A stretch of DNA of 53,063 bases from Treponema sp. (lineage in GTDB: Bacteria; Spirochaetota; Spirochaetia; Treponematales; Breznakiellaceae). The stretch's first letter is position 1. Every line of letters begins with the position of its first letter. This document shows, one piece after another, positions 1-53,063 of the stretch. The notes beneath the pieces were generated by a model, which saw only the letters and a program-made list of their open reading frames with translations, was not told the DNA's origin and made no database searches. The stretch covers positions 1 through 53,063 of the forward strand of contig WQSW01000014.1 in assembly GCA_009787695.1 (NCBI GenBank). Direction: 5' to 3'. The translations under genes and the position numbers were made by a program.

Positions 1-70
1 TTCTTTCGTCTGCAAAAAACATTTTGAAGACCGCGTCATTTTTTACACGCAACAATTTTTTCTCAGCCAT
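1..70 (-). CDS. Rpn-family nuclease/transposase, N-terminal fragment cut by window edge
   Basis: Only the first 23 codons lie in the window. They read MAEKKLLRVKNDAVF and continue KMFFADER, resembling the N-terminus of Rpn-type PD-(D/E)XK proteins (often annotated as putative transposases), which typically open with a K-N-D-x-V-F-K motif. The ATG at 68-70 is preceded on the minus strand by GGAGAG at good spacing. A perfect 12-bp hairpin lies upstream at 121-151. The family call rests on a short motif and is tentative. Confidence 0.5.
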   Translation of the reverse strand, partial: MAEKKLLRVKNDAVFKMFFADER

Positions 71-120
71 TTTTCTCTCCAAGTAATATAGATTAAGAAG
101 CGGATACACAGATCGCTCCC

Positions 121-151
121 TGTAACTTTTTTAAAACTAAAAAAAGTTACA
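121..151. other. Perfect 12-bp inverted repeat upstream of the Rpn-like gene
   Basis: Arms TGTAACTTTTTT (121-132) and AAAAAAGTTACA (140-151) with a 7-nt loop. It lies in the 216-bp space between the Rpn-like start and the PseG-methyltransferase stop. It could be a terminator for a transcript from either side, since the stem itself ends in A/T tracts. Confidence 0.55.
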
Positions 152-157
152 GCTATA

Positions 158-306
158 TATGGCTTACAGATGCGTGGCGCTTGACTGAAAATGAAAAAAA
201 GTTGAAAAAATTTTCTAAAAAAATATTCGGTATTTACAACGAAGTTTCCCGCGTCTATCCTAAATTAAACGATTGGCAAAACGAAACTAAGAGGATAGGG
301 TTTTAA
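158..306 (+). pseudogene. Possible plus-strand coding remnant without start
   Basis: The frame ending in TAA at 304-306 reads in part WLTDAWRLTENEKKLKKF and then KIFGIYNEVSRVYPKLNDW. The composition looks like real protein, but there is no convincing start or ribosome-binding site, and the 3' end overlaps the stop of the convergent PseG-methyltransferase gene by 20 bp. I do not recognise the protein. It may be the tail of a decayed gene or chance. Confidence 0.2.
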
Positions 307-2152
307 ATACTGCATAAACTTCAAAAGTATCCCCTAACTTAAAAAGTTTACTAATAGTAAATAAAATATGGTAGACAAAGCCGTTCTTATTCTTTGCCAA
401 TTTACCAAAAAGAGGGAAGCGTTCCGGGTGATGACCTGTTATTACTATTTTTTTTACTTTAAAACCTGCAGCAGAGAGCGCTTTCTTGCACATTCCAGGA
501 GACCACACTGTTCTGTGATCGGGGGGGCTGGCGGATAGGAAGTTATTCATATTTGACCTTGCGCTGATGCCTGAAAAAGACGGTGTTGAAAAAGCGAGTA
601 TGCCGTTTGGTTTCAGCAATTTTTTTATTTCTTCAAAAATTTGTACGCAGTCATTAAAATGTTCAATTACATACCATAGAGTTATTACATCAAAGGGAGC
701 GGTGAATGGAGAAGAGGGTACAGGGAAAAATGAATGGATTGCTTTGATACCTAATATTTTGTTAACAAAATGTACTGCATCTTCTGCAGGGTCTATGCCT
801 GTAGGAGAAAAGCCATCTTCTTTTGCAGCGGCAAGGAAGGGACCGTATGCACAGCCTATGTCAAGCAGAGAAAGTATTTCTTCTTGATGCGTATGTGCAA
901 TAGATTCTAAAATATCTTTTATTATTTTTATACGTTTTTTTGCGGCGTTTTTTATATTTTCAAAATCATCTAAATAGGTTTTTCCGTATTGTTTTTTATA
1001 TGACTCAAAAAAATAATCTTTTTCGTATTCGATTGACGGTTTACAGGTTCTGTCCATGTAAATAATTCCGCATTTTGTGCAGCGGCGGTATGTGCGGTCT
1101 CCGAACATGGAAATTAAAACAGTTGATTTAGTTTTATTTGATTCAAAACCGCAAACAGGACAGCGGCGGTGTACTTCTAAATTAAAACTGTTTATTAAAT
1201 CGCATAAACCTGTTCCGTAATATAAATTTAAATTAATAGCGAGTTCTTTATAATAATCTTTTATATAACTGAAAATGGCAGTGTTCTGATTTAAGAATGC
1301 ATTTTTTTTATTAAAATTAATTTCGATAAAGCCTGCCGCTTTTGATAATTTAGAATGATAATGCGAAGGGGAGGCAAGCAATATGGCGGAGCCTGCATAA
1401 AGCGCTTCGTATGCTGTTAATCCGTAATGGGTTATTACTATATCATATTTGTAAAGATGTTCTGCTAAATTAGGGATTGATTCAATTATTTTTACATTAT
1501 TTAATTTTTCTATTGTTTCTTGATCGCTGTATTTTATTAAAGCCCCTCTTAAAAGTGTAATGTCCAAATAATTTTTTTCGCTTATACCGGAAAGGAAACG
1601 CGCGGTTTTTAATCCAAGACCTGCAGGGTCTTCCTGTCCGAAAGTAATTAATATTTTCATTGATTTTTGGCTGTTATAACCTTCTTTGATTTTTGTATTT
1701 TTAAATCTGGTATTTAAAGGAAATTTTAATAAAGAAGGGGAAGAAATATTTGCATGAGGTTTTCCCATTTTTTCTGGAATTAAAATATCAATAAGAAAAT
1801 CAAATCTATCACGATATGATCCGCCTTCATCGATCCCTATTATGGGTGCAAATTTTTTCCAATATAGAATTTCATCTAAAGATGTTTGATAACGATCTAA
1901 AACTATAAATTCCAAATCATTAAATTCAATCTTTTCGCCGGATAAGCGAAATTCCGCAGGAAAATTATATGATTGAAAAAAATTAATTAAACTTTTTTCC
2001 CGTTCATTATTTATTGATTCTTGTTTAGGTAGATAAAGATATGCATCTCTGCCAAGAGCGCGTAAATCATTAACGAGAGACATACATCTGCACAAATGCC
2101 CGCCGCCTCGTTTTATTTCACACACAGGAACAACTAAAACGCTGCTTTTCAT
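287..2152 (-). CDS. PseG/SpsG-like glycosyl hydrolase-transferase fused to SAM methyltransferase
   Basis: A 621-residue two-domain protein. Residues 1-310 resemble PseG/SpsG, the UDP-sugar hydrolase fold of pseudaminic-acid pathways, with the glycine-rich start R-GGGH-LCRC (15-23) and the later H-Y-G-L-T-AYEAL motif (242-251). Residues 331-361 carry two CxxC pairs (C331/C334, C358/C361) typical of a zinc ribbon, followed by a class I SAM-methyltransferase domain with motif I LLDIGCAYGPF (429-439). It starts at an ATG with AGGAG upstream. It is last in the minus-strand cluster after the SpsF-like gene, so a role in making or methylating a nonulosonate-like surface or flagellar sugar is inferred. 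The fusion is unusual; the exact substrate cannot be read from sequence. Confidence 0.75.
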   Translation of the reverse strand: MKSSVLVVPVCEIKRGGGHLCRCMSLVNDLRALGRDAYLYLPKQESINNEREKSLINFFQSYNFPAEFRLSGEKIEFNDLEFIVLDRYQTSLDEILYWKKFAPIIGIDEGGSYRDRFDFLIDILIPEKMGKPHANISSPSLLKFPLNTRFKNTKIKEGYNSQKSMKILITFGQEDPAGLGLKTARFLSGISEKNYLDITLLRGALIKYSDQETIEKLNNVKIIESIPNLAEHLYKYDIVITHYGLTAYEALYAGSAILLASPSHYHSKLSKAAGFIEINFNKKNAFLNQNTAIFSYIKDYYKELAINLNLYYGTGLCDLINSFNLEVHRRCPVCGFESNKTKSTVLISMFGDRTYRRCTKCGIIYMDRTCKPSIEYEKDYFFESYKKQYGKTYLDDFENIKNAAKKRIKIIKDILESIAHTHQEEILSLLDIGCAYGPFLAAAKEDGFSPTGIDPAEDAVHFVNKILGIKAIHSFFPVPSSPFTAPFDVITLWYVIEHFNDCVQIFEEIKKLLKPNGILAFSTPSFSGISARSNMNNFLSASPPDHRTVWSPGMCKKALSAAGFKVKKIVITGHHPERFPLFGKLAKNKNGFVYHILFTISKLFKLGDTFEVYAVFKTLSS

Positions 2153-2203
2153 TTAGTAAAAAATCTCCTATATTAGCCGCGTGAGCGGTGATGTAAATCG
2201 AAG

Positions 2204-2220
2204 ACACCGCAACGCGGTGT
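2204..2220. other. Intergenic hairpin between spsF-like and PseG-fusion genes
   Basis: ACACCGC (2204-2210), AAC, GCGGTGT (2214-2220): a perfect 7-bp stem reaching into the SpsF-like stop codon. With no T-run it is more likely an mRNA processing or stability element between two cistrons than a terminator. Confidence 0.4.
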
Positions 2221-2942
2221 TAAATCTCCTTTGTTAATTGCGTGCATTGCCTGATGATTGTTTCTCCAAAATAACGCGAGGTATTATTATTTAGAGAAGA
2301 ATATAATTTAACAGCTCTTTGATAATCTTCCTGTGTATCTACTGTTAGCCGCAAATTTTCGCCTTGCCAGTTAAATGGTGCAATAGGACGGTGAAGGCGG
2401 AAAATATCCGGTCTGTTATACAAATAGGGGCAGACATGCTCTCGTTCATAAGGGGTTGCCTCCCCATGAGGCGTGTTTTTACTTGAAGCGAGAAGAAGCG
2501 CATCGGCAGATACAATCTCAACCCCCGATCCGCAGGGGATACCTGAATAAACAGCATAATCTGCGTTTAGATTTTCTGCTTCAAAAAAAAGTGCTAAAGC
2601 TGCATCTGTAAAAACGAAGGGGTTATCCCCTGTCGCCCTTATAACACGTTTAAGCGAAAAATGACGTATAACAGCGCAGTAGCGTTCAAGCACATCTTCT
2701 TTAGACCCGCAGAATATAGCAAATCCCGCCTCGTCTGCAAGAGGTTTAAATGCAGAAAGTGAATCATCAGGGCAGGCTAATATTTTTAAAAAATCTTTGC
2801 TCTGCAAAGCAGGACTGTCTTTTGTTATTTGATTTAATGATTCCATTACGCGGAAAACAAGGGGTTTCCCGTCAAGAGGAAGCAGGGCTTTTCCAGGCAA
2901 CCTTGAAGAATCGATGCGCGCTTGCAGTACTATGCCTGTCAA
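2220..2942 (-). CDS. SpsF-like cytidylyltransferase (acylneuraminate-type NTP transferase)
   Basis: 240 residues. The N-terminus IVLQARIDSSRLPGKALLP is the hallmark of SpsF/NeuA-like transferases, which activate a sugar as CMP- or similar nucleotide sugar; the R-x-S-S-R-LPGK segment binds nucleotide. An R-x-TGDNPF segment (107-114) matches the conserved acidic nucleotide/metal site region. Translation starts at TTG (2940-2942) with AAAGGAG upstream; there is no better ATG. It lies 67 bp before the PseG-fusion gene and about 80 bp after the GT2-like gene, in one minus-strand cluster. The family call is strong; the sugar is unknown. Confidence 0.8.
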   Translation of the reverse strand: MTGIVLQARIDSSRLPGKALLPLDGKPLVFRVMESLNQITKDSPALQSKDFLKILACPDDSLSAFKPLADEAGFAIFCGSKEDVLERYCAVIRHFSLKRVIRATGDNPFVFTDAALALFFEAENLNADYAVYSGIPCGSGVEIVSADALLLASSKNTPHGEATPYEREHVCPYLYNRPDIFRLHRPIAPFNWQGENLRLTVDTQEDYQRAVKLYSSLNNNTSRYFGETIIRQCTQLTKEI

Positions 2943-3022
2943 AATATACTCCTTTATTTTAATAATATGTAAGCAATTATATTATCATAAAGGATTAAGA
3001 TTAAAAAGGGTATTACGGGAAA

Positions 3023-4021
3023 CTAAATGGATGTTTCCCATTTATTAGTAAGTTCGCGTGCATCGCATATCCATCTGTCTTTGTTGTAATTAACCCATTT
3101 CCTGCTTTCTTTAAATTCCTTCCATGCGGAAAAAATATCTTCGCCTGAGTTTTTCATAAACGAAAAGAAACGGTAAAACGGAAGGTGCGCTTCTTTTTTT
3201 TGATTGTTTTTATTTTTTAATATCGGAGCAAGATTTTTTAAATAAAAACGTCTGTAACTTTCTTCTATACTGCTGTTTTCTACCGGTAATTCACCGTTAT
3301 ACGAAAGTTTTAAGTTTAATGATAATGCGATTTTTTCGCCCCAAAGGTGTGCGCGGAAACCGAAATCCATTAACTGCCAGTGTAAATTATTAATTGAAGC
3401 ATCGTAGCCTCCAATTTCGATAAATCTGTGCTTGTTATAAATTCCGATGCCGTCAAAAGGGTAAATAGTGTAATCACCTTCGTTAGCAGGTTCCGCAAAG
3501 ATGGGCTGAATTTTTTTCTTCTGAGTTGCAGGTACAACAATTGAAGGAAAAATTTCATAATTGGAGTTCATTAAAATAGGGACGGTGCAAAGTCTTTTAA
3601 AACAAATAATTTTTTCATTGTTTTCTTCTGTGATGATGCTTAATCGTTCCGCTATCCTTCTCGCAGTTCCGCCGATAATTATTTTCATATCGCTGCGAAG
3701 AACAAAGAAAAGAGGGCTTTGAGTTTCAGAGGCTGCAAGGTTGATCTGCTCTCCAAGATTAATTTCTCTTTCAGGAATTATAAAACGCACAAAAGGAAAA
3801 CGCCCTGCAAGTTCTTCTATATCATAATGAGGAGCGCTTGATTCGATGGAAATAACAGTATCAAATCCTGTTTTCTCTATCTCCTGAAAAAAAGCTCTTC
3901 TTACAAGCGGGGAGCGGTTAAGCACAACTGCCGTTATGCCGGAAGAGCCGATATGTTCTTTTCCGCCAACCGCTGTATACGGTATGATGGTTTCATTAAA
4001 AATTATAGGTATAGTATTCAT
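3023..4021 (-). CDS. GT2-like glycosyltransferase-fold protein
   Basis: 332 residues. It has the layout of a GT-A/GT2 transferase: an opening segment ITAVVLNRSPLVRRAFFQ (about residues 29-46), an LRSDMK segment (about 107-112) at the place of a DxD-like metal site, and an FDGIGIYNKHRFIEIGGYD segment (about 199-217) like the acceptor region of GT2 enzymes. The canonical DxD is not clear, so activity is uncertain. Its start overlaps the 3' end of the spiro-SPASM gene by 26 bp, implying coupled translation. It may act in the same glycan pathway. Confidence 0.55.
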   Translation of the reverse strand: MNTIPIIFNETIIPYTAVGGKEHIGSSGITAVVLNRSPLVRRAFFQEIEKTGFDTVISIESSAPHYDIEELAGRFPFVRFIIPEREINLGEQINLAASETQSPLFFVLRSDMKIIIGGTARRIAERLSIITEENNEKIICFKRLCTVPILMNSNYEIFPSIVVPATQKKKIQPIFAEPANEGDYTIYPFDGIGIYNKHRFIEIGGYDASINNLHWQLMDFGFRAHLWGEKIALSLNLKLSYNGELPVENSSIEESYRRFYLKNLAPILKNKNNQKKEAHLPFYRFFSFMKNSGEDIFSAWKEFKESRKWVNYNKDRWICDARELTNKWETSI

Positions 4022-5546
4022 CGCAATTTTTACAAATTCCTAAGTAATTCTTTTTACATTGTTCCAGATAATATTTCTGTCCGTTTTTCCAAATCGTTTC
4101 AAGTGAATCGCAGAAAACATTTCCTAAAATTCGGGTTTTATCATTTTTAAAAACAGACATATCTTCTTTGCACAAAGGAACATTCCCGTCAATCAATATT
4201 GGTAAATCCCTCATTATATGCCAGCAGCTCTGCCTGATAACAGGCGATATATCTGATGCTTGTTTTTTTTCAAGAGAGCCGCAGAAGTCATCATATTTTT
4301 GAATGATGATATTTTTCTCTCCGTTAGGCGAATTTTCTTTCCAGTAACGGTAAAACTTTTCTGTATCTTCTTCTGAACCTTTAACACGCACCGCTTGCAC
4401 ATAACAATCATTGGGGAAAAGCGAAAAAAGTTTTTTTACGCATGCTTGTGCTTCTGCAAAGCCGCTTCCATGCAGTTCTGTATATTTAGAAGGATCTGAT
4501 GTATCAAGAGAAACAATCCACGATAAAGGCGGCAAAGGGTTTTCTCTTACACTTGTGTTACGCGAAACTTCTTCGCACAATTTTTCCAATTCTTCTGTTT
4601 TCCAATTTAAACCAGTAGTTTCGATAATTAATGCAAGTTCAGGTTTCTTTATAACAGCCTCTATCAATTTTATTTTTTCAGGATGAAAACTTAATTCGCC
4701 CCATAAAGAGAGGTCTATTACCGCATCACCGGAAAAAGCGATTATCTTATCAAGAAGGGATTCAAATTTACCGCTATTCATAAAATCCTTGCGCCCTGAA
4801 TCTGAATAAACCGGATAAGGGCATAGCGTACATTTAGAAGGACAGCCGCCGTAAACTTGAATAGGGTAGAAAATAGGAAGAGTTCTTAAAGTTTCTGATT
4901 TTTCTTCTGCGATGCGTTCAATATCATATGCTGCAGGAATCTTATCATCATTTGCATTTATTAAAATTTGTAATAATAAATGATTGCGTTTTGTATCGGC
5001 ACATAAATTTATTCTGTGCATGGTTAAATCAACTCTTGATATTTCCACTTCGATATCAAAATTATTAATATCTTTTTGAATTACAGAAAATAACAAGTCT
5101 CTTTCTACAGGTCCGTCTTCACTTAAAATTTGGGCAAGGATGCCTGCTGTTCCCGGCGAAAGAATTTCAGGAGCAAGAGCGTAAGGGAAACCGTCTGCAT
5201 AGGAATATTCCGCTCTGTATTCCAGATGTCTTTTTGCGATTAAACCTGCAAGCTCGCAGTCAAGGAAGGGGCAATCTGCGAAGGCGAAATAGATCAGGTC
5301 AAATCCGCTTTGGAGTTCTGAAATTCTTTCAAGCAAGCTTTTTTTTGTCCATTTACCGCGTTGTTCAATTTCTATTCCATGCAGAAAAGAAAAATCCCCT
5401 TGAGATGCTAAAAGGACAGTTTTTGTAACTCCGGGAAATTTTTGAGCCCTGTTTGCAGTAAGTGAAAGTGAATTTTCTCCGTTAAATAACGGTTTAAAGG
5501 CATATTTTGTCAAATTTCCGGCATATAATACTAAAATTGCGTTCAT
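3996..5546 (-). CDS. Spiro-SPASM radical SAM protein
   Basis: 516 residues. The central region contains the radical-SAM cluster motif C235-x3-C239-x2-C242 (GGCPSKCTLC), and the C-terminal about 90 residues are cysteine-rich (SCWH, VPLCKED, NVFCDS, LEQCKK, ICKNC) as in SPASM domains that bind auxiliary Fe-S clusters. Residues 1-190 look like a nucleotidyltransferase-type fold (MNAILVLYAG start, FADCPFLD near 90-97). This arrangement fits the spirochete-restricted family I know as spiro-SPASM (TIGR04321). The substrate is unknown. It is the first gene of the glycan-type cluster and overlaps the GT2-like gene, so modification of a sugar or glycopeptide is inferred. Confidence 0.8.
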   Translation of the reverse strand: MNAILVLYAGNLTKYAFKPLFNGENSLSLTANRAQKFPGVTKTVLLASQGDFSFLHGIEIEQRGKWTKKSLLERISELQSGFDLIYFAFADCPFLDCELAGLIAKRHLEYRAEYSYADGFPYALAPEILSPGTAGILAQILSEDGPVERDLLFSVIQKDINNFDIEVEISRVDLTMHRINLCADTKRNHLLLQILINANDDKIPAAYDIERIAEEKSETLRTLPIFYPIQVYGGCPSKCTLCPYPVYSDSGRKDFMNSGKFESLLDKIIAFSGDAVIDLSLWGELSFHPEKIKLIEAVIKKPELALIIETTGLNWKTEELEKLCEEVSRNTSVRENPLPPLSWIVSLDTSDPSKYTELHGSGFAEAQACVKKLFSLFPNDCYVQAVRVKGSEEDTEKFYRYWKENSPNGEKNIIIQKYDDFCGSLEKKQASDISPVIRQSCWHIMRDLPILIDGNVPLCKEDMSVFKNDKTRILGNVFCDSLETIWKNGQKYYLEQCKKNYLGICKNCDEYYTYNF

Positions 5547-5581
5547 ACTTTTATATTATCGGTAAAATTAGGAGTTGGACA

Positions 5582-5711
5582 TTAAAATTTTGCACAAACT
5601 CCGTTTGCACAAACGGAGTTTGCACACAGTTCAAGAATTTGCTTTGAAGATTCTTTATCATGATTGAGTTCAATCGCTTTTTTCCAATTGCCGGTTGCTG
5701 TCATCATCATT
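5582..5711 (-). pseudogene. Orphan C-terminal tail of a TPR-like protein
   Basis: Downstream of the DUF4116 gene, one frame reads GNWKKAIELNHDKESSKQI followed by LELC and then C-A-N-S-V-C-A-N-G-V-C-A-K-F and TAA. The first part matches the end of a tetratricopeptide repeat. Upstream this frame runs antisense-like low complexity over the end of the DUF4116 gene, so only the tail looks genuine. It is probably what remains of a gene replaced or fused by recombination. Confidence 0.35.
5595..5622. repeat. Perfect 13-bp palindrome made of 15-bp direct repeats
   Basis: CAAACTCCGTTTG (5595-5607) and CAAACGGAGTTTG (5610-5622) with a 2-bp spacer. Read on the minus strand, TGTGCAAA occurs three times at 15-bp intervals, encoding C-A-N-S-V, C-A-N-G-V, C-A-K-F if translated. 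It lies between the DUF4116 gene and the spiro-SPASM gene and may act as a transcript end. Confidence 0.6.
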
Positions 5712-5720
5712 GGTTTCATC

Positions 5721-8700
5721 TTAATCGTCATTGTAGCTGTCTTCATCATCTTGATTGTAGTACTCTTGGCAGGTGCGGATAAGTTCATCACTCTGCTGCT
5801 CTTTCGGGACGAACATGAGTACACTGCCGTTTTTCTGCGCGACTGTCATGTAAAACTCAGGCGTCTTGAGTTCTTCGGGAACAAACCACATAAGACCGAT
5901 CTTTTTCTGCACTGCGTAAAGGCACAATTCCTTGCTGCGAAGTTTATGTGGTACAAATTGAATTGCGGCAGCTTCCTGTTCCACTGCGGCGCGGCAGACT
6001 TCGGTTGTTTTCATCTGAGGCGGGATAAACATGAGTGCTTTTCCGTCCTTTTTAACAGCGGCAAGACAGAGTTCGTTTGTAAAACGGGATTCCGGCAATC
6101 TCTTTATCTCGTCCACCAATCTCTTTATCTCGTCCACAGCGCTTTCTTCATTGGCTAGCATGGCAAGGTATACTTGTGCGTTTAAAAAATCATACGGAAC
6201 ATAATAGATTGCCCTATGGTAGTTATTTACCGCTTCAAGGCATATTTCCTGCGTTTTGTCAGCATCATTAATATTTTCAAGCAGATTGCCTTTCTGTCTG
6301 ACAGCGTCCAAACGGATCTTCTCTGTTACCATATCCGCAGGCATTACAGTTAGAATATCCGGGTTCTGCATAAAAGCTTCCATGTAGAATTCACGGGTTT
6401 TCATCGCAGCAGGTATGGAATCGAACACATTAGACAGATCATTCCCATTTTGATTTACAGCGGCGGCAAGGCAGACTTCCGATGTCCGCAAATTTTTCGG
6501 AATATGCGCCAATTCAAAACGTTTTTCCTCTTCTGTTTTTTTTGAGGCAACCGCCGCAAGCTCGCCTTCGATTATTGCGCGTATTGCTTTGGGGATATAC
6601 TGCCTAGCGTCATTTTTTTTCTCTTTTGCATTCATCGCGGTACGGCACATTTCCATGTCGCGCATTTCTTCCGGTACGTATTCCAAAGCCGCGCCATTTT
6701 TCTGTACAGCCGTAAGGCAGAAATCGCGCGTTTTGAATTGCTTGGGAACTTTTTCCATAATTTCGTCAAAAGAATAATTGAAACTATCATCTTTAAGCAA
6801 ATGTTCGCACATTTCCCGCGTAATAAATTTACGCGGAATTTCTTTAAAGTTATTAGTATTACCATCGAACCCCGCCTGAAAGAATTCCCGCGTTGTCATA
6901 TTGCTCGGGAAAGTATCTATTCTATTCGGATTGACTGTGATCATGCCAAGAATAAATTCTTTTGTTTGCAGTCGTTTAGGCAAATATTCTATACAATTAC
7001 CCCATCCTGCGAAGCAGTGCAGATACATCTCGTCCGTGCGAAGTTCCTTGGGAACATTATCTATATCATTGTAATCCAGCTTTGCCAGAAGACATAGTTC
7101 CTGTGTTTTTAGTTTTTCAGGCACATTTTCAAATGAGCCGCCGTTCATGACAGCAATGCGGCATAACTGTGCAGTCTTCAGTTTTTCAGGTACATGCTTT
7201 AAGTTCCAACCGCTTATAGTCACTGCTTTAAGGCAAATTTCCTCTGTACGAAATTCTTCAGGAACTTTTTCCAATGGGGCGTGATTTTTCACCGCAATGA
7301 ACGCCAACTCTGCTGTTATGTGCTCTTTGGGGATGTATTTGAGTGCGTCACTGTCTTTCCCTGCGGCGATAAGCGAAAGCTCGGCAGTTAAAAACTGCGC
7401 AGGAATCAGCGGGAAAAGATTGTTAAGACGGCACACTGCGCCATTAACGGCGGCGCGGCAAATTGCCGCAGTAAGGCTTTCTTTTGGAATCGCGGCAAAA
7501 TGAGCCGCGTAATATACTTTCTTTAACGCTTCGATATAGAAATCTTCTGTTCGCAATACTTTCGGGACCGTTTCCAGCAGATCCGCTTTTTCAATAAATG
7601 CCTGAAGGCAGCGCTCCCGTGTCTTTAGCGCGTCCGGAACAAAACGTATTGCATTAATGGAAGCGTCCATCGCTTTTTCGCATAACTCTTTTGTTTTGAG
7701 CTCCTGAGGAACAAATTCAAATGCACTCCAGTCGTCTTCAACGGCAATAGCACAAAGCTCTGCAGTTTTAAGGACCTTGGATAATTGCTCAAGCAATGCG
7801 CCGCATCGCTTTACGGCGGCTTTGCAAACAACAGGCGTTTTGCATTTTTCAGGAATATATTGAAACACATCATTAACAGAATTATCCTCATCGCACACTG
7901 CCATAAGGCACAGTTCCTCTGTGCAAAGCGCTTGCGGCACATATTCAAGCGCACTGCCGGCTTCTTTAACTGCAATGCGGCAGATTTCCGCTGTCTTTTG
8001 CTCGTCATTTAAACACTTAATCGTTTCCCAGTTTTTTGTAATGGCGGTATGGCATACTTCACTCGTCCGGCTGGACTCGGGAAAAACCTCAAAAAGTAAA
8101 TCAACACCCCAGCTATCTTCAAATTTTTCCAGAGCAAGCAGACAGATATCCGGCGTCTTGCAGGCTTCGGAGAAATTTTCAAAGAGATCGCAGACATCAT
8201 ATTTATCCGTTTTTTCCAATGCCGCGCGGAGTATCTCGGGTGTCAGTAAAGCTTTTGGCACATAGGGAGCCGCGTTTGCGCTCTGTTTCATAGCGGAATC
8301 ACAAATTTCCGCCAGTTTTAGTTTTTTCGGCACATATTCAAGCGCACCGCCCGATTGTTTTACCGCTTCCAAACATAGTGCTTTTGTTTTTAATTTTTCA
8401 GGCACATATTCAAGCGCCATACCGTCTTGCTTAACAGCGTCAAGACAAAATTTTTCATCAGATAGAATTTCGGGAATAAATTTGGGCGGCACAAGGTTAA
8501 TACAGGACACGTCGTTAAGAACCGCTGCCCTGCACAAATCAAGGGTCATCTGTTTTTTGGGGACATACTCTAATGCCGCCCCGAAGCGTTGAACCGCTTT
8601 TTGGCAGAAGGCGGCTTTTTTCCAGAATTTATCGGGAATGTAGAAAAACGCCGCATATCCTGAATCCAGCCATTGATCTTCGCTGTAGCCGAGCCATTCA

Positions 8701-9218
8701 GCTTTTTCCTTTAAAGCCTCTTTTTCCCGGCTCTCCCAGTCTTCGCGCGCTTTTTCACCTGCGCTAACGTCATCGTCATCTTCATAATCACTGTAGTAGA
8801 AGTTGTCGATGCTGCTGTCGTCAACATCTCCGTCAACATAGATAAAATGCTCGTGGGTATATACGTCTATGGATGAGTTGAAAGTGGTGTCGATTTCAAG
8901 CCGGAACTCAAGTTCCGGGAAAGTCTTAAAAATAGAGGTGAACACTTTGTGGGGGTTGACCCGGGTCGTCTCCCATGTGCAGCACATGGTTTGCGGAAAG
9001 GAATGTTCGCCGAAGAACTCAAAGGTAGTAAAATCGTCCAATATAGGAGCCGAGCCGTACAGCGCCTTGGAGACCGCGCTTCGTATCGGCTCTATGCGCG
9101 GGTCGTCATCTCCGCCGCCTTCGCTCTCAAACGCGGCGCGCACGATACGCACCATTTCCTCGCCTTTTTCTTTTTTTCCTTTCCATGTAACCGCCGTCAT
9201 AAAATCAAAATGCGCCAT
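5721..9218 (-). CDS. Giant DUF4116 repeat protein
   Basis: 1165 residues from the ATG at 9216-9218, chosen because AAGGAG precedes it; an in-frame upstream start lacks such a site. The first about 190 residues are unique and end in an acidic stretch (DVDDSSIDNFYYSDYEDDDD). The rest is a solenoid-like array of some 35-40 degenerate repeats of about 24 residues, consensus (L)KTxELCLxAVxxxGxALxYVPEx, the pattern of DUF4116. No signal peptide, membrane segment or enzyme motif is seen. A good promoter (9258-9286) precedes it. Function unknown; repeat arrays of this type suggest protein binding. Confidence 0.85.
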   Translation of the reverse strand: MAHFDFMTAVTWKGKKEKGEEMVRIVRAAFESEGGGDDDPRIEPIRSAVSKALYGSAPILDDFTTFEFFGEHSFPQTMCCTWETTRVNPHKVFTSIFKTFPELEFRLEIDTTFNSSIDVYTHEHFIYVDGDVDDSSIDNFYYSDYEDDDDVSAGEKAREDWESREKEALKEKAEWLGYSEDQWLDSGYAAFFYIPDKFWKKAAFCQKAVQRFGAALEYVPKKQMTLDLCRAAVLNDVSCINLVPPKFIPEILSDEKFCLDAVKQDGMALEYVPEKLKTKALCLEAVKQSGGALEYVPKKLKLAEICDSAMKQSANAAPYVPKALLTPEILRAALEKTDKYDVCDLFENFSEACKTPDICLLALEKFEDSWGVDLLFEVFPESSRTSEVCHTAITKNWETIKCLNDEQKTAEICRIAVKEAGSALEYVPQALCTEELCLMAVCDEDNSVNDVFQYIPEKCKTPVVCKAAVKRCGALLEQLSKVLKTAELCAIAVEDDWSAFEFVPQELKTKELCEKAMDASINAIRFVPDALKTRERCLQAFIEKADLLETVPKVLRTEDFYIEALKKVYYAAHFAAIPKESLTAAICRAAVNGAVCRLNNLFPLIPAQFLTAELSLIAAGKDSDALKYIPKEHITAELAFIAVKNHAPLEKVPEEFRTEEICLKAVTISGWNLKHVPEKLKTAQLCRIAVMNGGSFENVPEKLKTQELCLLAKLDYNDIDNVPKELRTDEMYLHCFAGWGNCIEYLPKRLQTKEFILGMITVNPNRIDTFPSNMTTREFFQAGFDGNTNNFKEIPRKFITREMCEHLLKDDSFNYSFDEIMEKVPKQFKTRDFCLTAVQKNGAALEYVPEEMRDMEMCRTAMNAKEKKNDARQYIPKAIRAIIEGELAAVASKKTEEEKRFELAHIPKNLRTSEVCLAAAVNQNGNDLSNVFDSIPAAMKTREFYMEAFMQNPDILTVMPADMVTEKIRLDAVRQKGNLLENINDADKTQEICLEAVNNYHRAIYYVPYDFLNAQVYLAMLANEESAVDEIKRLVDEIKRLPESRFTNELCLAAVKKDGKALMFIPPQMKTTEVCRAAVEQEAAAIQFVPHKLRSKELCLYAVQKKIGLMWFVPEELKTPEFYMTVAQKNGSVLMFVPKEQQSDELIRTCQEYYNQDDEDSYNDD

Positions 9219-9257
9219 TATTTTCTCCTTTAACTTCCTTACTAATGTTAACAAGGG

Positions 9258-9286
9258 ATTATAATGTTTTAATATTTCATTGTCAT
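9258..9286 (-). promoter_or_regulatory. Sigma70-type promoter of the DUF4116 gene
   Basis: On the minus strand ATGACA (9281-9286), 17-bp spacer, TATAAT (9258-9263), about 40 bp before the start codon. Confidence 0.6.
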
Positions 9287-9292
9287 GAGTAA

Positions 9293-9316
9293 TTTTTCAC
9301 GGAAAACCGTGAAAAA
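9293..9316. terminator. Hairpin downstream of hicB
   Basis: TTTTTCACGG (9293-9302), AAAA, CCGTGAAAAA (9307-9316), a perfect 10-bp stem with A/T flanks. It lies just upstream of the DUF4116 promoter and 50 bp after the hicB stop, so it probably separates the two units. Confidence 0.5.
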
Positions 9317-9364
9317 ATTCACGAGAGAATAGCGGTGATTAAGATTGTTTGTTACGAATACTGA

Positions 9365-9760
9365 TTACGAAGCAATACCCAGTGTTTCTTTAATCGCGTT
9401 TTCCAACAAGCGCGAATAATTAAGCCCTTCTGCTTCGGCGGCAACTTTGAGCCAGTGCGGTATGGTAACATTTGTTTTCTCCCGGCGGTTTTCTATTTCG
9501 TCTTTTACCAATGCCGGAAAAACCGAGACGGCGGCTACTATGTCCCCGCTTTCCAGTTTCGGAATATTATCTGTGTGCTGCGGGAAAGGTTCACTATCTT
9601 TTTCTAAACCGTAAAGGTGAAGTCCCAGTACTTCTTGAGCCATACGCATGGAATGTTCAAAATCGTCTCCACAGGTAATACAACCGGGAACATCCGGGAA
9701 ATAGACACTGAAACCAGTTTTAGTTTTTTCAAAAACGGCGAAATAAGTAATTTTTTTCAT
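9365..9760 (-). CDS. hicB: HicB-family antitoxin
   Basis: 131 residues. The N-terminal half has the HicB fold signature ITYFAVFEKTKTGFSVYF then DVPGC (partial RNase-H-like domain), and the C-terminus NVTIPHWLKVAAEAEGLNY followed by SRLLENAI is a ribbon-helix-helix DNA-binding domain for autoregulation. A strong AGGAGGG site precedes the ATG. It follows the hicA remnant by 12 bp, the usual toxin-antitoxin order. It should neutralise HicA mRNA interferase, if HicA is still made. Confidence 0.85.
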   Translation of the reverse strand: MKKITYFAVFEKTKTGFSVYFPDVPGCITCGDDFEHSMRMAQEVLGLHLYGLEKDSEPFPQHTDNIPKLESGDIVAAVSVFPALVKDEIENRREKTNVTIPHWLKVAAEAEGLNYSRLLENAIKETLGIAS

Positions 9761-9772
9761 AAAGCCCTCCTG

Positions 9773-9937
9773 CTATTTAAGTCCAGCTTGAGTAAGAATG
9801 CTTTGCAGTGTCCCTTTGGCAATATCCCCTTTATGGTTAGGGACGCTCACCTTTCCTGCTTTTTTTGGATGTTCCATTTGAATGTGAGAACCGCGCTGTG
9901 ACACTTGAAACCATCCGTCTTTACACGGACTTAGCAA
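9773..9937 (-). pseudogene. hicA: HicA toxin, N-terminally shortened against tRNA-Glu
   Basis: The frame ending TAG at 9773-9775 encodes DGWFQVSQRGSHIQMEHP then KKAGKVSVPNHKGDIAKGTL and QSILTQAGLK, the clear HicA dsRBD-like fold with the catalytic histidine in RGSH. Only six codons precede DGWF from a possible TTG start at 9935-9937, where HicA normally has about 12 residues forming helix 1. The tRNA-Glu 3' end lies 10 bp upstream, a stop codon sits inside the tRNA, and there is no Shine-Dalgarno. The gene is therefore probably truncated, though a short toxin from TTG cannot be excluded. Confidence 0.7.
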
Positions 9938-9946
9938 AACTTGCTT

Positions 9947-10018
9947 CAGCCCCTAGGAGAATCGAACTCCTCTTTTAAGATTGAGAATCTCATGTCCTAA
10001 CCGATAGACGAAGGGGCC
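9947..10018 (-). tRNA. tRNA-Glu (anticodon CTC)
   Basis: The minus strand folds as a complete cloverleaf: acceptor GGCCCCT paired with AGGGGCT (one G-U at the end), D-arm around TCGGTTAGGA, anticodon stem TGAGA/TCTTA with loop TTCTCAA giving anticodon CTC, and T-arm AGGAG-TTCGATT-CTCCT. No CCA is encoded. The hicA remnant begins immediately downstream. Confidence 0.93.
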
Positions 10019-10093
10019 CTCACGTTAGAAAAAACCGCAGTTTTTTTATTATGGATAATATTGCAATTTTATTTTTAATTTGTCAATTAAGGA

Positions 10094-11266
10094 TTAATTA
10101 CCCGTATGCTCACGTATAATCGACACAATTGAGTTTTTGCTTATCTGCACGATATTTTGTTCACGTTCGTAACTTTCACTTGAATCTGAAGCATGGGCTG
10201 TATTAACCATTACATTGCTTCCAAACTCGCGGCGTACTGTGCCTTCCGGTGCCTGCAGCGGGTCTGTGGGACCCAGTACATCCCTTATTTTATTTACAGC
10301 ATTTTCGCCTTCATAAACCAAGATCATACATTTTACATCGCCTGGTTTATTGATGTCATCGCCGCTTGTTTGTCCGGGACGTTTGCCGGACATGAACTCG
10401 ACAATTTGGTGAAACTGATCTTTTGCACATTCTGTTCCGAAATCTGCGCCTAAGGTTTCCGTTAATTCCTTACTTAGAGGGAAACTAAATGCACGCTCTA
10501 AAATTTCTTTTGCTTTTAAACCGAATGTAGGTGCTAGTTTTTTCTTGAGTATCGCTTCTACAGGACCGTAAAAATCAAGGGCTTGAGCAAGCGAGAAACG
10601 GTGTACCTTTATACCTATGATGCGCAAACCTGTACGTGAAAACATATCAATTATTGTGCCGGGACGCGATGAATTATGCTTCCAGTTATCCGGTTTTATG
10701 ATGACAAGGGTTCTCTCTATTTTTGACGGGTCGGGATATTTTACATTTTGAACAAGATTTTCCTGTCCGTCTAGAAAATTTGCAAAAAAACGCAAATCGT
10801 TATTCGCTTCATCCTGATGTCTTGGAGTTAAAACGGCAGGTTCAAAGTATCTTACTTCGTCAGGATTGTTTGCATCGAAAATTAAATCCGCATATGTATC
10901 GCGTATTGTTTCTCCTGCAAGCGCGTCTACTTCGACATGCTGAGTGTATAAGTGCCCGCAGACATTTAAAAGCTGTCCGCAGGGATTTTCCCCTTTAAAA
11001 AGAAGTAAAAGTGTTCTATGAGGCCTTCCCCCCGAAGGACCGAAATATGATTTAACATAATCTGCTAAAAGAACAAGCTGGTTTTGCGGAGCTCTTTCTT
11101 TTAGGGAAGCGGCATACATATCGGCAAAGTCTTTATCCGGCGTGAAGATTTGGGCGCCGACCAATTCCAAATCAGTTCTTGATAAAAGACGGGAAAGAAC
11201 ACCGCCTGTTCTGCTTTTTGCAACTGTATAAGGGGTTACTAATACATAAGATAAGGTTTTACTCAT
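10094..11266 (-). CDS. Nucleoside-diphosphate-kinase-like tandem protein
   Basis: 390 residues, more than twice a normal NDK (about 140-150). The C-terminal part contains the NDK active-site motif N-T-A-H-A-S-D-S with catalytic H358 and the opening TLVIIKPDNWKH (about 188-199). The N-terminal half repeats the opening (YVLVTPYTVAKSRTGGVLSR) but has no histidine at the place of HxSDS (ANNPDEVRYFEPAV), so it looks catalytically dead. The protein should move phosphate between nucleoside di- and triphosphates in the cytoplasm, with the first domain structural or regulatory. A TTGTAT-N17-TAAGAT promoter ends 5 nt before the ATG, so the mRNA may be leaderless. Confidence 0.75.
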   Translation of the reverse strand: MSKTLSYVLVTPYTVAKSRTGGVLSRLLSRTDLELVGAQIFTPDKDFADMYAASLKERAPQNQLVLLADYVKSYFGPSGGRPHRTLLLLFKGENPCGQLLNVCGHLYTQHVEVDALAGETIRDTYADLIFDANNPDEVRYFEPAVLTPRHQDEANNDLRFFANFLDGQENLVQNVKYPDPSKIERTLVIIKPDNWKHNSSRPGTIIDMFSRTGLRIIGIKVHRFSLAQALDFYGPVEAILKKKLAPTFGLKAKEILERAFSFPLSKELTETLGADFGTECAKDQFHQIVEFMSGKRPGQTSGDDINKPGDVKCMILVYEGENAVNKIRDVLGPTDPLQAPEGTVRREFGSNVMVNTAHASDSSESYEREQNIVQISKNSIVSIIREHTGN

Positions 11267-11271
11267 GCCTT

Positions 11272-11300
11272 ATCTTACACAGGTTTTAATATTTATACAA
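11272..11300 (-). promoter_or_regulatory. Promoter of the NDK-like gene
   Basis: TTGTAT (complement of 11295-11300), 17-bp spacer, TAAGAT (complement of 11272-11277). The ATG (11266) begins 5 nt past the -10 box. Confidence 0.5.
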
Positions 11301-11310
11301 TAAGGCGTAT

Positions 11311-11841
11311 CTATTCGCTTTGATATTCAATTAGAGAGGTGACAGGAGTAGGATCGAGTATTTTTTTAAAATTAAGAAAGGGCAGAGCGACAATCCCGAA
11401 AATTTCAGGCACTTCCGCGCCGCCTTCTAAAAGGAGCGCGCGCGCTGCATTTAATGTTCCGCCTGTTGCAATAAGATCATCTGTTAATAAAATGCGTTTG
11501 CCTCTTGGGACATCCGAACTGTGCACCTCAATTTCCGCTTGAGCATATTCAAGATCGTATTTCTTGGAAAGAGTTACGCCGGGAAGTTTTCCCTTTTTCC
11601 TTATGGGGATAACAGGTATTCCTAATTTATAAGCGAAAGGGGCTGCGAATAAAAAACCTCTGGCTTCTATCGCGGCGATTGCATCTACACGCATATCATG
11701 ATAGATTTCTGCCATTTTATCTATGCAGTATCTGAAAGCAACAGGGTTGGCTAAAATGCTTGTTATATCAAAAAAAAGTATCCCTTTTCTCGGAAAGTCA
11801 GGAACTTTTCTAATATAATCATCTAAATTAATATTAGTCAT
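11311..11841 (-). CDS. apt: Adenine phosphoribosyltransferase
   Basis: 176 residues, normal length. It has the APT hallmark FPRKGILFFDITSIL near the start, AIEARGFLFAAP in the middle and the PRPP-binding loop RILLTDDLIATGGT. It salvages adenine with PRPP to AMP. It sits 14 bp after the flavodoxin-like gene and 44 bp before the NDK-like gene, a small nucleotide-metabolism group on the minus strand. The start has GGCGGAA upstream. Confidence 0.93.
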   Translation of the reverse strand: MTNINLDDYIRKVPDFPRKGILFFDITSILANPVAFRYCIDKMAEIYHDMRVDAIAAIEARGFLFAAPFAYKLGIPVIPIRKKGKLPGVTLSKKYDLEYAQAEIEVHSSDVPRGKRILLTDDLIATGGTLNAARALLLEGGAEVPEIFGIVALPFLNFKKILDPTPVTSLIEYQSE

Positions 11842-11855
11842 TTTTTCCGCCGTAA

Positions 11856-12239
11856 TTATTTAATGATTAGTTTTAACCATTTTTTAATTTCTGCTTTTTT
11901 AATTTGAGTTATATCTGTTATTAATAAAGGTTCTGCCGTTTGGGCTTCACTGTCTTTTAACATATCAAGAAGGTATTTGCCGGTTTTTTTATTAAGAGCA
12001 AAAACACCGCATTTTCGGGATGCAAAATTAATGTGGGAAAGCATCATTTCTAGGAATTCAAAAGAAGAAGGAGAAGGCTCTGAGCAGCCGATAAAAAAAA
12101 TATTGGCAGGAAGAACTTCGTTGCCTTGAAATTTTTCTGCTGTGCAGATATCGGTTTGATAATCGGTTAGAGATTCTTTAATTAAAAGTGCAATGGATTG
12201 AATTGATTCTGTCCCATCAGTAATAATTAATGCTTTCAT
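11856..12239 (-). CDS. Flavodoxin-fold-like protein of unknown function
   Basis: 127 residues. The alternating pattern MKALIITDGTESIQSIALLI, ANIFFIGCSEPSPSSFEFLE and KCGVFALNKKTGKYL resembles a flavodoxin-like alpha/beta fold (phosphate-loop-like TDGTES, then a second and third strand). The usual FMN residues are not clearly present, so cofactor binding is uncertain. It precedes apt by 14 bp and is likely cotranscribed. No specific function is recognised. Confidence 0.5.
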   Translation of the reverse strand: MKALIITDGTESIQSIALLIKESLTDYQTDICTAEKFQGNEVLPANIFFIGCSEPSPSSFEFLEMMLSHINFASRKCGVFALNKKTGKYLLDMLKDSEAQTAEPLLITDITQIKKAEIKKWLKLIIK

Positions 12240-12285
12240 ATTCCCCGCTTATTTTTATATTAACTGATAAAAATACGTCTGTCAA

Positions 12286-13290
12286 TCATTCCTCAGTTCC
12301 CATGCCTTGAGCCGTGTAATGAACGATTATCCAGAAATTATCTCTTTTTTCAAGGTAGTATCTGTAGAGCCTAAGTTCAGTATAATTTGACCTTCTGAAT
12401 TTCTGCATGACCGATACTATTCCTTTATCATTATTATACTCAGTTCTTAAAATCTCAAATGATCTTGGAATGACTGAAATATCATCATTAATAAATGCAT
12501 TTCTTAAATTTTGGATATATTCCGCTATCATGGCAAGCCTTCCGGCTTCGTTTTCGCTTTGGAATCTGCGGTTTAAATGAGCGTCTTCTAAAAGCATTGC
12601 TTTAGGGTCAAGGTATAACATAAATCTTTCCCAATGGGATTGCTGGCGGGCAATTAACATATAAGTTACTACCTCATCAGGGGGCAGGGGTTGTTTTACA
12701 AGAGCCGCTCCTGTCGCTATATCCATTTGGATAGGGATGCCGTCTTGCCCCAAGATAACGGCAGGGCGTAATGTCAGGCTTAAATAATTAGATTCGATTG
12801 GATTAACAGAGGTATTCCGAATCAATTCAGGGTAAACAAAAGCGCGTACACGGTAAGAGCCGGGATGCTCAAAACGCACATAATCTCTTAAATTTTCGAT
12901 AAATGAAAAGGATTCCTTGCTTTCTATCGTGATTTCACGGAAAAATATTTGATTATAAGTTGTTCTCTTGCGGATAAGTGAATCGGCTTCCGGTAACCTG
13001 CGGTTTGTCATCGTTCTAATATCAATATTCATTGTAAAAGCGCGGTCATCGGCGAGCTTAAACCTGTAAGGGAAGGGGCTGTTATTAGTAATTGTCACCT
13101 GCACATAAATAGGATCGCTTGCAGTATTGCCGTCTGTTACATAGTATACACGTCTGTCATAAAAACGGATATTAAACTCAACCTCTCCTTGTGAGGCATT
13201 TACTAAGTTTACAGAATCAAAGGCATGGATAAACGAGAGGCTGATTAAACCGAATAAAATAATGGCTAATGTTTGATATGTTTTTTTCAT
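12286..13290 (-). CDS. Conserved exported protein of unknown function
   Basis: 334 residues. The N-terminus MKKTYQTLAIILFGLISLSF followed by IHA-F is a signal peptide with a likely cleavage after A23. The mature part has beta-rich segments (VEFNIRFYDRRVYYV, PIYVQVTITNNSPFPYRF) typical of an Ig-like or beta-sandwich domain and an alpha-helical C-terminal part. No enzyme motif seen. It is divergently placed to mfd with an 87-bp gap. Periplasmic or envelope location is inferred. Confidence 0.6.
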   Translation of the reverse strand: MKKTYQTLAIILFGLISLSFIHAFDSVNLVNASQGEVEFNIRFYDRRVYYVTDGNTASDPIYVQVTITNNSPFPYRFKLADDRAFTMNIDIRTMTNRRLPEADSLIRKRTTYNQIFFREITIESKESFSFIENLRDYVRFEHPGSYRVRAFVYPELIRNTSVNPIESNYLSLTLRPAVILGQDGIPIQMDIATGAALVKQPLPPDEVVTYMLIARQQSHWERFMLYLDPKAMLLEDAHLNRRFQSENEAGRLAMIAEYIQNLRNAFINDDISVIPRSFEILRTEYNNDKGIVSVMQKFRRSNYTELRLYRYYLEKRDNFWIIVHYTAQGMGTEE

Positions 13291-13377
13291 AATACTTCCT
13301 CAAAAAAAGGATTTTTGTTAAATATAAGGGTATTCCAAAAGAACACACTTCTATATTATAGTAATCGGTAGAATTCG

Positions 13378-16300
13378 ATGAATACCTTATCTTTTCCTGA
13401 ACTTTTAAAAAGATCGACTGCTTCCGAGGCGGTTTCTGCGTTTATTTCTGCTGTAAAAGACGGAACAAATGCTAAAGCATATAAGTTTCCTATAGATATC
13501 GAAGGAAGTGAAGGCTCTTTTAACTCCCTTTTGATTGCCCGTATTTTTTCAGGGAAGCAATTTTTTGTCATAGTCCCAAACGAAGAGGCGGCAGATGATC
13601 TTTTGCTTGATTTATCGCAATCAGGTATTCCCTGTCTTAAATTTCCTTTTTGGGGGAGCGCTCCTTACCGCGAACTGTCGCCCCTTGCCGCAGTTTTCTG
13701 TCAGAGGGTAAAAGTTTTAACTGATTTAGTTCTGGGGAAACCCGGTATTTATATCATTCCTAACCGTGCCTTAATTTCGCCTCTCCCTTCGCGGGAATAT
13801 ATAAAGAGCCTTCTTTTTACTTTAAAACCGGGAGGGAAAATTGACAGTGTCTCTATATGCGAAACTTTAGTTTCTTACGGCTACACGCGGGTTCCAAGAG
13901 TGCAGGTTCACGGCGAGTTTGCCCTGCGCGGAGAGGTTCTTGATATTTTCATGGGCAGTGATGAAGAAGCGTACAGGATTCTTTTTGATTTTAATAAAGT
14001 AGAAACAATTAAAAAATTTGATCCTGTTATGCAAGGGACAAAAAGCGATAAATTAAACAGTTTAACGATCCGTCCTATGAAGGAAGTTGTCTGGACAGAT
14101 GATCGTATAGAAACATTGGAAAAAAATCTTGCATCATGCAAGGAATTTGCTGACGGCGGAATATCAATAATTGATGATCTTATCCGGCACCGATGGATAA
14201 AGGGCGAAGAGATGTTTTTTCCGTTGGCATTTTTTAAGGAAGACAGAAAAGATAATTTTTTTACTTCCAGTGTTTTAGATTATCTTGATCCTGAAGGTAT
14301 TTTAATTTTGATTGACAGGGAAAGACTTGAGAATATGCATGACAGTATTTTCCGTGAATTTCAAGGGCAGTATTCAAGAGCGAAAAGGGATAATAGCGTT
14401 TCTAAAGAACCTATCCAGTATCCTTTGCCGGAACGTTTACTTTTAAATTTCAGCGATTTACTTGATCGGTTTTTTAAAAAATCATCCCGTGTTATTTCGT
14501 TTAGAACTCTTAAAGGAGAGCCGAAACAGGAGAGCAGTCATATTGAATTGGCTTGCGAGCCTGCGCGAAGTTTCTTTGGTAATATCAATTACCTTAAAGA
14601 AGAATTTGCTTCGCTTTTGCAAAGCGGCTGGCAGATTGCAGTAGCGGCGGAATCGGAAGTGCAAGCAGAACGCATTAAAACAATTTTTGAGCCGTTTTTG
14701 GCGGCGAAGTTTTCAGGATATAAATCTCTTTCAATAATTGCCTGTCCTTTAACAGCGGGTTTTGCGTTATCTGACATTAAATTTTGTGTTGTTCAGGAAA
14801 AAGAAATTTTCGGGAGGCGCAAACGCCTTCCTGTCTCTTTGAAAACCGCTAGGTCAAGCCCTATCGATACATTTGTAGAAATAAATCCGGGTGATTATGT
14901 TGTGCATGTAAATCACGGTATAGGATTATTTAAGGGAATAGAAAGGATTAAATCAAGTTTCCAAGATAAAAATATGACTGATTTATTCCATGAAAGGGAT
15001 TATATCAAAATTGAATATGCAAACGAAGAAACGGTTTTTGTTCCTGTTGAACAGTTAAATCTGGTACAGCGTTATATCGGAAGCGAAGGGCAGCCGCCCC
15101 GCCTTGATACTATCGGCTCAAAGAGCTGGGAGAACAGAAAAAATAAAGTAAAAAAATCTGTAGAAGATATTGCGGAAAAACTGATCGAATTATATTCAAA
15201 ACGCAAAAAAGCACAAGGCTTTGCCTTTCCAAAGGACTCAGAATGGCAAACCATGTTTGAAGCGGCTTTCCCTTTTGAAGAAACAGAGGATCAGCTGCGC
15301 TGTATTCAAGAAATTAAAGACGATATGGAAAGCCAATCCCCAATGGACAGGCTTATCTGCGGCGATGTCGGTTACGGTAAAACAGAGGTTGCAATCAGGG
15401 CTTGTTTTAAAGCTGTAATGGGGGGAAAACAAGTTGCTTTTCTTGCACCCACGACAATTCTTGTCGAGCAGCATTATGAAAACTTCCTTGAACGTTTTTC
15501 GCAGTTCCCTGTAAAAATAGCGATGCTTTCACGTTTTGTTGATAAAAGGAAAATACGTATTATTATAGAGCAGTTAAAAAAAGGCGAAATTGATCTTCTT
15601 GTAGGAACTCACCGCATTATACAGCGTGATGTGCAATTTAAAAACTTAGGGCTTATTGTAATTGACGAAGAACAAAGGTTTGGGGTTAAGGATAAGGAGC
15701 GTCTTAAAGAATTAAAAACAAATGTTGACTGCCTTACCCTTTCTGCTACGCCTATCCCGCGCACTCTCCATATGAGCCTTGTAAAAATCAGGGACATGAG
15801 CCTTTTAGCGTCTGCTCCTCCGGGGCGGCATCCCATTGAGACAATCGTTGATGAATACAATGATCATCTTATTACACAGGCGATAAGACGCGAAGCCGAA
15901 AGGGGAGGGCAGATATTTTTTCTGCACAACCGCATTGAAACTTTAAGGGAGATAAGAATCCGTCTTGAAAAATTGTTACCCGAAATGTTAATTGAAACAG
16001 CTCACGGGCAGATGGATGCCCAAGACCTTGAAGACGTTATGCGCCGTTTTATTCACGGCGGTTTTCATGTGCTTGTTTCAACTACTATAATTGAAAACGG
16101 TATTGATATTCCGAATGTAAATACAATTATTATAGACAGAGCGGATATGTACGGAGTTTCACAGCTCTACCAATTAAGGGGAAGGGTGGGAAGATGCGAC
16201 AGGCTTGCTTATGCTTATCTTTTTTATCCTGAGCAAAAATCGTTATCTGAAATTGCCATGAAAAGATTGCAGACAATTTCAGATTTTACAGAATTAGGCT

Positions 16301-16908
16301 CCGGTTTTAAAATTGCCATGAAAGATATGGAAATAAGAGGGGCGGGAAATCTTTTAGGAAGAGAACAATCAGGCGATATATATTCGGTTGGTTTTGATCT
16401 GTATATGAAATTATTAGACGAGGCTGTAAAGCGTCTTGAAGATTCTAATTATGAATCTGAAACAGAATCCCTTCTTGAACTTGAATATTCAGGTTTTATC
16501 CCCGACTCTTACATTGATTCTTCTCAAGAAAAGATGGAAGTGTATAAAATGATTGCCGCAATCCGCGAGAAAGAAGATTTAGAGCGTGTCTACTCAGAGC
16601 TTATAGACCGTTTCGGTCCTCTCCCCGATGAGGCTGCTTCATTGCTTGCTCTTGCAGAAATAAGGATTATCTGCCGTCAGCTGACAGTTTCCTCTTTAAA
16701 AGAAAGAAACGGTGTAGTAAGAATCGAGTTTTTTAAAGTAGCGCGGGTTAAAGTTGAGCGTCTGCTGCGTCTTATGCAGGAGTCCTCCGGAAAGGTAAAA
16801 CCCGATCCTAAAAAACCTAATGTGCTTTTAATGACTTTGGGAAGCATAGGTTTAAAAGAAAAGAGTGAGTTTATAAGAGAGAAATTATCGGCGCTTGCGG
16901 GGGATTGA
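13378..16908 (+). CDS. mfd: Transcription-repair coupling factor Mfd
   Basis: 1176 residues, full length. A UvrB-homology N-terminal part is followed by the RNA-polymerase-interaction domain (EINPGDYVVHVNHGIGLFKG near 500-520) and the translocase with Walker A GDVGYGKTE, the DEEQ box VIDEEQRFGV, the SATPIPRTL motif and the QLRGRVGR motif VI, then the C-terminal TRCF domain. Mfd removes RNA polymerase stalled at DNA lesions and recruits UvrA. No strong Shine-Dalgarno precedes the ATG. It converges on the serine protease gene across a long hairpin. Confidence 0.97.
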   Translation: MNTLSFPELLKRSTASEAVSAFISAVKDGTNAKAYKFPIDIEGSEGSFNSLLIARIFSGKQFFVIVPNEEAADDLLLDLSQSGIPCLKFPFWGSAPYRELSPLAAVFCQRVKVLTDLVLGKPGIYIIPNRALISPLPSREYIKSLLFTLKPGGKIDSVSICETLVSYGYTRVPRVQVHGEFALRGEVLDIFMGSDEEAYRILFDFNKVETIKKFDPVMQGTKSDKLNSLTIRPMKEVVWTDDRIETLEKNLASCKEFADGGISIIDDLIRHRWIKGEEMFFPLAFFKEDRKDNFFTSSVLDYLDPEGILILIDRERLENMHDSIFREFQGQYSRAKRDNSVSKEPIQYPLPERLLLNFSDLLDRFFKKSSRVISFRTLKGEPKQESSHIELACEPARSFFGNINYLKEEFASLLQSGWQIAVAAESEVQAERIKTIFEPFLAAKFSGYKSLSIIACPLTAGFALSDIKFCVVQEKEIFGRRKRLPVSLKTARSSPIDTFVEINPGDYVVHVNHGIGLFKGIERIKSSFQDKNMTDLFHERDYIKIEYANEETVFVPVEQLNLVQRYIGSEGQPPRLDTIGSKSWENRKNKVKKSVEDIAEKLIELYSKRKKAQGFAFPKDSEWQTMFEAAFPFEETEDQLRCIQEIKDDMESQSPMDRLICGDVGYGKTEVAIRACFKAVMGGKQVAFLAPTTILVEQHYENFLERFSQFPVKIAMLSRFVDKRKIRIIIEQLKKGEIDLLVGTHRIIQRDVQFKNLGLIVIDEEQRFGVKDKERLKELKTNVDCLTLSATPIPRTLHMSLVKIRDMSLLASAPPGRHPIETIVDEYNDHLITQAIRREAERGGQIFFLHNRIETLREIRIRLEKLLPEMLIETAHGQMDAQDLEDVMRRFIHGGFHVLVSTTIIENGIDIPNVNTIIIDRADMYGVSQLYQLRGRVGRCDRLAYAYLFYPEQKSLSEIAMKRLQTISDFTELGSGFKIAMKDMEIRGAGNLLGREQSGDIYSVGFDLYMKLLDEAVKRLEDSNYESETESLLELEYSGFIPDSYIDSSQEKMEVYKMIAAIREKEDLERVYSELIDRFGPLPDEAASLLALAEIRIICRQLTVSSLKERNGVVRIEFFKVARVKVERLLRLMQESSGKVKPDPKKPNVLLMTLGSIGLKEKSEFIREKLSALAGD

Positions 16909-16933
16909 TGGGATTAATATGATCCGCTGATTT
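16908..16933. repeat. Dispersed 26-bp repeat, copy 1
   Basis: Begins ATGGGATTAATATGATCCGC and continues TGATTT. The same 26 bases recur at 51123-51148 with one difference. This copy begins at the mfd stop codon and supplies the left arm of the terminator hairpin. Confidence 0.75.
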
Positions 16934-16964
16934 ACACGGATTTAATCTGTGTAAATCAGCGGAT
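16922..16964 (+). terminator. Long hairpin between convergent mfd and serine protease genes
   Basis: A 20-bp stem, 16922-16941 and 16945-16964, with a 3-nt TTA loop. The one imperfect pair is G-T on the plus strand, i.e. G-U in the mfd transcript. Both genes converge here, so it probably ends both transcripts, although the T-run is poor. Confidence 0.6.
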
Positions 16965-16970
16965 TCTTTG

Positions 16971-18647
16971 TTAGAAAGAATACCCTACAGAAATAGTTAA
17001 TGCCATTTCAAATGGAAGTTTACTTGGAAAAGGAAGATTATATTGGTATCCAACCCCTGCATAAAGACCGGGTACTACAGAAGTGGTTACCTTAAGCCCG
17101 CCTTGCACCATAATTGAAAAATCGAAAGGAAAATCCATAAAGTCCTTTTTAACTGTCTCATCTTTGATTATCCCTCCTCCGAGTCTGATAAAGGGCATTA
17201 AACCTATAGATCCGATAGGTATTGGAAAGTGAGCGCCGAAATAAACCTGAACGCTCCAGAGATCTTCTGCAAAATAAACATTTACTCCGTAAAGACTTGC
17301 ATCTAACGATAAATAAAGGGCTGCAGGTGCTCTGTCAAAGAGGAATGCATATCCTGCTTCTACACGGAAGGGGCTGCTCATTCTCATGCTTGCAACCGAA
17401 TCTCGTTTTGTCTGTCTGCGGTCTATAAGCGAAGTATCTCCTGAAGCTACTGTGCCGAAGGATTTAATTCTCCAATTGCCGTATTCGCGAATCCATACAG
17501 TGTTTATATCTTTATTGTTTATATTTAACACTACTGTGTATTCTTCCCCTTCTCCTGTTACTTCTTTTAAAGTTGTTGTAAATGTACTTTTGTTGTTTTT
17601 TATACTGTTTTCGATAGTCCATGCAATCGCTACCGCCATCGCGCCGATAAAATCTTCTCTGCCTTTATCAACAAAATCGCGGACAACTTGCCTTGATGCT
17701 TTTTCAAGCATTTCTTCAAAAGCATATTCTGCGTTTTCTCCGATACAAACTGCAGAAAGAAACTCAGAGATGTGAGGATAAACGGATTTATTTCCTGATA
17801 CGCCTTCAACAAATTTAGCAAGCCTGTCATCAAGGGCTTGCTTATAAGTTTCAGGTCTTGGATTAAGCGCGTTATTGATAAAAGGCTGTACCGTGCTGAT
17901 AGGGATTGCATAATTTGCAGCTTGTCTGTTTACACCGCTTAATGTATTGATACCAACGACTGCGTATCCTGAAGGAGCAGTTCTTTGCGCGACTAAAAGA
18001 GGCCCGCCTGAGTTGCCTCCGTCAATTTGTGCTGTATGCTGAATAAAAGGTCCCATTTGGGTATCATCGTTCAGGCTTTTAGGAAACTTTGCAGAAGCGT
18101 TTGAGACCCTGCCGTTTCCGAACTGCCAAATAGGAGTTATCCCCAATCCGGGAAAACCTGCTGAAAATACTTCTTCCCCTTCTTCTGCATCTCTTGTTAT
18201 AAAGGATAAGCCTTGTGTTACCAAAGGTCTTTGCCCTGCAGGAATAGATAGGATTGCAAGGTCTGCATCTACATCGGTTGCAATAATTTTTAGGTTTTCC
18301 AATTTTGTTTTTGTTCCGTCTGTTTTTTCAAAAGTAATTGAAAGTTCATGCGCTTGAGTTACAACATGGTTATTAGTGATGACGTAAAAATTACCTCTTC
18401 CGTCACTGTAAAGAAAACCGGAACCGAATCCGCCGCTTAAGATAATATCGATAACTTTTACAAGGTCTGTTTCATTGCGTTTGGTAAACTCTTTTTTGAC
18501 TTTTTCAAAGTATGCGACAATACCGGGATGATAACTTTGATTGATTAATCCGACATAATCGCGGACACCGGATGCTCCGGTTTGTGCAAAAAGACAAATC
18601 GGAAAAACAAATATTAAAACAAAAAAGAAAATAAATGATCTTTTCAT
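16971..18647 (-). CDS. Exported trypsin-like serine protease with beta-barrel-like C-terminus
   Basis: 558 residues with a signal peptide (KRSFIFFFVLIFVFPICLFA). The trypsin-fold domain has the full triad: H94 in TNNHVV, D129 in DADLAIL and S213 in GGNSGGP. No PDZ domain follows, unlike HtrA/DegP. Instead residues from about 425 onward (VEAGYAFLFDRAPAALYLSL, VQVYFGAHFPIPIG, LYAGVGYQYNLPF) alternate hydrophobic/polar residues and end in VGYSF, as outer-membrane beta strands do. An envelope protease, possibly anchored in the outer membrane, is inferred. Promoter at 18680-18707. Confidence 0.8.
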   Translation of the reverse strand: MKRSFIFFFVLIFVFPICLFAQTGASGVRDYVGLINQSYHPGIVAYFEKVKKEFTKRNETDLVKVIDIILSGGFGSGFLYSDGRGNFYVITNNHVVTQAHELSITFEKTDGTKTKLENLKIIATDVDADLAILSIPAGQRPLVTQGLSFITRDAEEGEEVFSAGFPGLGITPIWQFGNGRVSNASAKFPKSLNDDTQMGPFIQHTAQIDGGNSGGPLLVAQRTAPSGYAVVGINTLSGVNRQAANYAIPISTVQPFINNALNPRPETYKQALDDRLAKFVEGVSGNKSVYPHISEFLSAVCIGENAEYAFEEMLEKASRQVVRDFVDKGREDFIGAMAVAIAWTIENSIKNNKSTFTTTLKEVTGEGEEYTVVLNINNKDINTVWIREYGNWRIKSFGTVASGDTSLIDRRQTKRDSVASMRMSSPFRVEAGYAFLFDRAPAALYLSLDASLYGVNVYFAEDLWSVQVYFGAHFPIPIGSIGLMPFIRLGGGIIKDETVKKDFMDFPFDFSIMVQGGLKVTTSVVPGLYAGVGYQYNLPFPSKLPFEMALTISVGYSF

Positions 18648-18679
18648 GTTTAGACTCCTTAAATATCTAACTAATGTAT

Positions 18680-18707
18680 AGAATACCGCTTATATTATTT
18701 CTGTCAA
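18680..18707 (-). promoter_or_regulatory. Promoter of the serine protease gene
   Basis: Perfect -35 TTGACA (complement of 18702-18707 extended by its sixth base pair pattern TTGACA), 16-bp spacer, TATTCT (complement of 18680-18685), about 33 bp before the start codon. Confidence 0.5.
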
Positions 18708-18758
18708 GACAATTTTGATAAAAACGTCAATTAATTTAAACCGTTTAAAAATCTCAAT

Positions 18759-21095
18759 TTATCGCCAGCTTGGCAATGAAGGACGCGGTACATTTTGCAG
18801 TAATTGCTGTGCCTGACGATCCGCTTCTTCTTTTGCTTTTTTTGCCGCTTCCTCCGCTAAACGATCCGCTTCTTCTTTTGCTCTTTGCGCCGCTTCTTCT
18901 GCTTGGCGTGTCGCTTCGTCAATTACGCCGCCGGCTAAGGTACGCAGTCTTTGTTCATATTCGTTCTTTTTATTGTTTATTTCGTTTGTGATCTGATCGA
19001 TTGCGGTTTTATCTCCCTTTGCGATATTCAAAAGCTTGTCAATATCTTCTTTTGAGCCAAACCTGCCGTCAATGTATTCATCTATTTTTTTGCGTAAGAC
19101 CCTTTCAATCTCTTCTTTGGCTTTTTCTGCATAAGCAGAGGCGGTATTGCGTAAAGCCTGAGCAAAGAGGTCTCCGATATTGGTTGTAATTTTAAAAACA
19201 TCGGTTTGATTAATATAATGGATATACTGAAGACCTAAATCTATACTTCCTGCCTGTATTATTGCGGTATTAACCGCTTCTGCGATAATCCCTGAAGGAT
19301 TTATAAGTCTTGCGCTTTCAATTTTTACGTCTCCTCCGGCAGAAAAACCGCCGTCAGGTTTTCCTGTGATATTAACGGTAATATTTGAATCACCTGATAA
19401 ACCGTCTATTCCAACTTCTTTTAATTGATTTCCTATTGTGACAGGAAATCCTTTTGCATTTACATCTGCAATAAAGCGATCTTGCGGGTTTGATCTAAGA
19501 TCTGCGCTGCCGTTAAAAACAACGCTTTTTTGGCGGACGCTTCCTTGTTCAGATACACCTAATTTTAATGTTATAGGTTGATTTGTAAGGTCGGGGCTGG
19601 AGCTGATGTTGCGTAAATCAAAATCCCACTTCCATGTGTCAAGTAAAAAATCTGATGCCATTGTACCTAAGTAGAATGCAGGATATGAAGCAACAGGGTA
19701 GGATACATCTCTGCCTTTAAAAACAACCTTAGGCACTTTTTTCGGCTTCTCTTTTTTCTTTGCTTCGGCAGACATCTGTTTTATTTTTTCTAAAGCTTCC
19801 AAAGCGGCAAGACCGTATTCAATATATTGCTCGGCAGAATCAGAGAGCATATCGCGGATAATAGGTTCTATTACACCGAATGCAGCTCCGCTTCCTAAAT
19901 CAATATAGGATTTTAAATGATTAATATCGTCTGTAATTGCGTTACGTGCATTTGTTTCAAGAGTTCTTGCCAATGAAAAATCAGCCTCTATCCCGCTTAC
20001 AATACTTGATGCATGACTAACCGCACTTTGCGAGGCAATATAAACTGTGTTAAGGTCTTGAATAGTTTTGCGTATCGCATCTATGTCGCGGATATTATTG
20101 ATATTAGTACTTAATAATGGAGCAGATGAAGCGCGAAGCTGTTCAATTTGTTTTTTTGTATCATCAACTTGTTTTTGCCATTTTGATACTGTTTCGTTAT
20201 AAGTGTTTATCGCTAAATCATAAAGTTTAGGCGTGCTTAATTTGTCATACTCCTGATTTAATAAAGCCATTGCATCGAAGTTCTTAAGATCGACAAGAGG
20301 AGGGCTTTCCGGTCTTGGAGGTTTCGGCGGTTTTTCTTTTTTAGGTCTTAAAGGGATTGCACCTGAAGTTTTTCGTTCTGTTCCGAAACGTATTGAATCG
20401 GCGCGTATTTCTTCGATATAAATTTTCCCTCTTAATACAGCATCAGGTTTAAGTTTGATTCTTGTTTTGCTCATTTGAAAAAGATTGGTCATAGGGCTGT
20501 CGCGGTTTGCGACAGTAATTCCTGATATTGCAATTTCAAATTTTATAAGGCTTAAACGCAAATCATCAACATCTGATTTTGCTTCAAATATTGCTTCCAA
20601 ACCTTTTTCCATTGCAGTTTCCAACAAGGGGTTAGCGAAAATTATAAAGAAAAATACAATTGCAGCTCCGATAATTGAAATTGCAAGAAGAGGGATAAAA
20701 TTAATCGGTCCTTTTTGATTTGCTTTTATTACTTTAATTAATCCATTTAATTTTTTTACTTCTTCTTTTGTTAAGTTTTCTTTGATCGCATATACTTCGT
20801 TTTCTTTTTCATCTTTTTTTAAAGTAAAACATTCAATAAAAAATTTCTTATCACTAGGATGTTCAATAAAATGTGCAAATCGTTTTTCGAATCTTTTCTT
20901 TTTTATAGGTTTTTTAAAAATGCGCGGTATTTTTACCGGCTTTTTTGGTTTATTTGATTTTGTTAAATCTGTTAATGTTTCTGATTGACCATCCGGTTTA
21001 GTTTCTGTTTTTATCTCTGTATTTGTTTCATTATCAGCCTGTGTTTTAATTTCTGTATTTTCTTCTTTTGGTTCAATGTTTGTTTCGTTTTCCAT
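18759..21095 (-). CDS. TIGR03545-family envelope protein, AsmA-like
   Basis: 778 residues. An acidic/lysine-rich cytoplasmic N-terminus (1-125) precedes one membrane helix (IPLLAISIIGAAIVFFFIIF, about 130-150). The segment after it (LSLIKFEIAISGITVANRDS, then the IYIEEIRADSIRFGTER stretch) resembles AsmA/DUF748-type lipid-transfer domains. The C-terminal 50 residues are an Ala/Glu/Lys coiled tail with repeats of RAKEEADRLAEEAAKK. The layout matches TIGR03545, usually next to TIGR03546, which is indeed the upstream gene 9 bp away. A role in envelope lipid handling is inference; the family is uncharacterised as far as I know. Confidence 0.75.
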   Translation of the reverse strand: MENETNIEPKEENTEIKTQADNETNTEIKTETKPDGQSETLTDLTKSNKPKKPVKIPRIFKKPIKKKRFEKRFAHFIEHPSDKKFFIECFTLKKDEKENEVYAIKENLTKEEVKKLNGLIKVIKANQKGPINFIPLLAISIIGAAIVFFFIIFANPLLETAMEKGLEAIFEAKSDVDDLRLSLIKFEIAISGITVANRDSPMTNLFQMSKTRIKLKPDAVLRGKIYIEEIRADSIRFGTERKTSGAIPLRPKKEKPPKPPRPESPPLVDLKNFDAMALLNQEYDKLSTPKLYDLAINTYNETVSKWQKQVDDTKKQIEQLRASSAPLLSTNINNIRDIDAIRKTIQDLNTVYIASQSAVSHASSIVSGIEADFSLARTLETNARNAITDDINHLKSYIDLGSGAAFGVIEPIIRDMLSDSAEQYIEYGLAALEALEKIKQMSAEAKKKEKPKKVPKVVFKGRDVSYPVASYPAFYLGTMASDFLLDTWKWDFDLRNISSSPDLTNQPITLKLGVSEQGSVRQKSVVFNGSADLRSNPQDRFIADVNAKGFPVTIGNQLKEVGIDGLSGDSNITVNITGKPDGGFSAGGDVKIESARLINPSGIIAEAVNTAIIQAGSIDLGLQYIHYINQTDVFKITTNIGDLFAQALRNTASAYAEKAKEEIERVLRKKIDEYIDGRFGSKEDIDKLLNIAKGDKTAIDQITNEINNKKNEYEQRLRTLAGGVIDEATRQAEEAAQRAKEEADRLAEEAAKKAKEEADRQAQQLLQNVPRPSLPSWR

Positions 21096-21104
21096 ATGAT
21101 ACCT

Positions 21105-21617
21105 CTACTTAAATAACACTTTATCAATAACAGTAAAAACAGGTGAATCTGCAAGTTTCTTTATAAATTTGGAATTTCTGATTTTATCAGCAATAATATT
21201 TCTGTATAAAGTGATGATCCCTAAAAAGATAAAGAAGAAAGGAAGCCAAAGTACTATTCCTGCGGCAAGTCCTCCTGCAACTAATGTATTATTAAATTTA
21301 GTGAAAGGGACAAAAGGCATATTATAAAGTGAAGTAAAGAAAGGCTGTAAAGGTTCAATACCTGTTAAAATAAACCAGCCAAGTGAATCGAGGGTCATAA
21401 TAATTAAAGGGGAGAGAAGTTTAACAATTGTTAGTCCGAAAATTTTTGACCAATGATGATGTCTGAAGCAAAATGAAATTAAAAATAATACAATAAAGAA
21501 AAAATTACCTGCAGGAATTAATCCTAAAAGAATTCCCCATGAAACACCTGCCGCTATTTGGGCTTTTTTCGTATTGCCGTTAAATGCGGCTATTAATTTA
21601 CCAATTGCTTTTAACAA
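21105..21617 (-). CDS. TIGR03546 / DUF2062-like membrane protein
   Basis: 170 residues with three to four membrane segments (IAAGVSWGILLGLIPAGNFF, FIVLFLISFCF, the LIIMTLDSLGWFIL region, IVLWLPFFFIFLGIITLY). The opening motif A-G-V-S-W-G-I-L-L-G-L-I-P matches DUF2062-type proteins. It is first of a two-gene unit with the TIGR03545 protein, the partner known for this family. Inner-membrane location; function unknown. Confidence 0.75.
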   Translation of the reverse strand: MLKAIGKLIAAFNGNTKKAQIAAGVSWGILLGLIPAGNFFFIVLFLISFCFRHHHWSKIFGLTIVKLLSPLIIMTLDSLGWFILTGIEPLQPFFTSLYNMPFVPFTKFNNTLVAGGLAAGIVLWLPFFFIFLGIITLYRNIIADKIRNSKFIKKLADSPVFTVIDKVLFK

Positions 21618-21670
21618 GACTATTTCCCCCTTTAGTTATCATTTTATATTCCAATAAAAATTGTGTAAAG

Positions 21671-21704
21671 TAAAAAACACTCCTTTTGCTCACAAAAGGA
21701 GTGT
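21671..21704 (-). terminator. Intrinsic-terminator-like hairpin upstream of the TIGR03546 gene
   Basis: On the minus strand ACACTCCTTTTG, TGAG, CAAAAGGAGTGT (21677-21704) is followed directly by six T. This is a textbook intrinsic terminator, but it faces the start of the TIGR03546 gene rather than the end of one. It may attenuate that operon or stop antisense transcription coming from the right. Confidence 0.65.
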
Positions 21705-21721
21705 GCGATATTTTAATTGCC

Positions 21722-21750
21722 TTGATCGATACCTTTAATTATGATAAAAT
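21722..21750 (+). promoter_or_regulatory. Promoter of lepB (leaderless arrangement)
   Basis: TTGATC (21722-21727), 17-bp spacer, TAAAAT (21745-21750). The ATG of lepB starts 7 nt past the -10 box, where transcription should begin. Confidence 0.6.
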
Positions 21751-21757
21751 CACGCAA

Positions 21758-22744
21758 ATGGACTTTTTTGACCGTATTCAGTTAATTACAGAGAAATTTT
21801 TAACACATAGAGCTAAAATTCGCCAAATTAAGAGGGAAAAACGCAAGGCAAAAAACGCCGCTTTAGACTGGATCGAAGCGTTTTTATGGGCGGCATCTAT
21901 GGTTTTACTTTTAAATCAATATTTAATTCAGGCATACCGTATCCCTTCCGGTTCAATGATTGATACTTTAAATATAGGGGATCATGTTTTTGTTAATAAA
22001 ATAGTATATGGTCCTGAATTGCTGCCTGGTTTTTTTAAGCTGCCCAGTATGGTACAGCCAAAACGCAATGATATTATTATTTTTGAAAACCCTTCGTATA
22101 TCTCGCGGGGGACTGTCTTTGATATCGCCCAGAGGATCATTTATATGCTAACGCTTTCTTTGGTTGATATTGATAAAGACGAAACAGGAGAGCCGCGTGT
22201 TCATTTTCTGATAAAACGTGCGGCAGGGTATGCAGGCGATCATTTAAAAACAGAAAAAGGCGAGATGAAAATTCGCTTTGCAGGAGAGGATCGCTGGGTT
22301 AGCGAAAGGGAATATAATAAACAGCGCACGCTGCTTCAGATGCGCTCTTTTAATCATAATATCACGCGATTAATAAACGAAGATCAGTATCCGCCGATTA
22401 ATGCATCCGGAAAAGTAACTGCATGGTTAGACAGAGGTATACAGCCTTCGCAAAAATTATTTGATGAAGCTTCAAAATTAAATCAATTTGCAGATTCTCT
22501 TGCACACGGAAGAGCGAGACTTGAAACATTAAGGAAAGCAGCTCCTCATGACAGCCGTTATGCAGTTTTATTTGCAAAGGAGCGTCTTGGCTGGTATGTT
22601 CCTGAAGGCAGGATTTTCCCAATGGGGGACAGCCGCGATAATTCAAGGGACGGGCGTTACTTTGGACCTGTAAAATTAACTAAAGTACTCGGAAAAGGAA
22701 TGGTTATTTATTGGCCTGCACGCAGAATGGGCAGTATAAAGTGA
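21758..22744 (+). CDS. lepB: Signal peptidase I (canonical catalytic residues)
   Basis: 328 residues from the ATG at 21758; an upstream in-frame ATG overlaps the promoter and is rejected. A membrane segment (AFLWAASMVLLLNQYLIQAY, 41-60) precedes the catalytic RIPSGSM with Ser66. The lysine lies in FLIKRAAGYAGDH and the C-terminal box is GDSRDNSRDGRYFG. The enzyme cuts signal peptides on the outer face of the inner membrane. A long central insertion (about 160-280) enlarges it over E. coli-like cores. No Shine-Dalgarno is present. A second paralogue follows 9 bp downstream. Confidence 0.93.
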   Translation: MDFFDRIQLITEKFLTHRAKIRQIKREKRKAKNAALDWIEAFLWAASMVLLLNQYLIQAYRIPSGSMIDTLNIGDHVFVNKIVYGPELLPGFFKLPSMVQPKRNDIIIFENPSYISRGTVFDIAQRIIYMLTLSLVDIDKDETGEPRVHFLIKRAAGYAGDHLKTEKGEMKIRFAGEDRWVSEREYNKQRTLLQMRSFNHNITRLINEDQYPPINASGKVTAWLDRGIQPSQKLFDEASKLNQFADSLAHGRARLETLRKAAPHDSRYAVLFAKERLGWYVPEGRIFPMGDSRDNSRDGRYFGPVKLTKVLGKGMVIYWPARRMGSIK

Positions 22745-22753
22745 GGCGGTTTA

Positions 22754-23515
22754 ATGTTGGATAAAAGGGCGCAATATTCATACGTTGATTTAAAAAACAA
22801 ACGCCATCGTCTTTTAAAATTTATTTTATTTTTTATTCTTTTTATAGTTGCGTATAACTGCTTGGTAACTTTTTTCTTTTCTGTATGGGTAGTGGATAAC
22901 GAAACCATGCAGCCGGGTCTTCTTAAAGGCGACCGTTTAATTTTTACTTCTTTTACCCCTCCATGGAAACTGAAAAAAAGCGATGAAAGCAATTTATTAT
23001 TTAAAAGAGGGACAATAGTATTAATAAATAAAAAAAATGCTGTAAGCCGAAAATTACCTTTGCGTCTGTTAGATGCAACAGTAAGGTTTTTTACATTACA
23101 GCGAATAAGTCTTTTTGCTAAAGACGGACAGTATTATATTAAAAGAGTTATCGCTTTACCAGGCGATGAAATTTCCATGAATGATTATGTTTTCAGAATA
23201 AAAGCTATAGGACACACTTATGTTCTTACAGAGTTTGAATTTTCAGATAAACCGTATCACCCGGCAAAACCTGAAATGCTTGATAATAAAAACTCATCTG
23301 AAAATTCTATTCAGCAAAATATAACATGGGATGAATCAATTCCCTTTTCCGGAAGAATGGACGCAATTAAATTAGGATTAAACGAATGTTTTGTAGTTTC
23401 CGATGACCGCAGCAATACAAACGATTCACGCACATGGGGTCCTGTTTCTCCTTCTTCGATAACGGCAAGAGCTGTTTTAAGATTCTGGCCATTGAATAGA
23501 TTAGAGTTGTATTAA
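22754..23515 (+). CDS. Signal peptidase I paralogue with Thr at the nucleophile position
   Basis: 253 residues. A membrane helix (LLKFILFFILFIVAYNCLV, 20-38) is followed by V-D-N-E-T-M-Q-P, which aligns with P-S-G-S-M-x-P and places Thr51 where the family has the catalytic serine. The general-base lysine K130 in YIKRVIALPGDE and the C-terminal box VVSDDRSNTNDSRTWGPV are intact. It may be a threonine-based or altered-specificity peptidase, or inactive. It starts with GAGGCGG upstream and is probably cotranscribed with lepB and hemW. Confidence 0.85.
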   Translation: MLDKRAQYSYVDLKNKRHRLLKFILFFILFIVAYNCLVTFFFSVWVVDNETMQPGLLKGDRLIFTSFTPPWKLKKSDESNLLFKRGTIVLINKKNAVSRKLPLRLLDATVRFFTLQRISLFAKDGQYYIKRVIALPGDEISMNDYVFRIKAIGHTYVLTEFEFSDKPYHPAKPEMLDNKNSSENSIQQNITWDESIPFSGRMDAIKLGLNECFVVSDDRSNTNDSRTWGPVSPSSITARAVLRFWPLNRLELY

Positions 23516-23536
23516 GTTAAAAATAAAGAGGAAAAA

Positions 23537-24700
23537 ATTAATACAAGCGTTTCCCTATACATACATATTCCATTTTGCGCTTCTTTCTGTGATTACTGTG
23601 ATTTTTATTCGGTTGCAAAAGATACTATTAATGATGATTATATTGACTCTTATCTTAATGCTCTTGTAAACGATATAAAATATCAAATTGATTTTTTTGG
23701 TGTTAAAGAAATTCCTACAGTGTACATAGGAGGCGGAACTCCTTCTGTTTTGGGAGAAAAAATCCGTATTCTCTTTGATGCCTTAAAGAGCATTCCTTTT
23801 TTTTCTCCGGTTGAGTTTACAATAGAGGCAAACCCAGAATCATTAACAGAAAATTTTCTTGACGCATGCGCTGACGCAGGTGTAAACAGGCTAAGTTTAG
23901 GGGTGCAAACTTTTTATGAGCCTTCGCGCTCTTGCGTTAAGCGGATAGGTGATGCAGAATTAGTAAAAAAAAGCCTTGCTCTTGCTTCGCATTTTTTTCC
24001 AGATAATTTATCCGTTGATTTAATAACAGGGCTTCCTTTTCAAAATAAAAAAATAATTCTTGATGATATAAAACAAATATTGGATTTTTCTCCTTCTCAT
24101 ATTTCTCTTTACAGTCTTACTGTAGAAAACGGCACACCTCTTGAAGAAAAAATAAAAAACAAAAAAGTTTTTTTGCCGGACACAGATACTCAAGACTGTC
24201 TTTGGCTTACAGGAAAAGACGCTCTTTTAAAAGCGGGTTTTGAACACTATGAAGTGTCTAACTTCGCTTTTAAAGATACAAAAGAAGTGTCAAAACGCTG
24301 TCTTCACAATATCCGCTATTGGCAAATGAAAAGCTGGTTAGGAGCGGGTCCTTCTGCATCCGCTACGATGATTGATGATGATAAAGGTGATGCGAAAAGA
24401 TTTACGTTTTTAAAAAACAATGAACAAAGAGCAATTAATAAAGAGCAATTAGCATTTGAATTTGAGTTGGAAGAAATAGATCGTATAACGCTTTTAAAAG
24501 AGAGTATCTTAATGGGTTACCGTTACATTGAAGGGCCTGACGAACAATTATTTAAAAAGCGTTTTAATTGCACAATCGAAGATTGTCTTATGCAAACATT
24601 AGAGCGTTGGAAAGAAAAAGATAAAATGTTATTTTTAAACCAATTTCTAAAAGAGGCTTTTGAGGAAATTGAATCTAATCCGCATATTTATTATAAATAA
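23537..24700 (+). CDS. hemW: HemW-like heme chaperone / radical SAM, apparent AUU start
   Basis: 387 residues from an ATT at 23537. The N-terminus SLYIHIPFCASFCDYCDFYS carries the CxxxCxxC cluster motif, followed by YIGGGTPS and the HemW-type motif CLHNIRYW. Length and this motif favour HemW (heme chaperone) over coproporphyrinogen dehydrogenase HemN. Between the lepB-paralogue stop (23513-23515, same frame) and the cluster motif there is no ATG, GTG or TTG. GAGG at 23528-23531 lies 5 nt before ATT, so AUU initiation is the best reading; stop-codon readthrough or a sequencing error are alternatives. The 3' end overlaps the convergent HD-GYP gene by 26 bp. Confidence 0.85.
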   Translation: MNTSVSLYIHIPFCASFCDYCDFYSVAKDTINDDYIDSYLNALVNDIKYQIDFFGVKEIPTVYIGGGTPSVLGEKIRILFDALKSIPFFSPVEFTIEANPESLTENFLDACADAGVNRLSLGVQTFYEPSRSCVKRIGDAELVKKSLALASHFFPDNLSVDLITGLPFQNKKIILDDIKQILDFSPSHISLYSLTVENGTPLEEKIKNKKVFLPDTDTQDCLWLTGKDALLKAGFEHYEVSNFAFKDTKEVSKRCLHNIRYWQMKSWLGAGPSASATMIDDDKGDAKRFTFLKNNEQRAINKEQLAFEFELEEIDRITLLKESILMGYRYIEGPDEQLFKKRFNCTIEDCLMQTLERWKEKDKMLFLNQFLKEAFEEIESNPHIYYK

Positions 24701-25760
24701 GTTCAAAATCATCTGCAATTGTTTTAAACACTTCGATTAGCGAAGGATCAAAGTGAGTGCCGCTTTGTTCAATTATTTTTGCAACCGATACATCGTGGCT
24801 AAGGGAAGGTTTATAACAGCGCTCCATGCGAAGAGCATCGTAAACATCCGCTATCATTACGATTCTTGCGGCAATAGGGATCATTTCCCCTTCTAATTGG
24901 AAGGGGTAGCCTGTGCCGTTCCATTTTTCGTGGTGGGAAAGCGCGATTTCTTTTGCCATTGGGTAGGGATAAGTTGAAAGGATAAATGCGCCGTTTTTGG
25001 TGTGTTCGCGCATTACAGCCCATTCCCAATCAGACAAGGGTCCTTTTTTATTTAGAATGTCATCCGGTGTGCCGATTTTGCCGACATCGTGCATTGCGGC
25101 AAGAAAGCTGATGTTATCAATAAAATCCGCATCAATGCGTTTGAATTTTAAAGCTTTTTCATCATTGGAACTGCCTATTTTAAATAGTTCTTCTGTAAGC
25201 CGTTTTGAATATTCATTGACCCGAATGATGTGGTTTCCGGTATCGTTATCTTTTAATTTTGATGCTTCAAGCAATGACAAGAAAACAGATCGTAAAAGTT
25301 TTTTATTTTCTTCCGTAAAGTCATCGAACATAACGACAAAATCACTTGGTGAGTTTAAATCCATTTCCAGAGGGAATATATATACCCTGATTTGAACGGA
25401 AACAGTATCGCGGGTTTTCAATTGGGCAGTGCCTTTCCATGAAAAACCGTTGCCGCCGTTTATTATTGTTTCTCTTATTTTTCTTATATCATCTATTTCA
25501 AACGCTTTGCCGAATAAATCAAAAAAATATTTTCCTTTAATATGTTTAAAACCGGAGAACATATGATCACATGCTTCGTTTGTAAAAATAATTTTTAATT
25601 GTTTGTTAATAATTAATACAGGGAATACGCTTGTTTTAAACGGGTTGTGTAAAGATGATATCTCATATTCAATTTCAAGATCTTCATTTTGATTAATATT
25701 TTCAATATCATCATCGTCTTCTTCGATAGCTTCTAATTCTTCTTCGATAATATAATTCAT
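24675..25760 (-). CDS. PAS-HD-GYP cyclic-di-GMP phosphodiesterase
   Basis: 361 residues. A very acidic N-terminus (IEEELEAIEEDDDDIENI) leads to a PAS sensor (about 45-150: VFPVLIINKQLKIIFTNEAC). The C-terminal HD-GYP domain has AAMHDVGKIGTPDDIL with the metal-binding HD and HHEKWNGTGYP with the GYP motif, so it should hydrolyse c-di-GMP. No membrane segment is seen; cytoplasmic. It lies 17 bp after tsaB on the minus strand. The PilZ protein 4 kb away is a plausible receptor in the same signalling system. Confidence 0.9.
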   Translation of the reverse strand: MNYIIEEELEAIEEDDDDIENINQNEDLEIEYEISSLHNPFKTSVFPVLIINKQLKIIFTNEACDHMFSGFKHIKGKYFFDLFGKAFEIDDIRKIRETIINGGNGFSWKGTAQLKTRDTVSVQIRVYIFPLEMDLNSPSDFVVMFDDFTEENKKLLRSVFLSLLEASKLKDNDTGNHIIRVNEYSKRLTEELFKIGSSNDEKALKFKRIDADFIDNISFLAAMHDVGKIGTPDDILNKKGPLSDWEWAVMREHTKNGAFILSTYPYPMAKEIALSHHEKWNGTGYPFQLEGEMIPIAARIVMIADVYDALRMERCYKPSLSHDVSVAKIIEQSGTHFDPSLIEVFKTIADDFELIYNKYAD

Positions 25761-25777
25761 ACACCCATTCCATTTTT

Positions 25778-26461
25778 TTATTTACCCTGCATAAGTGCGG
25801 CTTCTGCGTCGCTGACCCTTATATAATCAGGTCCTGAATATAAAAATTCAGTGTTATCATTATCTAATAAATTACATTTTTGTGCAATATGAATAATTTC
25901 TTTGGCAAATCCTTTGTTTTTATAATTTAAAAATATATTTTCTTTTAATTCTGACGGTAAAAAATCGTAAAAAAGTGCAGAAGAAGGACCTGTCAGAATA
26001 ATTTGCTCTTTATAATTCTTAATTTCCTGTGCAATATGTGAATAATCAGCTTCCATATTTTCTGTTAGGCGTATACCGTCTTTAAAAAAAGCATAGAAAC
26101 AGGCGTTTTTTCTGGATTCTATTACCGCCAATAAAGTTTTATTCTCATTTTCTTTATCTAGATAAGCGATACAATCCAAAGTAGGCACAGGCGCAAAAGG
26201 GATGGAAAGTGAAAGAGCCAAACCTTTTGCAATTGAATAACCGATACGAAGCCCTGTAAAAGAACCCGGTCCTCCCATGCAAAAAACGCCGTTTAAACCG
26301 CCCGGTAATAAATCCGCTTCTTTCATCAGGCTGTTAATAAAAATAACTGCAAGCTCTGAATGCTTCATGCTTGTATCTGTTTCTTTGTAATGGATATTTT
26401 TTCCGCTTGAAATTGCAACAGAGAGGATTGACGAGCTTGTATCTATTGCAAGAAGGTTCAT
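25778..26461 (-). CDS. tsaB: tRNA threonylcarbamoyladenosine protein TsaB
   Basis: 227 residues, normal length. The N-terminus LLAIDTSSSILSVAIS and the motif MGGPGSFTGLRIGYSIAKGL are diagnostic for TsaB, the partner of TsaD and TsaE in making t6A37 in ANN-decoding tRNAs. The tsaE gene lies 2.4 kb away. No Shine-Dalgarno precedes the ATG; TTGACT (26493-26498), 15-bp spacer, TAGAAT (26472-26477) ends 10 nt before it, so the leader may be only a few bases. Confidence 0.92.
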   Translation of the reverse strand: MNLLAIDTSSSILSVAISSGKNIHYKETDTSMKHSELAVIFINSLMKEADLLPGGLNGVFCMGGPGSFTGLRIGYSIAKGLALSLSIPFAPVPTLDCIAYLDKENENKTLLAVIESRKNACFYAFFKDGIRLTENMEADYSHIAQEIKNYKEQIILTGPSSALFYDFLPSELKENIFLNYKNKGFAKEIIHIAQKCNLLDNDNTEFLYSGPDYIRVSDAEAALMQGK

Positions 26462-26525
26462 AGATATTGATATTCTATTTTTATTTTAAGATAGTCAAGA
26501 GTGAGTTAAATAAAGAAATTCTACA

Positions 26526-26560
26526 GCGCAAAAGGAATAATGAAATAAATCCCTTTGCGC
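26526..26560. terminator. Hairpin between the outer-membrane-type gene and tsaB
   Basis: GCGCAAA (26526-26532) pairs with TTTGCGC (26554-26560), continued by two further pairs. It lies just past the stop of the minus-strand outer-membrane-type gene. The core C-G-C-A-A-A-G-G recurs in hairpins at 41721 and at 50412. Confidence 0.5.
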
Positions 26561-26575
26561 CTTTCTCTTAAATAA

Positions 26576-27742
26576 TTAAAATACGTTCCCCATTCCAAAG
26601 TAAATTAATCTATATCCAACATTATGTCCAATAACAAAAGGATATGTCAGACATGGCATTATATAAAAACCGCCGGGTTTGCCGACATCTATTTTCCATC
26701 CTATTTCAGGAATAATCGTAAATCCATTACTATTTCCATACACAAAATTACCATCAAAATGATGAATATAATGTCCTTCTTCTAAGTATTCATTATAATA
26801 ACCAAATCCTACACCTAAAAAGAAAGTCTTACCCCACGGATAAACACGAAGGAATGTATTTATTTCAGAATATGGAAATACAACACCCAAATAAGCATTT
26901 ACTCCAAGCGATATTTTAGAACCAAGCATTCGTTCATATCTTATACCCAAACCTATATAAGCTAATTCATATGACATCCAGTTATTTTTAAAATTAGCAG
27001 ATTTTTCTGTTGGATTGCTTACTTCTCTTGTTTTTTCAGTATCTTTTTGAGAAGCGGAAAGAAGTCTAAGAGAAGAAGGCGGTCCGGCTTTATATTCAAG
27101 AACAATTACAGGACCTGACATTTCTACCGCTCCGGCAGCCCCTGCAATATTCCCTGCCGTATTAAGCGCACCGCTTACCATATTACCTCCCGGTACAATA
27201 TTTGCAACCCTTCCGGCAGTTTTCCCGACGGCGCCCGGCCATATATGAGTTTGTTTAAGAGTTAAAATACAGCCTTCATCGGTTTCTCCAAATTCAATAG
27301 TTCCTGTCGAAAAATTTTCTCCGTTAACTTTTGCTATCCAAGTTTCACCGCGGAATTCAAATTTCAAATTATTCCCTGCAATGGGAATAGCAGGCATTTG
27401 ATTAAGTATAGTTTGTAATAAAGTCGGTTCATTGGATTGTATGTCAGGTTGCGGAACCCGGCGATAATCGGATTGATTTCTTTCTTGCCTAGTGACGGAA
27501 ATGGGATTAATAATTTCTATTGTTTTATTTTCATATCTTATTGTAAGTACATCCGCTCTTGCAATTACAATTACAGGACCGTCTAAATGGTTAAAACGTC
27601 TGTATTTGATCTCGCTTGGAGATATTTCTGCAACTTTTGATTCAATTACATTTCCGTCTCTTAAAATGATTAAATCCTGAGCATTAACAGATATAATACT
27701 TGTGTAAAATAAAACAAATATAAAAACATAAACATGCTTCAA
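26576..27742 (-). CDS. Outer-membrane beta-barrel-type exported protein
   Basis: 388 residues from a TTG start (27740-27742) with AGGAGG 7 nt upstream; an upstream in-frame ATG has no such site. A signal peptide (KHVYVFIFVLFYTSIISVNA) is followed by a small beta domain (LIILRDGNVIESKVAEISPS), a Gly-rich linker (IAGNNLK... then NIVPGGNMVSGALNTAGNI) and a C-terminal region of amphipathic strands (IGLGIRYERMLGSKISLGVN) ending in aromatic F, like outer-membrane barrels. Function unknown. It is divergent from an XRE regulator that shares palindromes upstream. Confidence 0.65.
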   Translation of the reverse strand: MKHVYVFIFVLFYTSIISVNAQDLIILRDGNVIESKVAEISPSEIKYRRFNHLDGPVIVIARADVLTIRYENKTIEIINPISVTRQERNQSDYRRVPQPDIQSNEPTLLQTILNQMPAIPIAGNNLKFEFRGETWIAKVNGENFSTGTIEFGETDEGCILTLKQTHIWPGAVGKTAGRVANIVPGGNMVSGALNTAGNIAGAAGAVEMSGPVIVLEYKAGPPSSLRLLSASQKDTEKTREVSNPTEKSANFKNNWMSYELAYIGLGIRYERMLGSKISLGVNAYLGVVFPYSEINTFLRVYPWGKTFFLGVGFGYYNEYLEEGHYIHHFDGNFVYGNSNGFTIIPEIGWKIDVGKPGGFYIMPCLTYPFVIGHNVGYRLIYFGMGNVF

Positions 27743-27772
27743 AATATTACCTCCTAATATATTTGTATTACG

Positions 27773-27789
27773 TATGTCATAAAGACATA
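27773..27789. promoter_or_regulatory. Palindrome in the divergent omp/XRE intergenic region
   Basis: TATGTC-ATAAA-GACATA, a perfect 6-5-6 inverted repeat. A second palindrome, GTCTA-T-TAGAC, lies at 27846-27856 just before the XRE start. Both are likely operator candidates for the adjacent regulator. Confidence 0.5.
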
Positions 27790-27864
27790 ATAGCAAAATT
27801 AATAATATATGTCTATACGGCAGGTGTAAAAAATAAGAAAATTGTGTCTATTAGACTTAATGTT

Positions 27865-28218
27865 ATGACATTAAAACAGATATTTATTGCGAATCTAAAA
27901 AAAAAGCGCAAAGAACTTGGAATTTCTCAGATGAAATTATCCGAAATGTGTGATACGACATCCAATTATATAGGGCAAATTGAAATGGGCAGACGTATCC
28001 CCTCATTTGAAAAAATAGAAAAAATAGCCGGCGCGCTTGGGATAGCCTCTTATGAACTTTTTATATATGAAATTGAAAGCAAAAAACCAAAAAAAATAAA
28101 AACGAAAGAATATTTAAAAAAATTGCCGATAGAAGTAAAAAAAGAGATAATTTTTCATTTAATATCTGAAATAAAAAAAGATGTTAACGATTCTTTTAAT
28201 TATATAAATTATAAATAA
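27865..28218 (+). CDS. XRE-family transcriptional regulator
   Basis: 117 residues from ATG 27865 (a longer in-frame reading adds a non-conserved, codon-poor stretch). The first 65 residues form a helix-turn-helix of the Cro/CI type (ANLKKKRKELGISQMKLSEM then TSNYIGQIEMGRRIPSFEKI). The rest is Lys-rich and helical. No Shine-Dalgarno is evident. It is divergently paired with the outer-membrane-type gene, which it may regulate; target and signal unknown. Confidence 0.8.
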   Translation: MTLKQIFIANLKKKRKELGISQMKLSEMCDTTSNYIGQIEMGRRIPSFEKIEKIAGALGIASYELFIYEIESKKPKKIKTKEYLKKLPIEVKKEIIFHLISEIKKDVNDSFNYINYK

Positions 28219-28254
28219 TTAATTCACATTAGAGTTTTTCATGAGACATTGCAT

Positions 28255-28560
28255 CTAATGTGAACACTCTGTTTGTTTAACAAGGGTCAGACGATAACCA
28301 AGAGCGTTGGCTATTTTTACAAGGGTGCTTGCCCTTGGATCTGTTTCACCGGAAAGAATACGATAGAGACTTGCGCGATCAACATCCGCTTCATTTGCTG
28401 TTTTTAACATACCGCGTGCACGTGCGGCAGTTTCAAGCGCATGAATTAAATATTTTGGGTCAGTATCATTTTTCGCTTCTTCAATTGATGCTTCGATAAA
28501 ACCATCAATTTCTTCTTCAGTTTTAAGATGATCATAAATATTCCATTTGATTGTTTTCAT
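28255..28560 (-). CDS. HI1420-type antitoxin of a RelE/ParE-like module
   Basis: 101 residues. The sequence YDHLKTEEEIDGFIEASIEE and the C-terminal helix-turn-helix (ANEADVDRASLYRILSGETD then PRASTLVKIANALGYRL) match the probable addiction-module antidote family of HI1420 (TIGR02684). It directly follows the toxin gene on the minus strand with no gap. It should bind the toxin and repress the promoter with it. Confidence 0.88.
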   Translation of the reverse strand: MKTIKWNIYDHLKTEEEIDGFIEASIEEAKNDTDPKYLIHALETAARARGMLKTANEADVDRASLYRILSGETDPRASTLVKIANALGYRLTLVKQTECSH

Positions 28561-28857
28561 TTAATTTAACTCCTCTTCAAGTTTTTGTGCCGCTTTTATA
28601 TCTGTTTTTTGAGTACTTTTATCACCGCCGCAAAGGAGGATAATAATTGTATTTTGCCTAATTGTATAATACAAGCGGTAACCGGGACCATAATCAATAA
28701 CCATTGCCCGAACCTTCCCGCCTTCTGCAGACCAATTGCCAAAATTTCCTCCTTTGGCACGTTCAATTCTGGTTATAATACGATTTTTTGCACGTATATC
28801 TGTCAGTTTGTCTAACCATGTGACAAAAGTTTCAAGCTGTTCAACTTCGTATTCCAT
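28561..28857 (-). CDS. HI1419-type RelE/ParE-family toxin
   Basis: 98 residues. Features of the HI1419 subgroup (TIGR02683) are seen: TFVTWLDKLTDIRAKNRIIT, RIERAKGGNFGNW, GGKVRAMVIDYGPGYRLYY and the end ILLCGGDKSTQKTDI. Such proteins are ribosome-dependent mRNA endonucleases or gyrase inhibitors; the exact activity cannot be told. The ATG has no Shine-Dalgarno, and the -10 box ends 6 nt upstream, so the mRNA is probably leaderless. The first gene of a two-gene unit with its antitoxin. Confidence 0.88.
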   Translation of the reverse strand: MEYEVEQLETFVTWLDKLTDIRAKNRIITRIERAKGGNFGNWSAEGGKVRAMVIDYGPGYRLYYTIRQNTIIILLCGGDKSTQKTDIKAAQKLEEELN

Positions 28858-28863
28858 ATATAC

Positions 28864-28892
28864 AATGTAGGTTATTACCTACAATTAGTCAA
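28864..28892 (-). promoter_or_regulatory. Promoter/operator of the HI1419/HI1420-type module
   Basis: TTGACT (complement of 28887-28892), 17-bp spacer, TACATT (complement of 28864-28869). A perfect palindrome TGTAGGT-TATT-ACCTACA (28866-28883) overlaps the spacer and -10, as expected for an autoregulated toxin-antitoxin operator. The -35 lies inside the 3' end of tsaE. Confidence 0.65.
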
Positions 28893-29364
28893 TAGATAAA
28901 TCATTGTCTAAAAAGTAAGAAATTTTTATCACCCTTGAATTATCCCCTGTAATCTCAAAAGAAACTTTAACCGCATCGGCAGGCAGCGATTTTAAAATAC
29001 GCTCGCTCCATTCAATTATGCAAATTCCGTTTGAGTTTAGAATTTCAATGCCTCCGATATCTTCAAAATCTTTTTCATTTTCAAGACGGTAAACATCAAT
29101 ATGATAAAGCGATGCAGGATAGTTTTTTAAATCGTATTCATTAATAATCGTATATGTAGGGCTTGTTAAGTTTTCTGTTATTCCCAATCCGAGTGCAATC
29201 CCTTTGGCAAGGATGGTTTTGCCGCTTCCCAGTGTGCCGTAAAGAGCAACCACACTGCCTTGTTTTAAATCAGATGCTATCTTTTTTCCTAATGCGAGAG
29301 TTTCTTCCTGTGAATTGGAAATGAAAGTTTTTTCTGAATTATAGATCGGGGAGTCCGCCTTCAT
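28885..29364 (-). CDS. tsaE: tRNA threonylcarbamoyladenosine ATPase TsaE
   Basis: 159 residues. Walker A is GTLGSGKTILAKGIALGLG, with LTSPTYTIINEY and the late GGIEILNSNGICIIEWSERI, all typical of TsaE (YjeE). It drives the TsaB-TsaD complex for t6A synthesis. Its start overlaps the upstream 88-residue gene by 26 bp, so the two are translationally coupled. Confidence 0.93.
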   Translation of the reverse strand: MKADSPIYNSEKTFISNSQEETLALGKKIASDLKQGSVVALYGTLGSGKTILAKGIALGLGITENLTSPTYTIINEYDLKNYPASLYHIDVYRLENEKDFEDIGGIEILNSNGICIIEWSERILKSLPADAVKVSFEITGDNSRVIKISYFLDNDLSID

Positions 29365-29605
29365 AATCTAAATTAGAAATATATTGTTTTAATTCTTTGG
29401 TAACCGGAATAAGAGGGTAGTCTATTTTATCAATAAAATTAATAATTATCTCTTTCATACCTGTCGGTTTTGTTTCGATTGAAAAATCGATTCTAAAATC
29501 CTGTGCTACATCGTTTAATTCTATTACTGCAACACCTGTGTAAAGCATACGGTAATAAATCGGTACATCTTTTCTGATTGTGTCTTTAATTGAAATAACT
29601 TTCAT
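29339..29605 (-). CDS. Small conserved hypothetical protein
   Basis: 88 residues, reading MKVISIKDTIRKDVPIYYRM then LYTGVAVIELNDVAQDFRID. No motif is recognised. It has AAGGAAGTGG before the ATG and overlaps tsaE by 26 bp; the PilZ-protein gene ends 32 bp upstream. The tight packing between the PilZ protein and tsaE suggests one transcript. Cytoplasmic; beta-rich by composition. Confidence 0.65.
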   Translation of the reverse strand: MKVISIKDTIRKDVPIYYRMLYTGVAVIELNDVAQDFRIDFSIETKPTGMKEIIINFIDKIDYPLIPVTKELKQYISNLDYEGGLPDL

Positions 29606-29637
29606 TTCCCACTTCCTTTTTTTTACAGTGTTAGTTT

Positions 29638-30717
29638 CTAATCATTAGCATATTCATATACAAAAGCATTAATGATATTCATTGACTTTTGTGATACCCT
29701 TAAAAACCTAACATGAATCGTTGTATTCATTCCTGTCCTGTTCGTTCTTAATACCTGTCCTAAAGCTGCTACATTTGTATCTCTTTGAGTAAATTCAATT
29801 TTAAACTTTGCCCCGACTTGTATAGGGGACATCGTTTTAATTGAACAGCCCCCTACAGATATGTCTGCAATGCTGCCGTTGGAACGGCGTTTGTCAACTA
29901 TCAAACGCTGTTTTTTACCGCTCCCTTCAACATACACTAAAAACATAAAACACGCAATAACTGATTGCCTTCTTCTAAACCGGCGCTGGGATAAAAATCT
30001 TAACTGATTTGAGTGCGCAATCATTAATGTGGGGATACCTTGTGTTGAGCCGTAACCCACTATGCGGCTTTCAAAAGAAAAACCTTTATTGCTTTTAGTA
30101 AAAAATAAAACAGAAATTCTGGTTCCGCGCGGTATTTTTACATGGCTTCCTAAGACGGTTTTTGGGGTTTCAACAATTAAATTATCTTCTTTTGATGAAA
30201 CTACAGCAATTTCAAATTTTTCATTCCCGTGAGTAATTGTTAAAACGGTGTCATCCTTCAATTGTTTTGATGAAGATATCGCCCCTATTGGGCTGCTTTC
30301 CAGTAAATTTCTGGTGGAAAACAAAAGCGCAAGTCTTTTTTGCACTTCTGCGTCATTGCCGGAGGTCTGTTCTATTACGCGGTATGCCCTCCTGAAATGA
30401 CGGTCAAGCAGGGCAGGGGTAGCGATGGATTTTTCAGGGTCGGTAACACCGTCAGTTTTAAAAACAAAATCAAGCATTTTAACCTGCGGATTACTTAAGC
30501 CGATGTTTCTTGCAATACGGTGTAAGGTAAAAGTTGAAAAAATCCCTCCGAAACCTCCTCCTGAAGAACCTGATTTACCCCCTTTGGAAGAGCCTTTCTT
30601 GGCAGCATTTACTACAATTAAAACTCCTATGATTACAGCCATTACAATAAGAAAGATAATTATGTCTTTTGCAGATAAAGTCGGTTCCAGACTGATACCT
30701 GTAAAATCGGTTCCCAT
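29638..30717 (-). CDS. Membrane-anchored PilZ-domain protein (c-di-GMP receptor)
   Basis: 359 residues. One membrane helix (DIIIFLIVMAVIIGVLIVVN, about 18-37) is followed by a Gly/Ser/Lys linker (KKGSSKGGKSGSSGGGFGG). The C-terminal PilZ domain has the RxxxR-type c-di-GMP motif in QRRFRRRQS and the D-I-S-V-G-G-C-S motif. The intervening region resembles a YcgR-type N-terminal domain. It probably senses c-di-GMP to modulate motility or export. It starts 3 bp after the preceding 284-residue gene and follows fliD, a context that ties it to flagella. Confidence 0.88.
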   Translation of the reverse strand: MGTDFTGISLEPTLSAKDIIIFLIVMAVIIGVLIVVNAAKKGSSKGGKSGSSGGGFGGIFSTFTLHRIARNIGLSNPQVKMLDFVFKTDGVTDPEKSIATPALLDRHFRRAYRVIEQTSGNDAEVQKRLALLFSTRNLLESSPIGAISSSKQLKDDTVLTITHGNEKFEIAVVSSKEDNLIVETPKTVLGSHVKIPRGTRISVLFFTKSNKGFSFESRIVGYGSTQGIPTLMIAHSNQLRFLSQRRFRRRQSVIACFMFLVYVEGSGKKQRLIVDKRRSNGSIADISVGGCSIKTMSPIQVGAKFKIEFTQRDTNVAALGQVLRTNRTGMNTTIHVRFLRVSQKSMNIINAFVYEYAND

Positions 30718-30720
30718 TTT

Positions 30721-31575
30721 TTACCTCAGTTTTTCCGTTTGCGGCTGAATTTTAGACAATATAATTGAATAAATTTCTTTTATCCTGACAGATGCTTCAT
30801 ATTCTGCCAAGTCTCCAACCAGAACGGAATCATTTTTTTGATAAGCGTCATATAATTCCTGTAAAATTCCTGTAAAATCTGTTATCCGTTTTATTATTTT
30901 TTCTTTTTCAGCTTCATATTGTTCCTTGTTAAAATAACCTTGAGTATCTAACTGATAATAGATACGCATTATTTTTTCTGTGATTGCTGTAAATAACTGG
31001 ATAGTTTGAGCCGCCTGCGCTTCTTTGCCGGTCTGAATATCTAAAGGAAGGTCGGTAAGTTTTCCGCAAATTTCATTTATAACAGATTCTAACTTAGAAA
31101 ATTCGGTGTCAGGCTCATTAATCTCGCGAATTCTTTCTTCTGTGACAGAAACTAAAAGCTGGCAGCTTATTTCACCGCGAAGGAATGTATTTTCGCATAA
31201 CGAAAAAAGATCGGGCGTTTCTTCATTTATAAATTTTGCACAAGATGTTTCTTTCCAGTTATTAAAGAAATTTGATTTTTCTTCAAAGCTGATGCTTTCA
31301 AATTTTTTAATGTCTTCCAGCAGTACAGATAAGCATGAAGAAGTAAGAAACGAGATAGACTCTGTGTGAATATCAAGATTTTCTATTGTGCTGATTTCTT
31401 TTTTAAAAACATTATCAATTTCTGATGCATTCATCTCTTTGCCGTCAACTGTAAGACCGCTTAAAACATGCCCTGAATCTGACAGCCATTTTTCAATCTC
31501 AGTGAGGATTTCGCTTACATATTTTTCTTTTTCAAGGCTTACATCGAGTGTTACCCCATTAATTCGTATATTCAT
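30721..31575 (-). CDS. Conserved spirochete protein downstream of fliD
   Basis: 284 residues, no family recognised. The N-terminus MNIRINGVTLDVSLEKEKYV could be a small beta-rich domain; the rest is predicted mostly helical with several acidic stretches (LEDIKKFESISFEEKSNFFN) and a late QYEAEKEKIIKRITDFTGIL. It lies 3 bp after fliD and 3 bp before the PilZ gene, so it is translated from the same flagellar transcript. A role in the filament cap or its regulation is inferred from context only. Confidence 0.6.
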   Translation of the reverse strand: MNIRINGVTLDVSLEKEKYVSEILTEIEKWLSDSGHVLSGLTVDGKEMNASEIDNVFKKEISTIENLDIHTESISFLTSSCLSVLLEDIKKFESISFEEKSNFFNNWKETSCAKFINEETPDLFSLCENTFLRGEISCQLLVSVTEERIREINEPDTEFSKLESVINEICGKLTDLPLDIQTGKEAQAAQTIQLFTAITEKIMRIYYQLDTQGYFNKEQYEAEKEKIIKRITDFTGILQELYDAYQKNDSVLVGDLAEYEASVRIKEIYSIILSKIQPQTEKLR

Positions 31576-31578
31576 AGA

Positions 31579-33645
31579 TTATCTGTTTCCGCGGTTTTGC
31601 TGGTTAAAATTATCAAGAGAAGTAGACATAGATTCCATCCTTGCATAAGCCGATTCCATTCTTGCAAATTGGATGCGTAATTCCTGTTCCTTTGCAGCTA
31701 ACTGGCGGTCTAATGTAGAGATGCGCCTTTCATCCTGATTGATTCGTGAATCTATGGTGTTTGTTTTTAAAGTGACAATACCGCCTGTTTCCACAAAGGG
31801 GCGGACAAGGGCATCAACATTAAAAGCAACCCCTGTATCTGCAAGCATATCCCCTGTTGTATCAGATGCGAATAACTCCCTAATAGCGGGAATTCTATTT
31901 TCAAGTGCGCCGTCAAGTGTTTGTTCGTTAATTTGGAGGTATCCCCTAAGACGCGAAGCATCGTAGCCTGTGTTTCTATCCGCATTTGTGCTGATGCCGA
32001 TCTGGGCAAGCAATGAAAGATCGCGTTCCATGTGTGTAGGGTAGGGGGCGGATACAGTCCGCATAAGGTTGTTTTTTAAAGTATTTAATGTAACATCCCC
32101 GCCGAATGCGCCTAACCTTCTTCTCATTTCGTCTGCTTCTTCTCTTGATAAATAGGTTAATTCGTCAATAAGCCGTGAATCCCCTCTTGATTGCGAAGTC
32201 ATATCGGGTGCGCTTACGTTCCCCCTTGTACTTGTAAGGATATTTATTTCTGCAATAAGACGGTTGTAGTTTCCTACAAATGCAATTATCGCATCTTTTA
32301 CGCTTTCCGTATTACCCCGTATATTTAAATTGACAGGGCGATCTGATACGCCTTTTAAATTCAATGTAACGCCGGGGATAAGATCGTCAATATTATTTGT
32401 AGTGCGTTTAATTTCTATCCCTTCCATAGAGATGATTGCATCCCGCGCCGAAGATACCGCGTTTAAAGGTTTTAATCCGCCTGCTATAGACGGGTCAATT
32501 ACATCGATTTTTCCTACAGACACTTCGCGGTGTGTATTGTTGTTTTCTATGTTAATTGAAGTGATGGTTTTTCCCTGAGCGATTTCTGAAAGAGGGTATT
32601 GCCGTGCCGTAAAATTATTACTGTCTGTTATTGCAGGAAGTTTTCTGGAAGAGCCGTCTTGAAAATTAATAGTTAAGACTGACATATCGTCATTGCGGAC
32701 AGGAGCTATAGGCGGCTGCCATTCGGGTGTCGGCGCATGAGACGGTTCGTTTTCTATTGTGATTCCGCCGTAGGTTACGTTTCCGGAAGGAACAACAGGG
32801 CCTGTCGGAGGCTGCGGTGTAAAGAACGCATCGCCTATTTCCACCCTTGTTTGTGTTTCAAGGCGAAGGACTAAAGAGGTGTTTGCTTCTACCGCAAGGT
32901 TTAAGGGAAGGGAAGCAGTGGACTGCGGCGATACTTTTACAACGCCGTCTTGAACCGATATGTTTGATGCATTCTGCCCGCTTTTGCGGATATTATCGGT
33001 GTTAATTGTGATATCTCTTTGCGTGTCGTTTGCCCTTTGCATCATACCGATGTTAAGTGCAAAGTCTAAGGCATCATTTGAAAAGGTAAGCCTGTTTTCT
33101 ATGCCTGTTTGTTTTGCTTCGATTAAAAGCGATCTTGTTCCTGTTTGAACCGATATAAGAGATGCGCCGAGTTTATCTTGCCCTCTTCTGTTTATTATTT
33201 CTACAAAGTCTCTTAAAGTGCCGCCCCGAAAAGATATGGAAATATCATTTTTACCTACAGAAAACGAATAAGTACCGGCTTCTATCCTCATCCTCTCATC
33301 AAGAGGCTGAGATAGAAAGCGGTCTGCTAATGCAGTTTGTTTTACTGTAAATTGTAATGATTGTTCCTGAGCTTCTCTTGTTGTAGTGGCTGTCAGCACT
33401 GTGCTGTCTGAACTGTCTGCAATCCTTTCGTTAAAAGGGTTTTGAAAAGAGAAGAGATGGCGCGCGCTGTCCCGCAAAGAATTTATGCGCCTGCCGACCT
33501 CTTGCCAATATCCTTTTTGGATTTGCAAAGAGTCAATATTAGTTTGTGCTCTGTCCCTGGGAATCCTTTCAACGCTCATCAGGTCATCTATGAGTTTATC
33601 TGAATTAAACCTGCTTCTTACTCCCGGTACGTAAATATCGGACAT
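31579..33645 (-). CDS. fliD: Flagellar hook-associated protein 2 (filament cap) FliD
   Basis: 688 residues from the ATG at 33645, with GGGGGAG upstream; an earlier in-frame TTG sits only 1 nt after that site. The N-terminus SDIYVPGVRSRFNSDKLIDD then LMSVERIPRDRAQ and the C-terminal coiled tail (NQDERRISTLDRQLAAKEQE then LRIQFARMESAYARMES) are diagnostic of FliD, which caps the filament and helps flagellin fold in. In spirochetes the filaments are periplasmic. It follows flaG by 58 bp with a hairpin in between. Confidence 0.93.
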   Translation of the reverse strand: MSDIYVPGVRSRFNSDKLIDDLMSVERIPRDRAQTNIDSLQIQKGYWQEVGRRINSLRDSARHLFSFQNPFNERIADSSDSTVLTATTTREAQEQSLQFTVKQTALADRFLSQPLDERMRIEAGTYSFSVGKNDISISFRGGTLRDFVEIINRRGQDKLGASLISVQTGTRSLLIEAKQTGIENRLTFSNDALDFALNIGMMQRANDTQRDITINTDNIRKSGQNASNISVQDGVVKVSPQSTASLPLNLAVEANTSLVLRLETQTRVEIGDAFFTPQPPTGPVVPSGNVTYGGITIENEPSHAPTPEWQPPIAPVRNDDMSVLTINFQDGSSRKLPAITDSNNFTARQYPLSEIAQGKTITSINIENNNTHREVSVGKIDVIDPSIAGGLKPLNAVSSARDAIISMEGIEIKRTTNNIDDLIPGVTLNLKGVSDRPVNLNIRGNTESVKDAIIAFVGNYNRLIAEINILTSTRGNVSAPDMTSQSRGDSRLIDELTYLSREEADEMRRRLGAFGGDVTLNTLKNNLMRTVSAPYPTHMERDLSLLAQIGISTNADRNTGYDASRLRGYLQINEQTLDGALENRIPAIRELFASDTTGDMLADTGVAFNVDALVRPFVETGGIVTLKTNTIDSRINQDERRISTLDRQLAAKEQELRIQFARMESAYARMESMSTSLDNFNQQNRGNR

Positions 33646-33680
33646 AAACCGCAAACTCCCCCAATAATAGCAGTTTAGTA

Positions 33681-33703
33681 TCTGACTTTTTTAAAAAATC
33701 AGA
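33681..33703 (-). terminator. Hairpin directly after flaG
   Basis: TCTGA, C bulge, TTTTTT/AAAAAA, TCAGA (33681-33703) abuts the flaG stop. It may be a weak terminator or an mRNA end, partially separating flaG from fliD. Confidence 0.4.
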
Positions 33704-34066
33704 TTAGACCATCTCATCAAATAATAGACCGATAGCCTCTTTTAAATTCTCATGTAACCGTTGTAATTCCTCAGGAGGAATCTCTTTCAACACTTTATCG
33801 GTGTCTTTGTCAATTACCTTGACAATGATCTCGTTAGAGCTTTGATCAACTACAAATTGCAGTTTCTTGTTGAAAGCCTGTCCGATTCTTTCTAAATCAA
33901 TCAATTGTTTGTCATGTGCTGAAGATACCGGTTGTGAAGATTGATTTTCCTCAGGTTTTCCCTTTACTTCCGGTTTTGCTGCATGAACAGAATTTGCCGG
34001 ATTTCCCCGAGAATCAGGAATTGATACGGGCGGGATAGGGTTAAATCCCACGCTTGCTACTGACAT
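33704..34066 (-). CDS. flaG: FlaG family flagellar protein
   Basis: 120 residues. The C-terminal 70 residues (AFNKKLQFVVDQSSNEIIVK, VIDKDTDKVLKEIPPEELQR, LHENLKEAIGLLFDEMV) are a clear FlaG match. The N-terminal 50 residues are low complexity (Pro/Gln/Ser). FlaG in other bacteria affects filament length and assembly. It stands between flaB2 and fliD. The leader between flaB2 and flaG (34067-34417) is filled with stem-loops. Confidence 0.88.
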   Translation of the reverse strand: MSVASVGFNPIPPVSIPDSRGNPANSVHAAKPEVKGKPEENQSSQPVSSAHDKQLIDLERIGQAFNKKLQFVVDQSSNEIIVKVIDKDTDKVLKEIPPEELQRLHENLKEAIGLLFDEMV

Positions 34067-34417
34067 TTTTCACCTCCGTGTAAAAAATGCCCAACCACAT
34101 AAATCCTACTTGTTAAAAATCATTTTGATTTTTAACTTTGACCACTATGTGGCCGGGTTCATTACTTCCGCCTATCCTTGGCAGAAGCCTAACCGCTGTT
34201 CGCACAAACAAGGTTTTTATTACAAACTATGTTTGCGCGTTCAGATGATAAAGAGGGTAGTGAAGGCGCGAACTTCACTTTCCTCTATACTGCCTGGCCG
34301 CTTATTTAAGAAGTCAGGCAATCTGACCGCTGTTTCCAACGGTCAGACAGCGATAAAAAGACGACGTCCAGAAGCCTCTTTACCGGCAATTTTAATTGTC
34401 TCAAACAAATTTGAGAA
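34067..34417 (-). promoter_or_regulatory. Stem-loop array between flaB2 and flaG
   Basis: 351 bp without a gene, made almost entirely of hairpins: 34090-34157 (CCC/GGG and CCACATA/TATGTGG outside, inner GTTAAAAATCA/TGATTTTTAAC), 34165-34187, 34201-34239, 34252-34286 (AGTGAAG/CTTCACT core), 34291-34320 (TGCCTG/CAGGCA), 34322-34347 (8 bp, TCTGACCG/CGGTCAGA) and 34399-34416 (TCTCAAA/TTTGAGA, just after the flaB2 stop). Most imperfect pairs are C/A on the plus strand, thus G-U in the mRNA. No promoter is obvious. The array probably stabilises or processes the flaB2-flaG transcript. Confidence 0.6.
34165..34187 (-). promoter_or_regulatory. GGA-loop hairpin in the flaG leader (CsrA-type candidate)
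   Basis: In the transcript the 8-bp stem (CTTCTGCC with GGCGGAAG) displays the 7-nt loop AAGGATA. Together with the preceding CC it matches seven of eight positions of CARGGAUG. It is about 100 nt before the flaG start. The flaG Shine-Dalgarno region (ACACGGAG) offers a second GGA. Confidence 0.45.
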
Positions 34418-35272
34418 CTACGAAAGCAGCTGCAATACCGATTGTGACCGCAGATTGGCTTGCGCCAGCATTGCGGTTCCCGTCTGGCTAAGGATGGTTT
34501 CTTTTGTATAATCAACCATCTGGGAAGCCATATTGGCATCCCTGATTCGGGATTCGGCGGCTTGCAAATTTTCCGCTGCGATTGCTACGCCTTGAGCTGC
34601 AACCTCGAAACGGTTTTGATAAGCGCCAAGATCGGCACGTTGTTTTGAAACAAGTTTTAACGCGCTGTCAACTGTACCAATTGCTAGGTTTGCTTCTTGC
34701 GGGTCTGCAATAGAAAGCTTACCTTGATTACCCTGCGAGTCTGTCAAACCAAGTGCTGTTGAAGTCATATTGCCTACATAAATCCTTGCATTCTGATCCA
34801 TGTTTGCTCCAACCTGTAACTGCATTACTCTGCCTGTTGCAGAATCCATTGCAAATGCACCTGTTAACATATTCATGCCGTTAAATTGAGCATGGCTCGC
34901 TACTCGGTTAACTTCATCAACCAGCTGTGATACTTCGACTTGAATCTGCATACGATCTTCGTCTGAATAAATACCGTTGGCTGATTGAACTGCTAACTCC
35001 CTAAGACGGTGCAGGATATCCTGTGTTGTCTGAAGATAACCTTCAGTTGCTTGGATAAAGGACACACCGTTTTGGATATTGCGTTCTGCCTGAAGCAATC
35101 CGCGAATCTGGCTCCGCATTTTTTCGGAAACAGCAAGTCCGGATGCATCATCACCAGCGCGGTTAATTCTTAAACCGGAGCTTAATTTCTCCATGTTCTT
35201 GGTTAACGCGTCCTGGGTTACGCCGAGCTGCCGGTCGGCGTAAATGGCGCTCATGTTGTGATTAATAATCAT
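34418..35272 (-). CDS. flaB: Flagellin FlaB (core filament protein), copy 2
   Basis: 284 residues. The N-terminus [20 protein letters not shown] then [20 protein letters not shown] and the C-terminus ([20 protein letters not shown] then [20 protein letters not shown]) are the paired helical D0/D1 regions of spirochete FlaB, with a short variable middle. FlaB forms the core of periplasmic flagellar filaments and has no signal peptide. GGAGGG precedes the ATG. The leader is a long stem-loop array (35296-35601). It is similar to but clearly distinct from the FlaB encoded just upstream. Confidence 0.95.
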
Positions 35273-35295
35273 ATTCTACCCTCCATGTTATGCTT

Positions 35296-35318
35296 CTGCC
35301 CCGGCTATCCATGCCAGG
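35296..35318 (-). promoter_or_regulatory. GGA-loop hairpin 23 nt before flaB2 start (CsrA-type candidate)
   Basis: In RNA the 8-bp stem (GCCCTGGC with GCCGGGGC, one G-U) carries the loop ATGGATA. The Shine-Dalgarno context ACATGGAGGG repeats the ACAUGGA-like core. Position and loop parallel the flaB1 hairpin at 36571-36592. Confidence 0.5.
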
Positions 35319-35601
35319 GCCGTTCCGCAGGAGCGGTTTCTGAACGGTTCGCGCTTGTCCTGACAGTTGTCAGGTCCGCCGCCCTTCTTCCGCAAACAGA
35401 ACGAAACGGGTCTGTCTGTTATGTCAGACACGTTTTGAACTGCCCCGCGTGAGAAAAACCCATAGGATTTTTCTTTGGAGAGTTATTGTCAAAGATCCCT
35501 GAAACTAAAAAAACAAAAATAGTTTTTAGTTTCTCTTATGCCGGCTGTTTTATAAACTCCGGCAAACACAAAAGTTTTCCAAAAACAACTGTTTCCGGAA
35601 A
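35296..35601 (-). promoter_or_regulatory. Stem-loop array forming the flaB2 leader
   Basis: Eight or more hairpins in about 306 nt: 35296-35318; 35318-35345 (CCGTTC/GAACGG around CCGC/GCGG); 35357-35372 (CCTGAC/GTCAGG); 35402-35433 (AAACG and GTCTG pairs with one mismatch); 35450-35472 (10 bp with one G-U); 35471-35492 (CTTTG/CAAAG); 35499-35531 (11 bp GAAACTAAAAA/TTTTTAGTTTC); 35537-35562 (TGCCGG/CCGGCA plus GTTT/AAAC); 35572-35601 (7 bp, two G-U, 4 bp). I see no sigma28 promoter in the 418-bp gap, so flaB2 may be made from flaB1 readthrough. Confidence 0.65.
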
Positions 35602-35608
35602 ACACGGA

Positions 35609-35672
35609 TGAAAAAACTATCAGAGGAGGGAAGGCTTAATTCTTTTCCACGGTTAGGATCAAACCTCCCCTC
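35609..35672 (-). terminator. Candidate terminator of flaB1
   Basis: On the minus strand AGAGG...GGAGG pairs back with CCTCCTCT-type sequence (35620-35627 with 35662-35671), followed by six T at 35609-35614. The loop is long and contains smaller hairpins, so termination may be partial, allowing readthrough into flaB2. Confidence 0.4.
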
Positions 35673-35690
35673 TAGGTATATTATACTACA

Positions 35691-36545
35691 TTACTGCAGT
35701 AATGACAATACCGAAGTTGCTCTCTGATTTGCTTGTGCCAGCATGGCAGTTCCAGCCTGGTTAAGGATTTGATCCCTTACATAGTCAACCATTTGGTTAG
35801 CCATGTTGGTATCCCTTATCCTTGACTCGGATGCCTGCATGTTTTCCGCGCCTATATCCAAGCCGCGTACTGAGTGTTCCAAACGGTTTTGATAAGCGCC
35901 GAGGTCTGCTCTTTGTTTGTTGACAATTTTGAGCGCTGTATCCATGACGCCAATGGTCATGTTTGCACTGTCCGGTGTCTGCAAAGAGATAAAACTTTCG
36001 TCCATTGCGCGGATTCCAAGACCTTTTGCTGTCATGGTGCCGATGTAAACTTGCGTTCTTTGGTCCATGTTTGCGCCGATATGCAGCCACATTGAAGCGA
36101 CTACCATGTTTTCGCCTGTCATACGGGCAAAACGTCCTGTCAGCATGTTCATGCCGTTAAACTGGGCATGGCTTGCTATCCTGTCGACTTCGGCTACAAG
36201 ACCGGATACTTCTACCTGGATATAAAGCCTGTCTTCTTCGCTGTAGATACCGTTTGCAGCCTGGACGGCTAATTCCCTGATGCGCTGAAGGATATCTTGA
36301 GTTTCCTGAAGATAGCCTTCAGAAACCTGGATAAAAGATATACCGTTCTGTGCATTGGTTGAAGCTTGGTTAAGTCCTCTGATTTGGCTTCTTAATTTCT
36401 CAGAAACCGCCAGTCCTGACGCATCATCGCCAGCCCTGTTAATCCGAAGACCCGAGGAGAGTTTCTCCATGTTTTTGGTGAGGTAATTTTGTGTCACCTT
36501 GAGGGACCTGTCAGCGAACATCGCGCTGAGGTTGTGATTGATGAT
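35691..36545 (-). CDS. flaB: Flagellin FlaB (core filament protein), copy 1
   Basis: 284 residues from the ATG at 36545; AAGGAGGATC lies just upstream and the family start [15 protein letters not shown] fits, so a longer in-frame reading is rejected. Conserved N-terminal ([20 protein letters not shown]) and C-terminal ([20 protein letters not shown]) filament helices are complete. The middle ([20 protein letters not shown]) matches treponemal FlaB. A sigma28-type promoter (36701-36728) and a structured leader precede it, with a CsrA-like hairpin 25 nt before the start. Confidence 0.96.
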
Positions 36546-36570
36546 CATAAGATCCTCCTTGAATACTGTC

Positions 36571-36592
36571 CCGAAAGCATCCTTGCTCCCGG
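36571..36592 (-). promoter_or_regulatory. CsrA-type hairpin with CAAGGAUG before flaB1
   Basis: In the transcript CCG-pair, two consecutive G-U pairs and AGCA/TGCT close the loop AGGA; the primary sequence AGCAAGGATGCT contains CAAGGAUG, matching CARGGAUG of the known CsrA consensus at all eight positions. It ends 25 nt before the ATG, and the Shine-Dalgarno CAAGGAGGAUC gives a second site, a two-site layout like the B. subtilis hag leader. Regulation by CsrA is inferred, not shown. Confidence 0.55.
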
Positions 36593-36674
36593 TATAAAAA
36601 CCCAACCGGATTTTTATATGGCAGATTGTAAGGTCAGCCTTACTTTGTTTTTTACCGGTAACCGCGGAATTACC
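36571..36674 (-). promoter_or_regulatory. Stem-loop array in the flaB1 leader
   Basis: Four hairpins: 36571-36592 (above); 36593-36618 (11 bp TATAAAAACCC with GGATTTTTATA, one G-U in RNA, directly adjacent); 36628-36643 (GTAAGG-TCAG-CCTTAC); 36657-36674 (GGTAA/TTACC around CCGCGG). The A/T-rich second stem resembles those at 35450-35472 and 39169-39193. Confidence 0.6.
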
Positions 36675-36700
36675 TTAAAAAAACTACTCCGCCATTAGCA

Positions 36701-36728
36701 GCATCGGCAGATTTGGACAAATACTTTA
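36701..36728 (-). promoter_or_regulatory. Sigma28 (FliA)-type promoter of flaB1
   Basis: On the minus strand TAAA (complement of 36725-36728), 16-nt spacer, GCCGATGC (complement of 36701-36708), near the TAAA-N15-GCCGATAA consensus. An A/T-rich stretch upstream may be an UP element. The leader to the ATG would be about 150 nt. Confidence 0.7.
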
Positions 36729-36764
36729 CAATTATTTTTTAAATTTTAAAAAATTTTTTATCGC

Positions 36765-36793
36765 TTGTCATTACATTTAAAATTTGATAATAT
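36765..36793 (+). promoter_or_regulatory. Sigma70-type promoter of the rpsF operon
   Basis: TTGTCA (36765-36770), 17-bp spacer, TAATAT (36788-36793). It lies divergent to the flaB1 promoter, about 40 bp away across an A/T-rich tract. Confidence 0.7.
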
Positions 36794-36799
36794 GTGTTA

Positions 36800-36853
36800 G
36801 GGTTTCCCTAGCAGAAACCCATACCTCTTTTCTAGCCGAAAGGCTGGACATAT
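36800..36853 (+). promoter_or_regulatory. Structured leader of rpsF
   Basis: Hairpin 1: GGGTTTC (36800-36806) with GAAACCC (36814-36820). Hairpin 2: 7 bp (36831-36837 with 36842-36848, one plus-strand G-U) closed by a GAAA tetraloop. GCCG occurs in hairpin 2 and again just before the Shine-Dalgarno. Leaders of this operon in other bacteria can bind S6:S18 for feedback; whether this one does is inference. Confidence 0.45.
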
Positions 36854-36870
36854 GGCCGTAAGGAGGAACT

Positions 36871-37152
36871 ATGCGCCTATATGAACTTATGGTTATCTTC
36901 CCCATGGAAGAAGACCAGCACAAAGCGGGGCGGGAGCAGTTGCTTGCCGACCTTGCCGCAAACGGAGCCGAGATTGAAAAAACCGATGAAATCGGGGAAC
37001 GCACTCTCGCCTATGAAGTTAAAAAAAGAAAACAGGGAAGATACGTTCTTCTGGTAATTAAATCAGATCCTGCAAAAATTACCGTCCTTGATCGTATCTT
37101 CAAACTCAATGCCAATCTGCTTAAATATCTATTTGTTAGAATTGATGAATAG
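36871..37152 (+). CDS. rpsF: 30S ribosomal protein S6
   Basis: 93 residues, normal length. MRLYELMVIFPMEEDQ and the LAYEVKKRKQGRYVLLVIKS core with the RIFKLNANLLKYLFVR end are typical S6. AAGGAGG precedes the ATG. First gene of rpsF-ssb-rpsR-DUF2232-rplI-dnaB. S6 binds S18 on the 30S platform. Confidence 0.97.
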   Translation: MRLYELMVIFPMEEDQHKAGREQLLADLAANGAEIEKTDEIGERTLAYEVKKRKQGRYVLLVIKSDPAKITVLDRIFKLNANLLKYLFVRIDE

Positions 37153-37161
37153 GAAAACTGT

Positions 37162-37620
37162 ATGGCAGATTTAAATCATGTTGTTTTAATCGGACGCCTC
37201 ACAAGGGATGCGGAATTAAAATATACCGCAGGAGGGCAGGCTGTCAGTAAATTTTCCATTGCAGTAAACCGGCGGAAAAAAAACGGCGATCAATGGGAAG
37301 ACGAAGCTAATTTTTTTGATATTGTATTGTGGGGAAAGCAGGGTGAATCTCTTCAAGCATATCTTGTAAAAGGCAAGATGGTTGGAATTGACGGGGAACT
37401 CCGTCAGGACAGGTGGCAGCAGGACGGACAAAACAGGTCTAAAGTTGAAATAATTGCAAATTATATTCAGCTCTTGGGCGGTGGAGGTCAGTCTTCAGGC
37501 GACAGGCAAAACCAGAATGCAGGGTTTAATCAATCATCAGGTAACGGGCAAGGCGACAGTTCTTCCGGTGCTTCTTATCAGGGGAAAGATGAAGGCTTCC
37601 CCGATGATATTCCATTTTAA
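37162..37620 (+). CDS. ssb: Single-stranded DNA-binding protein
   Basis: 152 residues. The OB fold (LNHVVLIGRLTRDAELKYTA, NFFDIVLWGKQGESLQAYLV) is followed by a Gly/Gln/Ser-rich linker and the acidic tip D-E-G-F-P-D-D-I-P-F used to recruit replication and repair partners. It lies 9 bp after rpsF, in the conserved S6-SSB-S18 order. Confidence 0.97.
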   Translation: MADLNHVVLIGRLTRDAELKYTAGGQAVSKFSIAVNRRKKNGDQWEDEANFFDIVLWGKQGESLQAYLVKGKMVGIDGELRQDRWQQDGQNRSKVEIIANYIQLLGGGGQSSGDRQNQNAGFNQSSGNGQGDSSSGASYQGKDEGFPDDIPF

Positions 37621-37635
37621 TTAAGGAGAAATTTT

Positions 37636-37980
37636 ATGTCAGACGATAGATATTTTGATAACGAACACGGTTCACGCCACGATAGAGACAGAGATAGGGA
37701 TCGTGACCGAGATATGCAGATGGATGATCGCGACGGTGATGATCGCGGACGCGGCGGAAAAGGCGGAAAAGTTTTTTATAAAAAGAAAATATGCAAATTT
37801 TGCGCGCAAAAATTGAAGATCGATTATAAAGAAGCAGAAACACTCAGACGCTTTATTACAGAAAGAGGAAAAATTCTTCCAAGAAGAATTACAGGAACAT
37901 GCGCAAAACATCAGCGCGCGCTGGCTCTTGCAATAAAGCAGGCAAGAAGTATCGCACTTCTTCCTTTTGTTGCAGATTAA
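37636..37980 (+). CDS. rpsR: 30S ribosomal protein S18 with Asp/Arg-rich N-terminal extension
   Basis: 114 residues against the usual 70-90. The core ([60 protein letters not shown]) is normal S18, including a Cys/His set (C-x2-C, then T-C-A-K-H) that may bind zinc. The first about 45 residues are a charged extension rich in alternating D-R pairs and glycine. AAGGAG precedes the ATG. The extension is probably disordered; its role is unknown. Confidence 0.95.
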
Positions 37981-38004
37981 AACAGATTGTTATAAATCTT
38001 TTTT

Positions 38005-39105
38005 ATGCAGGAAAAAGACCGCGTTTCTGAAGAAACTCCCGCTTCTGAAGAAGCGTCCGCTTCTTCAGAAACTATTAATAATATTGATATTATCCGCAAT
38101 AAAACAACTCTTATAATAATAGCAGTATGTGTTGCAATAAGTATAATTTTTATGAAGAGCGGTTTTTTATCAATGTTTTATCTTGCACCTTTGGGGTATG
38201 CGGCTCTTATTTCCGGATCAATGCAAATTACATTTGCCGCTATCGCCCTTGTAAATATTATCGTTACAATATTTATTAATTTATTCAGCGGCAACAATCA
38301 ATTTTCTCTGTTTGAAGGAAATCTTTTAATAGAAATATTATATTTTTCTGCAATCTTTTTTATGTTTATTTGGATTGCAGGCGGAAAAAGAATCAGAACA
38401 GCATACAGGCTGATTTTATCTTCTGCAGCAGTATCCGCTGCATTTTTTATTTTTGTTTGGAGAAACGAAAGTTTTAATTCATTATTAAATGATTTATCCC
38501 GATCATTGTCATTCTTCTTTAATAATGAATTAAGAAATGAAGCTTTACTAAATCAAGAAACATCGCAAATTAATGCTGAAGCTGCAAGAGAATCTGTGCT
38601 TGAAATGATAAAAAGTATTTCTTTGCGCGGAGGTCTTTTTTTCAGTATGCTTTTAATGTTTTTTATTAATTATCAATTAACTTATGCTTTTATATTATTA
38701 ACAAAAAGATTTAAAATAAAAGCGGCAGAAAAATTTTTAACAGAAAAAAAACAAAAGTTTCCTTTAGGGATAATTAACTTTCTTGCGCCTGCAAATGCAA
38801 TATGGTTTTTATCAGGTTCATTGGCGACTGTTTTAATTGCAAGATTATACAAAATAGAAATTATTGAAATTTTAGCATGGAATGTCTTTATTATTTGTGC
38901 TATAATTTTTCTTACGCAAGGCGCAGGTATATTAATGCTCTATTTAGAAAGAAAATCTGCCGTTTTTAGATTAATATTCGGTTTTTTATTATTTTTTACT
39001 GTATTAAGCCCTTTAAGCGCGGCCGCACTTGTTGCCTTGATCCTTTTAGGAATTGCAGAAATCTGGCTGCCGATAAGGGCGTTGATTAGTAAGGAAGAAA
39101 ATTAA
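38005..39105 (+). CDS. DUF2232-like multi-pass membrane protein
   Basis: 366 residues with an acidic/Ser N-terminus and about eight membrane segments (for example TLIIIAVCVAISIIFMKSGF and LLIEILYFSAIFFMFIWIAG). Its place between rpsR and rplI and its layout fit the DUF2232/YybS family also found next to rplI in other bacteria. Function unknown; inner membrane. A hairpin terminator-like sequence follows. Confidence 0.65.
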   Translation: MQEKDRVSEETPASEEASASSETINNIDIIRNKTTLIIIAVCVAISIIFMKSGFLSMFYLAPLGYAALISGSMQITFAAIALVNIIVTIFINLFSGNNQFSLFEGNLLIEILYFSAIFFMFIWIAGGKRIRTAYRLILSSAAVSAAFFIFVWRNESFNSLLNDLSRSLSFFFNNELRNEALLNQETSQINAEAARESVLEMIKSISLRGGLFFSMLLMFFINYQLTYAFILLTKRFKIKAAEKFLTEKKQKFPLGIINFLAPANAIWFLSGSLATVLIARLYKIEIIEILAWNVFIICAIIFLTQGAGILMLYLERKSAVFRLIFGFLLFFTVLSPLSAAALVALILLGIAEIWLPIRALISKEEN

Positions 39106-39130
39106 AATAAAAAGGTAAAACTTTTTATTT
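39105..39130 (+). terminator. Hairpin at the end of the DUF2232-like gene
   Basis: AAATAAAAAG (39105-39114) pairs with CTTTTTATTT (39121-39130) over a 6-nt loop, starting at the stop codon and running into T-rich sequence. Confidence 0.5.
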
Positions 39131-39150
39131 AATTATATTTAGTTTATTTA

Positions 39151-39336
39151 GCCTCTACTCCGAGGCATGAGAAAAACCTTAAAGATTTTTCTCTAGTCCA
39201 TTTAATTAAAATGGTCAAATAAACAAACAGTTGCTTTTTTGCAACTGAATTTTAAAATTGATATTCCGTAAAACTTTTCGGGATATCTGATACAAAGCAT
39301 ATTTGTATCATGATAAAAATATTAAAATTTTTATCA
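39151..39336 (+). promoter_or_regulatory. Seven-hairpin leader of rplI
   Basis: Stems: GCCTC/GAGGC 39151-39166; GAGAAAAA/TTTTTCTC 39169-39193; CCATTT/AAATGG 39198-39214; CAGTTGC/GCAACTG 39228-39247; 9 bp with one G-T 39260-39287; TGATACAAA/TTTGTATCA 39288-39310; TGATAAAAAT/ATTTTTATCA 39311-39336. The last three touch without a single spacer base and AAGGAG begins directly after the last. Such a chain is very unlikely by chance and resembles the flaB leaders. Confidence 0.7.
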
Positions 39337-39348
39337 AAGGAGCTTGGT

Positions 39349-39915
39349 ATGAAAGTTATTTTGAACAAGGATCATGTACCTCTTGGCGAAGAGGGCGACG
39401 TAAAGGATGTAGCAAAAGGTTATGCGCGTAATTATCTTTTTCCAAGAGGAATAGCGCTTCCTTACACTTCGCGTATGATTAAATTAATCGAAAACAGAAG
39501 AGCGGAAATTGATGCACGCAAAGAACAAAAAAGACTTGATGCAAGAGGCTTAAAAGAAAAACTTGATACTCTTGAATTAACAATTACTATGCCGGCAGGG
39601 GCAAACGGAAGACTTTACGGGGCTGTTACAAATCAAACTATTGCAGATGAACTTGTAAAAAACGGTTTTCAGATCGAAAGAAAACGTATTGAACTTTCAG
39701 GAAATGGATTTAAAAGTGTCGGAAAATATAAAGCGGCAATTAAACTTTACGAGAATCAAAGTGCAGAAATTTCCATTACTATTGCAGCAACAGAAATAAA
39801 AACAGAAACTGCATCTCCAAAACCTGCTCCGCGCAAAGGAAGAAGGGAAAGGGAAGCAAAAGAAAACGAAGAACAAGCGGCGAACCCCGAAGGACAGGCA
39901 TCAGAAGAAAAATAA
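39349..39915 (+). CDS. rplI: 50S ribosomal protein L9
   Basis: 188 residues from the ATG at 39349; AAGGAGCTTGGT precedes it, and M-K-V-I-L-N-K-D is the family start, so a longer in-frame reading is rejected. L9 features are the two domains joined by a long helix: VPLGEEGDVKDVAKGYARNY, LFPRGIAL, and the C-terminal GRLYGAVTNQTIADEL. It extends 35-40 residues beyond usual L9 with a Pro/Arg/Glu-rich tail. The leader is the seven-hairpin array. Confidence 0.96.
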   Translation: MKVILNKDHVPLGEEGDVKDVAKGYARNYLFPRGIALPYTSRMIKLIENRRAEIDARKEQKRLDARGLKEKLDTLELTITMPAGANGRLYGAVTNQTIADELVKNGFQIERKRIELSGNGFKSVGKYKAAIKLYENQSAEISITIAATEIKTETASPKPAPRKGRREREAKENEEQAANPEGQASEEK

Positions 39916-39936
39916 TGCGCATAACATGGGTTGTGT

Positions 39937-41304
39937 ATGGCTAAAGATTTTAAAGACAAAACACCTCCTCATGATGATGAGTTAGAACAGGCTACTTTAG
40001 GCAGCCTGTTATCTGATTATGATGCTGTAAAAACAGCAATTCAAATGCATATTTACGCGGAAGATTTTTATTCGCGTGCAAATATGCGGATATTTGAAGC
40101 GATAAAATCTCTTGACTCAATAGGTAAACGTCCTGATATTCAAACCGTTGTTCAGGAATTAAAACAAATGGGCAAGCTCGATGAAGCGGGAGGCGCTTCA
40201 TATGTATCAAGCCTGACAACGGTAATACCGTCGAGTGCAAATATCGATTATTACATTCAAATGGTAAAGAACTATTCCTTAAAACGCTCTCTGTTAAAAG
40301 TTGCGTCTAACATAGGAGTAAGCGCGTATGATGAATCTGTAGATTCAAGGGAAATGCTCGAAGAAATTCAAAGGAGTATTTTTAAACTTTCAGATGATCG
40401 GCAAATTTTTTCTGAAAGGAAAATCAGGGATATCCTGTGGCAGGCAATAAATAAAATAGAACATGCAATGCAAGCAAAAGGAGCTATCTCCGGTATTTCT
40501 TCCGGTTTTGATGAACTGGATCAAATGACATCCGGTTTTCAACCCGATGAGTTTATTGTAATCGGTGCAAGACCGTCTGTCGGAAAAACCGCTCTTGCAT
40601 TAAATATGGCATCTCATATTGCAATTAATCAAAAAAAACCTTTAGCGTTCTTTTCTTTGGAAATGTCAGATATTGCGCTTGTCCAGCGTCTGATAAGCAG
40701 TGAAGCGTCGGTAGATGCGCAAAATATCCGCAGAGGTTTTTTAAGCAGTAACGAACATCAAAAAATAATAAAAATAATGAGTATTATTGATGAAGCGCCT
40801 TTTCATATTGTTGATATGCCTAATATGAAACTGCTTGATCTTCGCGCTCAGGCAAGGAAAATGAGAGCTCAGCAGGAAGTGGAAATTATTTTTATTGATT
40901 ACTTAGGTCTTATAGGGCATGAGAATAATTCACTGCCTCGTTATGAACAAATATCAGAAATTTCAAGATCGTTAAAAAGCCTTGCGCGGGAATTGCACAT
41001 TCCAATAGTGGTTTTATGTCAGTTAACCCGCGAAGCTCAAAAAGAAGCGCCAACATTAGCGCATTTAAGGGATTCAGGCTCAATTGAACAGGATGCAGAC
41101 CTTGTTTTATTTTTAAACAGGGAATTCAAGAAAAGCAAAGATGCCTCAGATCAAACCCCTGCTAATATTTACCCTACAGATTTAATTATAGCAAAACAAA
41201 GGAACGGGCCGATAGGCAAAATTGAACTTCAGCTTGCCGCAAAATATGCAAAATTTGCACCTTTGGATAAAAAGAGTCAAGAAAAAAAAGAAAATGCATC
41301 ATAG
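39937..41304 (+). CDS. dnaB: Replicative DNA helicase DnaB
   Basis: 455 residues from ATG 39937 (a TTG two codons earlier is possible; no clear Shine-Dalgarno for either). The N-terminal domain (DDELEQATLGSLLSDYDAV) and RecA-like helicase domain with Walker A GARPSVGKTALALN, Walker B IIFIDYLGLI and the LRDSGSIEQDADLVLFL motif are complete. It unwinds DNA ahead of the replisome. It lies 21 bp after rplI, the common order. Confidence 0.97.
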   Translation: MAKDFKDKTPPHDDELEQATLGSLLSDYDAVKTAIQMHIYAEDFYSRANMRIFEAIKSLDSIGKRPDIQTVVQELKQMGKLDEAGGASYVSSLTTVIPSSANIDYYIQMVKNYSLKRSLLKVASNIGVSAYDESVDSREMLEEIQRSIFKLSDDRQIFSERKIRDILWQAINKIEHAMQAKGAISGISSGFDELDQMTSGFQPDEFIVIGARPSVGKTALALNMASHIAINQKKPLAFFSLEMSDIALVQRLISSEASVDAQNIRRGFLSSNEHQKIIKIMSIIDEAPFHIVDMPNMKLLDLRAQARKMRAQQEVEIIFIDYLGLIGHENNSLPRYEQISEISRSLKSLARELHIPIVVLCQLTREAQKEAPTLAHLRDSGSIEQDADLVLFLNREFKKSKDASDQTPANIYPTDLIIAKQRNGPIGKIELQLAAKYAKFAPLDKKSQEKKENAS

Positions 41305-41305
41305 G

Positions 41306-41335
41306 TTGACAAAGACAATAATATATTGATATAAA
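41306..41335 (+). promoter_or_regulatory. Promoter of the ComFB-like gene
   Basis: TTGACA (41306-41311), 18-bp spacer, TATAAA (41330-41335), in a very A/T-rich stretch with other TATAAT-like hexamers. A hairpin follows in the leader: CAAAC and GTATG (41359-41371) with CATAC and GTTTG (41388-41400), separated by a 3x3 internal loop. Confidence 0.6.
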
Positions 41336-41416
41336 GTAATATAATTGATATTATAACACAAACGAAGTATGTATAATTAAAGCTTAGCATACGAGGTTTG
41401 CAAATCGGGAGGAATT

Positions 41417-41713
41417 ATGGCATTAATAGACGAGTATGACTTTGATTTATTAAAAAACGAAGCGGAATCTTTAGTAATCCGCGAAATGGAACAACAGCTG
41501 AACGCAGGGCATGAAGATATATGCCGCTGCAATGAGTGTATTGTTGATATCGCTGCAATTTCATTGAATACAGTTAAACCTTTATACCGCTTTTCACTGC
41601 TTGGAACTCTTTATGCTTCTCAAGCAATGACAGAACAAGCTTATGCGGACAGCGTTAAAAAAGCAGTAGAGAATGCGATAAAAAAAGTAAAGCATAACCC
41701 CGCTCACGATTAA
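41417..41713 (+). CDS. ComFB-family protein
   Basis: 98 residues. IREMEQQLNAGHEDICRCNE then CIVDIAAISLNTVKPLY matches ComFB (late competence development), including the C-x-C-x2-C cysteines. Members of this family have been reported to bind cyclic di-nucleotides, so it may be another second-messenger receptor; this is from memory of recent work and not visible in the sequence. GGGAGG precedes the ATG. Single-gene unit between dnaB and a convergent minus-strand gene. Confidence 0.8.
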   Translation: MALIDEYDFDLLKNEAESLVIREMEQQLNAGHEDICRCNECIVDIAAISLNTVKPLYRFSLLGTLYASQAMTEQAYADSVKKAVENAIKKVKHNPAHD

Positions 41714-41720
41714 AAATATT

Positions 41721-41777
41721 TACCGCAAAGGCGCAAAGATCGCAAAAGATATTAATCCCTTCTTCGCCTTTGCAGTA
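41721..41777 (-). terminator. Hairpin between convergent comFB-like and beta-propeller genes
   Basis: TACCGCAAAGGCG (41721-41733) with CGCCTTTGCAGTA (41765-41777), 13 positions with one C/A (G-U on the minus strand), then an A-run. It likely ends both transcripts. The arm is a version of the C-C-G-C-A-A-A-G-G repeat. Confidence 0.6.
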
Positions 41778-41788
41778 AAAAAATTCTT

Positions 41789-43738
41789 TTAATTCTCTGT
41801 ATTAATCTGATCTAAATTAAAAATTCTTTCAATTTTTCCTGTGCTGTTTTCATGCCATGTGATGTTGCCTTCGCTGTCGAGAGTTATAAAATGATTATTT
41901 GTCGATTGCATTTTTATAGGTAAACCGGATGTTCTTTCAAAATCGATGTTTTCATTAGAAATTATTTTTGCGCCTTCGCTGTCGCAAAGAACGGCAAGAT
42001 ATCTTGATGATTCAGAAATTGAAATATTACGCGCTTCCCCTGAATATTCAAATAAGACTTTATTTACGGAAGAATAACCTGCATCAGAAGGATTTAACAG
42101 TTCAAGAAAATTGGTGCTTATTCTGTTTTCGTTTCGTAACATTACTATTGAATAATTTTTTCCTGAATTTCCTGTATATGTATATATACCTGCCTGCGCG
42201 TTATAGAAAAGAGGAATTGTTTCTTCTGTTTTAATATTGATCATTATAAAAGGGCTGGAATTGACTGCGCTTCTGCAAATATGTATATAATCATTATTTA
42301 AAAAAGTAATATCAATTGCTCCGATTACAGTATAATTAAAAACTGATCTTGAAGAACCGTCCCCTTCCAATAATGATTCTTGTTTATACAAAGATATATT
42401 CCCTCCAGAATCGAGGGCTAGAAGTTTATTGTTATATACAGAAAGAGAACGCAAAGGATGGCGTCCTATCATGAAAGGCAGAATGTTTACTCTCTGTCCT
42501 TTAGAATCAAGTAATTGAGGGGCTAATCTTGTGTTTGAATCCTGCCAAAGAACAAAATAATCTTTGCTGTTAAATGAAATTGCAGTTAATCTGTTGTAAT
42601 TTTGGTTTTCTATTCCTGTTAAAATGCTGTTTCTTTCAGTAACATTCGGATTATTTGGAATTAAAAAAAGAGTGTTATGTGCATCAAGAAATGCAATTGT
42701 ATCTTTAGCGGCAGCTATTTCTTTTATTCGTGTTTGAAAATTAAAATTAAAAGGTGTAATTTTATTTTGCTGTTCCAGCATTAAAAGAAAAGATTGTGAA
42801 GAAGAATCTGTTTGAGCAAAAACCATGTTTCTGTTAAAAGCGATTGCATTAATTTTTCCGTTAAAAAAAAGCGCCTGTCGGTTTTCTAAAAGTCTTCCGT
42901 TTCTGTCTGTGGTAAAACGGTAAAGAATCGCGTTTCCCTCTCCTGTTCTTTGATTAAAATCAAGACAATAAAAACCATCATTAAAAGCATACAGAAGAGC
43001 GTTCTTTCCGATATTCTGCCTTGTATCTAATACCTCTCCTGAGGCTGCATTAATAAGCTGTAAACCGTCGTGGTTAATTCCTGCAAGAAAGCGGTTGTTA
43101 CCAAATATAATAAGGTTGTATAAATCTCCCGGCGCTTGAAAAGTGCCTGCTATATTCATTGTATTTAAATCAAAATATAAAATTTGCCCTGAAAAAACAT
43201 ATCTGCCGTCGTCATCTTCATGTTCTGCCTGATAAATTAAAATATTTCTCTCTGATCTTCCTGTTAATGCAAAAGAAATTTTTCCTGCCGGAATAAACGG
43301 AATAGATACTATTTTTCCTGTATTAGAATCGAGTATATATAAAATTTTGCCGTCGTCACCTGCTATTAAAATATACGAGCCGTTAGCGGAATAATTTAAA
43401 AAAGTAAAAGGACCGTCCAAAGAAATGGTAAAAAGTTTGTGCTTTCTGCCGTAATCCCAAGCAGATATTTTATATGTATCTAAACTGGCAATTTCTAAAA
43501 TGCAGATTTCATTCTTGTTTGGATGTTTAACCATCGACTGTATTTTATAAGTTGTCAGCTGAAAACGGTCAATAGATTTTTTTTGCTGGATATTCCATGT
43601 AACTAAAAAGCCGTCATCCCCAGTGCTTAATACTGTGTCTCCGTTATGGATTAAAGAATTTATATTTCCTCTGTGCCCGCCTGCAGCGTGAAGATTCAGA
43701 GAAATTAAAAAAAGCAAAATTATTAATATTTTTTTCAT
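41789..43738 (-). CDS. Exported beta-propeller (WD40-like) protein
   Basis: 649 residues with signal peptide MKKILIILLFLISLNLHAAG. The mature protein has successive four-strand blade-like units of about 40-50 residues (GNINSLIHNGDTVLSTGDDG, then FLVTWNIQQKKS, and later SYILIAGDDGKILYILDSNT), as in WD40 or quinoprotein-type propellers. No enzyme residues recognised. Probably periplasmic, binding protein partners. It overlaps the CpXC gene by 4 bp (ATGA), so the two are coupled. Confidence 0.72.
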   Translation of the reverse strand: MKKILIILLFLISLNLHAAGGHRGNINSLIHNGDTVLSTGDDGFLVTWNIQQKKSIDRFQLTTYKIQSMVKHPNKNEICILEIASLDTYKISAWDYGRKHKLFTISLDGPFTFLNYSANGSYILIAGDDGKILYILDSNTGKIVSIPFIPAGKISFALTGRSERNILIYQAEHEDDDGRYVFSGQILYFDLNTMNIAGTFQAPGDLYNLIIFGNNRFLAGINHDGLQLINAASGEVLDTRQNIGKNALLYAFNDGFYCLDFNQRTGEGNAILYRFTTDRNGRLLENRQALFFNGKINAIAFNRNMVFAQTDSSSQSFLLMLEQQNKITPFNFNFQTRIKEIAAAKDTIAFLDAHNTLFLIPNNPNVTERNSILTGIENQNYNRLTAISFNSKDYFVLWQDSNTRLAPQLLDSKGQRVNILPFMIGRHPLRSLSVYNNKLLALDSGGNISLYKQESLLEGDGSSRSVFNYTVIGAIDITFLNNDYIHICRSAVNSSPFIMINIKTEETIPLFYNAQAGIYTYTGNSGKNYSIVMLRNENRISTNFLELLNPSDAGYSSVNKVLFEYSGEARNISISESSRYLAVLCDSEGAKIISNENIDFERTSGLPIKMQSTNNHFITLDSEGNITWHENSTGKIERIFNLDQINTEN

Positions 43739-44379
43739 TTTAATACATCTGGTCTTAATATATTTTGAACAGACAAATAATTGCTGACTCTAAGAGAAAC
43801 AAATATTGCTTTTTTCGGTTGTTTTTTGAATACATTAAGAGTATTTTTGTAAACATCCATTGGAATTTTCATTACTGCAACTTGGTTTTGCATTATACCG
43901 TCAAGATGAAATTCTATTCCGTCAGAAGATGAACAATAATACCAAGCATTTATATTATGCTTAGGATAATTTTCCATCGCCTTTGCAAGAAGATATGATT
44001 TTAAAGTTTCTATAACAATAGGTTCAAGCCCGTCTTTTATTACAGTAAGACGATCTGCCATTTCCGGATATCCTATTAAAGTTTCAAAAGACAAAACATC
44101 TTCTGATTTATTTTTTGAATTAGGATTATTTTTTTTATTAAGATAAAAATCGCCGCGTTCAAGTTCAGGGATTACTATAAAATTATAATTTTTTGATTTC
44201 CAAAATAGGGTAACTTTATATTCAGGTTTATGAAGTTTCTTGCAGACAGGACAGTTGAAACTTAAAAAAGTGCCGTCAAAAATACTGTCCAATGTAAGAG
44301 GATGATTATCAAGATCAATTTCTTCTGTAAATTCGAACGAAATATTATTGCCGCAAGGGCAGTTAATATTTTTTTTCAT
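43735..44379 (-). CDS. CpXC-domain protein
   Basis: 214 residues. It opens with C-P-C-G-N-N-I-S-F-E-F and continues FLSFNCPVCKKLH, the two Cys pairs that define the CpXC domain and likely bind zinc. The rest is unrecognised. Function unknown. It overlaps the beta-propeller gene by 4 bp and follows rseP by about 20 bp. Confidence 0.75.
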   Translation of the reverse strand: MKKNINCPCGNNISFEFTEEIDLDNHPLTLDSIFDGTFLSFNCPVCKKLHKPEYKVTLFWKSKNYNFIVIPELERGDFYLNKKNNPNSKNKSEDVLSFETLIGYPEMADRLTVIKDGLEPIVIETLKSYLLAKAMENYPKHNINAWYYCSSSDGIEFHLDGIMQNQVAVMKIPMDVYKNTLNVFKKQPKKAIFVSLRVSNYLSVQNILRPDVLK

Positions 44380-44399
44380 TTTAATCCCTCAAATTTGAA

Positions 44400-45755
44400 T
44401 TATTGCCTTATAAAAAACATTATATCACCAAATACGGCAAAAACAAATAAACAGCCGATTATTACCATGCCGCAAGTTTGAAAAATAGATATTGCTTTGG
44501 GAGGGATAGGTTTTTTTCGTATCATTTCGATAAAAAAGAGGATAATCATTCCTCCGTCAATTATTGGTAAAGGCAAGAGATTCATAACGCAAAGGGCGAC
44601 AGAAATTAAAGCGATAAACTCTGCCATTGAACGTAAACCGCTTGAAAAGCCCTGTCCAAAACCCTGAGCCGCAGATTCGCCTATCATATATGTTATGCGA
44701 ACAGGACCTGATACAGCTTTTGTTAAATCGATGCCCATAAAGAGCAGTCTTAAACTTGTAATGGAAACTTTAAGTGTTTTAATTCCTTCTTTAAAACCTT
44801 TTGCAACAGCCGCAGGGATGGAAAGATTAGGCGTGCGGTAACGGATGGTTTCCCATGCAAAACCTAACTCCTCCTGATTGTTATCCGCAGTAAAAGCAGT
44901 TTCACCTAACATTCCTTTTCGTTCATATTTAATAATATAATTTTCAGGCTCTTGCGCTCTAATCTTTCTGAAATCTTCTGTGTTATTTACAGGAATCCCG
45001 TTTACATTAACAATTCTGTCTCCCGGAAACAGTCCCGCATGATCTGCAATGCTTCCTTTTTTTACGCTTTCAATAACAGGGTCTATCCAAAACATAACGC
45101 CGATTTTTCCGGCTCCGCTTGATTTATCAAGGTTAGGTGTTACCTGCAATTGATGATATTTACCTTCGCGTTCTATTGTTACAGGTAAAGATTTGGAAGG
45201 GTTAAGGGCGATATTTTCTTGTATTTCGTGATAATAATTAATTGATTTGTTGCCGATTTCTACAATGCGATCCCCTGTTTTAAGACCGGCAATGTCGGCA
45301 GGGAAGTTTTCTTCCGGCATTATTTCTGATGCTAAAATGATTTTATTTCCTATCGTGTTTATTTCAAAACCAAACCCCCAAATAAAAGAGAGAAGAATCA
45401 TTGCAAAAATCAAATTAAAAAAAGGACCTGCAAAAGCGACAAGGATTCTTGCTAAAGGGCTTGCCGCAAGGTATGAGCCTTCTTCCGGCTTAATTCCTTG
45501 TTCCATATTTTCCCATGCTTTGTTGTAATCGGTTTCGCCTTTCATTTTGCAATAACCGCCGACAGGGAACATACCTAAACGGTATTCAACAGAGCCTATT
45601 TTCTTTTTAAGGATAGGGTTGCCCCAACCGATAGAAAACGCCTCAACATGAATTTTAACAAGGCGGGCTGCAAGAAAATGCCCCAGTTCATGAACAAAAA
45701 CAACAATTCCCAGTCCTAAAAGACCGAGTAAAATTTTAATTATTACTAAAAACAT
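44400..45755 (-). CDS. rseP: Site-2 zinc metalloprotease RseP
   Basis: 451 residues from the ATG at 45755 (AGGAAAAAAT upstream; an in-frame ATG six codons earlier is weaker). Active-site H22-E-L-G-H26 sits in the first membrane helix, two PDZ-like segments follow (GDRIVEIGNKSINYYHEIQE; GDRIVNVNGIPVNNTEDFRK), and LLPLPIIDGG near the end has the second-metal Asp. RseP cuts membrane-bound anti-sigma factors and remnant signal peptides. It lies downstream of dxr in a conserved block. Confidence 0.95.
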   Translation of the reverse strand: MFLVIIKILLGLLGLGIVVFVHELGHFLAARLVKIHVEAFSIGWGNPILKKKIGSVEYRLGMFPVGGYCKMKGETDYNKAWENMEQGIKPEEGSYLAASPLARILVAFAGPFFNLIFAMILLSFIWGFGFEINTIGNKIILASEIMPEENFPADIAGLKTGDRIVEIGNKSINYYHEIQENIALNPSKSLPVTIEREGKYHQLQVTPNLDKSSGAGKIGVMFWIDPVIESVKKGSIADHAGLFPGDRIVNVNGIPVNNTEDFRKIRAQEPENYIIKYERKGMLGETAFTADNNQEELGFAWETIRYRTPNLSIPAAVAKGFKEGIKTLKVSITSLRLLFMGIDLTKAVSGPVRITYMIGESAAQGFGQGFSSGLRSMAEFIALISVALCVMNLLPLPIIDGGMIILFFIEMIRKKPIPPKAISIFQTCGMVIIGCLFVFAVFGDIMFFIRQ

Positions 45756-45841
45756 ATTTTTTCCTATTAGCATAATAACATATTTTTATTATTTAGACGA
45801 TGGGGTTAGAATGATTTTTTTAATCGGTAAAAATTAAAATA

Positions 45842-46948
45842 TTAATGTTTAATAAAATCAGAAGCGATTATTCTAGATTCTCTGTCTGCATCAATGACCG
45901 CTTCTAGGCAGGAGATATCAGATGACCAATCCTTTTCTAAAACATGCTCTGTAATTCGCGGGATATCTAAAAAACCGATCTTTTTTTCAAGGAAAGCACA
46001 AACCGCAGTCTCGTTTGCAGCATTATAAGCGCATGGATACAAGGCGCCTTGTTTTGCCGCATTCCATGCAAGGTCCAACATGGGGAATTTATGATTTTCC
46101 GGTTTTAAAAAAACAAGAGAAAGACAGTCAAAATTTAAAGTTTCAAGTAAAGAAGGGGCAGTGTGAGGCCAATAGAGCGCGTCATGGATTGGGTGGCGCA
46201 TATCAGGTTTTGAAAGCTGGGCATAAAAAACACCGTTATTAAGACGGATCATTGCATGAACTATGCTTTGAGGATGAATTACCACTTTGATTTTTTCAGG
46301 CGGTAAATTAAAAAGAACGCATGCTTCAATTATTTCAAGCCCTTTGTTTGCCATAGAAGCCGAGTCGATTGTAATTTTAGGTCCCATTTTCCAAGTTGGG
46401 TGTGCAAGCGCTTCCTGTGCAGTTACTTTTTCCATTTCTTGCACACTAAAATTTCTAAATGGACCTCCTGAGGCAGTTAAAATTATTTCGTTTAACGCTT
46501 CATTATTATTTGTATGCGCTTTAAGTAAATGAAAAATTGCAGAATGCTCTGAATCAACGGGGATTATATTTACATTTTTTTCCTTTGCTGATTGTAAAAC
46601 CAGTTTCCCTGCCATTACAAGTGTTTCTTTGTTTGCAAGTGCAAGGCGGCAGCCTGCTTCAATTGCTGCAATAGAAGGCTCTAAACCTGCAGCACCTGAT
46701 ATCCCGTTTATTATTATATCGGCATTTGCGTTTTTAATTGCAGATAACAGTTTTTCTTTGCCGTTTTCTTCTTTGGTTAGTACACAAACAGAATTAGGGT
46801 ATTTAGTTTTTAATTGTTCAAGTTTACTAAGGCTGGAATGGGCTGTAAGAAGGATTACTTCAAAATTATCAGTATCTTGCGAAATAATATCAAGTGCGCT
46901 TTCTCCGATAGAGCCTGTCGCGCCTAATACAGCTATTCGTTTTTTCAT
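45842..46948 (-). CDS. dxr: 1-deoxy-D-xylulose-5-phosphate reductoisomerase
   Basis: 368 residues. NADPH motif LGATGSIGESALDII and the active-site stretches IIPVDSEHSAIFHLL, TASGGPF and MGPKITIDSASMANKGLEII are complete. It makes MEP, the first committed step of the non-mevalonate isoprenoid pathway. It sits between cdsA (5 bp upstream) and rseP. Confidence 0.97.
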   Translation of the reverse strand: MKKRIAVLGATGSIGESALDIISQDTDNFEVILLTAHSSLSKLEQLKTKYPNSVCVLTKEENGKEKLLSAIKNANADIIINGISGAAGLEPSIAAIEAGCRLALANKETLVMAGKLVLQSAKEKNVNIIPVDSEHSAIFHLLKAHTNNNEALNEIILTASGGPFRNFSVQEMEKVTAQEALAHPTWKMGPKITIDSASMANKGLEIIEACVLFNLPPEKIKVVIHPQSIVHAMIRLNNGVFYAQLSKPDMRHPIHDALYWPHTAPSLLETLNFDCLSLVFLKPENHKFPMLDLAWNAAKQGALYPCAYNAANETAVCAFLEKKIGFLDIPRITEHVLEKDWSSDISCLEAVIDADRESRIIASDFIKH

Positions 46949-46953
46949 TTAAA

Positions 46954-47856
46954 TTAAAAAACAGCTTGATTTGCAAACATAAAAAGGAAATAGTAAAGAA
47001 AATAAAAGACAGGGGAAGCAACAATAATTGAATCAATTGAATCAAGAACGCCGCCTCTTCCCAAAATAAAATTTCCTGAATCTTTAAAATCACTGCTTCT
47101 TTTAATTGCAGATTCTGCTAAATCACCTAACATAGCGGCGATGCTTGTAAAAACGCCTAGTACAACGGCTATAATAATCATATAAGAAATATTTGAATTT
47201 AAAAACGCATTTTCCGGAAAAAATCTTATATTCAAAGGGAATTTAATAAAAACTGCGCATAACGTAATAATGACAGGTCCCAGCAGCCCTCCTATAAAAC
47301 CTGCGATACTTTTATTAGGGCTTGCAGCTATTATGCCTCTGTTTTTTGCTCCGAACAATGATCCAAAAAGCCATGCTATTGAGTCACTTGCTATTATAAT
47401 TAATAAAAATAAAAAGACAATGTAATTATTACCCCATTCGGTCATTTTTATCAGCCAAAGAAAAAAGAAACCCGGATATAAAAATAAAGAAAAGCCTCCG
47501 ATTACTTTATTAATTACATTCTCAAATTCTTTTACAAAAACTACAGACAATAAAACCCAACCTAAACCTAATAAGAAAATAATAAAAATTATCCATGAAG
47601 GAAGAGAAAAACTTACATTTAATGTTATTGCAATAGGAGCAAGCGCTCCAAGTATAAAACTTTCTTTTTTTGAATAATTTATTTGTTTAGTTTTTAACAT
47701 TAAAGAAAATTCAACGGCGCCGATTCCGGAAAGGAAAACAGCAACAAGATTCATTGCTAAATTATTATAAAAGGGCAGAAAAAGGACAAGGGCGGCAACC
47801 GCAGGAAGCCCGATGAAAAATATCAATAATCGTTCAATCAACACTTTTGGTTTCAT
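46954..47856 (-). CDS. cdsA: Phosphatidate cytidylyltransferase
   Basis: 300 residues, multiple membrane helices, with the C-terminal CDS signature (SSDFKDSGNFILGRGGVLDS then IDSIIVASPVFYF). It makes CDP-diacylglycerol for phospholipids. It lies 50 bp after frr and 5 bp before dxr. The uppS gene often found between frr and cdsA is absent here. Confidence 0.95.
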   Translation of the reverse strand: MKPKVLIERLLIFFIGLPAVAALVLFLPFYNNLAMNLVAVFLSGIGAVEFSLMLKTKQINYSKKESFILGALAPIAITLNVSFSLPSWIIFIIFLLGLGWVLLSVVFVKEFENVINKVIGGFSLFLYPGFFFLWLIKMTEWGNNYIVFLFLLIIIASDSIAWLFGSLFGAKNRGIIAASPNKSIAGFIGGLLGPVIITLCAVFIKFPLNIRFFPENAFLNSNISYMIIIAVVLGVFTSIAAMLGDLAESAIKRSSDFKDSGNFILGRGGVLDSIDSIIVASPVFYFLYYFLFMFANQAVF

Positions 47857-47906
47857 TTTATACTACCGTTTTCGCCCATTGCTTTTTTTAAAGGTTGTTT
47901 TCCCCT

Positions 47907-48461
47907 TTACACTTCCATAATTTCTTTTTCTTTTTCTTCCAGAACTTTTGATATCTGATCAACATAATTGTCTGTAAGCTTTTGTAATTCAGTTTCTCCC
48001 TTAGATTCATCATCTTCTGTAATCTTTGTTTCTTTCAAAAGCTTTTTTAACTCTTCATTTCCGTCTCTTCGAATATTACGCACCGATACTTTTGCCTGTT
48101 CAGCCTGCGCTTTTGCCTGCTTAACAAGTTCTTTGCGTCTTTCTTCTGTCAAAGGCGGGATTGAAATACGGATAACTTTGCCGTCATTAGACGGGTTTAA
48201 TGACAATTCCGAAGAGCGGATCGCTTTTTCAATTTCTACAATAAGATTTTTATCCCAAGGCTGAATGACAATAAGTCTTGCTTCAGGAATTGAGATTGTC
48301 GCAACTTGGTTTAAAGGAGATTTTTCTCCGTAAGCGTCAACTCGTATTCTGTCAAAAAGGGCAGCGGAAGCTCTCCCTGTTCGTATTGCAGCATATCCTT
48401 CTTTTAAACTTGCTACCGATTTTTTCATCCGTTCTTCGTTAGACGAAATTACATCATGCAT
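47907..48461 (-). CDS. frr: Ribosome recycling factor
   Basis: 184 residues. EERMKKSVASLKEGYAAIRT, GRASAALFDRIRVDAYG and the VRNIRRDGNEELKKLLK region are diagnostic. It releases the ribosome after termination with EF-G. Part of rpsB-tsf-frr. Confidence 0.97.
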   Translation of the reverse strand: MHDVISSNEERMKKSVASLKEGYAAIRTGRASAALFDRIRVDAYGEKSPLNQVATISIPEARLIVIQPWDKNLIVEIEKAIRSSELSLNPSNDGKVIRISIPPLTEERRKELVKQAKAQAEQAKVSVRNIRRDGNEELKKLLKETKITEDDESKGETELQKLTDNYVDQISKVLEEKEKEIMEV

Positions 48462-48473
48462 TTAAAACCTCTT

Positions 48474-49337
48474 TTAATCTTCAACGCCGACTTTGTAATA
48501 AACATAGTCTGTGATTGATAGTTTCGCTCCTGCTTTTTTTGCACATTCTTCAATTGCTTTAGCGACAGTAAGTTTATCATCGATTACATGATTTTGTTCC
48601 AGTAAACATATTTCGCTTAAATATTTAGAGACTTTTCCCTGAAGAATACCTTTAAGAACATTTTCCGGTTTACCTGCAAGTTTCTCATCTTTTTCCATCT
48701 GTACGCGGAAAATATCTTCCTGCTCTTTAAGCCACGCCTGATCAATCTTGTTTCTTTCGATTGCAACAGGATTAAAAGCTGCAACATGCATTGCAAGAGT
48801 AAAGATAAAGTTTTTTACTTCTTCGTTTTTAAAGATTTCAGGTTTATCAGATTCGCATTTAACGATGATACCGATATTGCCGTCTCCGTGAATATACTGG
48901 CAAAGATATTCATTGGAAGATGCTTTTACCTGTTTTATTCTTTTGAGCCCCATATTTTCGCGAATTTTTGTTGCAAGGTCTTGTACCATAGCGTGAAGTT
49001 CTTCTGTCGGCTCTGTTATGCCTTTAGCAAGCGCTTTGTCTGCAATTGCACCGCCTAATGCGATAAATTCGGGGTTTCTTGCTACAAAGTCTGTCTCTGC
49101 ATTAATTTCAACTAACACAGCAGTGCTGCCGTCTTCTTTTATTTTTACAAAAACTTTTCCCTGATTAGTGGAACGTCCCGCTCTTTTTTCCAAAGCGGCA
49201 AGCCCTTTTTCCTTGAGAAGTTTTTCCGCCTTTGCAAAATCGCCGTTTGTTTCTATAAGAGCGTTTTTACATTCCATAGGTCCTGCTCCGGTTTTTTCAC
49301 GGAGTTTTTTTACATCACTTGTGCTGATCTCAGCCAT
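48474..49337 (-). CDS. tsf: Elongation factor Ts
   Basis: 287 residues. N-terminal UBA domain VKKLREKTGAGPMECKNALI and the dimerisation/core motif INAETDFVARNPEF are present. It recycles EF-Tu-GDP. It lies between rpsB and frr on the minus strand with short gaps. Confidence 0.97.
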   Translation of the reverse strand: MAEISTSDVKKLREKTGAGPMECKNALIETNGDFAKAEKLLKEKGLAALEKRAGRSTNQGKVFVKIKEDGSTAVLVEINAETDFVARNPEFIALGGAIADKALAKGITEPTEELHAMVQDLATKIRENMGLKRIKQVKASSNEYLCQYIHGDGNIGIIVKCESDKPEIFKNEEVKNFIFTLAMHVAAFNPVAIERNKIDQAWLKEQEDIFRVQMEKDEKLAGKPENVLKGILQGKVSKYLSEICLLEQNHVIDDKLTVAKAIEECAKKAGAKLSITDYVYYKVGVED

Positions 49338-49358
49338 ATTAATCTCCTAATTTTTAAA

Positions 49359-50264
49359 CTATTCATCATCATAAATTTTATCAACATCAACCTGAATTTG
49401 ATCATCGTCATCATCATCAACTTCTTCGTCGGCTTTTGCAGCTCTGTATGCTTCTTCTGTTGTGTAAGCTGAATATTGGTCGGGTTTTATTTCCCTGTCT
49501 TCTTCTTTCATGGAAACATCATTTAAAATACTTTCCATATCTTCATCTTCGTCACCTAAGGTTTCGATGATCTTTAAACCAACTTCGTTATCAGCTTCAA
49601 TTACTGCATTTGCAATGATCTGTGTAAAGAGTGTAATCGCTCTGATTGCATCATCATTTCCCGGTATGGGATAATCGATACCTTCGGGGTTACAGTTTGT
49701 GTCAACAACAGCCACGATGGGGATGCCCTGTCTCTTTGCTTCTGCAACAGCGATTGCCTCTTTGCGTGTGTCGATGATGAAAAGAATGCCCGGAAGCTCT
49801 TTCATTTCTTTAATACCGCCAAGATTTTTTTGAAGTTTGATGCGTTCTTTTCCAAGCGAAGCAATTTCTTTTTTAGTAAGATTTTCGAATGTACCGTCAA
49901 CTTCCATTTTTTCTAGTTTTTTAAGGCGTAAAAGCGATTTCTTGATTGTACTGAAATTTGTCAACATTCCGCCTAACCAGCGGTTGTTTACAAAGTACAT
50001 TCCGCAGCGCTCGGCTTCTTTTTGTACTGCCTGTTGGGCTTGTTTTTTTGTACCGATAAAAAGCACGGTTTTATTTGCCGCTACGGTTTTGCGGACAGCC
50101 TCGTAAGCGTCCTTGATAGACTGGATCGTCTTTTGCAGATCGATGATGTGAATGCCGTTCCTTTCTGCGAAGATATATTTCTTCATTCTTGGATCCCAGC
50201 GTTTCACTTGGTGGCCGAAATGCACTCCTGATTCAAGGAGATTCTTCATTGTTACAACAGCCAA
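49359..50264 (-). CDS. rpsB: 30S ribosomal protein S2
   Basis: 301 residues from a TTG start (50262-50264) with AGGAGG upstream. [20 protein letters not shown] and [12 protein letters not shown] are typical S2. The last about 60 residues form a very acidic tail ([20 protein letters not shown]), longer than most S2. The leader has three hairpins. Confidence 0.96.
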
Positions 50265-50281
50265 AATTTCCTCCTAACATG

Positions 50282-50409
50282 GGTTTTCTTGAGATTTAAA
50301 AACCCTACCGTCACTATATCTCGTTAAAGGCAGTTTAAAACCGCTTTAACGGAAATTCGTCTACCTGTAAAATTATTACTTAAACTAAGTAAATTACTAA
50401 GGATGTCAA
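50282..50409 (-). promoter_or_regulatory. rpsB promoter region and structured leader
   Basis: -35 TTGACA is the complement of 50404-50409; the -10 is unclear. Downstream hairpins: TTACTTA/TAAGTAA 50376-50392; CGTTAAAG/CTTTAACG, about 50323-50352; GGGTTTT/AAAACCC, about 50284-50308, just before the Shine-Dalgarno. The last resembles those before flaB and rplI. Confidence 0.5.
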
Positions 50410-50473
50410 AGAAAAATTAACCGCAAAGGAGAGGTCTGATTATTCTTTTTAAAACACCGCTTAATTTTCACGA

Positions 50474-51070
50474 TTAACTTTCGTTAATTGCGTACGGGTA
50501 GCCGTTATCCTTTAGCATGACATAAAATTCGCGTAATGGCAAGCCCGCCACAGTGCTTGGAGAGCCTTTTATTTGGGTGATAAAGATGCTTGCCAGCTCT
50601 TGGATACGGTAAGCGCCTGCGACCCCCTGCCATTCGTTGGTATTAAGATACCATTCGATTTCTTCATCTGTTAAGGCAGCAAAGGTAACGGTGCAGGAAG
50701 CGGAGGTAGTATCGATTTTTTTTGTAGATCCATTGTAAAGAGCGATGGAGGAGACAACCTTATGTTGTTTTCCTGACAATTCCTTTAACATTAAAGCCGC
50801 TTCTTCCCGGTCAGCAGGTTTGCCGAAAATTTTATCATCAAGGGAAATAACTGTATCCCCTGCGCAGATCCACTTGGGCAAACGGCCGCTCATCATTTCG
50901 ATTGCTCTTTCCACTTTTTTAACTGCAAGCTCGACTGTTAGCTTTTTCGGGTTTGTTTGTTGAACAAGGCTCTCGTCGACATCAGCTTTCAGGATACTGA
51001 AGGGTAAACCCATCAATTTAAAGTACTCCTGCCGACGCAAAGAGCCTGATGCAAGAATTATTGATTCCAT
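50474..51070 (-). CDS. maf: Maf-family nucleoside triphosphate pyrophosphatase
   Basis: 198 residues from the second ATG (51068-51070), chosen because MESIILASGSLRRQ fits the family start and the -10 box lies 6 nt upstream. S-L-R-R-Q, the WICAGDTVI acid site and later YRIQELASIFITQIKGSPST are typical of Maf, which hydrolyses non-canonical or excess NTPs. No Shine-Dalgarno; probably leaderless. Confidence 0.93.
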   Translation of the reverse strand: MESIILASGSLRRQEYFKLMGLPFSILKADVDESLVQQTNPKKLTVELAVKKVERAIEMMSGRLPKWICAGDTVISLDDKIFGKPADREEAALMLKELSGKQHKVVSSIALYNGSTKKIDTTSASCTVTFAALTDEEIEWYLNTNEWQGVAGAYRIQELASIFITQIKGSPSTVAGLPLREFYVMLKDNGYPYAINES

Positions 51071-51076
51071 TAACAT

Positions 51077-51082
51077 ATTATA
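51077..51082 (-). promoter_or_regulatory. -10 box of maf
   Basis: Perfect TATAAT (complement of 51077-51082), 6 nt before the chosen start; no convincing -35. Confidence 0.5.
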
Positions 51083-51122
51083 GTTTAATTTTGAGCGGGC
51101 TGGCTAGGGGGTAGTTTATAAA

Positions 51123-51148
51123 ATGGGATTAAGATGATCCGCTGATTT
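51123..51148. repeat. Dispersed 26-bp repeat, copy 2
   Basis: Begins ATGGGATTAAGATGATCCGC and matches 16908-16933 in 25 of 26 positions. Its end forms a small hairpin ATCCGC/GCGGAT (51137-51156) followed by T-run on the plus strand. It lies between maf and the hydrolase gene. Confidence 0.75.
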
Positions 51149-51184
51149 TTGCGGATTTTTCGGATTAATGTAGATTTTTACAGC

Positions 51185-52174
51185 CTAATTAGCTTCCCAA
51201 AAAGCAACATCCCTAGTTTGAACTGTAGACCATAATGGGCGGAGGTTATGATCCGCTTCTGCGTAAATCTCGTAACGGAAAATAATTCTGCCTATTCTCT
51301 CTGAATCGCGGCGGGTGTTTTCGCTTTCAATCGCTTTTGAAAGAGCGTCATTCCATGCTTTGGGAACTGAAGTATCATTTACTCCCTGATGAAGTAATAT
51401 GCGGGTACCCGGTGCGATCTTATTTAAATTATTAATTAACGAAAAATTAGAGGAGGTATAATCCTTTCTAAATTGTACAACCCATGAAGCGCTGCCCCGC
51501 CCGTAATGTTCCGCGCTCTCCGGGAAAGACAAACCGACAGGCGCCCACAGGACTGCTGTAACAGGTTTTTGTATAACTTCTAAAAAGTGCAATGATACCT
51601 GCCCGCCGTTACTGTGACCCCAAATAACAATTTTTTTAAATGAAGATGGGAGGGGTATTCTATCAGCTTGTGTTACTGAGGAGTTATATTGAAAAACAGG
51701 CTGCTCCATACTTTTATAAATTTCAACTGCATTTATCGTTGAGTAAAATTGATGCAAATAAGTAGGGGAGGGTGTTGGCGAAGAAGAGGCGTAACCTAAA
51801 AAATCAGGCGCAATTACAGCCCATCCCTGTTCAAGATATGCTACTGAAGGATTTTCTGTGCCTTTTCCTGTATAATAATTGACAGGACTCTGATGGCCTC
51901 TTAGCATAACAATAATTCCTTTAATATTCTGCGGATTAATTGCAGGAATGTTTAAACGAGCACTTACCGTCAGCCCCATAGAAGTATAGGTTACGTTATA
52001 CGCATATTGAATTTCATTTTTAAAAGCGAGATTTTGAATAGTGACAGGACTTGTTCTATATTGATATGTTTGAAGGCTGATAATAGAATAATCATTAACA
52101 GTTCTAGTTTGAGCGCCCAAATGCACTGCCGAATATAAAAATGCTAATAGAATGAATAATGTGTATCTTTTCAT
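51185..52174 (-). CDS. Exported alpha/beta hydrolase (BAAT/peptidase S9-like)
   Basis: 329 residues with signal peptide (KRYTLFILLAFLYSAVHLGA). Nucleophile elbow G-H-S-N-G-G, the LLHQGVNDTSVP acid segment and the AEADHN histidine segment give a complete alpha/beta-hydrolase triad. GWAVIAPDFLGYASS is typical of S9/acetyl-xylan-esterase-like enzymes. It likely cleaves esters or peptides in the periplasm; substrate unknown. Confidence 0.85.
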   Translation of the reverse strand: MKRYTLFILLAFLYSAVHLGAQTRTVNDYSIISLQTYQYRTSPVTIQNLAFKNEIQYAYNVTYTSMGLTVSARLNIPAINPQNIKGIIVMLRGHQSPVNYYTGKGTENPSVAYLEQGWAVIAPDFLGYASSSPTPSPTYLHQFYSTINAVEIYKSMEQPVFQYNSSVTQADRIPLPSSFKKIVIWGHSNGGQVSLHFLEVIQKPVTAVLWAPVGLSFPESAEHYGRGSASWVVQFRKDYTSSNFSLINNLNKIAPGTRILLHQGVNDTSVPKAWNDALSKAIESENTRRDSERIGRIIFRYEIYAEADHNLRPLWSTVQTRDVAFWEAN

Positions 52175-52238
52175 AATATTAATATATCATAAGAATATAA
52201 GAAATTCTATTATTTTGCTTCTTCCTCATACCAATTAA

Positions 52239-52364
52239 CATATTTTATTAAACGAAATCCCAAATTTCCTAGAGGTCTTTAATACCCTTTTAAGAGAAGA
52301 AGACAGAGAAGAAATAAATCAAATTGACGAAAACCAGATTAAATCAGGGATAAGTCATATATAA
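52239..52364 (+). pseudogene. Possible coding remnant
   Basis: An open frame without start reads HILLNEIPNFLEVFNTLLRE then EDREEINQIDENQIKSGISH and ends TAA at 52362-52364, overlapping the next gene's 3' end. On the opposite strand, 52210-52278 reads GNLGFRLIKYVNWYEEEAK, similar to the end of FGE/SUMF1-like proteins. At most one is genuine. Both suggest decayed DNA. Confidence 0.2.
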
Positions 52365-52689
52365 TCTTTTCACAAGACCATGTACTTGTTTCTACATTAG
52401 ATAATTCACGTATATCAATTTCATTATCCATAACAGGCTGAGATATCCCATTAAGTTCATTTTCTTTAATAGTTGTATAAAAATGATACTCAGAATCACT
52501 TATTAAAGAAAGTAATTCTTTGGTTAGAAAATCATTGTTTGCATACAAATCTGTAGATATAACTGGAATCACATCTCCAACCAAAGAAGATTTAAAATCT
52601 TTAAAATTATTTACATAATCAATATTTGAAAGTTTCGATAAATTATCTTTATCAAATTCTGTTACAAATGCAATTACTTTTCTCGGCAT
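52339..52689 (-). CDS. Small hypothetical protein
   Basis: 116 residues, reading MPRKVIAFVTEFDKDNLSKL then SNIDYVNNFKDFKSSLVGDV. A good AAGGAAAGAA site precedes the ATG. No family recognised; probably cytoplasmic, acidic. Confidence 0.55.
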   Translation of the reverse strand: MPRKVIAFVTEFDKDNLSKLSNIDYVNNFKDFKSSLVGDVIPVISTDLYANNDFLTKELLSLISDSEYHFYTTIKENELNGISQPVMDNEIDIRELSNVETSTWSCEKIIYDLSLI

Positions 52690-52952
52690 ATTCTTTCCTT
52701 CCTGTATATATAAATTAAATATTAAGTACTATTTTGTCAATCATGTATAAAATATCAGAATCAAGCCATCATAGCGCCTTTATACCTGATTGTATAAAAG
52801 TAGTTTATAGCGGTTTCCTCTGTGGGGAACTTTTAATTAAATTCAAAATAGGTCATTTTTTAAAATCTCCGTCTATTCAATTAATAGATAGACGTAAATT
52901 TTAAGTTTTATGACCGCTGGATTAGACCGGAGTTGTTAGGTATACGTGATGA
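52690..52952. other. Gene-free stretch with a long imperfect palindrome
   Basis: Within the roughly 300 bp without a gene, GGTCAT, TTAAAAT and CGTCTAT (52851-52876) pair with ATAGACG, ATTTTAA and ATGACC (52889-52915). An alternative AGCGGT/ACCGCT pairing (52809 and 52913) competes. It lies upstream of the next gene's promoter, so it may be an operator or end of another transcript. Confidence 0.4.
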
Positions 52953-52958
52953 TATAAT
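52950..52958 (+). promoter_or_regulatory. Extended -10 promoter of the last gene
   Basis: TGATATAAT (extended -10) with TTGTTA 14 bp upstream. Transcription would begin about 23 nt before the ATG at 52989. Confidence 0.5.
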
Positions 52959-52988
52959 TGCGTTAAATTATATACGGAGGTTTTGTAT

Positions 52989-53063
52989 ATGGAGAATACA
53001 TTAAATATTCATATCATAAAAACATTAAGTTTGTTTGGAATAATCGGGGCTGTATTCTATTTT
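52989..53063 (+). CDS. N-terminal fragment of a membrane protein, cut by window edge
   Basis: GGAGG then 8 nt then ATG. The 25 visible residues read MENTLNIHIIKTLSLFGIIG then AVFYF, which looks like the start of a membrane helix. No family can be named. Confidence 0.5.
   Translation, partial: MENTLNIHIIKTLSLFGIIGAVFYF

Follow-up and report, generated by a model that had tools for sequence, protein, structure and literature searches.

The second flaB gene of the tandem flagellin pair in the 53,063-nt stretch of Treponema sp. DNA analysed here (the window) is preceded by a structured leader, whose core is, by score, a member of Termite-flg (RF01729), a known orphan cis-regulatory RNA family. 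Comparison of orthologous leaders shows that its Shine-Dalgarno sequence would be hidden by a conserved long-range pairing with an upstream anti-Shine-Dalgarno strand. This helix, a boxA element and a revised junction are absent from the Rfam model and constitute the new part of the description. We consider it rather probable that this leader acts in cis to control translation by sequestering the Shine-Dalgarno, with Nus factors at boxA assisting the sequestration and CsrA-FliW reinforcing it. The leader occupies the flaB-flaB intergenic region and would control the second flaB gene, which is followed by flaG and fliD (Table 1). A previous sequence-only reading had labelled this gene flaB2. 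It does encode a second flagellin, but synteny and a tree argue for regarding it instead as the second member of a tandem flaB pair, since in the tree the second tandem flaB genes form their own orthologous set, apart from the first and the lone flaB genes. The tandem pair is the counterpart of the T. denticola flaB1-flaB3 operon, and not of the lone flaB2 of that organism (PMC9481697).

Table 1. Positions in the window of the leader elements and neighbouring genes, with the evidence for each
Feature	Position	Strand	Basis
flaB1 CsrA-type hairpin GGGAGC-AAGGAU-GCUUUC, shortly before the flaB1 Shine-Dalgarno	36573-36590	-	sequence; no boxA there
Sigma-70-type promoter TTGTCA-17-TATAAT at the flaB1 stop codon	35680-35708	-	11/12 consensus matches
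5' hairpin GAGGGGAGG...CCUCCCUCCUCU, then T-run 35616-35611	35622-35672	-	fold z -3.2 and sequence reading
Three variable hairpins (35603-35574, terminator-like; 35563-35540; 35533-35501)	35501-35603	-	folds and relatives' alignment
boxA-like element GAUCUUUGACAA	35486-35497	-	conservation in orthologous leaders
Anti-Shine-Dalgarno strand ACUCUCCA (P1 5' strand)	35476-35483	-	pairing probability and covariation
Local hairpin AAAGAAAAAUCC-UAU-GGGUUUUUCU, lineage-variable insertion between P1 and P2	35452-35476	-	most stable fold
P2 5' strand CGCGGGG (partner 35332-35326)	35443-35449	-	consensus fold
Long hairpin A (GCAG..AAAACG...CGUUUCGUUCUGU)	35396-35443	-	consensus fold
Termite-flg (RF01729) match	35294-35411	-	Rfam, 65.1 bits (gathering 40), model positions 1-106 of 106
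Helix GCGG (35393-35390):CCGC (35336-35333) with hairpin P3 (35384-35345), conserved GCGCGAA	35333-35393	-	consensus fold
P2 3' strand UCCUGCG	35326-35332	-	consensus fold and covariation
CsrA-type hairpin GCCCUGGC-AUGGAUA-GCCGGGGC, GGA in loop	35298-35320	-	conservation
Shine-Dalgarno UGGAGGGU (P1 3' strand), second GGA of the putative CsrA twin site	35278-35285	-	fold, covariation
flaB, second gene of the tandem pair (FlaB, 284 aa), downstream of the leader	34418-35272	-	Pfam Flagellin_N/C
flaG, after the second flaB	33704-34066		Pfam FlaG
fliD, after the second flaB and flaG	31579-33654		Pfam FliD

The Shine-Dalgarno helix and the adjoining boxA

The long-range helix, P1, spans about 190 nt between the anti-Shine-Dalgarno strand and the flagellin Shine-Dalgarno. 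Its probability is about 0.95 when positions 35610-35200 are folded. For the whole predicted transcript the value is 0.4, the Shine-Dalgarno then still being mostly paired, but elsewhere. In the 22-sequence alignment P1 shows one-sided variation only, because the Shine-Dalgarno hardly varies within the genus, and two-sided changes are confined to the wider set. Across 68 non-redundant leaders the strands pair better with their own partners than with those of other leaders (-20.7 versus -17.4, z -9.2, with shared ancestry uncorrected), and a preference for the own partner is also found when the Shine-Dalgarno itself is omitted (z -5.4). The letters just 3' of a Shine-Dalgarno are under no ribosome constraint. 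Here, the letters 3' of GGAGG covary with the anti-Shine-Dalgarno strand, as in GUA/UAC, GCA/UGC, ACA/UGU and CAU/AUG (z -7.4 in 98 leaders, again uncorrected for ancestry, although the changes arise in several lineages).

The anti-Shine-Dalgarno strand adjoins a boxA-like element located directly in front of it. boxA is an rRNA-type antitermination signal that recruits Nus factors, and nusB is present in the source genome. Comparison shows the sequence to be largely restricted to the second-flaB orthologue, with candidate elements in 98 of 110 second-flaB leaders but in only 5 of 111 that precede other flaB genes, and in 44 of 61 orthologous leaders versus 0.1% in shuffled sequence. The motif is not enriched genome-wide (11 matches versus 20 for the reversed control), and thus the assignment as boxA rests on position and conservation.

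The source assembly is without 16S. The rRNA leaders of relatives carry boxA in the form RTTCTTTGGCAATA, GATATTTGAAA or ATTCTTTGACA, about 135-281 nt before 16S. When the flaB form RTTCTTTGAMAA is set beside the rRNA forms RTTCTTTGGCAA, GATATTTGAAA and ATTCTTTGACA, rRNA in this family shows a G at a place where flaB has A. The flaB consensus is matched at 10 or more of its 12 positions in 10 of 28 rRNA leaders versus 2% of shuffles, a moderate match. No covariation of boxA variants between the rRNA and flaB leaders of one genome was seen in three complete genomes, where the fourth boxA position varies independently in the two. The strand right behind the rRNA boxA pairs with the 16S trailer at -38.5 versus -15.8 ± 2.8 for shuffled trailers in one genome, -48.0 versus -23.4 ± 3.1 in another, and -31.2 versus -11.2 in a third example; this leader-trailer pairing is clear in several genomes and not above shuffles in others. 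Treponeme rRNA leaders (for example L132, L133, L144 and L157) also present, after boxA, a conserved AGGGAAGGG-like block, with 16S-trailer pairing in several genomes, and this block is possibly the spirochete equivalent of boxC.

The same arrangement could be read as classical antitermination only, with Nus factors shielding the polymerase from Rho over an untranslated, structured leader of about 400 nt and the long flaB-flaG-fliD operon, and with Shine-Dalgarno sequestration and CsrA acting independently. The established role of boxA, the length of the untranslated leader and a promoter at the flaB1 stop codon all agree with this explanation, which we nevertheless regard as unlikely, given that it does not account for the fixed position of boxA directly before the anti-Shine-Dalgarno strand, the same order as in rRNA boxA and the leader-trailer helix.

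The conserved fold and the Termite-flg family

The 338-nt leader (35273-35610) folds at -123.6 kcal/mol, versus -91.4 ± 5.4 kcal/mol for dinucleotide shuffles (z -6.0, with 0 of 100 as stable), so the excess folding energy implied by the sequence-only reading was borne out; its halves, 35610-35499 and 35498-35273, each reach a fold z of about -5. That reading had also described the leader as a chain of at least eight consecutive hairpins. The minus strand from 35603 to 35298 does accommodate about eight local hairpins, but their geometry is not that of an independent chain, which is ruled out by both the most stable fold and the consensus of 22 relatives: in these, the 3' part of about 210 nt is a closed multibranch domain with P1 as its outermost helix. 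The conservation of stems in relatives likewise extends to this 3' domain and not to the first three hairpins, which are energetically real and are kept neither in sequence nor in number. A strong hairpin is found within 60 nt before boxA in most relatives (mean z -2.9).

The intergenic regions between the two flaB genes were taken from 86 relatives and compared in a plain sequence alignment, in which a TATAAT at the flaB1 stop is followed by the variable hairpins and then by a conserved block, from RTTCTTTGA[CA]AA-ACYCTC through the start codon. RNAalifold, applied to a plain sequence alignment of 22 relatives with no structure supplied, predicted a consensus fold of 46 pairs that contains P1, P2, hairpin A, the GCGG:CCGC helix with P3, and the 3' CsrA-type hairpin, with compensatory changes in 23 pairs. 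In this structure 95.8% of the cells are paired, compared with at most 51% when the partners are slid. By permutation tests that ignore shared ancestry, it has 83 double-change cells versus 20.7 in shuffles (0 of 500 as high); P2, whose consensus in relatives is CGCGGGA:UCCCGCG, has 64 versus a shuffle maximum of 46, and P2 together with the lower part of A has 21 versus 8.0 (0 of 500). Hairpin A shows compensatory changes in 11 of its 16 pairs and an own-versus-swapped z of -13.6. The local hairpin between P1 and P2 is missing or different in relatives. The predicted fold is thus one that comparison shows to be conserved.

The Termite-flg match, the single copy in the source genome, stops 21 nt short of the flaB start codon and so lies in a flagellar 5' leader (Pfam flagellin). 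Matches exceed the threshold in 61 of 149 relatives, every one of them from the same family. The sole other Rfam match in the window is a tRNA gene at 9947-10018 (minus strand). The 2010 description of Termite-flg rated it as a certain RNA, with cis-regulation probable and a riboswitch function improbable, and as confined to the termite hind gut; the main text of that work offers no mechanism (PMC2864571). The leader shares with the Rfam model its genomic place, the 3' hairpin with an A-x-GGAU loop and the inner hairpins. However, in a comparison of about 110 orthologous leaders the conserved element is about twice the size of the Rfam family and differs from its model, which is without boxA, the anti-Shine-Dalgarno strand, the Shine-Dalgarno, P1, P2 and lower A, all of which can be recognised in the leader. 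In T. saccharophilum DSM 2985, as well as in ungulate-gut and other non-termite treponemes, both boxA and P1 occur in leaders that fall below the Rfam threshold, and therefore the element extends well beyond termite guts.

The outer helix of the Rfam model (35403-35396 paired to 35328-35321) uses letters that P2 and lower A also need. It covaries weakly in the leaders, with 96% of cells pairable, 3 double-change cells versus 0.6, and a covariation score reached by 48 of 500 shuffles, and we therefore did not adopt the Rfam fold as the final structure, preferring the P2/A fold (0 of 500). A pseudoknot joining P2 and the Rfam outer helix, whose strands cross, would require a shortened helix, and covariation favours the nested fold. 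The two mutually exclusive arrangements could instead form a bistable switch, with a ligand, protein or temperature choosing between them, a possibility that we judge to be fairly remote. The folds share strands and lie 2.2 kcal/mol apart in the window (-87.1 versus -84.9), and the Rfam helix, besides being largely pairable, has some compensations in wider sets; yet covariation strongly favours P2 with lower A, and P1 forms in both states, so that the switch alone would leave the Shine-Dalgarno unchanged.

Upstream hairpins, promoters and CsrA-type sites

The sigma-70-type promoter at the flaB1 stop codon predicts a leader transcript start near 35673, and a TATAAT-like hexamer is present right after the flaB1 stop in 49 of 68 non-redundant relatives, compared with a 2.8% background in the same intergenic regions. 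A sigma-28-like promoter of flaB1 is seen in the window at 36701-36728 (minus strand), where TAAA is followed about 16 nt on by GCCGATGC, and transcription of the two tandem flagellin genes probably depends on distinct sigma factors, sigma-28-like for flaB1 and sigma-70-like for the second flaB. The first 70 nt of the relatives' intergenic regions have a mean fold z of -3.6. A G+C-rich hairpin followed by a U-run, as in intrinsic terminators, is found both at 35672-35622 with its T6 and at 35603-35574. The former may be the flaB1 terminator or, because the promoter sits just upstream, the leader's own 5'-end hairpin. It ends in CCCUCCUCU, a complement of the Shine-Dalgarno that is kept across the genus and is possibly a second anti-Shine-Dalgarno, a competitor of P1 when the transcript is full-length. 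As for a leader peptide, the coding strand has only short open reading frames (22-47 aa), and length variation among relatives argues against a conserved one.

The hairpins might mainly protect the mRNA of an abundant protein from nucleases. Such stabilisation, already suggested by the sequence-only reading, is possible for the strong 5' hairpin at the predicted start and agrees with the strong overall folding, but as the main function we find it improbable, since it predicts neither the conserved Shine-Dalgarno pairing nor the conserved boxA and GGA loop. Ribosome standby sites, proposed in the same reading, fit poorly with a conserved structure that hides the Shine-Dalgarno and exposes no landing pad. 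That the TTCTTTGACA element is a promoter -35 box instead of boxA is very improbable, for although it contains TTGACA or TTGAAA, the stretch 16-18 nt downstream is variable with no conserved -10 hexamer (which led us to reject TTTGACA as a promoter), the TTC/ATC upstream of it is conserved, and the promoter that is conserved is a different one, located at the flaB1 stop.

The signature of CsrA is a GGA in a short hairpin loop. Comparison shows such a candidate hairpin upstream of the Shine-Dalgarno in 52 of 61 second-flaB leaders (6% of shuffled sequence) and in 59 of 65 flaB1 leaders (4%), loop triplets other than GGA being rare, except for AGG, which overlaps GGA. In the leader hairpin 99.4% of pair cells are kept, and the Shine-Dalgarno ACAUGGAGGG is the source of a second GGA. 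The other two flaB genes of the genome apparently have a CsrA-type hairpin too, as read from their sequence. The fliW and csrA genes are side by side in the genome (C9:51567-52114), and csrA is present in 122 of 149 relatives. The idea of binding sites for an RNA-binding protein is retained in part, as the hairpin together with the Shine-Dalgarno resembles a twin site for CsrA and NusB-S10 would bind at boxA, but a series of such sites is not, the conserved GGA loop being in a single hairpin only. A study of T. denticola reports, without detail, CsrA sites close to the Shine-Dalgarno sequences of its flaB1 and flaB2 (PMC9481697).

In one treponeme group (L070, L074, L076, L078, L168, L170-L172 and L174) the second-flaB loop is AUGA or ACGA and not AUGGA, while the stem, csrA and the Shine-Dalgarno GGA are retained and flaB1 still has AAGGAU. 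This seems to be a natural loss of one putative CsrA site, and as csrA was kept, CsrA at the second-flaB hairpin would not be essential everywhere. One leader (L010, 2757-2835) has an extra hairpin-rich insert between the CsrA-type hairpin and the Shine-Dalgarno, and similar short inserts are found in L008 and L025. Three genomes of family f4 (G118, G130 and G145) gave no flaB match, and G118 and other members of the same genera are also without csrA, which in that order seems to follow the presence of flagellin.

Proposed mechanism and comparison with known systems

In the mechanism that we infer, Nus factors and CsrA bind the leader and the direction of control is repression. During transcription NusB-S10 would bind boxA and keep it at RNA polymerase, as happens in rRNA operons, and the strand behind boxA would thereby be kept ready for the Shine-Dalgarno, which emerges about 190 nt later. 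Pairing in P1 would then close the domain and hide the ribosome-binding site, supported by the inner junction (P2, A and P3), which would draw both ends together. The CsrA-type hairpin and the Shine-Dalgarno GGA would form a twin site, at which bound CsrA would further block ribosomes; as free flagellin takes up FliW, CsrA would be released, so that excess flagellin would shut off its own synthesis.

More tentatively, and with somewhat less than even confidence, we suggest that treponemes reuse an rRNA folding device, in which a boxA-NusB-S10 tether on RNA polymerase delivers an anti-Shine-Dalgarno strand to the Shine-Dalgarno of one paralogue. The transcription machinery would set a translational lock that CsrA-FliW tunes, and Termite-flg would be the core of this device throughout the treponemes. 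Spirochete filaments require several flagellins in set proportions, and the leader offers a post-transcriptional route by which spirochetes could control one flagellin paralogue apart from the others. An orphan RNA family, unexplained since 2010, gains a revised structure and a testable function. A boxA of the rRNA type would be unusual in a flagellar mRNA, and our literature search found no paper connecting them.

The closest parallel to the boxA arrangement is in the rRNA operons of related genomes, where the 5' strand of a long-range helix likewise begins right after boxA. A proposal made for E. coli rRNA is that NusB-bound boxA keeps this strand at the polymerase until its distant partner emerges (PMC10250234). 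In the rRNA systems the partner is about 1700 nt off, whereas in the flaB leader it is the mRNA Shine-Dalgarno, about 190 nt off, and no boxC or boxB has been shown there. The E. coli suhB mRNA also has boxA in the leader of the regulated gene, and its translation is repressed through a full Nus complex, but the suhB boxA is close to the Shine-Dalgarno with no anti-Shine-Dalgarno described, whereas the flaB boxA precedes one (PMC5725501). Moreover, suhB is a case of autoregulation of a Nus factor, while the leader described here belongs to a flagellin. With the B. subtilis hag and C. difficile fliC leaders, which have the CsrA sites BS1 and BS2 and a FliW-CsrA-flagellin switch, the flaB leader shares an upstream GGA site and a GGA in the flagellin Shine-Dalgarno, here in a genome with adjacent fliW and csrA; to this pattern, in which its own CsrA sites are putative, the flaB leader would add boxA and the long-range anti-Shine-Dalgarno helix (PMC8523840).
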